A stretch of DNA of 39,284 nt, taken from NCBI GenBank assembly GCA_026417795.1, contig JAOACP010000018.1:1-39284 (forward strand), given 5' to 3'. This stretch comes from Thermanaerothrix sp. (lineage in GTDB: Bacteria > Synergistota > Synergistia > Synergistales > Synergistaceae). Below, one piece after another: positions 1 through 39,284 of this stretch (position 1 is its first letter; each line of letters starts with the position of its first letter). A program made the translations under genes and the position numbers. The notes under the pieces were generated by a model that had not been told where the DNA came from, searched no databases, and saw only the letters and a list, made by a program, of their open reading frames with translations.

Positions 1-77
1 TAGGGGATCATATTTCGTTTGGATTCTTAGGTGAGGCAACGTTCCCTTTTCGTTTAGATTTTACGTGAGGCAATTCG
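1..77 (+). repeat. 77-bp end repeat, left copy
   Basis: Bases 1-77 are identical to the reverse complement of 39208-39284. Inside are two degenerate direct copies of a 23-24 bp unit, at 16-39 and 51-73, roughly CGTTT-R-GATT followed by GTGAGGCAA, with a 35-bp period. The identity ends at 77, five bases before the -35 box of the argG leader promoter. Because the match stops exactly at the window edge, the repeat may continue outside it. A length of 77 also equals a common assembler k-mer, so the visible length may be an assembly limit and not the true size. Confidence 0.9.
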
Positions 78-82
78 GCCGC

Positions 83-110
83 TTGACTTTTATGGAGACA
101 GATGTATAAT
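83..110 (+). promoter_or_regulatory. Sigma-70-type promoter for the argG T-box leader
   Basis: A TTGACT box at 83-88 and a perfect TATAAT at 105-110 are separated by 16 bp. Transcription would start near 117 and make a leader of about 360 nt ahead of argG. The -35 box begins five bases after the end of the 77-bp repeat. The tRNA-Pro promoter at the other end of the window has the same arrangement. Confidence 0.8.
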
Positions 111-227
111 CCTCTGCAATAACTTGTTGGAAGATATCTTGGCTTGGGTGAGGAGGTGTTGTAGGTGGCGCTTAAGGTCTTTTTGCGACGACGAAGCGGA
201 TCCCTTTTCCTTCATGTGCTCCATAAG

Positions 228-476
228 GGCGATGAAGGGGGGTGGACCCGTGGCGGTCGACAGAGAGGGGGCGTCACCGGCTGAGAGCGCCCCTCGTCCT
301 GGTCAGGATTCCCTCGTGCCCCTGAGCTCCCTCCCGAAGAAAGGCGGTTGATCCGCCAAGTAGGGGGGCCCGTGAGCTAACCTCACGGGAAGAGGTGGTC
401 GCGTCAGGGGCGACAATTTGGGTGGTACCGCGGGCAAGGCAGCCCGTCCCAAGGTGGACGGGCTGCCTTATTTTTT
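228..476 (+). promoter_or_regulatory. T-box leader (tRNA-sensing riboswitch) of argG
   Basis: The signature is the T-box sequence GGGTGGTACCGCGGG at 420-434, whose TGGT bulge would pair with a tRNA ending ACCA. Upstream, 270-300 resembles the distal part of stem I (AGAGAG and GGCTGAGAG elements in a GGGGCG/CGCCCC stem). A CCCGTGAG/CTCACGGG hairpin lies at 370-390. The competing terminator follows at 438-476. A CGT triplet (Arg) at 315-317, followed by a purine, sits where a specifier codon could lie, which would suit an arginine-pathway gene. That assignment is tentative because I cannot fold the RNA. Known T-boxes bind cognate tRNA and, when it is uncharged, favour the antiterminator, so argG should rise when the amino acid is short. 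Confidence 0.88.
438..476 (+). terminator. Regulatory terminator of the argG T-box
   Basis: A 12-bp perfect stem pairs GGCAGCCCGTCC (438-449) with GGACGGGCTGCC (456-467) around a 6-nt loop and is followed by a T-rich run at 468-476. The antiterminator lies just upstream, so the two folds are likely alternatives. The terminator ends only about 36 bases before the argG start. Confidence 0.88.
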
Positions 477-512
477 AGGTTGAAGAATATTAAAACTAAG
501 GGGGATATGAAG

Positions 513-1748
513 ATGACCTATAAGGGTAAACTGGTTCTAGCTTACAGTGGCGGTCTTGATACGTCTGTAGCCATACCTTGGCTTAAGGAACAGGGCTATG
601 ATGTCATAACCTTTACCGCCGACGTGGGACAACAGATAGATCTTAAGGCAACGAAGGAAAAGGCGATAAAGTCTGGGGCTTCCAAGGCATATATCACCGA
701 TCTTAGGGAGGAATTTGTGGAGGACTACGTTTGGAAATCCCTTAAGGCCAATGCCATGTATCAAGGCACCTACCCGCTTAACTCCGCACTCTCCAGGCCT
801 TTGATTGCCAGCCATCTGGTTAAGGTGGCAAAGGAGGAGGGGGCTGTTGCTATAGCCCATGGCTGTACCGGTAAGGGGCAGGATCAGGTGAGGATAGAGG
901 TGTGCGCCAAGGCGCTTAACCCTGAGATAACGGTGGAGGCCCCCGTCAGGGACTGGCATTTTAGCAGGGATGAAGAGATCGAGTACGCGGAGAAGCATGG
1001 CATACCGGTTCCAGTTACGAAGGCTAGCCCCTACAGCATAGATGAGAACCTTTGGGGGCGGTCGATCGAATGTGGGATCTTGGAGGATCCATGGGCGGAG
1101 GCCCCAAGCGACGCTTTTACCCTTACGGTAGATCCTTGGGAGGCGGCGGATGAACCGGTGGTAATAGAGATAGGCTTTGATAAGGGGATACCTGTTTCCT
1201 TGAACGGCAAGGCCATGTCAGGGGTGGCGCTCATTGAGATGCTGAACCAAATAGCAGGCAAGGCGGGAGTTGGGAGGGTGGACATGATAGAGGATAGGTT
1301 GGTGGGCTTCAAGAGCCGGGAGGTCTACGAATGCCCTGCCGCTGTTACCCTGATAGGGGCCCATAAGGCCTTGGAGAGCATGACATTGACCAAGGAAGTC
1401 CTTAAGGCCAAGAAGGAGCTTGAGGTAAAGTATGCGGAGCTTGCCTATGAGGGGTACTGGTTCTCCCCCCTGCGGGATGCCCTGGATGCATTCATTGACA
1501 AGACCCAGGAGGTGGTGAGCGGCGTTGTAAGGGTAAGGCTTTATAAGGGGCAGGCCGTGGTGGTAGGGATGAAGTCCGACAACTCCCTCTATAGGGAGGA
1601 CTTGGCCACCTATTCTCACGGTGATAAATTCGACCACAAGGCGGCGGTCGGGTTCATAACCGTGTGGAGTCTGCCAATAAAGACCTGGAGCCAGCTGCAT
1701 GGCAAAAAGGCATGTGACGAGGTTTCAAGGGTAATAGGGATGGAATAG
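513..1748 (+). CDS. argG: Argininosuccinate synthase
   Basis: ArgG joins citrulline and aspartate with ATP to form argininosuccinate, the penultimate step of arginine synthesis in the cytoplasm. The N-terminal PP-loop ATP site AYSGGLDTS is at residues 10-18, and the conserved HGCTGKGQDQVR segment is at about 116-127. The 411-residue length fits the family (about 400). The open frame extends back to a TTG at 480 inside the leader terminator, and an ATG at 507 lies only 2 nt after the AAGGGGG ribosome site. The ATG at 513 has about 8 nt spacing and begins at the usual family N-terminus, so I chose it. The gene stands alone under the T-box leader. No argH follows; it must lie elsewhere if present. 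The downstream gene converges on it. Confidence 0.97.
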   Translation: MTYKGKLVLAYSGGLDTSVAIPWLKEQGYDVITFTADVGQQIDLKATKEKAIKSGASKAYITDLREEFVEDYVWKSLKANAMYQGTYPLNSALSRPLIASHLVKVAKEEGAVAIAHGCTGKGQDQVRIEVCAKALNPEITVEAPVRDWHFSRDEEIEYAEKHGIPVPVTKASPYSIDENLWGRSIECGILEDPWAEAPSDAFTLTVDPWEAADEPVVIEIGFDKGIPVSLNGKAMSGVALIEMLNQIAGKAGVGRVDMIEDRLVGFKSREVYECPAAVTLIGAHKALESMTLTKEVLKAKKELEVKYAELAYEGYWFSPLRDALDAFIDKTQEVVSGVVRVRLYKGQAVVVGMKSDNSLYREDLATYSHGDKFDHKAAVGFITVWSLPIKTWSQLHGKKACDEVSRVIGME

Positions 1749-1800
1749 CCACTGGTAAACGGTGTTTTTTGCAGCCAAGTAAGAGATGCTAACTCGAACG

Positions 1801-1845
1801 CATAAGGCCAAGGGGCGCAGGTTGTTAGAGCCCCTTGGCCTTATG
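1801..1845. terminator. Convergent hairpin between argG and the pur operon end
   Basis: A 16-bp perfect inverted repeat, CATAAGGCCAAGGGGC (1801-1816) and its complement (1830-1845), surrounds a 13-nt loop. It lies between the stop codons of argG (plus) and the radical SAM gene (minus), so it can serve both strands. Neither side has a strong T-run, so the efficiency of intrinsic termination is uncertain. Confidence 0.65.
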
Positions 1846-1853
1846 CTTGAGCT

Positions 1854-2816
1854 TTATGCTTTGCCGCGCCATAGATCTCCCTGTCGAATGCCCAAATGCA
1901 TCATCCGAGCTTTGAGGTCCCGGATGAAGTCGCTTTTCTTCGACAGCCAAGACGGAGAGATCAGCCTCTCCGGAGAGGCGTCTGCTGTAAGTCGTTGAAC
2001 CTCCACGTGGTGGGGTATCCTTATTAATGCCTCTATTAGGGCCCCCATGTAGTAGTCCCTTGACGGAGGCAAGAACAAGCCTGCGTCGAATCTCCGATGA
2101 AGCTCCGTACCCCTCAAAACGTGGAGCGGGTGAAACTTAATGCCCGATGCCCCGGCGATGCATAACCTTTCAGCGTCCATTGCCATCCTCAGAGGGGTCT
2201 CGCCTGGTATCCCGCCTATGAGATGTGCGCAGGTCATTACGCCCTCCAAGGCGGAAATGGTTTCTATGGCCCTTATGGCGCTTTGTGAATCGTGACCCCT
2301 ATTTAGCCAGTTCAGCATTGGATCGTCCAGTGTTTGGACCCCAACCTCTGCCCACACCTCAAGTCCTTCTGCGACCAAGACCTTTAACATGGAGGTGAAA
2401 GCGTCTGGTATCTGATCTGGCCTTAAGCCGAAGGCAAGTCCCACCACATGAATCCCAGATTTTTCGGCGGCCCCCATGGCCCTTTTGACCGCCTCCGATA
2501 ACGCATCAATTGGTACATTGGTGCAGCTGTAGCTCTGAAAGTAAAGTATCGTCTTGGTTATGCCCCTTGCCAGCAGGGCGCTTGATTTTTCCCGGCACTG
2601 TTCTTCAATCCCTATACCTCGAAGGTAAGCCCCATCGCCTCCCCCTTGTGAGTCGCAGAAAACGCATCCCCCCGATGTCAGAGAGGTTCTGTGGGGACAT
2701 CCAAAGCCGCCGTCTATGCATATCTTCCAGACCCTTTCCCCGTGTCTTGATCTGAGCGATTCGGAGAAGGAGGTCCATGGGATGTTATTGGACAGTTTGG
2801 GTACAGGATTGCTCAT
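1854..2816 (-). CDS. YhcC/YtqA-type radical SAM protein (TIGR01212 family)
   Basis: This 320-residue protein has the opening of the YhcC family: an IDGGFGCPHR segment followed by GGCVFC. Its three cysteines (C40, C51, C54) have the family's CX10CX2C spacing and should bind the [4Fe-4S] cluster that cleaves S-adenosylmethionine. The rest reads as a TIM-barrel-like radical SAM domain with HLIGGIPGET and GIKFHPLHVLRGT segments. The family's substrate is not established, to my knowledge. It is the last gene of the pur operon: its ATG overlaps the purE stop as ATGA, so it is probably translated with purE. I see no further reason to link it to purine synthesis. Confidence 0.9.
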   Translation of the reverse strand: MSNPVPKLSNNIPWTSFSESLRSRHGERVWKICIDGGFGCPHRTSLTSGGCVFCDSQGGGDGAYLRGIGIEEQCREKSSALLARGITKTILYFQSYSCTNVPIDALSEAVKRAMGAAEKSGIHVVGLAFGLRPDQIPDAFTSMLKVLVAEGLEVWAEVGVQTLDDPMLNWLNRGHDSQSAIRAIETISALEGVMTCAHLIGGIPGETPLRMAMDAERLCIAGASGIKFHPLHVLRGTELHRRFDAGLFLPPSRDYYMGALIEALIRIPHHVEVQRLTADASPERLISPSWLSKKSDFIRDLKARMMHLGIRQGDLWRGKA

Positions 2817-3325
2817 AAATCCTCGCGATGGACCGGTAATCCAAGGGAGGCCAGTTTATTGGTTCCATCAACCGCCTTCTTAGCATTATCAGCTTTCATC
2901 GCTACTAATGCGTCGCGAACCTCCCCATTGCTCAAGGCAACTATCCTAGCCGCCAAAATGGCGGCGTTTCTTGCCCCATCAACCCCCACCGATGCTACCG
3001 GTACGCCGGGAGGCATTTGGACTGCGGAGAGAAGAGCGTCCAGGCCGCCCATAATGCCTCCGCTCAAAGGCACTCCTATGACGGGCAGGTCGGTATGGGC
3101 TGCCACTGCCCCTGGAAGCGCCGCTGAAAGCCCCGCCATGGCTATTATCACCTTAAAGCCCAGCTCGGAAGCCCTTGAGGCCATGTGGGCTACCCTATCG
3201 GGCGTCCTGTGGGCGGAGGCCACCGCGGCTTCAAATGATACGCCCAGTTCAGTCAAGGCGTCTCCGCACTTCCTTGCGTGTTCCGCGTCCGATGGGGATC
3301 CTAAGATTATAAGCACGTCCGGCAT
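2813..3325 (-). CDS. purE: N5-carboxyaminoimidazole ribonucleotide mutase (class I-type PurE)
   Basis: PurE forms CAIR, the substrate of PurC. The protein is 170 residues with GSPSD near residue 9 and SAHRTP at 37-42. The SAHRTP form is typical of class I enzymes that act on N5-CAIR from PurK; the CO2-using class II enzymes usually carry SAHKT. No purK is present in this otherwise nearly complete operon. A GTG at 3334 is in frame but overlaps the AAGGAG ribosome site, so I chose the ATG at 3325, about 8 nt after it. The gene follows purD with a gap of about 80 bp, one of the largest in the operon, and overlaps the next gene by 4 bp. Confidence 0.94.
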   Translation of the reverse strand: MPDVLIILGSPSDAEHARKCGDALTELGVSFEAAVASAHRTPDRVAHMASRASELGFKVIIAMAGLSAALPGAVAAHTDLPVIGVPLSGGIMGGLDALLSAVQMPPGVPVASVGVDGARNAAILAARIVALSNGEVRDALVAMKADNAKKAVDGTNKLASLGLPVHREDL

Positions 3326-3404
3326 TTTTATCACTCCTTAGGCCTTTTTGGGGTTTTAAGGTTTGTTGTTTAACCACTGTTTGTGTTTATTGACCACTCT
3401 GCTT

Positions 3405-4685
3405 TTATAGATCAAAGAACTCCATGGCGGAATGGCCTATATCGCCCCTGCAGAAGCCACCGGGCAGAGAGATTGAGGCCATCCGTCTGTATGCGTTGCT
3501 TCTGGCGGCTTCAATGGAGTCTCCAACGCCTACTACAGTTAGTACTCTGCCACTCGAGCTTACCAGTTTATCTTTTGCCAGTGCGGTCCCTGAATGAAAG
3601 ACCAGGGAGGATCCATCGTCGAATGGAGATGCGCCCTCTAGGGGAAGTCCTACCCGAGGGGAGAAGGGGTAGCCTTCGGAGGCTAGCACCACCCCAAGGG
3701 CGCTTTTGCCGTTGGTTCGAACGTCTTTAACGTGAAGTTCTCCCTTGGCAGCCCTATGGCAGAGATCTAGCCAATCGTTGCCTATAATGGGCATTATGGC
3801 CTGGGTTTCCGGGTCTCCCATGCGAACGTTGTACTCCAGGACCCATATTTTGCCTTCCGAGTCAAGCATGAGTCCCATATATAGGATACCCCGGTATGTT
3901 ATTCCCATCTTTCTAAGCCCTCTTATGGTGGGGACCAACACCTCTTCCCTTATCATTTTCCTGAGGGCTTCCGAATCCCATGGCACCGGAGCGTAGGCTC
4001 CCATGCCACCGGTGTTGGGCCCCTTATCCCCATCGAAAGCCCGCTTGTGGTCCTGGCTTAGGGGCAACAGGGCCCCGTCGTTGCCGTCCACCAATGCCAG
4101 GGCGGTGATCTCAAAGCCGCTTACGTGATCCTCGATGACCACCTTTCGGCCCGCATCGCCGAACAATCTTCCGTCCAGCAGCCTGCTGCAGTAATCAATC
4201 GCTTCGTCAAGATCCGAGGTTATTAAAACCCCCTTGCCCGAAGCAAGGCCGTCGGCCTTTAACACGTAAGGTGGAGTTCTTGATTCTAAAGCGGCCCTGC
4301 AGGATTTCAAATCCTCGCAGATGCTGAAGGAGGAAGTTGGTATTTGGTTTTCTTCCATGAAGAACTTTGCGAAGGCCTTGCTGCCCTCAAGCAAGGCCCC
4401 CCTCTTTTCTGGTCCTAGGACAAGGATGCCTTGATCCATCAGGCCATCTGCCACGCCGGCCACCAGCGGAGCTTCCGGTCCTGGGATGACCAAGTCTATT
4501 CCAAGGTCTTTTGCGGCTTTCAAAACTGATGAGACGTCGCAGACGTCCAATTCTGCGGAACCGAAACGGTTCCTTGTGCCGCCATTGCCGGGGGCGACTA
4601 TCACCTCCGATCCAATGGGAGATCTTGATACTGCCCAGGCTACGGCGTGTTCCCTCCCGCCGGCTCCAAGGATCATGACTCTCAA
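3405..4685 (-). CDS. purD: Phosphoribosylamine--glycine ligase (GAR synthetase)
   Basis: PurD joins phosphoribosylamine to glycine with ATP, the second step of purine synthesis. The 426-residue length is normal. MILGAGGREHAVAW at the N-terminus is the family's first loop, the ATP-grasp segment KADGLASGKGV is at about 143-153, and NVRMGDPETQ near residue 286 supplies metal-binding residues. The TTG at 4685 lies about 7 nt after a GGGAGGGG ribosome site; an ATG three codons later is the alternative. It follows purH with a gap of about 66 bp. Confidence 0.96.
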   Translation of the reverse strand: MRVMILGAGGREHAVAWAVSRSPIGSEVIVAPGNGGTRNRFGSAELDVCDVSSVLKAAKDLGIDLVIPGPEAPLVAGVADGLMDQGILVLGPEKRGALLEGSKAFAKFFMEENQIPTSSFSICEDLKSCRAALESRTPPYVLKADGLASGKGVLITSDLDEAIDYCSRLLDGRLFGDAGRKVVIEDHVSGFEITALALVDGNDGALLPLSQDHKRAFDGDKGPNTGGMGAYAPVPWDSEALRKMIREEVLVPTIRGLRKMGITYRGILYMGLMLDSEGKIWVLEYNVRMGDPETQAIMPIIGNDWLDLCHRAAKGELHVKDVRTNGKSALGVVLASEGYPFSPRVGLPLEGASPFDDGSSLVFHSGTALAKDKLVSSSGRVLTVVGVGDSIEAARSNAYRRMASISLPGGFCRGDIGHSAMEFFDL

Positions 4686-4751
4686 GGGCTTTCCCCTCCC
4701 TTCTTGCGTACCGAATGGGCATAGCTCAATTACATGAATAGGTCGGCTATA

Positions 4752-6302
4752 TTAGTGCCTGAAGGTTCTGCAGCCACCTATGAACATGGATATGCCTGAT
4801 TCTAAAGCCTTTGCTATGACCTCTTGATCCCGTATGGATCCGCCGGGTTGGATTATGGCGGCTATGCCGTGGGAATGGGCCTCCTCGACCGTATCTGGGA
4901 ACGGGAAGAAGGCGTCCGAGGCCATTACGGCCCCCCTAGATGAGCTTCCGCATCTTGCCAATGCGAACCTAGCGGCGTCAACCCTGTTGGTGAACCCTGC
5001 GCCAATCCCAATGAGACGTCCGTCCTTTACTATCGCGATGGCATTGCTCTTGGCAAGGGCGGCGCAGCGCCATGCAAAGACCATGTCCTCCCACAGCTCG
5101 CCCCGTGGTACTCCATACCAAGTACCGGTGTTTTCCTCCGGAGGCTCTGGTATCGGATCGTCTTGAACCAGCGTCCCTAGGGATGTATCCCTCAGCACGG
5201 GGTATTTGTGGTCACATATCAGGCTGGCTGTAATCAAGCGAAGCCCCTTCCTTCGCTCCATTAGGATGTTTTCGGCTTCTTCATCAAAGCTCGGCGCTAC
5301 AATCACCTCGAAGAACCTATCAGCCAACGCCTCGGCGGTGTCCTTGTCCACCTGCTCCGTAAATCCCACTATGCCACCAAAGGCAGATACGGGGTCACAG
5401 GATACCGCTCCTTCAAAGGCCTGGAGTAGAGTCTTGCCCGTGGCGGCACCGCAGGGATTGTTGTGCTTTATTATCACACATGCGCGTAGTCCCTTCAGCA
5501 TCCTGATGCCCCTTAGTGCCGCATCGGCGTCCAAAATGTTATTGTATGACAGATCCTTGCCGCCTGTGACCTTAAATGATTGTTCTCCAGCACCCCTTGA
5601 CCACAGAGATGCCCTTTGATACGGGTTTTCACCGTATCGAAGGTCTTTTGTCTTAACCATCGGCACTGCCAGCCTGGATACCCCCTTAACCATGGGGGAG
5701 CCCAAGTCAAAGCGCTGGGACAAGGCCAGTGATATGGTGGCATCGTACTGTGCTGTTAGGCACAGGGCTTTTGCCGCGTACCGTTCTCTGGACTCCAAGG
5801 GTATCTCACCTTTATCCGTGATCTCCTTGGCTGCCTCGATGTAGTCCTCTGGATCGCATAAAACCGCCACGTGCTTGTAGTTCTTAGCCGCCGCGCGGAG
5901 CAGGGTAACTCCGCCGATGTCTATCTGCTCTATCAGCTCGTCCAATGATGCTCCCGACTTAAGAGCCTCTTCGAAGGGGTACAGGTTACAAACCACCACG
6001 TCTATGGGCGGTATCCCATGAAGGTTAACTTCTTCTATGTCTGAATGGTTATCTCTTCTGAATAGTATCCCCCCGGCTATCTTTGGGTGTAGGGTTTTAA
6101 CCCTCCCACTGAGCATGTGGGGGTATTGGGTCACGTCTTCTACGCCGGTAACGTCCAGCCCTAGCTCTTTGAGAAACTTCATGGTGCCGGAACTGGATAT
6201 CAACTTGTAACCGCTGTTTATGAGAGCTCTTGCCAGGTGTTCGATGTGGGCCTTGTCATAAACCGATATGAGGGCGAACCTTTCTAATGATACCTCAGCC
6301 AC
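4752..6302 (-). CDS. purH: Bifunctional AICAR transformylase / IMP cyclohydrolase
   Basis: PurH carries out the last two steps to IMP: formyl transfer from 10-formyl-tetrahydrofolate to AICAR, then ring closure. The 516 residues cover both domains. The N-terminal cyclohydrolase has ISVYDK (about 12-17), SSSGT and SGRVKTLHPKI (65-75). The C-terminal transformylase has LRYGENPYQ, KHNNPCG and SDAFFPFPD and ends CRTFRH, close to the usual RHFRH terminus. The start is GTG at 6302 with GGAGGTG about 7 nt upstream. It lies 24 bp after purN in the operon. Confidence 0.97.
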   Translation of the reverse strand: MAEVSLERFALISVYDKAHIEHLARALINSGYKLISSSGTMKFLKELGLDVTGVEDVTQYPHMLSGRVKTLHPKIAGGILFRRDNHSDIEEVNLHGIPPIDVVVCNLYPFEEALKSGASLDELIEQIDIGGVTLLRAAAKNYKHVAVLCDPEDYIEAAKEITDKGEIPLESRERYAAKALCLTAQYDATISLALSQRFDLGSPMVKGVSRLAVPMVKTKDLRYGENPYQRASLWSRGAGEQSFKVTGGKDLSYNNILDADAALRGIRMLKGLRACVIIKHNNPCGAATGKTLLQAFEGAVSCDPVSAFGGIVGFTEQVDKDTAEALADRFFEVIVAPSFDEEAENILMERRKGLRLITASLICDHKYPVLRDTSLGTLVQDDPIPEPPEENTGTWYGVPRGELWEDMVFAWRCAALAKSNAIAIVKDGRLIGIGAGFTNRVDAARFALARCGSSSRGAVMASDAFFPFPDTVEEAHSHGIAAIIQPGGSIRDQEVIAKALESGISMFIGGCRTFRH

Positions 6303-6326
6303 TTGTTACACCTCCGCTCATGTGTC

Positions 6327-6932
6327 TCATACCAGGCGTGATCTTCTCAGGCTTGAAAGCGAAAAATCCCCTTCCCTGAGCCAACGGTCTATGGCTACGG
6401 GATATATCCGGTGCTCCACTTTGTGGATCTTCTCCTCCAGGTCTTCCAGTGTGTCGCTGGCTTCTACCGTTACTGCCTCTTGGGCCAGTATGGGGCCGTG
6501 GTCCACCTGCTCGTCCACAAGGTGCACTGTGACGCCGGTCACCTTAACGCCGTACCGGAACGCGTCTTCTATGCCGCTCTTGCCTGGGAAGGAAGGGAGC
6601 AGGGAAGGATGGACGTTGATTATCCTCCCCCTGTGCCTCTTAACGAACTCCTCCGACAGGATGCGCATAAAACCCGCCAGCACCAGGTGTTCTGTGTTAA
6701 ATCTCCTCATGGTCAGTTCTATCTGTTTCTCCCCGTGGAGTCGTCCTCTTGAGTAATCCAGTGTTATGGTTTGCAGCCCCTGTTCCCTTGCCCATATAAG
6801 GCCCGGTGCTGCGGGGTTGTCGGATCCAACGAAGGCTATGTGGACCTTAAGAAGCCCCGAGTCTGCCGCGCCTTTTATGGCCATCAGGTTAGATCCCCTG
6901 CCGGATATCAAAATCCCAATGGGGGTTCTCAT
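6327..6932 (-). CDS. purN: Phosphoribosylglycinamide formyltransferase (folate-dependent)
   Basis: PurN formylates GAR using 10-formyl-tetrahydrofolate. The 201-residue protein has the phosphate-binding GRGSNL loop (11-16), the catalytic Asn and His in NVHPSLLP (N106, H108) and the catalytic Asp in VDHGPIL (about D144). Its ATG overlaps the purM stop by 4 bp (ATGA), implying coupled translation. The formate-dependent PurT is a different family (ATP-grasp) and does not fit this sequence. Confidence 0.97.
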   Translation of the reverse strand: MRTPIGILISGRGSNLMAIKGAADSGLLKVHIAFVGSDNPAAPGLIWAREQGLQTITLDYSRGRLHGEKQIELTMRRFNTEHLVLAGFMRILSEEFVKRHRGRIINVHPSLLPSFPGKSGIEDAFRYGVKVTGVTVHLVDEQVDHGPILAQEAVTVEASDTLEDLEEKIHKVEHRIYPVAIDRWLREGDFSLSSLRRSRLV

Positions 6933-7924
6933 CTGCGCGTCACCGACCCTATGATGAAAGGAGCTTCCCCCAACTGGGTCATCAGGTTAAGCAAGACATC
7001 AACGTCCTTGGGGGAGGCTATCATCACGAAGCCCACGCCCAGATTGAACACCCGTCTCATCTCCGCCTCATCTATGCCCAGCCCCTGCAGGAATTCGAAG
7101 ATGGCGGGCCTCCTCCAGGCTTGGTAGTCTATTTGTATTCCAAGACCCGGAGGTATCACCCTGGATATGTTGCCCTCAAGGCTCCCTCCGGTTATGTGCG
7201 CCATGGCCTTTACAAGACCGGTTTCCGACCCTTTGAGGGCCTGGTTGACGTAAAGCCTGGTGGGTCTTAAAAGCTCTTCTCCCAGCGGACTTGGCAGAAC
7301 CCCATGGTTGGAATTTAGATCCACCCCTGCCTCCCCGACGGCTTTCCTTATCAAACTGTAGCCGTTGCTGTGGGGGCCAGAACTTGGAAGGCCGATTAGA
7401 AGGTCTCCTTCCACGATTGACTCACCGGTTATGATCTCTTCCGTTGCCACAATGCCAACCGCAAATCCGGCCAGATCGAAGGAGTTCTCGTCGTACACCT
7501 GGGGCATCTCGGCAGTTTCCCCTCCAAGCAACGTGCATCCGCATGCCGCACAGCTTTCAGCTATCCCCTCTAAGATGGGTAAGAGAGAATCCGGCTTGAG
7601 CTTGCCGCAAGCCACGTAGTCGAGGAAGAAGAGGGGCCTTGCGCCGCATGTTACCAGGTCGTTAACGTTCATGGCCACCAGGTCCTGCCCCAGCCCTTTT
7701 ACCTTCCCAAGCTCCCTGGCCAGTTCCATCTTTGTGCCCACCCCGTCGCAGCAAGCCGCCAGGGCCAGGTGGTCGCTGATGCGGTACAGGCCCGCAAACC
7801 CGCCGATGCCCGCGATGGTCTGGGAGTTGTTTATGGGGTGTTTCTTAACTATCTCCTTAACCCTTTCGACCCATAGATCCGCTGCGGATAGGCTCACGCC
7901 GGACTTGTCATATGTCAATCCCAT
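6929..7924 (-). CDS. purM: Phosphoribosylformylglycinamidine cyclo-ligase (AIR synthetase)
   Basis: PurM closes the imidazole ring of AIR with ATP. The 331-residue protein shows the AIRS-family pattern: GIGGFAGLYR, DGVGTK, DLVAMNVNDLVTCGA and GGETAEMP, followed by a C-terminal half with SSGPHSNGYSLIR and ITGGSLEGNI. The ATG at 7924 lies inside the end of purF (17-bp overlap), and GAGGATG upstream can act as the ribosome site. Confidence 0.97.
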   Translation of the reverse strand: MGLTYDKSGVSLSAADLWVERVKEIVKKHPINNSQTIAGIGGFAGLYRISDHLALAACCDGVGTKMELARELGKVKGLGQDLVAMNVNDLVTCGARPLFFLDYVACGKLKPDSLLPILEGIAESCAACGCTLLGGETAEMPQVYDENSFDLAGFAVGIVATEEIITGESIVEGDLLIGLPSSGPHSNGYSLIRKAVGEAGVDLNSNHGVLPSPLGEELLRPTRLYVNQALKGSETGLVKAMAHITGGSLEGNISRVIPPGLGIQIDYQAWRRPAIFEFLQGLGIDEAEMRRVFNLGVGFVMIASPKDVDVLLNLMTQLGEAPFIIGSVTRR

Positions 7925-9275
7925 TTACGTCATCCTCCATGTACCTGCCGTCAAAGCAGGCGGTGCAAAGTCTTTCCTCGGGAGCCCCAATGGCTTGAAC
8001 CAGGTCTTTGACGTGGATGTATCCCAGGGAGTCGGCCCCTATCTGTCTGGTTAGCTTATCCAAATCGAACCTGGCTGCTGCCAGTTCTTCCGATGAGGGA
8101 GTGTCTATCCCGTAGTAGCAGGGGAATCGAACCGGCGGCGACGCTATCCTAAGATGTACCTTTGAAGCTCCAGCGGAACGCATGAGGCTTACTACCCTGG
8201 AGGCGGTGGTGCCCCTTACTATGGAATCATCAACGACGATTATCTCCTTGTCTTGTATCGCCCGATGGTTGGGGTTCAGTTTAACCCTTACCCCTGCTTC
8301 CCTTACCCTTTGGGTGGGTTGGATGAAGGTCCTTCCCACGTATCGGTTTCTTACTATGGCCATTTCAAATGGTAAAGCGGATTCTTCCGAGTAGCCCAGT
8401 GCCGCGACCGTTCCGCTGTCCGGCATGCCAGCCACCAGCTGTGCCTTTGCTGGACACCTTTTGGCAAGGAAGCGCCCCAGGCTCTTCCTCGCCTGATATA
8501 CCGATATGCCGTCTATCACGCTGTCGGGCCTTGCGAAGTATACGAACTCAAAGGCGCACAAAAACCCTCTGGAAGCCTTCGTTTGTATCCTAAGGGAAGA
8601 TAGTCCGCCTGCTTGATCTACTACCACCACCTCGCCGGGTTCCACGTCCCTCACCGATTGGGCCCCCACGATATCCAAAGCGCAGGTTTCCGATGCGAAG
8701 TATACGGTTTGCCCCCTTCGTCCCATCACAAGGGGGCGGAACCCCCAAGGGTCCCTGGCGGCGATAAGCTTGTCCTTCAGGAGCACCACCAAGCTAAAGG
8801 CCCCCTTGATTCTTCTGAGCGCGTCCATTAGGGCATCAAGGGGCATCTTGTGGGACTGGTGGGCCATGAGGTGAAGTATTACCTCAGTGTCGGATGTGGA
8901 TTGGAAGATGGCCCCCCGGTTTTCAAGGTATTTCATTATGCCGTCGGAGTTGGTGATGTTGCCGTTGTGGGCTATGGCTACCGCGCCCTTGGCGTAGTTG
9001 ATGGTGAGTGGCTGGGCATTTTGCAGGATGGAGTCTCCGCAGGTGGAGTACCTGACATGTCCTATGGCTGCGTTCGCTGTTATGGAAGAGGCTATCCCCT
9101 GTGGGATGGCGTTGTGGACTAGGCCCATGCCCTTTATGGACCTCGCTACTTCGCCGTCTATCCACGATACCCCCGCGGATTCCTGTCCTCGATGTTGCAG
9201 GGCAAAAAGCCCAAGGTACACGTCCTCCAGTACGGGTTCCATGTTTGGAGAAAGGGCGCCGAAAATGCCGCACAT
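7908..9275 (-). CDS. purF: Amidophosphoribosyltransferase, Fe-S (B. subtilis) type
   Basis: PurF makes phosphoribosylamine from PRPP and glutamine, the committed step. The N-terminal nucleophile cysteine follows Met directly (MCGIFGAL), with no propeptide. The glutaminase domain has LQHRGQESAG and HNGNITN, and the C-terminal phosphoribosyltransferase domain has the PRPP loop VVDDSIVRGTT. Four cysteines match the [4Fe-4S] ligands of the B. subtilis enzyme: one in FLCAFEF, one in RFPCYYG and two in LCTAC near the C-terminus. The protein should therefore be oxygen sensitive, which suits an anaerobe. The ATG shares one base with the purL stop (TGATG). Confidence 0.97.
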   Translation of the reverse strand: MCGIFGALSPNMEPVLEDVYLGLFALQHRGQESAGVSWIDGEVARSIKGMGLVHNAIPQGIASSITANAAIGHVRYSTCGDSILQNAQPLTINYAKGAVAIAHNGNITNSDGIMKYLENRGAIFQSTSDTEVILHLMAHQSHKMPLDALMDALRRIKGAFSLVVLLKDKLIAARDPWGFRPLVMGRRGQTVYFASETCALDIVGAQSVRDVEPGEVVVVDQAGGLSSLRIQTKASRGFLCAFEFVYFARPDSVIDGISVYQARKSLGRFLAKRCPAKAQLVAGMPDSGTVAALGYSEESALPFEMAIVRNRYVGRTFIQPTQRVREAGVRVKLNPNHRAIQDKEIIVVDDSIVRGTTASRVVSLMRSAGASKVHLRIASPPVRFPCYYGIDTPSSEELAAARFDLDKLTRQIGADSLGYIHVKDLVQAIGAPEERLCTACFDGRYMEDDVNGIDI

Positions 9276-11407
9276 CAGATTTTCTCCCCCCCTCTCAGAT
9301 TTTTCAGGGGTATCGACGTTTTCCCAGCTTTTAATGACCTGTGGCGGCGGGTTAACGTCCCTATGTGGCGAACTTCATGGCCATTGAAGACACTTTCTAA
9401 ATCCCGTGCTCTTTCAGGGGATACGAAATATATGGCCGATGGAGATCCCTCTCCGAATATGTCCGCTTCATCCATGGGCCACGGAACGTCCAGGTCAACC
9501 CCAAAGGGAGAGTTTATTATGGTCTTTATAAGCGATGCCGCCCATCCTCCCCTAGATACCGCGCGCCCGGCGTTAGCTATGCCTTCCTTGGCGGCTTTGA
9601 TGGCGCACCGGTTAAAGGCCATTTCCCTGGATGGATCGAAGGACAAGGTGCTACCGCAAGCTCCTGCCATATGTCCATACAGGCTTCCTACGGTTGAGGT
9701 GGAGCGTCCAACCAAAAAGACTTCGGGTTCGTCCCCGCTGGGATCGGGTTTAGGGCGAAGGAGAGCTGTACCCTCCGGCACGATGCCTGCGGAGACCACA
9801 AGGGGGGATGGCATTATCCTGGAGGATGGGCTTTCGTTATAGAGGCTTACGTTGCCGGATATCACCGGACACTTCAGTTCCCTGGCGGCGATGCTAAGGC
9901 CCTTCACCGATTCCTCAAGTTCCCAGTATTGCTTAGGAATTTCCGGAGAGGGGAAGTTGAGGCAGTTGGTTATACCCATGGGGTCTGCCCCGGCCACGGA
10001 CAGGTGCCTTATGGAAAGGGCGGTTATCAGGGCAGTCCCGACAAAGGGGTCTTGGGCGCACATCCACGGGTTGGCCTCCATGGAGAACACCACGGTGCCG
10101 GCCCCTTCAATCCAAAGGGCTGCCACGGGGTTGCCGGGGCCCAGTAGGGTCCTTAGCTGCACCATGGAGTCGTATTGTCTATATATCCAGGAGTGGTCCC
10201 CCATGCAGGGGTGCTTCATGAGTCGTAGGATCTCCGTGATGGCGTCCTCGGGGGACAGGTTGCGGCTTGCCCTTACGGATGTGCTCCTTTGGGGAGGAGT
10301 GGAGGGCCAATTTTTAAGGGGGGAGTCACCCCCTAAGAGGCCAACTGGCAGCTCTGCGATTAGTTCCCCGCGGTTAAACACCCGGTAGAGCCCAGTGTCG
10401 GTCATTTCCCCCACCACGGCACATTCCAGGTTCCATTTCTTTGCCACGGCCTTAACTGACGGTATGTCTTCCGGCATGCAAACCAGCAACATCCGCTCCT
10501 GGGACTCGGAGAGGAAGATCTCCCACGGCTCCATGGCCTCCCTAAGGGGTATCCTGTCGCAGTGGATGTCTATGCCGTTTCCGCTCTTATGGGCCACTTC
10601 GCTGGTTGATGACAGGATGCCGGCAGCGCCCATGTCCTGCATCGCCTGGATCGTTCCCCCGTCAAGGAGCTCAAGGCAGGCCTCTATCAGAAGTTTTTCG
10701 TAGAATGGATCTCCTATCTGTATTTGAGGCTTGTTTGCTTCGTCGTCCCCGCTGAGGCCGGTGGATGCGAAGGCGGCCCCAGCTATGCCGTCCCTGCCGG
10801 TTTTAGCCCCTAGTATCAGGACTTGCATGCCGGGCTTGGCGGTTTTGCTGCTGCAGGCCTTGTCAAGGGACAGGATGCCTGCGCAGAAGGCGTTTACCAA
10901 GGGGTTGTCGTCGTAACACTGGTCATATATGGTGAGCCCCCCAACGGTTGGCACCCCCACAGGGTTCCCGTAACCGCCTATGCCCCTTACCACCCCGGAT
11001 GATATCCTTCGGTTTCTAGGGGTGTCGGAGGAGCCGAAGAACAGGCCGTCCATGGAAGCTATAGGCCTCGCCCCCATGGCGAGGATGTCCCTTATTATGC
11101 CGCCTACCCCAGTGGCGGCCCCTTCGTATGGAGAAACAGCGGATGGGTGGTTGTGGCTTTCAACTTTGAAGGCAAGGCCCAGCTTTTCGTTAAGCCTCAC
11201 GACCCCGGCGTTCTCTCCCTCTCCGGATACCACGTAAGGCCCGTCTTTGGGAAGAGCAGCCAAAAGGGACCTGGTGGACTTATAGCTGCAGTGCTCGGAC
11301 CACATGACCCCCACCATGCGGAGCTCAAGATCATTGGGCTCCCTGCGAAGGGCGGATTTCAACTCCTCCCATTCCCTTGTGTCCAACCCAGCTTCTTCAG
11401 GAGTCAT
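9275..11407 (-). CDS. purL: FGAM synthase, large (PurL) subunit
   Basis: PurL converts FGAR to FGAM using ammonia delivered by PurQ. At 710 residues it is the small form that works with separate PurS and PurQ, unlike the roughly 1300-residue fused enzyme. Recognisable segments include MWSEHCSYKST near residue 36, KVESHNHPSAV, GVGGIIRDI, MDGLFFG and QDMGAAGI, and then a second AIRS-like repeat with NCLNFP and SGNVSLYNE. It lies 3 bp after purQ. Confidence 0.97.
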   Translation of the reverse strand: MTPEEAGLDTREWEELKSALRREPNDLELRMVGVMWSEHCSYKSTRSLLAALPKDGPYVVSGEGENAGVVRLNEKLGLAFKVESHNHPSAVSPYEGAATGVGGIIRDILAMGARPIASMDGLFFGSSDTPRNRRISSGVVRGIGGYGNPVGVPTVGGLTIYDQCYDDNPLVNAFCAGILSLDKACSSKTAKPGMQVLILGAKTGRDGIAGAAFASTGLSGDDEANKPQIQIGDPFYEKLLIEACLELLDGGTIQAMQDMGAAGILSSTSEVAHKSGNGIDIHCDRIPLREAMEPWEIFLSESQERMLLVCMPEDIPSVKAVAKKWNLECAVVGEMTDTGLYRVFNRGELIAELPVGLLGGDSPLKNWPSTPPQRSTSVRASRNLSPEDAITEILRLMKHPCMGDHSWIYRQYDSMVQLRTLLGPGNPVAALWIEGAGTVVFSMEANPWMCAQDPFVGTALITALSIRHLSVAGADPMGITNCLNFPSPEIPKQYWELEESVKGLSIAARELKCPVISGNVSLYNESPSSRIMPSPLVVSAGIVPEGTALLRPKPDPSGDEPEVFLVGRSTSTVGSLYGHMAGACGSTLSFDPSREMAFNRCAIKAAKEGIANAGRAVSRGGWAASLIKTIINSPFGVDLDVPWPMDEADIFGEGSPSAIYFVSPERARDLESVFNGHEVRHIGTLTRRHRSLKAGKTSIPLKNLRGGEKI

Positions 11408-11410
11408 GCC

Positions 11411-12121
11411 CTAGATTCCCCTTCCTAGCCAGTGTTCTATGGATCGCCAAAGTACTACGCCGAAGGTGTCCCCCAAGGCTTCCAACGTAGCCCTTTCAGG
11501 GTGCGGCATCATCCCCAGGACGTTGCCCTTCTCGTTTACTATCCCGGCTATGTGGTTAAGCGACCCGTTAGGATTTTCCCAGCCATCCGATTCTTCCATC
11601 TCAACTTCAGGAGGGGGACAGTAGCGGAATACCACCCTGTCGGATGACTCCAAGCGGTCTAGCCCCTCTTTCGGAAGGTAGAACATGCCGTCTCCATGGG
11701 CGATGGGGAATTGAACCCTCTCCAGGGGGGTAAAGAGACAGGTAAATGGGGTTTGGTTGGTCTCCACTTTTAGCCAGCAGGGTGAACAAATGAATCGCTG
11801 GGATCGGTTGCCGAGGAGGGCTCCCTCCAGGAGCCCCGCCTCGGTAAGGATCTGGAAGCCGTTGCATATGCCGAGTACCAGGCCGCCCCTTTGTGCGTGC
11901 TCTCTGACCGCCTTCATGATGGGGCTTTTTGCGCTCATTGCCCCGGGCCTTAAATAGTCGCCGTAGGAGAAGCCGCCAGGCAAAACCACCAGGTCGTAGC
12001 CGTCGAGGGTTGTATCGGTATGCCATACCATGGTTACCTTGGCGTTAACCGACCTGGACAGGGCAAGCCTGACGTCCTGGTCGCAGTTGCTGCCCGGAAA
12101 TGTTATGACCGCGGCCTTCAT
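11411..12121 (-). CDS. purQ: FGAM synthase, glutaminase (PurQ) subunit
   Basis: PurQ is the class I glutamine amidotransferase that supplies ammonia to PurL. The 236-residue protein has the N-terminal FPGSNCDQD, the nucleophile C86 in GICNGFQIL and the catalytic His-Glu in PHPERA near the C-terminus. The open frame extends 22 codons further upstream but only over purS. The ATG at 12121 overlaps the purS stop as ATGA and gives the normal N-terminus. Confidence 0.97.
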   Translation of the reverse strand: MKAAVITFPGSNCDQDVRLALSRSVNAKVTMVWHTDTTLDGYDLVVLPGGFSYGDYLRPGAMSAKSPIMKAVREHAQRGGLVLGICNGFQILTEAGLLEGALLGNRSQRFICSPCWLKVETNQTPFTCLFTPLERVQFPIAHGDGMFYLPKEGLDRLESSDRVVFRYCPPPEVEMEESDGWENPNGSLNHIAGIVNEKGNVLGMMPHPERATLEALGDTFGVVLWRSIEHWLGRGI

Positions 12122-12372
12122 TGGGACAGGTCTCCCGCCTTGATGCAGAAGGTCTCTATCATCTCGTTGCATAAAAGATCCCGGCACATGGCTTGGGCGG
12201 CTTCCGTTGCGGATTTTTCATCGCTGGCCTCCAATGTGAGCCTGATGAACTTTCCAACCGAGACGTCCAGCACGTGATTACCCATGTCCCGAAGGGTGGA
12301 CATGACCGCCCTTCCCTGGGTGTCCAGGACACCATCCTTTGGGCGTATCAGCACTGAAAGTGTGTATAGCAA
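12118..12372 (-). CDS. purS: FGAM synthase, PurS subunit
   Basis: PurS is the small structural subunit that bridges PurL and PurQ. The longer frame reaching back to 12534 only shadows purC. I place the start at TTG 12372, one base after the purC stop and 8 nt after a perfect GGAGGA ribosome site. The resulting 84-residue protein (LSVLIRPKDGVLDTQG, then GKFIRLTLEA) has the length and layout of PurS. The order purC-purS-purQ-purL matches that of many Gram-positive pur operons. Confidence 0.93.
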   Translation of the reverse strand: MLYTLSVLIRPKDGVLDTQGRAVMSTLRDMGNHVLDVSVGKFIRLTLEASDEKSATEAAQAMCRDLLCNEMIETFCIKAGDLSQ

Positions 12373-12373
12373 C

Positions 12374-13108
12374 TTATAGTTCCTCCTTCCCGCCCTCGTG
12401 AGATAGGGATAGGCGCTTCCATATCTCCTCGTAGGCCTCCAGGACCTTGCCAAGGTCGTTCCTGAACCTGTCCTTGTCCAGTTTTTCCATGGTGTTTTTG
12501 TCCCAGAGCCTGCAGGTATCCGGAGAGATCTCATCCGCCAATATTATCCCTCCTTCTTTTGTCCTTCCGAACTCAAGCTTGAAATCCACCAGGGTTATGC
12601 CCACTGAATCGAATATCTCGGATAGCAGGTCGTCCACTTTTAACGCCGCGGATTTTATGTATTTCAATTCTTCCTCGGTGGCCCAGCCGAAAAGGATTGC
12701 ATGGTCGTCGTTTATTATGGGATCCCCCAATGCGTCATCCTTGTAATATAGTTCCACCAAGGGGCGCTGGAGTTTTAGCCCTTCCTTCACTCCTAGCCTT
12801 TTGCATATGGAACCGGTGGTGATGTTTCGCACAACCACCTCTATGGGGAGGATGTTGACCCTTAAGACCTCTTGATGGGTGTCGTCCAGCATCCTTATGA
12901 AGTGGTTTTCTACGCCTCTTTCCTTTAGGGCTTGAAATATTACGGAGCTTATCAGGTTGTTAAGATGCCCCTTCCCCTCCATGGACGCCTTTTTCTGGGC
13001 GTTAAATGCGGTGAGGTGGTCTTTGTACTCCACTATGATTCGGTTGGGATCGTCGGTGGTGTACATCCTCTTGGCCTTCCCCTCGTACAACATCTTGCCC
13101 TTTTGCAT
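12374..13108 (-). CDS. purC: SAICAR synthetase
   Basis: PurC condenses CAIR with aspartate and ATP to SAICAR. The 244-residue protein has the N-terminal LYEGKAKRMY, FNAQKKASMEGKG, the EVVVRNITTGS segment and LVDFKLEFGR followed by ADEISPD. These are all family hallmarks. An in-frame GTG at 13117 lies within the GGAGGTG ribosome site, so the ATG at 13108 is the better start. It is the first gene of the operon, only about 23 nt from the predicted transcription start, which leaves no room for a purine riboswitch. Confidence 0.97.
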   Translation of the reverse strand: MQKGKMLYEGKAKRMYTTDDPNRIIVEYKDHLTAFNAQKKASMEGKGHLNNLISSVIFQALKERGVENHFIRMLDDTHQEVLRVNILPIEVVVRNITTGSICKRLGVKEGLKLQRPLVELYYKDDALGDPIINDDHAILFGWATEEELKYIKSAALKVDDLLSEIFDSVGITLVDFKLEFGRTKEGGIILADEISPDTCRLWDKNTMEKLDKDRFRNDLGKVLEAYEEIWKRLSLSHEGGKEEL

Positions 13109-13137
13109 GCCTTTCACCTCCGGAAGTTTATGCTTAC

Positions 13138-13166
13138 ATATAATCCTTATATGGCGAAAATGTCAA
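13138..13166 (-). promoter_or_regulatory. Promoter of the pur operon
   Basis: On the minus strand a perfect TTGACA (13166-13161) and TTATAT (13143-13138) are separated by exactly 17 bp. The start would be near 13131, giving a leader of about 23 nt before the purC ATG. I see no PurBox-like CCGAAC element or guanine-riboswitch fold around it, although a purR gene is present at 22744. Confidence 0.85.
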
Positions 13167-13282
13167 GATAAAATCGGTAGTTTTTCTGGTCGTTGACGTT
13201 GAATATCAGCAGTATGTGCGGTTGGCCGTGCTAGAGGATGGATCTTGGGGGCTGGGGTTAAGGGCTTGAGTTGATAATAATA

Positions 13283-13311
13283 AACCCCAAGGGGGTTTGC
13301 CCCTTGGGGTT
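13283..13311 (-). terminator. Hairpin after the beta-propeller gene
   Basis: AACCCCAAGGGG and CCCCTTGGGGTT form a 12-bp perfect stem around a short loop. On the minus strand it follows the stop at 13335 and is succeeded by a TATTATTATC tract, a modest U-rich tail. It separates this gene from the pur operon promoter region. Confidence 0.75.
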
Positions 13312-13334
13312 GGGACTTTGGCTCGGTGCTTTGC

Positions 13335-14453
13335 CTACTTTACCTTGTAAAGAGCTCCGTCGAGTGATCCAAAAAAGGCGCATCCATCCCCCAGGGCTGT
13401 GGATGTGGTGATGTTGCCTCCGACCTTCACCTTCCACAGTAGATCCCCAGTTTTGGCATCAAGACAGAATAGGGCATCGTCGTTGCTGCCCACGTATATC
13501 CTACCAGCTGCACCCGATGGGGATGACTGGATCCCGCCGTGGGTCTTGAAGGACCATGAAAGTTCGCCAGTGTGGGGGTCGAGGCAGTACAGCCGTCCGG
13601 ACATGTCCCCCACGTAAAGCTTGCCGCCATATGCCAGGGGCGATGAGTCAATGTATGCCTCGGCTTTGAACTTCCAAATCACCGCCCTGTGTTTTACCCT
13701 TGCGCCGTAAACAAACCCGTCCCATCCGACGAAGAACACCATGCCGTCCATGACCGCGGGAGATCCGGTTATGGGGCCTCCTATCACCGCCCGCCACAGG
13801 ATCTGGCCGGTCTCGGCATCCAGCGCGAAAAGCTTTCCATCGTTGTTGCCCACGAAGACCACCCCATCTGCCACCACCGGCGAGGAATATACCTCCCTGC
13901 CTAGCTTGGTCTTCCATATCTGCCATCCGGTCTTCATGTTGACGCAGTAAATGTGGCCGTCGATGCCCCCAAAGAAGACCTTGCCGTTCCAGACGGCGGG
14001 GGATGAGTGGACACCGTTGTGGGTCGTGAAACGCCATGCTAGTTTCCCATCCGATCCGTTCACGCAGTATACTTTGCCGTCGTAGCTTCCGAACACCACC
14101 TTCCCCTCCAGGACCGCTGGAGAGGAGATAATCCAGTTTTCAGTGGGGAACCTCCATATTACCCTTCCGCTGTCGCTGTCCAGCGCATATAGATTGCCGT
14201 CCTTGCTGCCGAAGAACACCACGTTTCCCCATATGGCCGGTGAAGATGCCACGGGCCCTTGGGTGCTTAGCTTCCACTCGAGTTCTCCTTGGGGGCTGGT
14301 CTTAGGTTCCGCCTTAAGGACCGTGCCGTTGCGGTTGGCATTGCCCATGAACTGTGGCCAGTCTGATGCGATGGCGCTTTCGGTGGACGGTAGCGCCGCG
14401 GCTGCCATCGCAATGAACAGGACCGCACAAAAACATAGTCGTTTCCCAAACAT
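13335..14453 (-). CDS. Exported PQQ-like beta-propeller repeat protein
   Basis: This is a 372-residue protein with a Sec-type signal peptide: FGKR, a hydrophobic stretch to about residue 20, and a likely cleavage after SAIA, before SDW. The rest is eight repeats of exactly 40 residues. The SSPA-type turn recurs at about 70, 110, 150, 190, 230, 270, 310 and 350, each followed by VFFG.DG.LY.LD...G...W. This is the PQQ_2/BamB-like propeller pattern. The early GELEWKLS strand probably closes the ring with the last, shorter repeat. No enzyme residues for a quinoprotein dehydrogenase are evident, so binding or scaffolding is likelier, and its ligand is unknown. The ATG at 14453 follows AAGGAGGT; the longer frame upstream lacks a signal peptide start. 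Confidence 0.85.
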   Translation of the reverse strand: MFGKRLCFCAVLFIAMAAAALPSTESAIASDWPQFMGNANRNGTVLKAEPKTSPQGELEWKLSTQGPVASSPAIWGNVVFFGSKDGNLYALDSDSGRVIWRFPTENWIISSPAVLEGKVVFGSYDGKVYCVNGSDGKLAWRFTTHNGVHSSPAVWNGKVFFGGIDGHIYCVNMKTGWQIWKTKLGREVYSSPVVADGVVFVGNNDGKLFALDAETGQILWRAVIGGPITGSPAVMDGMVFFVGWDGFVYGARVKHRAVIWKFKAEAYIDSSPLAYGGKLYVGDMSGRLYCLDPHTGELSWSFKTHGGIQSSPSGAAGRIYVGSNDDALFCLDAKTGDLLWKVKVGGNITTSTALGDGCAFFGSLDGALYKVK

Positions 14454-14543
14454 GAGAGGACCTCCTTCCCGGTATGGCCTTTGGGTTTTGGTAAAATCAT
14501 TCTGCGCCACTTTCTGCTAGACGTCTAAGACTTGGAGGGGAGC

Positions 14544-16358
14544 ATGAGCGATTTGGACCATATAAGGAATTTTAGCATCATAGCCCATGTGGATCACGGG
14601 AAATCAACCCTTGCGGATCGCCTCCTGGAGGCCACTGGAACGGTGGATCGGCGTTCCATGAGGGATCAGCTGTTGGATTCGCTGGAGCTGGAGCGTGAGA
14701 GGGGCATAACCATAAAGTTGGTCCCGGTGAGGATGAACTATCGCGCCAGTGACGGCAGGGATTATGTGCTTAACCTCATTGATACCCCGGGGCACGTGGA
14801 CTTTAGCTACGAGGTCTCAAGGTCCCTCGCTGCCTGTGAGGGGGCCATACTTGTGGTGGATGCGGCTCAGGGAGTTGAGGCCCAAACGGTGGCCAATGCG
14901 TATCTAGCAGTTGATCAGGGGCTTGAGCTGCTGCCGGTGCTGAACAAGATCGACCTTCCTTCCGCCCAGCCCGATAGGGTATGCCGTGAGGTGGAGGAGA
15001 TAGTGGGTATAGATACCTCTGAGGTTATATTGGCGAGCGCCAAGGAGGGAAGGGGTATTCAGGATATTCTGGAAGCGGTGGTCAAAAAAATACCCTCCCC
15101 CAAGGGAGATCCAAACGGCCCTCTTCAGGGACTGATATTTGACTCCGTGTACGATAACTACCGCGGGGTGGTGTGCTACATAAGGGTGGTGAACGGGATC
15201 ATACGTCCCGGTCAGAAGGTTATGTTGATGGCCACCGGTTCCTCCTATGAGGTGGAGGAGGTTGGGGTTTTCAGACCCCAGATGGATAAGGTTGACAAGC
15301 TGGGTCCCGGTGAGGTGGGTTACTTCATATGCGGGATAAAGAACATTTCGGAGGCCCGGGTAGGGGACACGGTTACGGATGCCCAAAACCCTGCCTCTAA
15401 GCCCTTGCCGGGTTACAGGAAGGTAAAACCGGTGGTGTTCTGCGGTTTCTACCCAATAGAGAGGGAGGAGATAACGCAGCTTAGGGAGGCCTTGGAAAAG
15501 CTTCAGCTTAACGACTCTGCCATAACCTTTGAGCCCGAGACCTCCACCGCCCTTGGCTTTGGATTCCGTTGCGGGTTCCTGGGCCTTCTCCACATGGACA
15601 TAGCCAAGGAGAGGCTCTCCAGGGAATTCGGGGTTGAACTGGTTGCCACGTCGCCGAACGTGGTCTATCAGGTAGAGCTCTCGGATGGATCGGTCATAGA
15701 AGCCCATAAACCCTCGGACTTTCCAGATCAGTCGAAGATAAAAGAGGTGCGGGAGCCTTTCATTCGTTGCACCATATTCCTCCCCGATGGCTTTGTGGGG
15801 CCCGCCATGCAGCTTTGTCAAGAAAAGCGGGGAGTTTATGTCAGCATGGAGTACTTAAGCCCCGAGCGGGTTCGGTTGGTGTACGACCTTCCCCTCGCTG
15901 AGTTCATATTGGACTTCCATGACCGATTGAAGTCGGTTACCAGGGGATACGCGTCTTTGGATTATGAACACCTCGGGTTTAGGCCTTCTCAGTTGGTAAA
16001 AGTGGATATTCTGATCAACGAAGAACCGATAGATGCGTTCTCCTTCATATGCCACCAGGATGCCGCATACCACAGGGGACACGCTGTGGCCACTAAGTTG
16101 AAGGAGTTGATCCCACGGCAGCTGTTTGAGGTTCCAATTCAGGCTGCCATTGGTAAACGGGTGATAGTTAGGACCAACATAAAGGCGGTTAGAAAAGACG
16201 TCCTTGCCAAGTGTTACGGGGGGGACGTTACCAGAAAGCGCAAGCTGCTGGAGAAGCAGAAGGAAGGGAAGAAGAGGATGAAGCAGATAGGACGGGTTTC
16301 CATACCCCAGGAGGCCTTCCTGGCCTTTATGGATGTTTCCGATAAGGACAAGGACTGA
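14544..16358 (+). CDS. lepA: Elongation factor 4 (LepA), ribosome-associated GTPase
   Basis: LepA is a translational GTPase that acts on ribosomes during initiation or back-translocation (its role is debated). G1 is AHVDHGKST (14-22), G3 DTPGH (80-84) and G4 NKID (134-137). The LepA-specific C-terminal domain is clear in [14 protein letters not shown] and [13 protein letters not shown]. The 604-residue length is normal. The TTG at 14532 forms part of the TTGGAGGGG ribosome site, so I chose the ATG at 14544. It is divergent from the propeller gene, and its stop shares a base with the hemW start (TGATG). Confidence 0.97.
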
Positions 16359-17539
16359 TGCCCTTGTCGCTTCCCAAGGAGCTGCTTTTTGAAATCCCTT
16401 GGGATGTGGAATCGGAGGTTCTGGGGGGCGATCTTTCCCTATACGTTCATGTGCCCTTCTGCGTTAGAAAGTGCCTTTACTGTTCCTTCCCCAGCGCTCC
16501 CATGGGCCCTTTGGATGAGGAGCTTTACGTAGATGCTCTGTGCGACGAGATGGCATCTTGGGCTAGGCACCTTAAGGGCAGGAAGCTGTTTTCTCTATAC
16601 GTGGGCGGAGGGACCCCTTCCAGGCTTTCCTGCCCTGCCTGGGAGAGGGTGTTGAAACGCCTGTGGTGTCTTTTCGATCCGTCGGACCTTAAAGAGGTTA
16701 CCTTTGAGGCAAACCCGGAAAGCCTGAGCATCTCCCTGTTAAGGACCTGGACGGACCTATGTCCTATACCCATCCGGCTGAGCCTTGGGGTCCAGAGCTT
16801 CTGCGACTTGGACCTTTTGGCCCTTGGCAGGCCCCATACGGTCAAAGATGCAAAAAGGGCATGCGATATGGTTTTGAGCCATGGGCTGTCCCTTAGCCTG
16901 GACATAATGTTCCGGCTCCCTTGCCAGACCATCAAGGGATTTGCCGTTACTTTAAAGGAGGCGGTTAGGTCCGGGGCGGAGCACCTGTCCGCGTATGAGC
17001 TGTCGATAGAGGAAGGAACTCCGTATAGCTCCATGAACCTGAACTTTTGTGAGGATGGTTATGTTTTTTATAGGTATCTCCAGTGGTACCTTGCCAATAA
17101 GGGGTTTGTCCACTACGAGATATCCAACTTTGCGCTGAACCGGGCGTTTCGTTTGCACAACCTTAGATATTGGCTCGGAGGGGACTTCCTGGGCATCGGC
17201 CCCGGGGCATGGAGCTGCATAGGAGGGGCTAGGTACCGGAACGCATCGGATCTCAAGGAATGGGCTCGGTTGGTCGACCTCTCCGGCAAGGGGGTTGATT
17301 TTGGCGAGTTCCTTTCGGACAAATCAAGAAGGGCGGAAAGGGCGGTGCTTAGGCTCAGAACCATTTGGGGGTTACGCCCTGAATCGGAGGACGAGCCCAT
17401 GGTCGCAGTGCTGTCTTCCTTGGAGGATGATCTGGTTCAACGCAATAGAGATCTCAGTGGGAGAGATGTTTACCGGCTCACCCCAAGGGGGTTTAGGGTG
17501 GCTAATCGTATATGGGGGATGCTCCTTCCGGATGATTAG
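16358..17539 (+). CDS. hemW: HemW-type radical SAM protein (heme chaperone family)
   Basis: The 393-residue protein has YVHVPFCVRKCLYCSF with cluster cysteines C35, C39 and C42. A phenylalanine follows in place of the fourth cysteine of true coproporphyrinogen oxidase HemN, which points to HemW. GGGTPS, RLSLGVQSF and HYEISNFAL are further family segments. HemW proteins bind heme and are proposed to deliver it; an anaerobe with few heme proteins may use it differently. It directly follows lepA with a 1-bp overlap, a widely conserved pairing. The usual next genes hrcA and grpE are absent here. Confidence 0.92.
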   Translation: MPLSLPKELLFEIPWDVESEVLGGDLSLYVHVPFCVRKCLYCSFPSAPMGPLDEELYVDALCDEMASWARHLKGRKLFSLYVGGGTPSRLSCPAWERVLKRLWCLFDPSDLKEVTFEANPESLSISLLRTWTDLCPIPIRLSLGVQSFCDLDLLALGRPHTVKDAKRACDMVLSHGLSLSLDIMFRLPCQTIKGFAVTLKEAVRSGAEHLSAYELSIEEGTPYSSMNLNFCEDGYVFYRYLQWYLANKGFVHYEISNFALNRAFRLHNLRYWLGGDFLGIGPGAWSCIGGARYRNASDLKEWARLVDLSGKGVDFGEFLSDKSRRAERAVLRLRTIWGLRPESEDEPMVAVLSSLEDDLVQRNRDLSGRDVYRLTPRGFRVANRIWGMLLPDD

Positions 17540-17551
17540 AGGTGGGGGTGG

Positions 17552-18100
17552 TTGGTATTGGATTACCTGGTCTTAGGGCTGGAGGACGATGACTCCCTGG
17601 AGGAGAAATTGCACGGTCTCCTTGAGCGCATTGCGGTGCATAAACGTTTAGAATTGCCTCTTGTGGGTTATGAGACTCAGGTAGGACCGTCCCTTAGGGA
17701 CGTCTTGCCCTTCTTCGGAGACGTCCCTTCATCGGGAGATGGGTGGGTAAGGCTTTATGGATCCTTTTCTGATCAAGGAAGCTTGGCCATGATGGTAGGA
17801 CGCAGCCTTAAGGGGTTTAACCTCCCCATGGGGGCATGGTATACATCCCCGCCAGGTCCGCCTGGTGGTTCATGGGGGCTTATAGGGATGGCTGACCAGG
17901 GTTGGATCGTCCTTTTTGACGACTCCATCCAGGAGCCCATGAAGGAAAGGCTCAGCGACAGCATTATGGTGGCATACTTGCCCTTTGAAATTTTGGAGGG
18001 CAATCCGATCGAACCTCACATGGAATCTGAGACGGTTCAGCGGATAATGCTCCGGTGGCTTCTTGCGTACCTTCCAGATAGGGAGGATTATGACGTCTGA
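17552..18100 (+). CDS. Protein of unknown function between hemW and selA
   Basis: I do not recognise this 182-residue protein. It is acidic and soluble-looking, with no signal peptide or membrane span. Visible traits are an Asp/Glu-rich start (GLEDDDSLEEKL), a Gly-Pro-rich central turn (SPPGPPGGSWG) and a Trp-rich C-terminal half. The start is probably TTG 17552 or 17558, following GAGGTGGGGG. It lies 12 bp after hemW and about 19 bp before the chosen selA start, so it is probably co-transcribed with both. That position alone does not tell its function. Codon use resembles its neighbours, so I take it as a real gene. Confidence 0.75.
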   Translation: MVLDYLVLGLEDDDSLEEKLHGLLERIAVHKRLELPLVGYETQVGPSLRDVLPFFGDVPSSGDGWVRLYGSFSDQGSLAMMVGRSLKGFNLPMGAWYTSPPGPPGGSWGLIGMADQGWIVLFDDSIQEPMKERLSDSIMVAYLPFEILEGNPIEPHMESETVQRIMLRWLLAYLPDREDYDV

Positions 18101-18118
18101 TGAGAGGTGGTGTCGAAC

Positions 18119-19528
18119 GTGTCGTTTGATTTTAACGCCTTTATGAGGCAGATACCTTCCATGTCAGAGCTCCTGAGCCTTCCCTGGGTCCCATCAATGG
18201 AGGAGGCGCTTGGAAGAAACGCGGTTAAAAGCGTGTTCGCCGAGGTCATTGGAGAATTCCGCGAGATGATCAGGGAGGGGAAGATATCTTCCATAGATGG
18301 GGAATCGATAGTCAGGGAAGCAAAGGCTAGAATGGCCCAGCGTTCCGGCTGGAGCCTGCGGCGGGTTTTAAACGGAACTGGTGTGGTGGTCCATACCAAC
18401 CTAGGCAGGTCCCCGTTGCCCCTTGAGGTTGTAAGGCATGTGGAGGAAGTGGCGGCGGGATATAGCACCCTGGAATTCTCCCTTGAGGAAGGAGTTAGAG
18501 GCCACCGTAACCAACATGTGGAGTGGCTTATATGTCAACTGACCGGGGCGGACGGTGCAGTGGTTGTCAATAACAACGCCGCTGCGGTCCTTCTTTGTCT
18601 TGCGGGGCTGGCGTCCGGCAAGGAGGCTATAGTGTCCCGCGGCGAGTTGGTGGAAATAGGGGGATCTTTCAGGATACCTGAGATACTGTCCTTCGCTGGA
18701 GCCAAGATGGTGGAGGTGGGGACCACCAATAGAACCCACCTAAAAGACTATGAATCTGCAATAAGTGACAACACCTCGGTGCTGTTGAAGGTTCATCCGT
18801 CCAACTTCCGAATAGAAGGGTTTCACTGCTCTGTGGACAGACAACAGCTGGCCCAGCTTGCACTTTCCCGTGGGCTTACGCTGGTTGAGGACCTGGGCAG
18901 CGGGCTTTTGGAGCCACTGGATAACGGGATGTTGACCGGAGAGCCCACGGTTAAAGAGTGTCTTTACCAGGGGGTGGACCTGGTTACTTTCTCTGGGGAT
19001 AAGCTTCTTGGCGGGCCCCAGATAGGAGTAATTGCCGGAAGGCGGCAGCTTACGGACCGACTGAAGAAGCATCCCCTCATGAGGGCTTTTCGAGTTGATA
19101 AGATGACCCTAGCTGCCTTTGAGGGGATACTCCGGATGATGCTGCAGGGAAGAGGGGATCAAATACCCACCAGGGCTATGCTTATGGAGGGGCCTGAAAG
19201 GCTTAAAAGGAGGGCCCAAAGGATTGCTTCTGCCTGTAGGAGGAGGCTTGGTGAGTTGTCCATGCCTGGAGGTGCAAGGGTTATCCCCGTGGAGGACGCG
19301 GTTGGCGGCGGGGCGTTCCCTGCGGTCCCCCTTAAGGGGTACGGTGTGACGCTTGACCTTCCGTCCCTAGGGGGGGCTTCCAGGGTGCAGCGGCTTTTTA
19401 GGAAGGCAGTTCCTCCTGTGGTTTTGGGGGTGGATGACGGGATGCCGTGCCTGCACGTGAGGACCCTCTTGGTTGGCGAAGAGACGCTCTTTATGAAGGC
19501 GTTCGATCACGTGCTGGGGGTGAGATGA
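18119..19528 (+). CDS. selA: L-seryl-tRNA(Sec) selenium transferase
   Basis: SelA is the PLP enzyme that turns seryl-tRNA(Sec) into selenocysteinyl-tRNA(Sec) using selenophosphate. N-terminal RQIPSMSELL, VLNGTGVVVHTNLGRSP, the EVGTTNRTH segment and the PLP lysine in FSGDKLLGGPQ identify it. GTG codons at 18107 and 18110 fall within the GAGGTGG ribosome site; GTG 18119, about 8 nt after it, gives 469 residues and the normal N-terminus. selB follows with an overlap, so selenocysteine is used by this organism. No selD or selC tRNA is visible in the window. Confidence 0.95.
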   Translation: MSFDFNAFMRQIPSMSELLSLPWVPSMEEALGRNAVKSVFAEVIGEFREMIREGKISSIDGESIVREAKARMAQRSGWSLRRVLNGTGVVVHTNLGRSPLPLEVVRHVEEVAAGYSTLEFSLEEGVRGHRNQHVEWLICQLTGADGAVVVNNNAAAVLLCLAGLASGKEAIVSRGELVEIGGSFRIPEILSFAGAKMVEVGTTNRTHLKDYESAISDNTSVLLKVHPSNFRIEGFHCSVDRQQLAQLALSRGLTLVEDLGSGLLEPLDNGMLTGEPTVKECLYQGVDLVTFSGDKLLGGPQIGVIAGRRQLTDRLKKHPLMRAFRVDKMTLAAFEGILRMMLQGRGDQIPTRAMLMEGPERLKRRAQRIASACRRRLGELSMPGGARVIPVEDAVGGGAFPAVPLKGYGVTLDLPSLGGASRVQRLFRKAVPPVVLGVDDGMPCLHVRTLLVGEETLFMKAFDHVLGVR

Positions 19529-21426
19529 TGGAGTACCCCTTTGTTTTAGGCACCGCAGGTCATATAGATCATGGCAAAACCACGTTAGTTAAGGCCCTTA
19601 CGGGGGTTGACTGTGATAGGTTAATTGAGGAAAAGCGGCGTGGAATAACCATAGAGCTTGGCTTTGCTCCTTTGACCATCGGGGATCGGGTGGTCAGCGT
19701 GGTGGATGTACCGGGCCACGAGAAGTTCATACGGCAAATGGTGGCCGGAGCAGCCGGTGTTGATGCGGTTATGATGGTTGTGGCGGTGGACGAAGGGGTT
19801 ATGCCTCAAACCAGGGAACACCTTGAAATCCTGGAGCTTTTAGGGGTCCGGCGGGGAATAGTGGTTATGACGAAGGTCGATGCGGTGGACCCCGAGATTC
19901 TGGCCCTGGCGGAGGAGGAGGTAAGGGAGGCTTTTCGTGGGACATTCCTGGAAGGTTCTCCGTTGGTCAGGACCAGTGCCGTGACCGGTGTTGGCCTTGA
20001 GGAGCTGAAGGAGGCCATAGGCAGACTGGTGGAGGCATCCCCCGTAAGGAGTAGAGACGGAGAGCTTTTTCTGCCTATAGACAGGGCTTTTTCAGTGCCT
20101 GGATTTGGTACTGTGGTAACTGGGACCATATATAACGGCTCCATTCGAGAGGGAGATGAGGTCACCGTAGTTCCCTCCGGTCTGTCCTCCAAGGTGAGGT
20201 CCGTGCAGGTTCACGGCCAGAAGGTTAGGGAGGCCGTGGCGGGGCAGCGCAGCGCCGTGAACATCCCTGGGGTGGGGGTGGATCAGCTTCAAAGGGGAGA
20301 TGTGCTTACCGCTAAGGGTTCATGTATGCCAACCCAAAGGCTTGGCGTTTGGCTCAAGGTTTTGGGTTCAGCGGTGGAGCCTGTAAGGCATTGGCAGCGT
20401 CTTAGGCTGCACCTTGGTACAGCTGAGGTCATGGCAAGGGTTGCCCTTCTTAATGGTACAAGCCTAGAGCCTTCCAGCGAGGGGCCAGCACTGCTGATTC
20501 TGGAAGAGCCGGTGGCCGCCATGGGATCCCAGCGCTTCATCGTTAGGTTCTACAGCCCCCTTAGAACCATAGGGGGAGGGGAGGTTATCCTGCCTTACGC
20601 GGAGGGGGTAAAGAGCCGGTCCCGCAGGGAGGCTATGTCCAATCTGTTGACGGGTCTTAAGAACGCCGCGTCTCCGGTGGAGAAGGTTTGCCGGTACCTT
20701 GAATACCGACACGTGGCATCCCCCTCGGAAATAAAGCGAAACCTTAGCTTGGCTTCCCTGGATAGGGTGGTATGGGAGGGAGCTTCCGCGGGGTTGTGGG
20801 TGTTCGTGGGATCCCATGGCGGGGGATATGTCTTGGAAGCCAGGAAGGATGCGGAGATATCGCGTCTTATGACGGAAACTTTGGAGCGGTTCCATGCCGC
20901 TAATCCCCTGGAGAAGGGCATGCCGATGGATGAATTGGGAAGGTCCATGGGGTTGGATCAAAAGATCCTTAGGGTTTGGCTGGAGAGCAAGCGGGAACAA
21001 GGGATGGTCGTGTTGGAGGATGGGAGGGTTAGCCATCCGTCCTTTGTCAGGGATGTCGGTGCAGTGGCAGAAGCGCTGGAAAGGCTCAAGTGCTTTCTTG
21101 ATGAGAGGGGTTACATGCTTCCGGATCTTGTGGAAATAAAGAAGCATCTTGCCGTTGATGATAGTGCCTTCAAGAGGATTATATCCCTCGCCAGGGATGA
21201 GGGAGTTGGGGTTATTCTGCCCGGGGAGCTGTTTTTTTCGAGCAAGTTACAAAGATCCCTGTGGGAGACCTTAGCCCAGATGGAGGAGATCACCGTGGCA
21301 TCGGTGAGGGATAAGCTGGGGCTTAGCAGAAAGTACGTGATGCCCATGTTGGAGCACATGGATTCCATTGGCGTAACAAGGAGGGTTCAGGACAAGAGGG
21401 TCCTTTTGAAGCGTCCTGCCGGTTAG
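19525..21426 (+). CDS. selB: Selenocysteine-specific elongation factor
   Basis: SelB carries Sec-tRNA to UGA codons marked by a SECIS hairpin. At about 633 residues it has an EF-Tu-like GTPase (GHIDHGKT at 12-19, DVPGHEKF from 61, TKVD), beta-barrel domains, and a long C-terminal region of winged-helix repeats ending in DKLGLSRKYVMPMLEHMD, which in the family bind the mRNA hairpin. The ATG at 19525 overlaps the selA stop; an ATG follows one codon later. The frame upstream of it lies within selA. Confidence 0.96.
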   Translation: MMEYPFVLGTAGHIDHGKTTLVKALTGVDCDRLIEEKRRGITIELGFAPLTIGDRVVSVVDVPGHEKFIRQMVAGAAGVDAVMMVVAVDEGVMPQTREHLEILELLGVRRGIVVMTKVDAVDPEILALAEEEVREAFRGTFLEGSPLVRTSAVTGVGLEELKEAIGRLVEASPVRSRDGELFLPIDRAFSVPGFGTVVTGTIYNGSIREGDEVTVVPSGLSSKVRSVQVHGQKVREAVAGQRSAVNIPGVGVDQLQRGDVLTAKGSCMPTQRLGVWLKVLGSAVEPVRHWQRLRLHLGTAEVMARVALLNGTSLEPSSEGPALLILEEPVAAMGSQRFIVRFYSPLRTIGGGEVILPYAEGVKSRSRREAMSNLLTGLKNAASPVEKVCRYLEYRHVASPSEIKRNLSLASLDRVVWEGASAGLWVFVGSHGGGYVLEARKDAEISRLMTETLERFHAANPLEKGMPMDELGRSMGLDQKILRVWLESKREQGMVVLEDGRVSHPSFVRDVGAVAEALERLKCFLDERGYMLPDLVEIKKHLAVDDSAFKRIISLARDEGVGVILPGELFFSSKLQRSLWETLAQMEEITVASVRDKLGLSRKYVMPMLEHMDSIGVTRRVQDKRVLLKRPAG

Positions 21427-21470
21427 TGGACCTGCAGCCCTGCTTACCCCTTGCTTTTGCTTAAAAGCCC

Positions 21471-21499
21471 TTGAAAAAGATCAGCTTTGGGTGTAATAT
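21471..21499 (+). promoter_or_regulatory. Promoter of veg (and probably ispE-purR)
   Basis: TTGAAA at 21471-21476 and TAATAT at 21494-21499 are separated by 17 bp in the 104-bp gap after selB. A start near 21506 gives a leader of about 25 nt to the veg ATG. Confidence 0.75.
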
Positions 21500-21530
21500 T
21501 CTAAAAATCTTATAACTGGGAGTGTGGCCC

Positions 21531-21776
21531 ATGGCAAGATCTCTTGAGCATATAAGGGAGCTGGTTAAGCAGCACAGGGGGTCAAGGGTCTCTTACCGCT
21601 CGATGAATGGCAGGCGGAAGGTGGAGGAGCGGGAGGGGGTAATAACGGAGATTTACCCGTCTCTATTCACCCTCTACGTTGAATCCCAACGGAGCACGGT
21701 GTCGTTTAGCTATGCGGACGTGCTCACGAGGGAGGTAATACTGGAGCTTCTGCCTGGTCATGAGAGGTTGGCTTAA
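21531..21776 (+). CDS. veg: Veg family protein (DUF1021)
   Basis: This 81-residue protein matches the B. subtilis Veg pattern: LEHIRELVKQHRG, then NGRRKVEEREGVI, EIYPSLFTLYV and SFSYADVLT near the end. In B. subtilis Veg promotes biofilm matrix expression; its molecular action is unclear. The ATG at 21531 follows GGGAG with 8 nt spacing. Its place directly before ispE and purR is the Firmicutes order. The last residues (ELLPGHERLA) are not conserved features that I know of. Confidence 0.9.
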   Translation: MARSLEHIRELVKQHRGSRVSYRSMNGRRKVEEREGVITEIYPSLFTLYVESQRSTVSFSYADVLTREVILELLPGHERLA

Positions 21777-21826
21777 GGGTATTTTTATGACGGGCAGCAC
21801 GTCGGGAAAAGAGAAAATCCTTTGAG

Positions 21827-21876
21827 GCGCCCCGCCTTCGCAGGAAGCGAAAAAGGCCGGGGCGCTTCCCTTTTGC
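21827..21876 (+). terminator. Terminator or attenuator between veg and ispE
   Basis: GCGCCCCG (21827-21834) pairs with CGGGGCGC (21858-21865), with an inner TTCGC/GCGAA hairpin, and TTCCCTTTT follows. It would limit read-through from the strong veg promoter into ispE-purR. No obvious separate promoter for ispE lies after it, so partial read-through is likely. Confidence 0.7.
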
Positions 21877-21892
21877 TATTTGCTAGGAGGAG

Positions 21893-22744
21893 ATGGCCTT
21901 GGAGTATGTGGTTCCCTGCAGCATGAAAGTTAACCTGTGTCTTTGGGTGGGCTCTCCTGGGAGGGATGGCTATCATCCGGTGAGGACCCTTTTTTTGAAG
22001 CTGAGATCCCCGGAGTTTCTTAAACTGAGGTCCTCCGATCGTTTTAGGCTGTTTCATCGTGGCGATCCATTTTACGGGGAACACATAGTGGAACGAGCGG
22101 CTGCTATGGTTTATGGGGCGGGGCTTGGTGTGCCTCAAGTGGAGGTAGAGTGCTTCAAAGCCCTGCCTGTGGGCGGTGGTGTTGGTGCAGGCAGCGGGAA
22201 CGCTGGGGCTTTCTTGCGTTGGGCCTTTGGCTTGCTAGGTAGGCCGGTTGATATGTCCATGGCGGCTAAGCTTGGAAGCGATGTCCCGTTTCTTGCTTCT
22301 GAGATGAATCTGGCTTGGGCGGAAGGGCGGGGAGAAGCCCTTTCCCCGGTGGAAGGCCGTGTTATGCACCTTGAATGCCTAGTGGGTTTCCCCGTGTGGC
22401 CCATGTCCACATCGGTGGCCTATCGAATGTTAGACCAGATAAGGCCCCAAGCGAAGCCCTTGCCTGAGAGGGACGACTTCTTGGATGTGCTGAGCGCCAT
22501 TGAAGGGGGAAGGGTCGTCGGCATTTTGCCTAACGATTTTTTGATTGTTTCTGAGAAAATAAGGGGAGAATATATTAAAATATGGGGCGTAGTTGAGGCA
22601 TCTGGAGCTCTTGCGTGGGGGCTTTGTGGAAGCGGCAGCGGCTTCTTTGGCTTATTCAAGGATCAGGAGGGCTTGGCCAAAGCTTACAGGGTGCTGGGTG
22701 CCTTTGATTTCGTTAAAAGTCTTATGCGGGTGGAGGTTTTTTAA
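21893..22744 (+). CDS. ispE: 4-diphosphocytidyl-2-C-methyl-D-erythritol kinase
   Basis: IspE phosphorylates CDP-methylerythritol in the MEP isoprenoid pathway. The protein is 283 residues. The catalytic Lys (K12, SMKVNL) and Asp (D130, LGSDVPF) are kept, as is the C-terminal GSGSGFFGLF. The GHMP phosphate loop reads PVGGGVGAGSGNAG, slightly off the usual PxGAGLGGGSSNAA, with Gly for the first conserved Ser. The ATG at 21893 is only 2 nt from AGGAGG; TTG 21899, with 8 nt spacing, may be the real start. Its stop overlaps the purR start by one base. Confidence 0.92.
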   Translation: MALEYVVPCSMKVNLCLWVGSPGRDGYHPVRTLFLKLRSPEFLKLRSSDRFRLFHRGDPFYGEHIVERAAAMVYGAGLGVPQVEVECFKALPVGGGVGAGSGNAGAFLRWAFGLLGRPVDMSMAAKLGSDVPFLASEMNLAWAEGRGEALSPVEGRVMHLECLVGFPVWPMSTSVAYRMLDQIRPQAKPLPERDDFLDVLSAIEGGRVVGILPNDFLIVSEKIRGEYIKIWGVVEASGALAWGLCGSGSGFFGLFKDQEGLAKAYRVLGAFDFVKSLMRVEVF

Positions 22745-23538
22745 TGAAGGGGCAGAGGACCGAGAGGTTAGTGAGGATAGCTTCCCGTTTCATGTTGGGC
22801 CCGTCGAGGCATCTTTCCCTTACCGATTTAGCTCAGGATTTCGAAGTGTCTAAGACGGTGATAAGCGATGACATGGAGATAATCCACAGAGCTTTTTCGG
22901 AGGAGATGCTTGGTGGCGTGGATGTCGACAGAGGCAGGAGCGGGGGGGCGTACTTTGTCCCTAGGGTTGGGGATGAGTTACGGCGTAAATGGCTTGGGCA
23001 AATTGCACAGACCCTTTCCCAGCCAGAGCGGGTTCTACCTGGAGGTTTTGTTTACTACACGGATTTGATATTTGATCCCAGAGTGGCATCCATGCTGGGC
23101 CTTATCATGGCATCTAATTTTTCAAGCCTTAAGCCGGATACAATAATGACATCAGAGGTAAAGGGCATACCCATTGCCATGTTTGCTGCCCATGCGCTGG
23201 GGGTCCCACTGTCAATTTGCAGGTTCAGGAATAGGCCTAGCGATGGGCCCGCCGTGGCGGTTCATTTCCCCACCGGAGCAGGAGACGTGAGGACCATGTA
23301 TATGGGGACAAGGCAGCTTGGCAGGAGCAAGAGGGTGCTTGTGATCGATGATTTCATGCGGGGAGGCAGCACAGTGTGGGGTATGCTTCAAATGGCCAGG
23401 GAGTTTGGCTCCGAGGTTGTGGGGGTGGGGGTCTTCATAGCCTCCGAAGAACCGGCCAAAAAGGCGGTGCCAAGCTACAACGCGCTGCTTACCGTATCCG
23501 GAGCCGGTGATTCGTTGAAGATAAGCGTTAACCGATGA
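22744..23538 (+). CDS. purR: Pur operon repressor PurR (B. subtilis type)
   Basis: PurR of this type has an N-terminal winged helix and a phosphoribosyltransferase-like domain that senses PRPP; it is unrelated to the LacI-type E. coli PurR. The 264-residue protein has the helix-turn-helix region around 24-50 (LTDLAQDFEVSKTVISDD) and the PRPP motif VLVIDDFMRGGST at 198-210. It lies directly behind ispE, the conserved order. The pur operon at 13 kb is its natural target, but I could not find the usual CCGAAC PurBox there, so the operator may differ. Confidence 0.93.
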   Translation: MKGQRTERLVRIASRFMLGPSRHLSLTDLAQDFEVSKTVISDDMEIIHRAFSEEMLGGVDVDRGRSGGAYFVPRVGDELRRKWLGQIAQTLSQPERVLPGGFVYYTDLIFDPRVASMLGLIMASNFSSLKPDTIMTSEVKGIPIAMFAAHALGVPLSICRFRNRPSDGPAVAVHFPTGAGDVRTMYMGTRQLGRSKRVLVIDDFMRGGSTVWGMLQMAREFGSEVVGVGVFIASEEPAKKAVPSYNALLTVSGAGDSLKISVNR

Positions 23539-23592
23539 CATTGATGATCAGAAGGATCCCAGGGTCTGGAGTAAAAAAATCTGCAACCCCAT

Positions 23593-23621
23593 TTGACGTA
23601 TCCGTGATCATGGGGTAGAAT
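23593..23621 (+). promoter_or_regulatory. Promoter of the ferredoxin gene (and tRNA)
   Basis: TTGACG at 23593-23598 and TAGAAT at 23616-23621 are separated by 17 bp. A start near 23628 lies just before the AGGAGGTG ribosome site of the ferredoxin. No separate promoter is apparent between the ferredoxin and the tRNA 20 bp downstream, so they may share this one. Confidence 0.8.
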
Positions 23622-23648
23622 GCTTCCTCGGGAGGAGGTGACCCCCTC

Positions 23649-23828
23649 ATGATCGTCCGGATTGAGGAGGATGAGTGCATAGGCTGTGGCGTGTGCGCTC
23701 AGATCTGCCCGGATGTGTTCGCCCTTGATGACGCGGTAGGCAAGGCCAAGGTGGTTAAGCCCGACGGTTCTCCTTGCGTCCAAGAGGCGGTGGACAGTTG
23801 TCCGGTCAGCTGCATTAAGGTTGACTAG
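23649..23828 (+). CDS. Small [4Fe-4S] ferredoxin, Thermotoga-like
   Basis: This 59-residue electron carrier starts MIVRIEEDECIGCGVC. Cysteines fall at 10, 13, 16, 20, 43, 51 and 55. In Thermotoga maritima ferredoxin the ligands are C10, C13, C16 and C51, with C20-C43 as a disulfide; all six positions coincide here, so one [4Fe-4S] cluster is expected. C55 (CPVSC) is additional. A strong AGGAGGTG lies about 8 nt before the ATG. Its partner enzymes are not in the window. Confidence 0.95.
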   Translation: MIVRIEEDECIGCGVCAQICPDVFALDDAVGKAKVVKPDGSPCVQEAVDSCPVSCIKVD

Positions 23829-23848
23829 GGGGATCGATCCTCTGAAAT

Positions 23849-23925
23849 GGGCCCATAGCTCAACGGGTTAGAGCCACCGGCTCATAACCGGAAGGTTCCT
23901 GGTTCGAGTCCAGGTGGGCCCACCA
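23849..23925 (+). tRNA. tRNA with CAT anticodon, probably tRNA-Ile2 (lysidine)
   Basis: The 77-nt cloverleaf has a GGGCCCA acceptor, the D-arm GCTC...GAGC, anticodon loop CTCATAA on a CCGG stem, TTCGAGT in the T-arm and an encoded CCA. CAT can mean elongator Met or Ile2 modified by TilS. The acceptor pairs C4-G69 and C5-G68 are the known E. coli TilS recognition pairs, favouring Ile2. That would matter in a genome rich in ATA codons such as this one. It is probably co-transcribed with the ferredoxin. Confidence 0.93.
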
Positions 23926-23935
23926 GCCTATCGAA

Positions 23936-23957
23936 AGCCGCCTAAGGGCGGCTTTTT
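23936..23957 (+). terminator. Terminator after the tRNA
   Basis: AGCCGCC and GGCGGCT form a 7-bp stem with a TAAG loop, followed by a run of five T. This is a clean intrinsic terminator that ends the ferredoxin-tRNA unit. Confidence 0.88.
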
Positions 23958-24010
23958 CTATATCCTTAGCTTAGAAAGAAGCGGTTTTATGCGCTTGGGG
24001 CGGTGGTGTC

Positions 24011-24772
24011 ATGAGGGTGTCTGAGTTTGCGGCGTTACTGGAAGAGGTTTTGCCGTTCCGTTGGGCTTATGATTGGGACAACTGTGGTCTTGTGGTAGGT
24101 AGTGGCTCGTCTTGGTTTGACCGGGTGGCTATCTCCTTGGACGCGGATATTGGCTCGATTCGCTGGGCGGCGGAAAACCATTGCTCCCTGTTGGTGGTTC
24201 ACCATCCCCCCGTTTTCAACCCCATGAGGCGGGTTGTGGATGATGTGGTTGGCTTACCCATTATCGAAGCCTTACGGCTTGGGGTGTCTTTGTATGCCTG
24301 CCACACAAATTGGGATGTGGCCCCGTCGGGGGCCAGCGTCGTGCTGGGCAATGCCCTGGGGCTTTCGGGGATGGTTCCGTTGGAGCCTAGGGGAGATTGG
24401 GGCCTAGGGGTGGCAGGGGACGTTGATCGTAGCAGCTCGCTTAAGATCCTGTCTAGGGCCAAGGCCCTTTGGGGGCTTAGTTGGGCAAGGCTTGAGGGCT
24501 CTTGTGATTCCGTAAGCCGAGTGGCTATATGTGCCGGTTCCGGAGGGGACATGTGGCCCTTGGCCTTGGAAGCCGGTGCTGAGTTGTTTATAACCGCAGA
24601 TGTTAAATATCATTCGGTTCGGGATGCCGTAGCATCGGGGCTTGCCTTAGGCGTGGTGGACCATGGGGAGATGGAGTGGGCCACTATGGAGGCCTTGGGC
24701 AACCTTGTCCGCGGGCTTGGAGTTGAGGTGTTGTTGGCTCCCCGAGGTGAGGTTGTGGCACAATTGGTATAG
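24011..24772 (+). CDS. Nif3-like dinuclear metal-centre protein (YqfO/YbgI family)
   Basis: This family forms toroidal hexamers with two metals per subunit, annotated as GTP cyclohydrolase 1 type 2 homologues; the true function is unsettled. The 253-residue protein has DNCGLVVG near residue 23, VVHHPP with H64 and H65, CHTNWDVA with D102, and DHGEMEWA near the C-terminus, which supply the metal ligands. It is the short form without the inserted PII-like domain. In many genomes it lies near rpoD and dnaG; here it precedes trpS by 66 bp. The ribosome site (GGTGG) is weak. Confidence 0.9.
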   Translation: MRVSEFAALLEEVLPFRWAYDWDNCGLVVGSGSSWFDRVAISLDADIGSIRWAAENHCSLLVVHHPPVFNPMRRVVDDVVGLPIIEALRLGVSLYACHTNWDVAPSGASVVLGNALGLSGMVPLEPRGDWGLGVAGDVDRSSSLKILSRAKALWGLSWARLEGSCDSVSRVAICAGSGGDMWPLALEAGAELFITADVKYHSVRDAVASGLALGVVDHGEMEWATMEALGNLVRGLGVEVLLAPRGEVVAQLV

Positions 24773-24838
24773 TTTTTATGACGGCTCAAAAGATAACGCC
24801 TCTTGTTCTTGGGGGCTTGTGAGAAGGGGTGACCTTAC

Positions 24839-25828
24839 ATGGCGGACAGGGTTTTTAGTGGCATGAGGCCTACCGGTAAGCTACATTTGGGACACATGGC
24901 GGGGGCCTTGACCAATTGGGTTAACCTGCAGGATTCCCATGAGTGTTACTACTGTGTGGTGGATTGGCATGCCCTCATGTCTGATTATGCGGACAGCAGC
25001 ATGCTGATGGACAACTGCAGGGAGATACTGTTGGATTGGCTTGCGGTGGGACTTGACCCTTCGAAATGTTCTATATTTGTTCAGTCTCACGTTAAGGAAC
25101 ATGCGGAACTAAGCCTTGCGCTTTCTATGGTGACCCCGTTGGGGTGGTTGGAGAGGAATCCCACATATAAGGATCAGATACTTAACCTTCAAAACAAGGA
25201 TCTCTCCACCTATGCCTTCTTAGGGTACCCGGTCCTCATGGCGGCGGACATACTTCTTTATAAGGCGGTTAAAGTTCCTGTGGGGGAGGATCAGTCCGCC
25301 CACTTGGAGCTGAGCAGGGAGATAGCAAGGCGTTTTAACTACTATTTTGGGGAGGTATTCCCTGAACCCCAGGCGCTTCATACCACCACTCCAAAGATAC
25401 CTGGAACGGATGGGCGCAAGATGAGTAAGTCATATGGCAACGCCCTCAACATAGCGGATGATCTGAGCGTTCTTTGGGATAAACTTCGCACAATGATGAC
25501 CGATCCGGCCAGGTACAAGAGGACCGATCCTGGGGATCCCGATAAGTGTCCTGTATGGGATCTGCATCGGTTTTTCAACAAGGACTGGGAGGAGATGGAT
25601 GAGCTTGCCCATGGGTGTCGAACCGCTGGCATAGGGTGTGTAGACTGTAAGCGCAAGCTCTTCCGCCATGTGGAGGTGGCCATGGCGCCGATTCATGCTC
25701 GCAGGAGGTCGTTGGAAGGAGACCCAAGCCTGCTGGATGACATAATTCGAGAGGGTGCGATGAAGGCTAAGCTAGTGGCACAACAGACCATGGAGGAAGT
25801 GTACAAGGCAATTGGGATGCTCCGTTAA
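24839..25828 (+). CDS. trpS: Tryptophanyl-tRNA synthetase
   Basis: TrpRS charges tRNA-Trp. The 329-residue class I enzyme has MRPTGKLHLGH (HIGH-type motif at 16-19), the LGYPVLMAADILLY and VGEDQSAHLELSREIA segments that bind tryptophan, and KMSKS at 194-198. The AAGGGG ribosome site lies upstream. No T-box is visible before it, unlike argG. Its 3' end overlaps scpA by 17 bp, a linkage seen in some Gram-positive-like genomes. Confidence 0.97.
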   Translation: MADRVFSGMRPTGKLHLGHMAGALTNWVNLQDSHECYYCVVDWHALMSDYADSSMLMDNCREILLDWLAVGLDPSKCSIFVQSHVKEHAELSLALSMVTPLGWLERNPTYKDQILNLQNKDLSTYAFLGYPVLMAADILLYKAVKVPVGEDQSAHLELSREIARRFNYYFGEVFPEPQALHTTTPKIPGTDGRKMSKSYGNALNIADDLSVLWDKLRTMMTDPARYKRTDPGDPDKCPVWDLHRFFNKDWEEMDELAHGCRTAGIGCVDCKRKLFRHVEVAMAPIHARRRSLEGDPSLLDDIIREGAMKAKLVAQQTMEEVYKAIGMLR

Positions 25829-26570
25829 CCTATCTGATGACGGCAACCTCAGTGTAACCCTTGAGGGGTTTTCCGGCCCTTTGGATCTCCTGTGTCAGCT
25901 TGTGGAAAGGGGCAAGCTGGACGTGGCGCGGATATCTCTGGTGGATCTGCTGGGCAGGTATGTGGAGTTCTTGATGTCTCAAGAGGGAGTTAGCCTTAGG
26001 GAAATAGCTGAGTTCTTCTCTTTCGCGAGTCGTATGGTTCTAACCAAAGTAAGAAGGCTTTTCCCCTCCGTCGAGCCTTTGGAGGAAGATCCTTTGGGGT
26101 TAGATGGAGGCCTGGATCCGGAGGGAGTGCTTCGCACATCCCTTGAAAGGTACAGGCCTATAAGAAAAGCTGCAATTTGGCTGGAAGAGCGGCAAATATG
26201 GCGTGAGAGGTTTTTCGTAAGGCAGGCGGAGGAGGGCCCCCTGCTGTTTGAAGCGGGGGACCTTTTTGCCCTAGGTAGGGTATGGTGGTCCTTGGTGGAT
26301 AGAAGGGATCATGATCAGGACCTCTGGGACGGTTACGGCGAGGATATAGAGGACACAAAGGTTTGTGAGTACAGTGTGGAGGAGATCATGGAGGTTATAG
26401 AGAGGCGGGTCGCTGGTGGGCCGATATCGTTGAGACAGCTTATGGGTAGTGGAGCTCCCAGGGGAATGCTGATAGCCTCCATACTGGCGTTGCTTGAGCT
26501 GTGTCGCTTGGGTAGGATAAGGCTTCTTCAGGAGGAACCGTTTGATGACATCGTCTTCTCAGCTCCATGA
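25812..26570 (+). CDS. scpA: Segregation and condensation protein A
   Basis: ScpA is the kleisin that bridges SMC heads. The 252-residue protein opens with the family block LEGFSGPLDLLCQLVERGKLD, then DLLGRYVEFL and FFSFASRMVLTKVRRLFP, and ends with a winged-helix block (LLALLELCRLGRIRLLQEE type). TTG 25812 is the only in-frame start before the conserved block; it lies within the end of trpS and has a weak ribosome site, so translation is probably coupled. Confidence 0.93.
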   Translation: MGCSVNLSDDGNLSVTLEGFSGPLDLLCQLVERGKLDVARISLVDLLGRYVEFLMSQEGVSLREIAEFFSFASRMVLTKVRRLFPSVEPLEEDPLGLDGGLDPEGVLRTSLERYRPIRKAAIWLEERQIWRERFFVRQAEEGPLLFEAGDLFALGRVWWSLVDRRDHDQDLWDGYGEDIEDTKVCEYSVEEIMEVIERRVAGGPISLRQLMGSGAPRGMLIASILALLELCRLGRIRLLQEEPFDDIVFSAP

Positions 26571-27156
26571 CCAAGGGTCGCTGGTGGACCTGGATAGGAA
26601 GGTAGAGGCGGTACTGTTCGTGTCCGCTGCCCCGGGTGATGAGCGTGAGCTCGCTTCGTTTTTTTGGGTTTCTCCCAGGGAGGTCATAGAATCCCTAGGC
26701 AGATTGAAAGCCCGATACGAGGGATGCTCCGGTTTGGATCTCATATCCGTGGCGGAAGGATGGCAGATGGTCACCGCCGGCGACCTGGCAGAGGTGGTGG
26801 CTACGTTTAGGGACGTCTCTCAGAGCCAACGGGTGCGGTTAAGCAGGGCGGCGCTGGAGACCCTTGCGGCGGTGGCGTATCATCAACCCATAACCAGGGC
26901 GGAGATAGAGGAGATAAGGGGCGTTCGGTGCGACCGGGTTTTGGACACCCTTCTAAAGCACGGTTTGATACGGATAGGGGGCCGCAAGAAGAGTCCTGGT
27001 AATCCGTTGCTTTACAGGACTACTTCCCGTTTCATGGATTTATTCGGGTTGTCATCCCTTTCGGATCTTCCGTCCCTGGAGGACCTGATGGAGGAGGTAG
27101 GAGCAATAGAGGAGGGCCACTCTTGCTGGACAGGGGGAGATGTGGTTGAGAATTAA
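26545..27156 (+). CDS. scpB: Segregation and condensation protein B
   Basis: ScpB dimerises and binds ScpA in the SMC complex. About 203 residues: VEAVLFVSAAP near residue 20, ALETLAAVAYHQPITRAEIEEIRG, LLKHGLIRIGGRKKSPGNPLLYRTT and FMDLFGL are the tandem winged-helix hallmarks. ATG 26545 lies 9 nt after AGGAGG; TTG 26542 is the alternative. It overlaps scpA by 26 bp. Confidence 0.95.
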   Translation: MTSSSQLHDQGSLVDLDRKVEAVLFVSAAPGDERELASFFWVSPREVIESLGRLKARYEGCSGLDLISVAEGWQMVTAGDLAEVVATFRDVSQSQRVRLSRAALETLAAVAYHQPITRAEIEEIRGVRCDRVLDTLLKHGLIRIGGRKKSPGNPLLYRTTSRFMDLFGLSSLSDLPSLEDLMEEVGAIEEGHSCWTGGDVVEN

Positions 27157-27850
27157 CCAATATCTTGCAAGATGTGGCTTGGGCTCCAGGAGAAACGTTG
27201 AAGCTCTCATCCTGAGTCATCGGGTATCTGTAAACGGCGAGATGGTGGAAGATCTTTCCTTCAAAGTTCAGCAAGGGGACCTTGTGATGGTGGACTCCAA
27301 GGTGGTAAGGCCGCTGGAGTCCATTTATCTTGTCATGAACAAGCCGGTGGGGGTGGTCTGTGCGGTGAGGGATCCTAGATACAAGACGGTCTTGGATTTG
27401 CTCCCCTTCCGCGTTCGCCGTCTTGCCCCCTTCCCGGTGGGCCGGCTTGACAAGGATAGCCAGGGGCTTTTGATCCTAACCAACGACGGTGATTTTTGTG
27501 ACTCCCTGTTGCATCCAAGTAGGGGTATAATTAAAACCTATGAAGTGGAGCTGGACGGAGAGATTCGTCTTGATATGTTAGATAGACTCAGGCGTGGAGT
27601 ATGGTCCGAAGGGGAATTACTTAAGCCAGTCCTCGTGGACAGGATCGGATCGAATAAGATTAGGGTTGAGCTCCAGGAGGGTAAGAAGAGAGAGATACGA
27701 CGGATGGTTGCCTCTTTGGGGCTTAGAGTTAAGCTTCTTCTGCGTAGAAAGATAGGTAAAATGGAACTTAGACATCTTCCCTACGACGACTTTGCCCTTT
27801 TCTCAAAGGATGACATGTGGCATCATATCACTGTGGGTGGTATGGTATAG
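27146..27850 (+). CDS. rluB: RsuA/RluB-family pseudouridine synthase
   Basis: The 234-residue protein has an N-terminal S4 RNA-binding domain (RINQYLARCGLGSRRN) and a catalytic domain with the Asp in GRLDKDSQGLLILTNDG, IKTYEVEL and GKKREIRRM. Linkage to scpA-scpB is typical of RluB, which modifies 23S rRNA near position 2605, but RsuA-type activity cannot be excluded. ATG 27140 nearly touches the GGGGGA ribosome site; TTG 27146 has better spacing and gives the usual N-terminus. It overlaps the end of scpB. Confidence 0.92.
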   Translation: MRINQYLARCGLGSRRNVEALILSHRVSVNGEMVEDLSFKVQQGDLVMVDSKVVRPLESIYLVMNKPVGVVCAVRDPRYKTVLDLLPFRVRRLAPFPVGRLDKDSQGLLILTNDGDFCDSLLHPSRGIIKTYEVELDGEIRLDMLDRLRRGVWSEGELLKPVLVDRIGSNKIRVELQEGKKREIRRMVASLGLRVKLLLRRKIGKMELRHLPYDDFALFSKDDMWHHITVGGMV

Positions 27851-27901
27851 CATAGGGGTTGTGGAGGAAGTTTTTACCCTGATGTTATTAGGAGGGGTTA
27901 T

Positions 27902-28795
27902 ATGCAAGGGCTTGATGATCGTACCCGTGACCTGATACAAAGGCGTGTGCTTAAGCGTGTCAGCGATATACCTTCTTTGCCCCAGTTTGTCATAGATACC
28001 CTCAAGAAGCTTGATGATCCTAAGAGCAATGCCCAGGATGTGGCGGATAAGCTTGCCAAGGATGAGGGTTTGGTGCTCAGAATACTGCGGTTGGCTAACT
28101 CCGCTTACTATGGTTTGCCCCGAAGGATAACCAGTGTTTCGGAGGCAATCGCATTGCTGGGTTTTAAAACAGTTAAGAGTATTGTGCTTGCCGCATCGGT
28201 TTACAAGTTCATGGATGGGGCTTTCACCGGTTATGCCCTTGACCGGGGTGAGCTATGGAAGCACTCCTTGAGCGTAGCGTTCTCTGCCCGCCATATAGCC
28301 AAGCGTTTTAAGGATGTGGACGATGAGGAAGCTTATGTGGCGGGTATGGTGCACGACATCGGTAAAATAGTGCTCAATGATTACGTGCGCTTTGGGTACA
28401 GCATAATAGTTAAGCTGGTAGAGGAAGACAAAATGCCGTTCATGGACGCGGAGCGCCAGGTCTTGGGGTTTGATCATGCCCAGGTTGGTGGCCTTATAAT
28501 GGAGCAGTGGAACCTGCCCGAGCGTTACATGTTGGCTGCCAGATATCACCATTCGCCCTGGGAGCTGCCAGACGAGTACTTGGAGCACCGTAAGTTCCTT
28601 GACGTGGTACACGTGGCCAATGCGCTGTGCCTTATGTTGGGGGCCGGCTTGGGGGCCGATGGTCTTCAGTATAGCGTATGGCCTGAAAGCTTGGAGCGGC
28701 TTGGTCTTTCATCCGACGTTGAGCCATTGATGTCTGAGCTGGTTGATCTTATGGCCCAGGTGGACGAGGAGCTCTCCATGGAGGCCATGGAATGA
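27902..28795 (+). CDS. HDOD-domain protein
   Basis: HDOD domains are HD-related output modules found in signalling proteins. The 297-residue protein is a lone HDOD domain: IPSLPQFVIDTLKKLDDP near residue 22, LVLRILRLANSAYYGLPR, and SVSEAIALLGFKTVKSIVL. Residues WKHS and VHDIGK keep HD-like metal ligands, so phosphodiesterase activity is possible but not shown. No receiver, GGDEF or EAL domain is attached. AGGAGGGG precedes the ATG, and its end overlaps cmk as ATGA. Confidence 0.9.
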   Translation: MQGLDDRTRDLIQRRVLKRVSDIPSLPQFVIDTLKKLDDPKSNAQDVADKLAKDEGLVLRILRLANSAYYGLPRRITSVSEAIALLGFKTVKSIVLAASVYKFMDGAFTGYALDRGELWKHSLSVAFSARHIAKRFKDVDDEEAYVAGMVHDIGKIVLNDYVRFGYSIIVKLVEEDKMPFMDAERQVLGFDHAQVGGLIMEQWNLPERYMLAARYHHSPWELPDEYLEHRKFLDVVHVANALCLMLGAGLGADGLQYSVWPESLERLGLSSDVEPLMSELVDLMAQVDEELSMEAME

Positions 28796-29463
28796 ACCGT
28801 AGGGGTCCCGTGGTGGTGCTAGATGGTCCCGCTGGTTCTGGGAAGAGCACGGTGGCCAAGATGCTGGCTCGGGCTCTTGGGCTTCCTCATCTGGATACCG
28901 GCGCCATCTACAGGGCTGTGGCTTTGTACATGCGTCAGCGGGGCATACCCCCGGAGGACAGCGATGAACTTCGCAGAGCCTTGGAGGGTGTGGCAGTGGA
29001 GATGCGGGAGGGCAGGGTGCTCCTTTGTGGATGCGATGTCACGGAGGAGATAAGAGCCCCTGAGGTTGACTCGGTGGTGTCAAGCTATGCTGCCATCCCC
29101 TCGGTTAGGCGTGCTCTTCTTGGTTTCCAGAGGGATCAGGCTAGGTGTGGTGTGGTTGCAGAGGGGCGGGATATGGGGTCGGTCGTGTTCCCCGATGCGG
29201 ATGTGAAGATATTTTTGACCGCCTCTCCGGAGGAAAGGGCCAGGAGGAGGCATCTGCAAAGGCTATCCTCTGGGGTTGAATCCGACTATGATGAGGTCCT
29301 AAGGCAAGTGATGGAGCGGGACAGGTTGGATACCCAAAGGGAGTGTTCTCCGCTTCAGATGGATCCAGGCGCGTTTCTTCTGGACACTACCGGTTTGTCC
29401 TTGGAACAGGTGGTAGAAGTCCTTGAAAAAGAGGTGAGGTTGAGGCTTGGTGAGAGAGCTTAA
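28792..29463 (+). CDS. cmk: Cytidylate kinase
   Basis: Cmk phosphorylates CMP and dCMP. The 223-residue protein has the P-loop DGPAGSGKST (11-20), LDTGAIYRAVAL, VAEGRDMGSVVFPDADVKIFLTA in pieces and a DRLDTQRECSPL lid segment. It starts within the HDOD gene stop and overlaps plsC. The cmk-plsC pairing is common. Confidence 0.97.
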   Translation: MNRRGPVVVLDGPAGSGKSTVAKMLARALGLPHLDTGAIYRAVALYMRQRGIPPEDSDELRRALEGVAVEMREGRVLLCGCDVTEEIRAPEVDSVVSSYAAIPSVRRALLGFQRDQARCGVVAEGRDMGSVVFPDADVKIFLTASPEERARRRHLQRLSSGVESDYDEVLRQVMERDRLDTQRECSPLQMDPGAFLLDTTGLSLEQVVEVLEKEVRLRLGERA

Positions 29464-30094
29464 GCAGAGCCGTTTCCTTTACTGCCTAGTGAAGGGCCTC
29501 TTTCGCGGGGCCCTCTCGTTGTATTTTAGGGTACATGTGAAGGGATTGAAGGGGCGTTCTCTGCCCTCCCCCTTGATAGTGGCTTCTAACCATTGTAGCC
29601 ACCTGGATCCACCTTTAGTAGGATCCTTCTTCCCTGGAGACCTTTGTTATCTGGCTAAGGAGGAGCTCTTTCGAAGCCCCTTTATGGGATGGATGTTGAC
29701 GCATCTTGGAGCTTGTCCCGTAAGAAGAGAGGACGCCCAGGGAGCGGGCGGCGTGATGCGGCTTATGCTGAAGATACTGAGGGATGGGCGCAGCCTTTTG
29801 ATCTTCCCGGAGGGCACCCGCTCTATGGATGGAAGGCTTCAACCCCTTGAGGAGGGGGTGGCCTTCTTGAGCTTGAAGGCCAATGTGCCTATTTTGCCTG
29901 TCTTTGTAAGAGGAACTTTTGAAGCCTTTCCCAAGGGTGCTAAGATGCCAAGGCGCGGGGATATAACGTTGAGCTTCGGCGACATAATAAGTCCCGAGCC
30001 TTTCTTGAATGCTCACGGTAACGGCAGGGAAGCCAGGGGAGGGCTGCTTTCGGCATTAGAGGCGTCGTTTAGGGAGTTGGAACGGGATTTATGA
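29447..30094 (+). CDS. plsC: 1-acyl-sn-glycerol-3-phosphate acyltransferase
   Basis: PlsC makes phosphatidic acid at the inner membrane face. The 215-residue protein has the catalytic NHCSHLD (N48-D54; NHX4D), a FPEGTRS substrate motif and VPILPVFVRGT. A hydrophobic N-terminal stretch (about 11-30) is probably the membrane anchor. The start is TTG 29447 or GTG 29450, both inside cmk. Its stop overlaps the hflX start as ATGA. Confidence 0.93.
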   Translation: MVRELKQSRFLYCLVKGLFRGALSLYFRVHVKGLKGRSLPSPLIVASNHCSHLDPPLVGSFFPGDLCYLAKEELFRSPFMGWMLTHLGACPVRREDAQGAGGVMRLMLKILRDGRSLLIFPEGTRSMDGRLQPLEEGVAFLSLKANVPILPVFVRGTFEAFPKGAKMPRRGDITLSFGDIISPEPFLNAHGNGREARGGLLSALEASFRELERDL

Positions 30095-31164
30095 TGGAAG
30101 ACGGAGCCATAGTAGTGTCCATAGACCCAACCGACGAGGCTTCCATCGAAGAGACAGAGGCCCTGCTGGCCAACTTGGGTTACAGAAGGTTCCGCCGGAT
30201 GGTTCAGAAGCGGCGGTGTCCAGATCCTTCCAGCTACATAGGCTCCGGTTTCTGCCTTAAGGTGGCCGGTGCGGCGGCGGAAGGCGGTTTCCGTTTGGTG
30301 GTTGTGGATGGTCAGCTTACCCCGACTCAGAGGAGAACTTTGGCTGATTTGCTTAAGTTGGAGGTTTGGGATAGGCCTTATCTTATAATGAAGATATTTG
30401 AATCCAGGGCCCATACTGCGGAAGCTAAGCTTCAAGTTCAGTTGGCGGCGATGAAGCATGAGATCCCTTACCTCAAGGGCCTGGGATTTCAGATGTCCAG
30501 GGCAGGGGGCGGCATAGGGACCAGGGGCCCCGGCGAAACCGAGTTTGAGCGGCACCGGCGTAAGATAGTTCGCCGTGCCAGGGCTGTGGAGGCCAAACTA
30601 GATGAACTGCGCCGGAGACGCTCCGCCCAGAGAGAGCGTAGGGAGAGGCTCGGCATAAAGACCGTTGCCCTGGTTGGTTATACAAATAGCGGGAAGACCA
30701 CCCTTCTATCCAAGTTATCAGGAGATGTGGATGTGAAGGGGGCGGATAAGTTGTTTGCCACCCTTGATACCCTTACCAGGGGGGTTCGTCTTGACGACCA
30801 CAGGGTGGTGATATTCTCCGATACCGTTGGATTCATAAGGAAACTCCCTGTGGAGCTTGTGGCGGCGTTTCGAGCTACCCTGGAGGAGGTCGCCCTTGCA
30901 GATATGGTGGCTATGGTGATAGACGGGGCTTCTCCTGAGGCGATAAACCACCTTGATGTGATAGAAGAAGTGTTGGATCAGATAGGAGCCGGTAACGTCA
31001 GGAGGCTGGTGCTGCTTAACAAGAGGGATATATGGGATTCAGACGGCGAAGGATTTGAGATTCTCAGCGCTGTTAAGGCTAGGGGATTTCCTGTTTTCCC
31101 GGTAAGCGCCCTAACCGGCCAGGGAATACAAGAGTTTTTGGCGTGGCTTTCCGATGTCATTTGA
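30091..31164 (+). CDS. hflX: Ribosome-associated GTPase HflX
   Basis: HflX splits stalled or heat-damaged ribosomes. The 357-residue protein has the N-terminal HflX domain, then the family-specific GTRGPGETEFERHRRKI with an Arg/Glu-rich helix pair, and the GTPase domain with G1 GYTNSGKTT, DTVGFIRKLP and NKRD. It ends soon after the G5 region (VSALTGQG), so it lacks the C-terminal extension of the 426-residue E. coli protein, which is common outside Proteobacteria. ATG 30091 or 30094 may start. Confidence 0.95.
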   Translation: MMEDGAIVVSIDPTDEASIEETEALLANLGYRRFRRMVQKRRCPDPSSYIGSGFCLKVAGAAAEGGFRLVVVDGQLTPTQRRTLADLLKLEVWDRPYLIMKIFESRAHTAEAKLQVQLAAMKHEIPYLKGLGFQMSRAGGGIGTRGPGETEFERHRRKIVRRARAVEAKLDELRRRRSAQRERRERLGIKTVALVGYTNSGKTTLLSKLSGDVDVKGADKLFATLDTLTRGVRLDDHRVVIFSDTVGFIRKLPVELVAAFRATLEEVALADMVAMVIDGASPEAINHLDVIEEVLDQIGAGNVRRLVLLNKRDIWDSDGEGFEILSAVKARGFPVFPVSALTGQGIQEFLAWLSDVI

Positions 31165-31174
31165 ATCCGATCCC

Positions 31175-31236
31175 AAGCCCCTCCCGTTTATAGAGGGTTT
31201 ACGGCGTTGCATTTAGCGCTTTAGTGGGGCTTTTCT
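31175..31236 (+). terminator. Possible structured terminator after hflX
   Basis: AAGCCCC (31175-31181) can pair with GGGGCTT (31226-31232), followed by TTTTCT. The 44 nt between can form two small hairpins (CCTC/GAGG and GCG/CGC). The fold is plausible but long-looped, so confidence is limited. Confidence 0.4.
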
Positions 31237-31257
31237 CGTGTAGGGGGGGAATGGCTT

Positions 31258-32133
31258 TTGTTCAGCATGACCGGTTATGGTACCGCCAAAGTGGAGGGTG
31301 ACTGGGGAACCATGACCCTTGGGATAACCAGTGTCAACCATCGATATCAGGAGATAACCGTGAAGCTGCCTAGAGAGCTCACATGGTGGGAGCCTTGGTT
31401 TCATAGAAGGATAAGAAGCGCTTTCTCGCGAGGTAAGGTTAACTGCCGGTTGGATGTTCTATGGGGTGGGCGATGTGGAGTTGGCATGGTAAACCGGGAT
31501 TTTCTTGAGGCCCTCTACAGGGATGTTTCGTCGGTAGCATCTGCTGTTGGGGCTCCTCCGGTAGAGCTTGGGGATCTACTGGGAGTAAGCGGAGTTCTTG
31601 ATGGAAGGTCCATCGCAATGGATGAAGATTCGTTGGAGGGGATCTTTGCCGACTTGCTAGACAGGGCTGTTGAGGATTGGAATGGCAGCCGCAGATCCGA
31701 GGGGGATTTCCTCTGGCGGGAGGTTCTGGGCAGGCTCTCCATCTATGAGAACATCATAGATCGTCTAAGCTCCGCGTGGAGTAGTGCCAGAGAACTGGCG
31801 TTCAGCCAGGCTAAGGAGCGAGTGTCTGCGGTGTTGAAGGATATGGATCTTAAGCTAGATGAGTCCCGCTGGGCTCAGGAATTGGTTTTGATGGCGGACA
31901 GATGGGATGTGGAGGAGGAGATCTTAAGGATACGATCCCATCTCATTCAGTTTCGCCAGGTTGGAACCAAGGATGGCCCTTGTGGAAAGCGTTTGGATTT
32001 TATAGTTCAGGAGCTTAACAGGGAGACCAACACCATAGGATCCAAGGTCAATGACGCGGAGCTTAGGGCCATGGTGGTTGACGCTAAGGTTGCCCTGGAG
32101 ATGGTGCGGGAGCAGATTCAAAATCTGGAGTGA
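31258..32133 (+). CDS. yicC: YicC/YloC family endoribonuclease
   Basis: YicC proteins are hexameric RNases implicated in small-RNA turnover. The 291-residue protein begins MFSMTGYG, has [17 protein letters not shown] and ends with [17 protein letters not shown] followed by [12 protein letters not shown]-like residues, matching both family domains. The start is TTG 31258, about 8 nt after AGGGGGGGA; an ATG at 31251 is out of frame. It heads the conserved yicC-remA-gmk-rpoZ-coaBC-priA cluster. Confidence 0.94.
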
Positions 32134-32138
32134 GGATC

Positions 32139-32396
32139 ATGAGGATGTTGCACGTGGGTTTTGGGAACATGGTTTCTGTGGACAGGATAATTGCGATAAT
32201 CAGCCCAGCTTCTGCGCCTATAAAGAGATTAAAGGACGAAGCCCAGCGGGAGGGCCGTCTTGTTGATGCCACCCAGGGCAGAAAGACCAGGGCAATACTT
32301 GTCATGGACAGTGGTCACGTGATACTCTCTGCTCTTCAGCCTGAGACGCTTTCCAATCGATTTTCAGCGGAAGGGGCGACAGAGGATGGAGAGTAG
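32139..32396 (+). CDS. remA: RemA/DUF370 family regulator
   Basis: RemA is a small DNA-binding regulator of biofilm matrix and osmoprotection genes in B. subtilis. The 85-residue protein reads [17 protein letters not shown], then [35 protein letters not shown] and LQPETLSNR, nearly the family consensus. I prefer ATG 32139 over GTG 32130, which overlaps the ribosome site; ATG 32145 is another option. It overlaps gmk by 11 bp, the classic remA-gmk coupling. Confidence 0.95.
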
Positions 32397-32976
32397 TAAT
32401 TCCCGAAGGGGGACCCTCTTCGTTATATCCGGTCCCAGCGGCGCTGGGAAAGGTACGCTTCGTAAGATCCTTTTTGACAGGTTGCCGGGACTCTTTTATT
32501 CGGTATCCTACACCACCAGATCCCCAAGACCCGGGGAGACGGATGGAGTGGAGTATAGGTTTGTGTCGGAAGAAGAGTTTAAGCGTATGATAGACGAAGG
32601 GGTTTTCCTGGAGTGGGCCTACGTGCATGGCAAATACTATGGCACTAGTGCGGACGATATTGAGCGGATGCTCGCACAGGGCAGGGATGTGGTGCTTGAG
32701 ATTGATGTCCAAGGAGCCAAACAGGTGAAGCAAAGGATGCCGGATGCGGTAACCATCTTTGTGGAACCCCCATCCGTTGAGGAATTGGAGCATCGTCTTC
32801 AGGGGCGAGGAACCGAAGGGGAGGGTGAGATGTCCTTGCGTCTTAAAAACGCATTGGATGAGCTTTCCCATGCCGGGGAGTATCAGTACAGGGTGGTTAA
32901 TGACCGAGTCGATGACGCCGCAGAGGACTTGGTAAGGATAATAGATAGCCATAGGAAATCCAATGGGAGGTGTTGA
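32386..32976 (+). CDS. gmk: Guanylate kinase
   Basis: Gmk phosphorylates GMP to GDP. The 196-residue protein has the P-loop [10 protein letters not shown] (15-24), [29 protein letters not shown] and [13 protein letters not shown]. The start lies within the end of remA, and rpoZ follows after 3 bp. Confidence 0.97.
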
Positions 32977-32979
32977 CCT

Positions 32980-33210
32980 GTGATATTCTGTGATATCGAT
33001 AGGATATGCAGGGAGAGAAAGATACCCAATAAGTACGTTTTGGCACTGGTTGTGGCGGCTAGGGCGAGGCAGCTCAGCGAGAGGAAGGGGCGTCTTGGAG
33101 ATGATGAGAAGTACATCTCTAGGGCTATAGATGAGATCAGCCGTGGAGATGTAGTGCTCTCCTATGGGGTAGATCCTCAACCGGATGCCAGCCTTAAGGA
33201 GGCCAGGTAA
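32980..33210 (+). CDS. rpoZ: RNA polymerase omega subunit
   Basis: Omega assists assembly of the beta-prime subunit. The 76-residue protein has the short omega core IPNKYVLALVVAARARQL, then an acidic segment and AIDEISRGDVV. It starts with GTG after GGGAGGTG and lies between gmk and coaBC, the conserved position, which strengthens the call for so small a protein. Confidence 0.93.
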   Translation: MIFCDIDRICRERKIPNKYVLALVVAARARQLSERKGRLGDDEKYISRAIDEISRGDVVLSYGVDPQPDASLKEAR

Positions 33211-33211
33211 A

Positions 33212-34429
33212 TTGCCCGCTTGGAAGAGGGGACGCCGTGTCCTTGTGGGGGTGTCCGGCGGCATATCCGCCTATAAGATATTGGATTACATAAGGCATCT
33301 CCGCAGGCTGGATTGCGAGTTGGAGGTCATCTTAACCAAAGGGGCGGAGGCCTTCGTAAGCCCTCTGGTCGTATCCACATTGACGGGCCGGCGTTGCTGG
33401 TTGGAGGAAGACTTTCTTGACCCCTCAAGGGGTTATCAGATTCCCCACATAAGCTTGGCGGATTGGGCGGAGGTTTTTGTAATAGCCCCTTGCACGGCTA
33501 ACGTGCTCAGCATTGCCGCCGCTGGCGCTTCGGATACCCTGTTAGGGGCGGCCCTTTTGGCGGTCCGGTGTCCGGTTTTGATCTTCCCGGCCATGAACGT
33601 GCACATGTGGGAGCACAAAGCTACCCAGCGAAACCTTCTAACCTGTGCCCAGTGGGGGTATGAGGTTATACCGCCAGAGGAGGGGGCCCTTGCATGCGGT
33701 TACGAGGGCAAGGGACGTCTCCCCTCCACGGGGGTTTTGGTGGAACACACGTGGCGGGCCCTTTGCCCGGATAAATCCTTCCGGGGCAGGTCTTTCCTCA
33801 TAACCGCCGGGCCTACTTGGGAGTTTATAGATCCCGTCAGGTTCATAAGCAATCCCAGCTCCGGTAAGATGGGAGTTGAACTGGCCAGGGCTGCATGGTA
33901 TCGGGGAGGAGATGTCACGTTGATCTGTGGCCCCGGGGTGTCGGTGGATGTTCCGGGGGCTAAGGTTATCCCCGTGATATCCGCCGAGGACATGCTCTTA
34001 AGATGCCTGGAGAACCGAAGCGCGGATGTGGTGATAAAGGCTGCCGCGGTGGGTGACTATCGGGCTGCAGCCCCCAGTTCATCGAAGATAAAGAGGGAGG
34101 GGCGTGGAAAGCTTACCTTGGACCTAGTAAGCAATCCGGATATTGCTGCAAGGTTGGGTGAAGGGAAGCGGGAGTCTCAGATCCTGGTCGGCTTTGCCGC
34201 CGAGACGGACAACCTGGACGAGAACGCCCTTAAAAAGATGAGATCCAAGGGGCTGGATGCCATCGTGGCCAATGACGTTACGGAGGAAGGTTCCGGCTTT
34301 GGGGTTGATACCAACCGGGTCGTCATGTTGGACAGGGCTGGTGGGCGATTTGAGTTTTCCGGGACCAAAGAGGATGTGTCCCACCTTATCCTTGATCGGG
34401 TGGCGGCTATGATGGAGGGGGCCAAGTAG
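33212..34429 (+). CDS. coaBC: Bifunctional phosphopantothenoylcysteine decarboxylase / synthetase
   Basis: CoaBC adds cysteine to 4'-phosphopantothenate (CoaB) and decarboxylates the product (CoaC) in coenzyme A synthesis. The N-terminal flavin domain has GVSGGISAYK, the catalytic His in IPHISLADWAE, PAMNVHMW and the ACGYEGKGR loop. The CoaB half has ITAGPTWEFIDPVRFISN, NPSSGKMG and KAAAVGDYR. ATG 33185 lies inside rpoZ; TTG 33212, 9 nt after AAGGAGG and one base past the rpoZ stop, is more convincing and gives 405 residues. Confidence 0.95.
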   Translation: MPAWKRGRRVLVGVSGGISAYKILDYIRHLRRLDCELEVILTKGAEAFVSPLVVSTLTGRRCWLEEDFLDPSRGYQIPHISLADWAEVFVIAPCTANVLSIAAAGASDTLLGAALLAVRCPVLIFPAMNVHMWEHKATQRNLLTCAQWGYEVIPPEEGALACGYEGKGRLPSTGVLVEHTWRALCPDKSFRGRSFLITAGPTWEFIDPVRFISNPSSGKMGVELARAAWYRGGDVTLICGPGVSVDVPGAKVIPVISAEDMLLRCLENRSADVVIKAAAVGDYRAAAPSSSKIKREGRGKLTLDLVSNPDIAARLGEGKRESQILVGFAAETDNLDENALKKMRSKGLDAIVANDVTEEGSGFGVDTNRVVMLDRAGGRFEFSGTKEDVSHLILDRVAAMMEGAK

Positions 34430-34433
34430 GTTA

Positions 34434-36200
34434 GTGGGTATGCTGGGGGTCCTGATAGCAGGTCCTTGGCGGGGGCCTCTGTCTTACCTTTGGGGAGGGC
34501 CTTTGGACGAGGGTGTCCCTGTTAAAGTGCCGCTCGGGAGAAGGGATGCCTTTGGGGTTGTTACGGGACCTTGTGCGGAATCTCCGGTTGGAAAGATTAG
34601 ATCCATATCTAAGGTTTTAGGTGATCCGCTGCCCAAGGATCTCTGGTACCTAGTCGGATGGTCTTTTAAGTGGCTTGGAGTTCCCATGGGGAAGACCTTG
34701 GAGCTTGTGGCTCCCCGATGGTTTTATCAGGAAAAGCCCGTCGTTTCTCTATCCCTTCCATCGCTGGAGATCCGGGAGGACCGTAAGCTCCAGATGGAGC
34801 ACGTACTTTCTCCCTCTGACCATGACAGGATATGTGAGGTGGCCCGCATGTTTGCCCCCAACCTTCTGGCCCTCTTCCCGCAACGTCAGTCGGCGGCTCT
34901 TTATGGGGAGATTTTGAGGGGAGAGGGCCTTAGGGTTCTGGAGTGGCCCGCATCTGTGTCTGCCCAACGTAAGGCCTATCAGAAGGTGCTTAGCGGCGAT
35001 GTAGATGTTTTGGTTGGGTCCCACGGGGCTGCCTTCTTGCCTTTGCCTCCTGGATGGCGGGTCTTTCTGGACGATGAGAGCTCCGATGCGTGGGTTCCTG
35101 TCTCCTATCCTACTTTTTCAATCAGGGCGATGGTGGTGGAGAGGTGCAGGGTGGCCGGTGTGCAGCTGGCTTTGGGTTCAAGATTCCCCTCCTCAAAGGT
35201 TTTTCTTCGGTGTGCTAAAAGGCCGGAAGGGGATCTGACGGCGGCCAGGAGGGTGGTTCTGGTCAAACCCAACAGATCCAGCGGCGTAGGGGGGCTGTTG
35301 TCTTATACGCTAATAAACAATACCAGAAGGGTTTTGGGGGCTGGCGGCGCCGCTCTTTGGATCCTTGATAGAAAGGGCTATGCGGGATATCTTGTATGCC
35401 TGGACTGCGGGGAGGATATAAGGTGCACAGCTTGCGGAACTCCTATGGGGCTTGATGCGGATTCCGGCGTGGTTAGATGTCCTTCTTGCAAAGATCGTAG
35501 GAAATCACCGGAGCGCTGCCCTGTTTGCGGGGGGCCCTTTTTTGAGATGGGAAGGGTGGGGCTCCAGGCGGTTTTGGACGAGGCGCAGCGAAGGTTTCGG
35601 GACTACCGGATACTATACGTAGACGGTGATATGCCGCAATCCAGCCTTAAGGACCTGATCAGGAGGGTGGAACCACCTTTTCTTGCGATTGGCACCAGAT
35701 CGGTGCTATCGCTTTGCGATCTGTGGGATGTGAAGTTGGCTGCCTGGCTAGAAGCCGATGCGGAGGGTTTTTCAAAGGCCGGTTACGACAGGGATTTCCG
35801 GGCACTTGCTATCATGTGGGAATCCCTCTGGAGGGGCAAATCCCCGGAGGGAAGGACGCTGTTGGTTCAGACCCTTCGTCCTGCCCGCGGTTGGAGGCGG
35901 TTTTTGAGATCTGGCTGGAGGCGCTTTTGGGAATGGGAGATCAAGGAGCGTTTGGCCCTTCGGATGCCGCCTTTTTCCAAGGTCGTAAAGATCAAGGTGG
36001 ATCTTTCGTCGCTAGAGGCCTCCCGGGTTGCCCTTGAGAGGCTTGAGTCCTCCGGGGGAGTAATTGGCTTTGATGAGGATCCCGAAGGTTTTATGGTAAC
36101 GCTGTCCAGGGATGCGGATGTGGAGACCGTCCTATCCCTTCTTCCTCCACCTGCAAGGCTCACATCAAAGTTGCCTGCGGTTTGGGTATTTAACGATTAG
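34434..36200 (+). CDS. priA: PriA-like protein lacking helicase motifs
   Basis: The position after coaBC and the eight paired zinc cysteines (C322, C325, C331, C334, C349, C352, C362, C365) mark this as primosomal protein N-prime. Canonical PriA is about 730 residues; this is 588. Where Walker A (GxxGSGKT) should lie, around 144-160, it reads LLALFPQRQSAALYGEI. The DEEHD box is FLDDESSD (211-218), GSATPS is LGSRFPS, and the QVAGRAGR motif is missing after IGTRSVLS. It should therefore not hydrolyse ATP as a helicase, though DNA and primosome binding may remain. Start GTG 34434 or ATG 34440. There is no frameshift; the frame is intact throughout. Confidence 0.85.
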   Translation: MGMLGVLIAGPWRGPLSYLWGGPLDEGVPVKVPLGRRDAFGVVTGPCAESPVGKIRSISKVLGDPLPKDLWYLVGWSFKWLGVPMGKTLELVAPRWFYQEKPVVSLSLPSLEIREDRKLQMEHVLSPSDHDRICEVARMFAPNLLALFPQRQSAALYGEILRGEGLRVLEWPASVSAQRKAYQKVLSGDVDVLVGSHGAAFLPLPPGWRVFLDDESSDAWVPVSYPTFSIRAMVVERCRVAGVQLALGSRFPSSKVFLRCAKRPEGDLTAARRVVLVKPNRSSGVGGLLSYTLINNTRRVLGAGGAALWILDRKGYAGYLVCLDCGEDIRCTACGTPMGLDADSGVVRCPSCKDRRKSPERCPVCGGPFFEMGRVGLQAVLDEAQRRFRDYRILYVDGDMPQSSLKDLIRRVEPPFLAIGTRSVLSLCDLWDVKLAAWLEADAEGFSKAGYDRDFRALAIMWESLWRGKSPEGRTLLVQTLRPARGWRRFLRSGWRRFWEWEIKERLALRMPPFSKVVKIKVDLSSLEASRVALERLESSGGVIGFDEDPEGFMVTLSRDADVETVLSLLPPPARLTSKLPAVWVFND

Positions 36201-36291
36201 CCCCTAGTATGGCTTTAGTATTTTTGTGTTTTGTATGCTTTTGTAGCCTTAGAATTTGAGGTTTAGTTTGGGATATGAGGAGGTGATCTCT

Positions 36292-37617
36292 TTGTCCGTG
36301 GTGGCTATAGTGGGGCGGCCGAACGTGGGAAAGTCGTCCCTTTTTAATCGCCTTATAGGCAAAAAGCTGGCCATAGTTGAGGACATCCCGGGTGTTACCA
36401 GGGACAGGCTGTATGCGGAGACCGAGTGGGACGGCAAGAGGTTTTATCTTGTTGATACGGGTGGCATCGAACCTGCTTCTCCACATCCCTTTCAGGACGC
36501 CATAAGACGTCAGGTGGAGATTGCCCTTAAGGAGTGTGATGTGGTCATATTCCTCCTGGACGGTAAGGAGGGGGTGACTGCCGGCGACGAAGCCATAGCA
36601 GAGATGTTGCGGAGGTCTTCTAAACCGGTGGTGGTGGCGATGAACAAGATAGACAATCCCAAGAGGGAAGAGAACGTCTTGGATGCTTATTCTTTGGGAT
36701 TTCCTATTGTTATGGGGATAAGCGTTGAGCACGGAATAAATATGGGTGACCTGTTGGATGCGGTGGCGTCCTCTCTTCCCGAAGATGACCTTGCAGAGGA
36801 GGACGAGGATTCCATAAAGTTTTCCATAGTGGGCCGCCCTAACGTAGGTAAGTCGTCCTTGTTCAACCGTCTCATAGGGGAGGAAAGGGCGGTAGTAAGC
36901 CCTTTGCCTGGCACCACGAGGGATACGGTGGATGTGGACTTTCAATGGAATCAGTTGAAGTTCAGGATAATGGATACCGCTGGGCTTAGGAGAAAGAGCC
37001 GGGTTGATGACTCGTTGGAGTATTATTCCGTGGTAAGGACATTAAAGGCCATAGACAGGTCCCATGTGGCTTTGCTTCTGATGGACGCTTCAGAGATGCT
37101 TACCGAGCAGGACAAGAGGCTGATGCTTCACGTTGAGGAACGGGGGAAGGGTTTGGTTATTGGGGTCAACAAGTGGGACCTTCTTACCCCGTCCAATGAT
37201 CTTGGGGATCGTATAAGGGATCGTATAAGGGATGAGCTCCCCACCTTGTCTTATGCTCCAATGGTATTCTTATCCGCCAAGACCGGCAGAGGAATACAGA
37301 AGGTACCTGAGCTGATAGCCAAGGCCCATGCCAACCGGCTAAGAAGGCTCAAGACGGCGGATCTAAATAAACTTCTCCGGGATACCCTCCAGTTTGAGAG
37401 GATGCCAAGTGATGGCAAGGGAAGGTACCTTAAGATATACTATGTAACCCAGGCGGACATGGCTCCACCTACGTTCATCTTCTTTGTGAACCATAGGGAG
37501 CTGGCCGATAGGTCTTTTACAAGGAGGATGGAGAAGCTCATAAGATCTATGGGTGACTTTGAGGGGACTCCGGTGAGAATTTGGTTTAGGAATAAGGAAG
37601 ATCAATCTGAGCGGTAA
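36292..37617 (+). CDS. der: Ribosome biogenesis GTPase Der (EngA)
   Basis: Der has two tandem GTPase domains and a KH-like C-terminal domain and matures the 50S subunit. Both G1 motifs read GRPNVGKSSLFNRL (about 8-21 and about 185). G3 is DTGG and DTAG; G4 is NKID and NKWD. The frame extends to 36256, but GAGGAGGTGATC, an unusually complete match to the 16S 3' end, points to TTG 36292, giving 441 residues starting MSVVAIVG. Confidence 0.97.
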   Translation: MSVVAIVGRPNVGKSSLFNRLIGKKLAIVEDIPGVTRDRLYAETEWDGKRFYLVDTGGIEPASPHPFQDAIRRQVEIALKECDVVIFLLDGKEGVTAGDEAIAEMLRRSSKPVVVAMNKIDNPKREENVLDAYSLGFPIVMGISVEHGINMGDLLDAVASSLPEDDLAEEDEDSIKFSIVGRPNVGKSSLFNRLIGEERAVVSPLPGTTRDTVDVDFQWNQLKFRIMDTAGLRRKSRVDDSLEYYSVVRTLKAIDRSHVALLLMDASEMLTEQDKRLMLHVEERGKGLVIGVNKWDLLTPSNDLGDRIRDRIRDELPTLSYAPMVFLSAKTGRGIQKVPELIAKAHANRLRRLKTADLNKLLRDTLQFERMPSDGKGRYLKIYYVTQADMAPPTFIFFVNHRELADRSFTRRMEKLIRSMGDFEGTPVRIWFRNKEDQSER

Positions 37618-37618
37618 C

Positions 37619-37648
37619 TTGACCGGATAAGCGTTGGAGCATCATAAT
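37619..37648 (+). promoter_or_regulatory. Candidate promoter of the HU gene
   Basis: TTGACC at 37619-37624 and CATAAT at 37643-37648 are 18 bp apart, immediately after the der stop. A start near 37655 leaves a leader of about 60 nt before HU. Confidence 0.6.
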
Positions 37649-37714
37649 TGATCGAAGCTTTTTCTGTTTCCCCTGGCCTACGGCGGGGGGACTTTATCTT
37701 GGAGGTGAATTGTG

Positions 37715-37996
37715 TTGACCAAGGCGGATTTAGTTAATGAACTGGTCAAGAGCGTGGAGGATCTTACCAAGAAGAAGGCGGCGGAGACGGTAGATGCCAT
37801 CTTCAATGTGATTCAGGAGGCCCTAGCAAAGGGGGAAAAGGTCCAGCTGGTGGGTTTTGGTACCTTTGAGGTGCAGACCCGGGCAGCCAGGGAGGGGCGT
37901 AATCCCCAGGATCCGACCAAGACCATAAAGATTCCCGAGAAAAAGGCCCCGGTCTTCAGGGCCGGCAAGGCGCTTAAGGATGCGGTTAACAGGTAA
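37715..37996 (+). CDS. hup: HU-family nucleoid protein
   Basis: HU dimers bend and compact DNA. The protein is 93 residues with MTKADLVNELVK, LVGFGTFEVQTRAAREGRN and PEKKAPVFRAGKALKDAV, the complete family pattern with a DNA-binding beta arm. TTG 37715 gives the usual M-x-K start; GTG 37712, one codon earlier, is also spaced acceptably from GGAGGTG. It is a single gene with its own likely promoter and terminator. Confidence 0.96.
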   Translation: MTKADLVNELVKSVEDLTKKKAAETVDAIFNVIQEALAKGEKVQLVGFGTFEVQTRAAREGRNPQDPTKTIKIPEKKAPVFRAGKALKDAVNR

Positions 37997-38062
37997 GACC
38001 TTGGGTTGGGTGCTGATGTTTTGATCTAACAGGTTTGTTTTGAGATATTTCGTTAAAAGATA

Positions 38063-38138
38063 ACCGGAGAGGAGCCATATCCCTGAGCTCAAAGCGTGTT
38101 TTGTGGGGTGGGAGTCCTCTCCGGTCATATTTTTATTT
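38063..38138. terminator. Large convergent hairpin between HU and rsmA
   Basis: An 11-bp perfect stem (ACCGGAGAGGA at 38063-38073 with its complement at 38115-38125) closes a 41-nt loop. CATATTTTTATTT follows on the plus strand, and on the minus strand it is followed by TATCTTTT. It probably terminates both genes. The loop is long for a simple terminator, so a stable small RNA is possible. Confidence 0.65.
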
Positions 38139-38163
38139 GTGTCTTGACAGCCCTTGGTTTATT

Positions 38164-39000
38164 TTAGCTTTTAGCTTCGCAATCCTGCCATTGAAAGGAG
38201 GAGGCCAGTTTAAGCCAATGGCTCAAGGGAAGCTCCTCGGCCCTTGCGTTTTCACGTAGTCCCACCGATAGGAGGCGTCTCAGCCCCTCTTCGCGGAATA
38301 TACCAGCGATTCCCCAGTTGTTAAGCAAGGTTTTTCGCCTTTGGGCAAAGGATATCTTCAACATTCTGCGCCAGTTTGGATCCCTTGGTAGATGATGGTT
38401 TGAGGTTATGTCTATCCTCACCACCGAAGAGTAGACTTTGGGTATTGGGCGGAAAGCTCCCGGAGGGACGTTCATCACCTTACACACCTTACCCATAGCC
38501 TCCAGAGTAACGCCCAGGGGGCAACGGTCTTTGCTGCCTTCCTGTTGAATCATCCTGATGGCGGCTTCTCTTTGGACCATCAACACCATCCTGGTAAGAC
38601 CCAAAGGTGCCAGTTCCTCTAGGAACTTCCAGACGATAGGGGTGGTTATGTGATACGGAAGGTTGGCTACGACTAGGTTGGGGGTGCATGGCAGATCCCT
38701 TAAAAAGTCCATCTTTAGGGCATCTTGCCATATGACGGTGAACCTGTGATCCTCCTTGGCCAGGGGATCAAGAAACTGGGACAACCTCCGGTCCACCTCA
38801 ATGGAGATCAACCTTGCACATGGCCATTTAAGGATCTCCCTTGATAGGATGCCCTTGCCCGGACCTACCTCTAATATCACTTCGCCGTCCGAGATTTCAG
38901 CGGCTTGGGCTATCTTCTCCACCACACCGTGGTTTATCAGGAAGTTCTGGCCTATGTCGGTGTCGTGCCTGAATTTACCCATGGAAGTCTTGTTGTCCAA
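38164..39000 (-). CDS. rsmA: 16S rRNA dimethyladenosine transferase (KsgA)
   Basis: RsmA dimethylates the two adjacent adenines (A1518, A1519) in 16S rRNA helix 45. Motifs are DIGQNFLI near the N-terminus, the SAM-binding VGPGKGILS, ANLPYHITTPIVW and the C-terminal FAQRRKTLLNN. TTG 39000 lies 10 nt after GGAGG and gives 278 residues; ATG 38982 is the alternative but has no clear ribosome site. Longer frames upstream run into the tRNA-Pro terminator and tRNA. In Firmicutes rsmA precedes veg-ispE; here it lies 15 kb away. Confidence 0.95.
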   Translation of the reverse strand: MDNKTSMGKFRHDTDIGQNFLINHGVVEKIAQAAEISDGEVILEVGPGKGILSREILKWPCARLISIEVDRRLSQFLDPLAKEDHRFTVIWQDALKMDFLRDLPCTPNLVVANLPYHITTPIVWKFLEELAPLGLTRMVLMVQREAAIRMIQQEGSKDRCPLGVTLEAMGKVCKVMNVPPGAFRPIPKVYSSVVRIDITSNHHLPRDPNWRRMLKISFAQRRKTLLNNWGIAGIFREEGLRRLLSVGLRENARAEELPLSHWLKLASSFQWQDCEAKS

Positions 39001-39044
39001 TTGTCCACGTCCTCCAGTCCCCGGGAACCCGTTGCTTGTGTTTA

Positions 39045-39077
39045 AAATAAAAGAAAGGCGGGGGAAACCCCCGCCTT
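39045..39077 (-). terminator. Terminator after tRNA-Pro
   Basis: On the minus strand AAGGCGGGGG and CCCCCGCCTT form a 10-bp perfect stem with a 3-nt loop, followed by CTTTTATTT. It lies 7 bp after the tRNA-Pro CCA end and before rsmA, so rsmA may depend on read-through or a promoter I could not identify. Confidence 0.85.
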
Positions 39078-39084
39078 CATATCC

Positions 39085-39162
39085 TGGTCGGGATGAGAGG
39101 ATTCGAACCTCCGACCACCTGCACCCCATGCAGGTGCGCTAGCCAGGCTGCGCTACATCCCG
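39085..39162 (-). tRNA. tRNA-Pro (GGG anticodon)
   Basis: The minus strand gives a 78-nt cloverleaf: acceptor CGGGATG/CATCCCG, GCGC D-stem, anticodon stem CCTGC/GCAGG with loop ATGGGGT (anticodon GGG), TTCGAAT in the T-arm, discriminator A and encoded CCA. It reads CCC and CCT codons. It has its own promoter and terminator. Confidence 0.95.
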
Positions 39163-39173
39163 AAAGCAAGGGT

Positions 39174-39202
39174 ATTCTATTACCTTTTCCCGATTTGGTC
39201 AA
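39174..39202 (-). promoter_or_regulatory. Promoter of tRNA-Pro
   Basis: On the minus strand TTGACC (39202-39197) and TAGAAT (39179-39174) are separated by 17 bp, putting the start a few bases before the tRNA. The -35 box begins five bases after the 77-bp repeat, as at the argG leader promoter. Confidence 0.82.
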
Positions 39203-39207
39203 GGGCT

Positions 39208-39284
39208 CGAATTGCCTCACGTAAAATCTAAACGAAAAGGGAACGTTGCCTCACCTAAGAATCCAAACGAAATATGATCCCCTA
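39208..39284 (-). repeat. 77-bp end repeat, right copy (inverted)
   Basis: This copy is the exact reverse complement of bases 1-77. Read on the minus strand it contains the same two GTGAGGCAA-ending direct repeats and runs toward the tRNA-Pro promoter. Similarity drops after this point apart from the shared CTTGAC of the two -35 regions. Confidence 0.9.

Follow-up and report, generated by a model that had tools for sequence, protein, structure and literature searches.

The stretch of DNA that we analyzed (39,284 bp; hereafter the window), which is the complete contig C18 of a Thermanaerothrix sp. draft genome of 139 contigs, breaks off at either end within copies of a single insertion sequence (IS) of ~1.4 kb, and the 77-bp repeat at its ends is the promoter-proximal end of that IS, which carries a single gene, encoding an rve-type DDE transposase. 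Our data make it very likely that the IS inserts directly upstream of the -35 box of pre-existing sigma70-type promoters, with a 5-bp duplication and always with the end nearest the 5' end of the transposase gene towards the promoter, and suggest that the promoter as a whole guides its transposome. The IS ends, the target duplications, the empty sites, the fixed spacing and orientation, and the like placement of relatives in many phyla can all be read directly from the sequences compared below.

Sequence comparison confirmed that the 77 bases at the two ends of the window (1-77 on the plus strand and 39284-39208 on the minus strand) form an exact inverted repeat, as an initial annotation of the window had claimed, with divergence starting at base 78. 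Since the window is a whole contig, the length of the repeat is set by the assembly break: its inner limit is the contig cut, and two copies on other contigs run further inward. The initial annotation had also placed a -35 box five bases beyond each copy, with the promoter reading away from the repeat, and we found the same at both window ends (GCCGC and AGCCC; Table 1). The five bases had been described there as non-identical; they do differ between the two ends, and they are the target duplication of the IS. The T-box leader of argG reaches 57.8 bits against an Rfam gathering score of 93, and a default scan therefore misses it.

Table 1. Features at the two ends of the window
Feature	Position	Strand	Remarks
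Promoter-proximal IS end (end A, transposase-5' side)	1..77	+	Terminus is base 77; cut by contig end; 12 genome copies aligned, intact copy in G002
Inner copy of the doubled ~25-bp end motif, probable transposase site (putative binding)	15..39	+	Motif pair shared by end B and relatives
Outer copy of the same end motif, at a pitch of 35 bp	50..73	+	
Target duplication GCCGC	78..82	+	Other IS end, on contig C1, has GCCCC; G002 empty site has GCCGC
-35 box TTGACT, argG leader promoter	83..88	+	Same promoter without IS in G002
-10 box TATAAT, spacing 16, argG leader promoter	105..110	+	
argG T-box leader, following the targeted promoter	223..454	+	Rfam RF00230, E 5.4e-12, below gathering score
argG, argininosuccinate synthase	507..1748	+	NCBIfam E 2.3e-179; start codon assigned by eye
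End A of a second IS copy, cut by contig end	39208..39284	-	Terminus is base 39208
Target duplication AGCCC	39203..39207	-	Other IS end (contig C19) has these 5 bp too; G002 empty site has them once
-35 box TTGACC, tRNA-Pro promoter	39197..39202	-	
-10 box TAGAAT, spacing 17, tRNA-Pro promoter	39174..39179	-	
tRNA-Pro (GGG), served by the targeted promoter; rsmA/ksgA downstream	39085..39162	-	

The 77-mer (end A) occurs 12 times in the source genome, at or no more than 80 bp from contig ends. Contig ends also hold 12 copies of another sequence, end B, in which the motif pair of end A recurs. Read outwards from the IS interior, each contains a ~25-bp motif (TCGTTTRGATTYT...GAGGCAA) twice, with a pitch of 35 bp, and because they share this doubled motif, ends A and B are the inverted ends of one element. 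One end A, on contig C34 (20531-20634), is a length variant with an extra partial repeat unit of ~27 bp. The interior of the IS was not found in the source draft assembly. A full copy of about 1.4 kb is present once in G002, a single-contig genome of the same genus, in the order end B, a gene for a 410-aa transposase, end A, with the gene starting near end A and reading away from it. The G002 transposase has an rve core (E 7e-12) with invariant residues D186, D247, and E283, and a Pfam rve match, with no other Pfam match, was obtained in 29/29 members tested. A structural model of the transposase (pLDDT 83.5, compared with 65.5 for an earlier model built from a shallow alignment) retrieved retroviral integrases and the IS21 transposase IstA in a fold search; this identifies the rve fold and leaves the family unplaced by fold. 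A DDE core, inverted ends, and a target duplication together define the element as an rve/DDE-type IS. Counting from contig ends, we infer about 13 copies in the source genome, corresponding to 12 A ends and 12 B ends, with one of each apparently unassembled.

Contig ends hold nearly all copies, and on its inner side the 77-bp repeat stops at a contig cut; both features would also be expected if the terminal repeat were an assembly artefact. The single-contig genome G002, however, contains a full copy with the same ends, and the duplications match empty sites. An artefact therefore accounts only for the inner length of the repeat and, given the G002 copy, is refuted for the repeat itself; we assign this explanation practically no probability.

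At all 12 A ends, the terminus is followed after 4-5 bp (4 bp in two cases) by a -35 box (TTGAC, TTGAA, or TTGCA), and at 11 of these targets TANNNT lies behind the -35 at a spacing of 16-18, whereas of the 193 TTGAC/TTGAA/TTGCA words that the window contains, only 4.7% are followed by a -10 so placed (p = 2.6e-14). The genome-wide search with the 77-mer thus upholds the initial annotation's view that the spacing is hard to reconcile with a random repeat. A promoter at the mirrored position was found in 0/12 B flanks. Uninterrupted orthologous promoters are present in G002 at 12/12 loci, and several were seen also in the genome G001, indicating that the promoters pre-date the IS. Examples of empty sites are TTCCCATC followed directly by TTGACG and AACAAGCCC followed directly by TTGACC; the corresponding filled sites have CCATC and AGCCC, respectively, on both sides of the IS. 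Since filled sites double bases that are single in empty sites, the five bases are a target duplication. Synteny with G002 joined eight A/B pairs, in which the duplication is perfect in four, has one mismatch in three, and extends over 4 bp (GATG) in one.

Of the 12 targeted promoters, seven serve tRNA genes (Pro, SeC, a Val-Asp-Phe-Gly-Cys-Asn cluster, Val, Val, Gln, and Leu), and the remaining targets include one with a SAM riboswitch and one with a T-box leader (argG). Downstream of the targeted promoter at another locus (L008, contig C17), a short open reading frame ending in WWWRTP precedes a hairpin and resembles, by eye, a trp attenuator leader peptide. The abundance of tRNA promoters and of promoters with RNA leaders fits the first suggestion of the initial annotation, namely that the repeat is a host regulatory element (an activator or stringent-type site) upstream of strong promoters, and the IS end does now occupy the position of upstream (UP-type) sequence, where it may alter expression. 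The same promoters lack the repeat in G002 and G001, however, and the repeat, with its paired inner sites, is a transposon end: together with an inverted counterpart it bounds an element that bears a transposase gene and is flanked by target duplications. Repeat-free promoters in the sister genomes and the structure of the IS ends refute a regulatory element as the origin of the repeat, and we regard that origin as highly improbable. The other suggestion, insertion of a mobile element beside -35 boxes, agrees with the target duplications, the empty sites, the intact transposase-bearing copy, and the like-placed relatives. Nor is the repeat the flank of a larger duplicated operon: the repeated unit is the IS, and the neighbouring operons are not repeated.

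The 12 promoter copies all lie between genes or at the ends of genes and leave the core promoters intact. The exception to this pattern is one B end located inside a type I restriction methylase gene (hsdM; L024, contig C26), and the G002 copy (L054, 1094-2498) lies in the same gene, which thus holds a copy in two species. A matching duplication is absent from the G002 copy, which suggests a neighbouring deletion. Alongside this copy, hsdM and hsdR-like frames are interrupted or joined. Its A flank (CCCAC-TATACA-17-TAAGCT) has a promoter-like layout, possibly by chance.

If intergenic insertion were random and copies survived only just upstream of promoters, the location of the 12 promoter copies and the intact core promoters would be expected. 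Many distances should then be tolerable, yet the distance is 4-5 bp in 12/12 copies and peaks at 5 bp in relatives, and the orientation is fixed, with promoters on the A side only. We reject selection alone, which could not by itself produce a constant distance of 5 bp, and we consider this explanation just as improbable as a regulatory origin.

Relatives of the transposase were found in 10/188 genomes of the phylum (Synergistota) and, more broadly, at no fewer than 80 loci from many phyla. We compared 80 distinct flanks, comprising 12 from the source genome and 68 from relatives among the matches listed. IS boundaries in relatives were set by the end motif, with 13 added by hand using a fixed end sequence; background rates were taken from other offsets in the same flanks, and the p-values treat flanks as independent. 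With relatives drawn from the matches listed, TTG occurs at offset 5 in 42/80 flanks (background 1.8%, p 6e-51), and TANNNT occurs at a spacing of 16-18 in 57/80 (background 3.5%, p 3e-64). Flanks with the -35 at 5 bp have a -10 spacing of 16 in 5 cases, 17 in 22, and 18 in 7 (among the matches listed); the distance is fixed from the -35 while the spacing of the -10 varies, and the ruler therefore runs from the -35 side. Duplications of 5 bp flank 19 relatives among the matches listed, 16 of them perfectly, including a Mycobacterium plasmid copy (GGTAG). Promoter-adjacent copies occur on both sides of the transposase tree, so insertion next to promoters probably dates far back in the group. 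Several observations count against promoter-guided insertion: about a third of the relatives' flanks (among the matches listed) have no promoter recognisable by simple patterns, some relatives lie inside genes (L083 and L176), and the hsdM copy lacks a matching duplication.

Two groups of relatives have features of their own. Four loci on Rhizobiales plasmids, annotated as ISNCY (L173, L175, L177, and L178), form a separate branch with support of 100/100, and several Rhizobiales copies have a motif like TCTCAnnnTGATTGnCGC, and no promoter, just outside the IS end. This motif may reflect a different target or longer IS ends; it first suggested a changed target, but it lies outside both ends where end B was seen and so may belong to longer ends. 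In Leptolinea tardivitalis, identical IS copies (L161, L163, and L164) lie at the ends of several contigs, indicating that multi-copy members of the group break other draft assemblies too.

Alternatively, the transposase could read a DNA word such as TTGAC, with the link to promoters arising as a by-product because insertions into genes are selected out and intergenic TTGAC words mostly belong to promoters. No single feature of the source-genome targets is stronger than TTG at offset 4-5, present in 12/12, and the in-gene relatives L083 (TTGACA) and L176 (TTGTTC) have perfect duplications and no clear -10. Enrichment of such words in intergenic DNA would weaken, but hardly remove, the contrast between a -10 at promoter spacing in 11/12 targets and in 4.7% of TTGAC-like words in the window, and of the 32 relatives that lack TTG at both offset 4 and offset 5 (among the matches listed), 20 still have TANNNT in place. 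Because a -10 is present even where the -35 is poor, plain recognition of TTGAC is disfavoured, and we judge reading of a DNA word to be unlikely.

We therefore favour promoter-guided insertion, in which the transposome would be positioned by the promoter as a unit. The guide would most likely be sigma (region 4) or RNA polymerase on the promoter, reading of promoter DNA alone being less likely; bound sigma or RNA polymerase would offer an edge anchored at the -35, with strand transfer just upstream of it. Such placement would spare genes and core promoters, plausibly at low cost to the host. A further-reaching proposal, which we offer tentatively as possible and somewhat short of probable, is that an rve-type IS lineage of many phyla independently evolved the use of the transcription initiation complex (sigma region 4 or RNA polymerase at the -35) as a landing guide, together with a 5-bp ruler, making it the bacterial equivalent of Ty3, for which tRNA promoters would often serve as safe harbours. 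A comparative set for what a transposase reads at promoters is provided by more than 60 elements from many phyla (among the matches listed) whose targets are visible in sequence, and because these ISs have one gene each, it is feasible to test the transposase both alone and together with sigma or RNA polymerase.

The IS bears some likeness to the IS1202 family, in which the ISAjo2 group shows oriented insertion 5 bp from dif sites, 5-bp duplications, and a doubled end motif (PMC10132070). Members of the ISAjo2 group are 1.3-1.7 kb long with one large transposase, their left end is always 5 bp from the target, and the inner second copy of the end motif and the 5-bp duplication are both found in the present IS. 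The target of the ISAjo2 group, however, is the XerC site of dif rather than the promoters of tRNAs and operons, its outer ends are TGT..ACA rather than C..CG, and the residue at E+7 is Q (ERANRTLQ in an ISAba71-type comparator) rather than V or A (VEQKNWSVVR and VEQKNWAAAR, respectively). Transposases of the IS1202 family share 25-56% identity across the family (PMC10132070); similarity between our transposase and an ISAba71-type transposase was not detectable by BLASTP (E 0.82) or hhalign (probability 3.9). IS1202 membership, suggested by the shared geometry, was therefore rejected on transposase, outer ends, E+7 residue, and target. That this geometry is common to the dif-hunting ISAjo2 group raises the question of whether rve-type ISs commonly use DNA-bound host proteins as a guide. 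The best NCBIfam match of the transposase is to the IS481 family, which also has an rve-type DDE transposase, but the match is partial and its 43.6 bits fall below the cut-off of 224 for transpos_IS481.

Insertion at set positions upstream of genes is also known from the retrotransposons Ty1 and Ty3 of yeast and TRE5 of Dictyostelium, which land upstream of tRNA genes and thereby spare genes (e.g., PMC5911963); these elements are eukaryotic, use an RNA intermediate, and are guided by Pol III factors, and the resemblance is one of analogy only. Among bacterial elements, TnGBS/ISLre2 and some ISKra4-group elements enter sigmaA promoter regions at 15-17 bp upstream of the -35, with one prevailing orientation, and contact with the RNA polymerase initiation complex has been proposed in that case by analogy with Ty3 (PMC3942029). 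The likeness to these elements (p-MULT) is DDE transposition at a fixed distance upstream of promoters. They use Mutator-like transposases (IS256 relatives) and a distance of 15-17 bp, whereas the present IS has an rve-type transposase, a distance of 5 bp, and a 5-bp duplication, and membership was rejected because the 29/29 members tested have only rve Pfam matches. No rve-type promoter-targeting IS was found in the open-access papers searched, and members may already be named in ISfinder (relatives are annotated ISNCY). Because its transposase belongs to neither TnGBS/ISLre2/ISKra4 nor the ISAjo2 group, the IS looks like an independent promoter-hunting lineage and, as far as we have checked, a new one, with its own 5-bp ruler, a different type of transposase, and a wide host range. 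If so, DDE transposons have reached bacterial promoters more than once, with transposases of different types and with a ruler of 5 bp here and of 15-17 bp in TnGBS/ISLre2.
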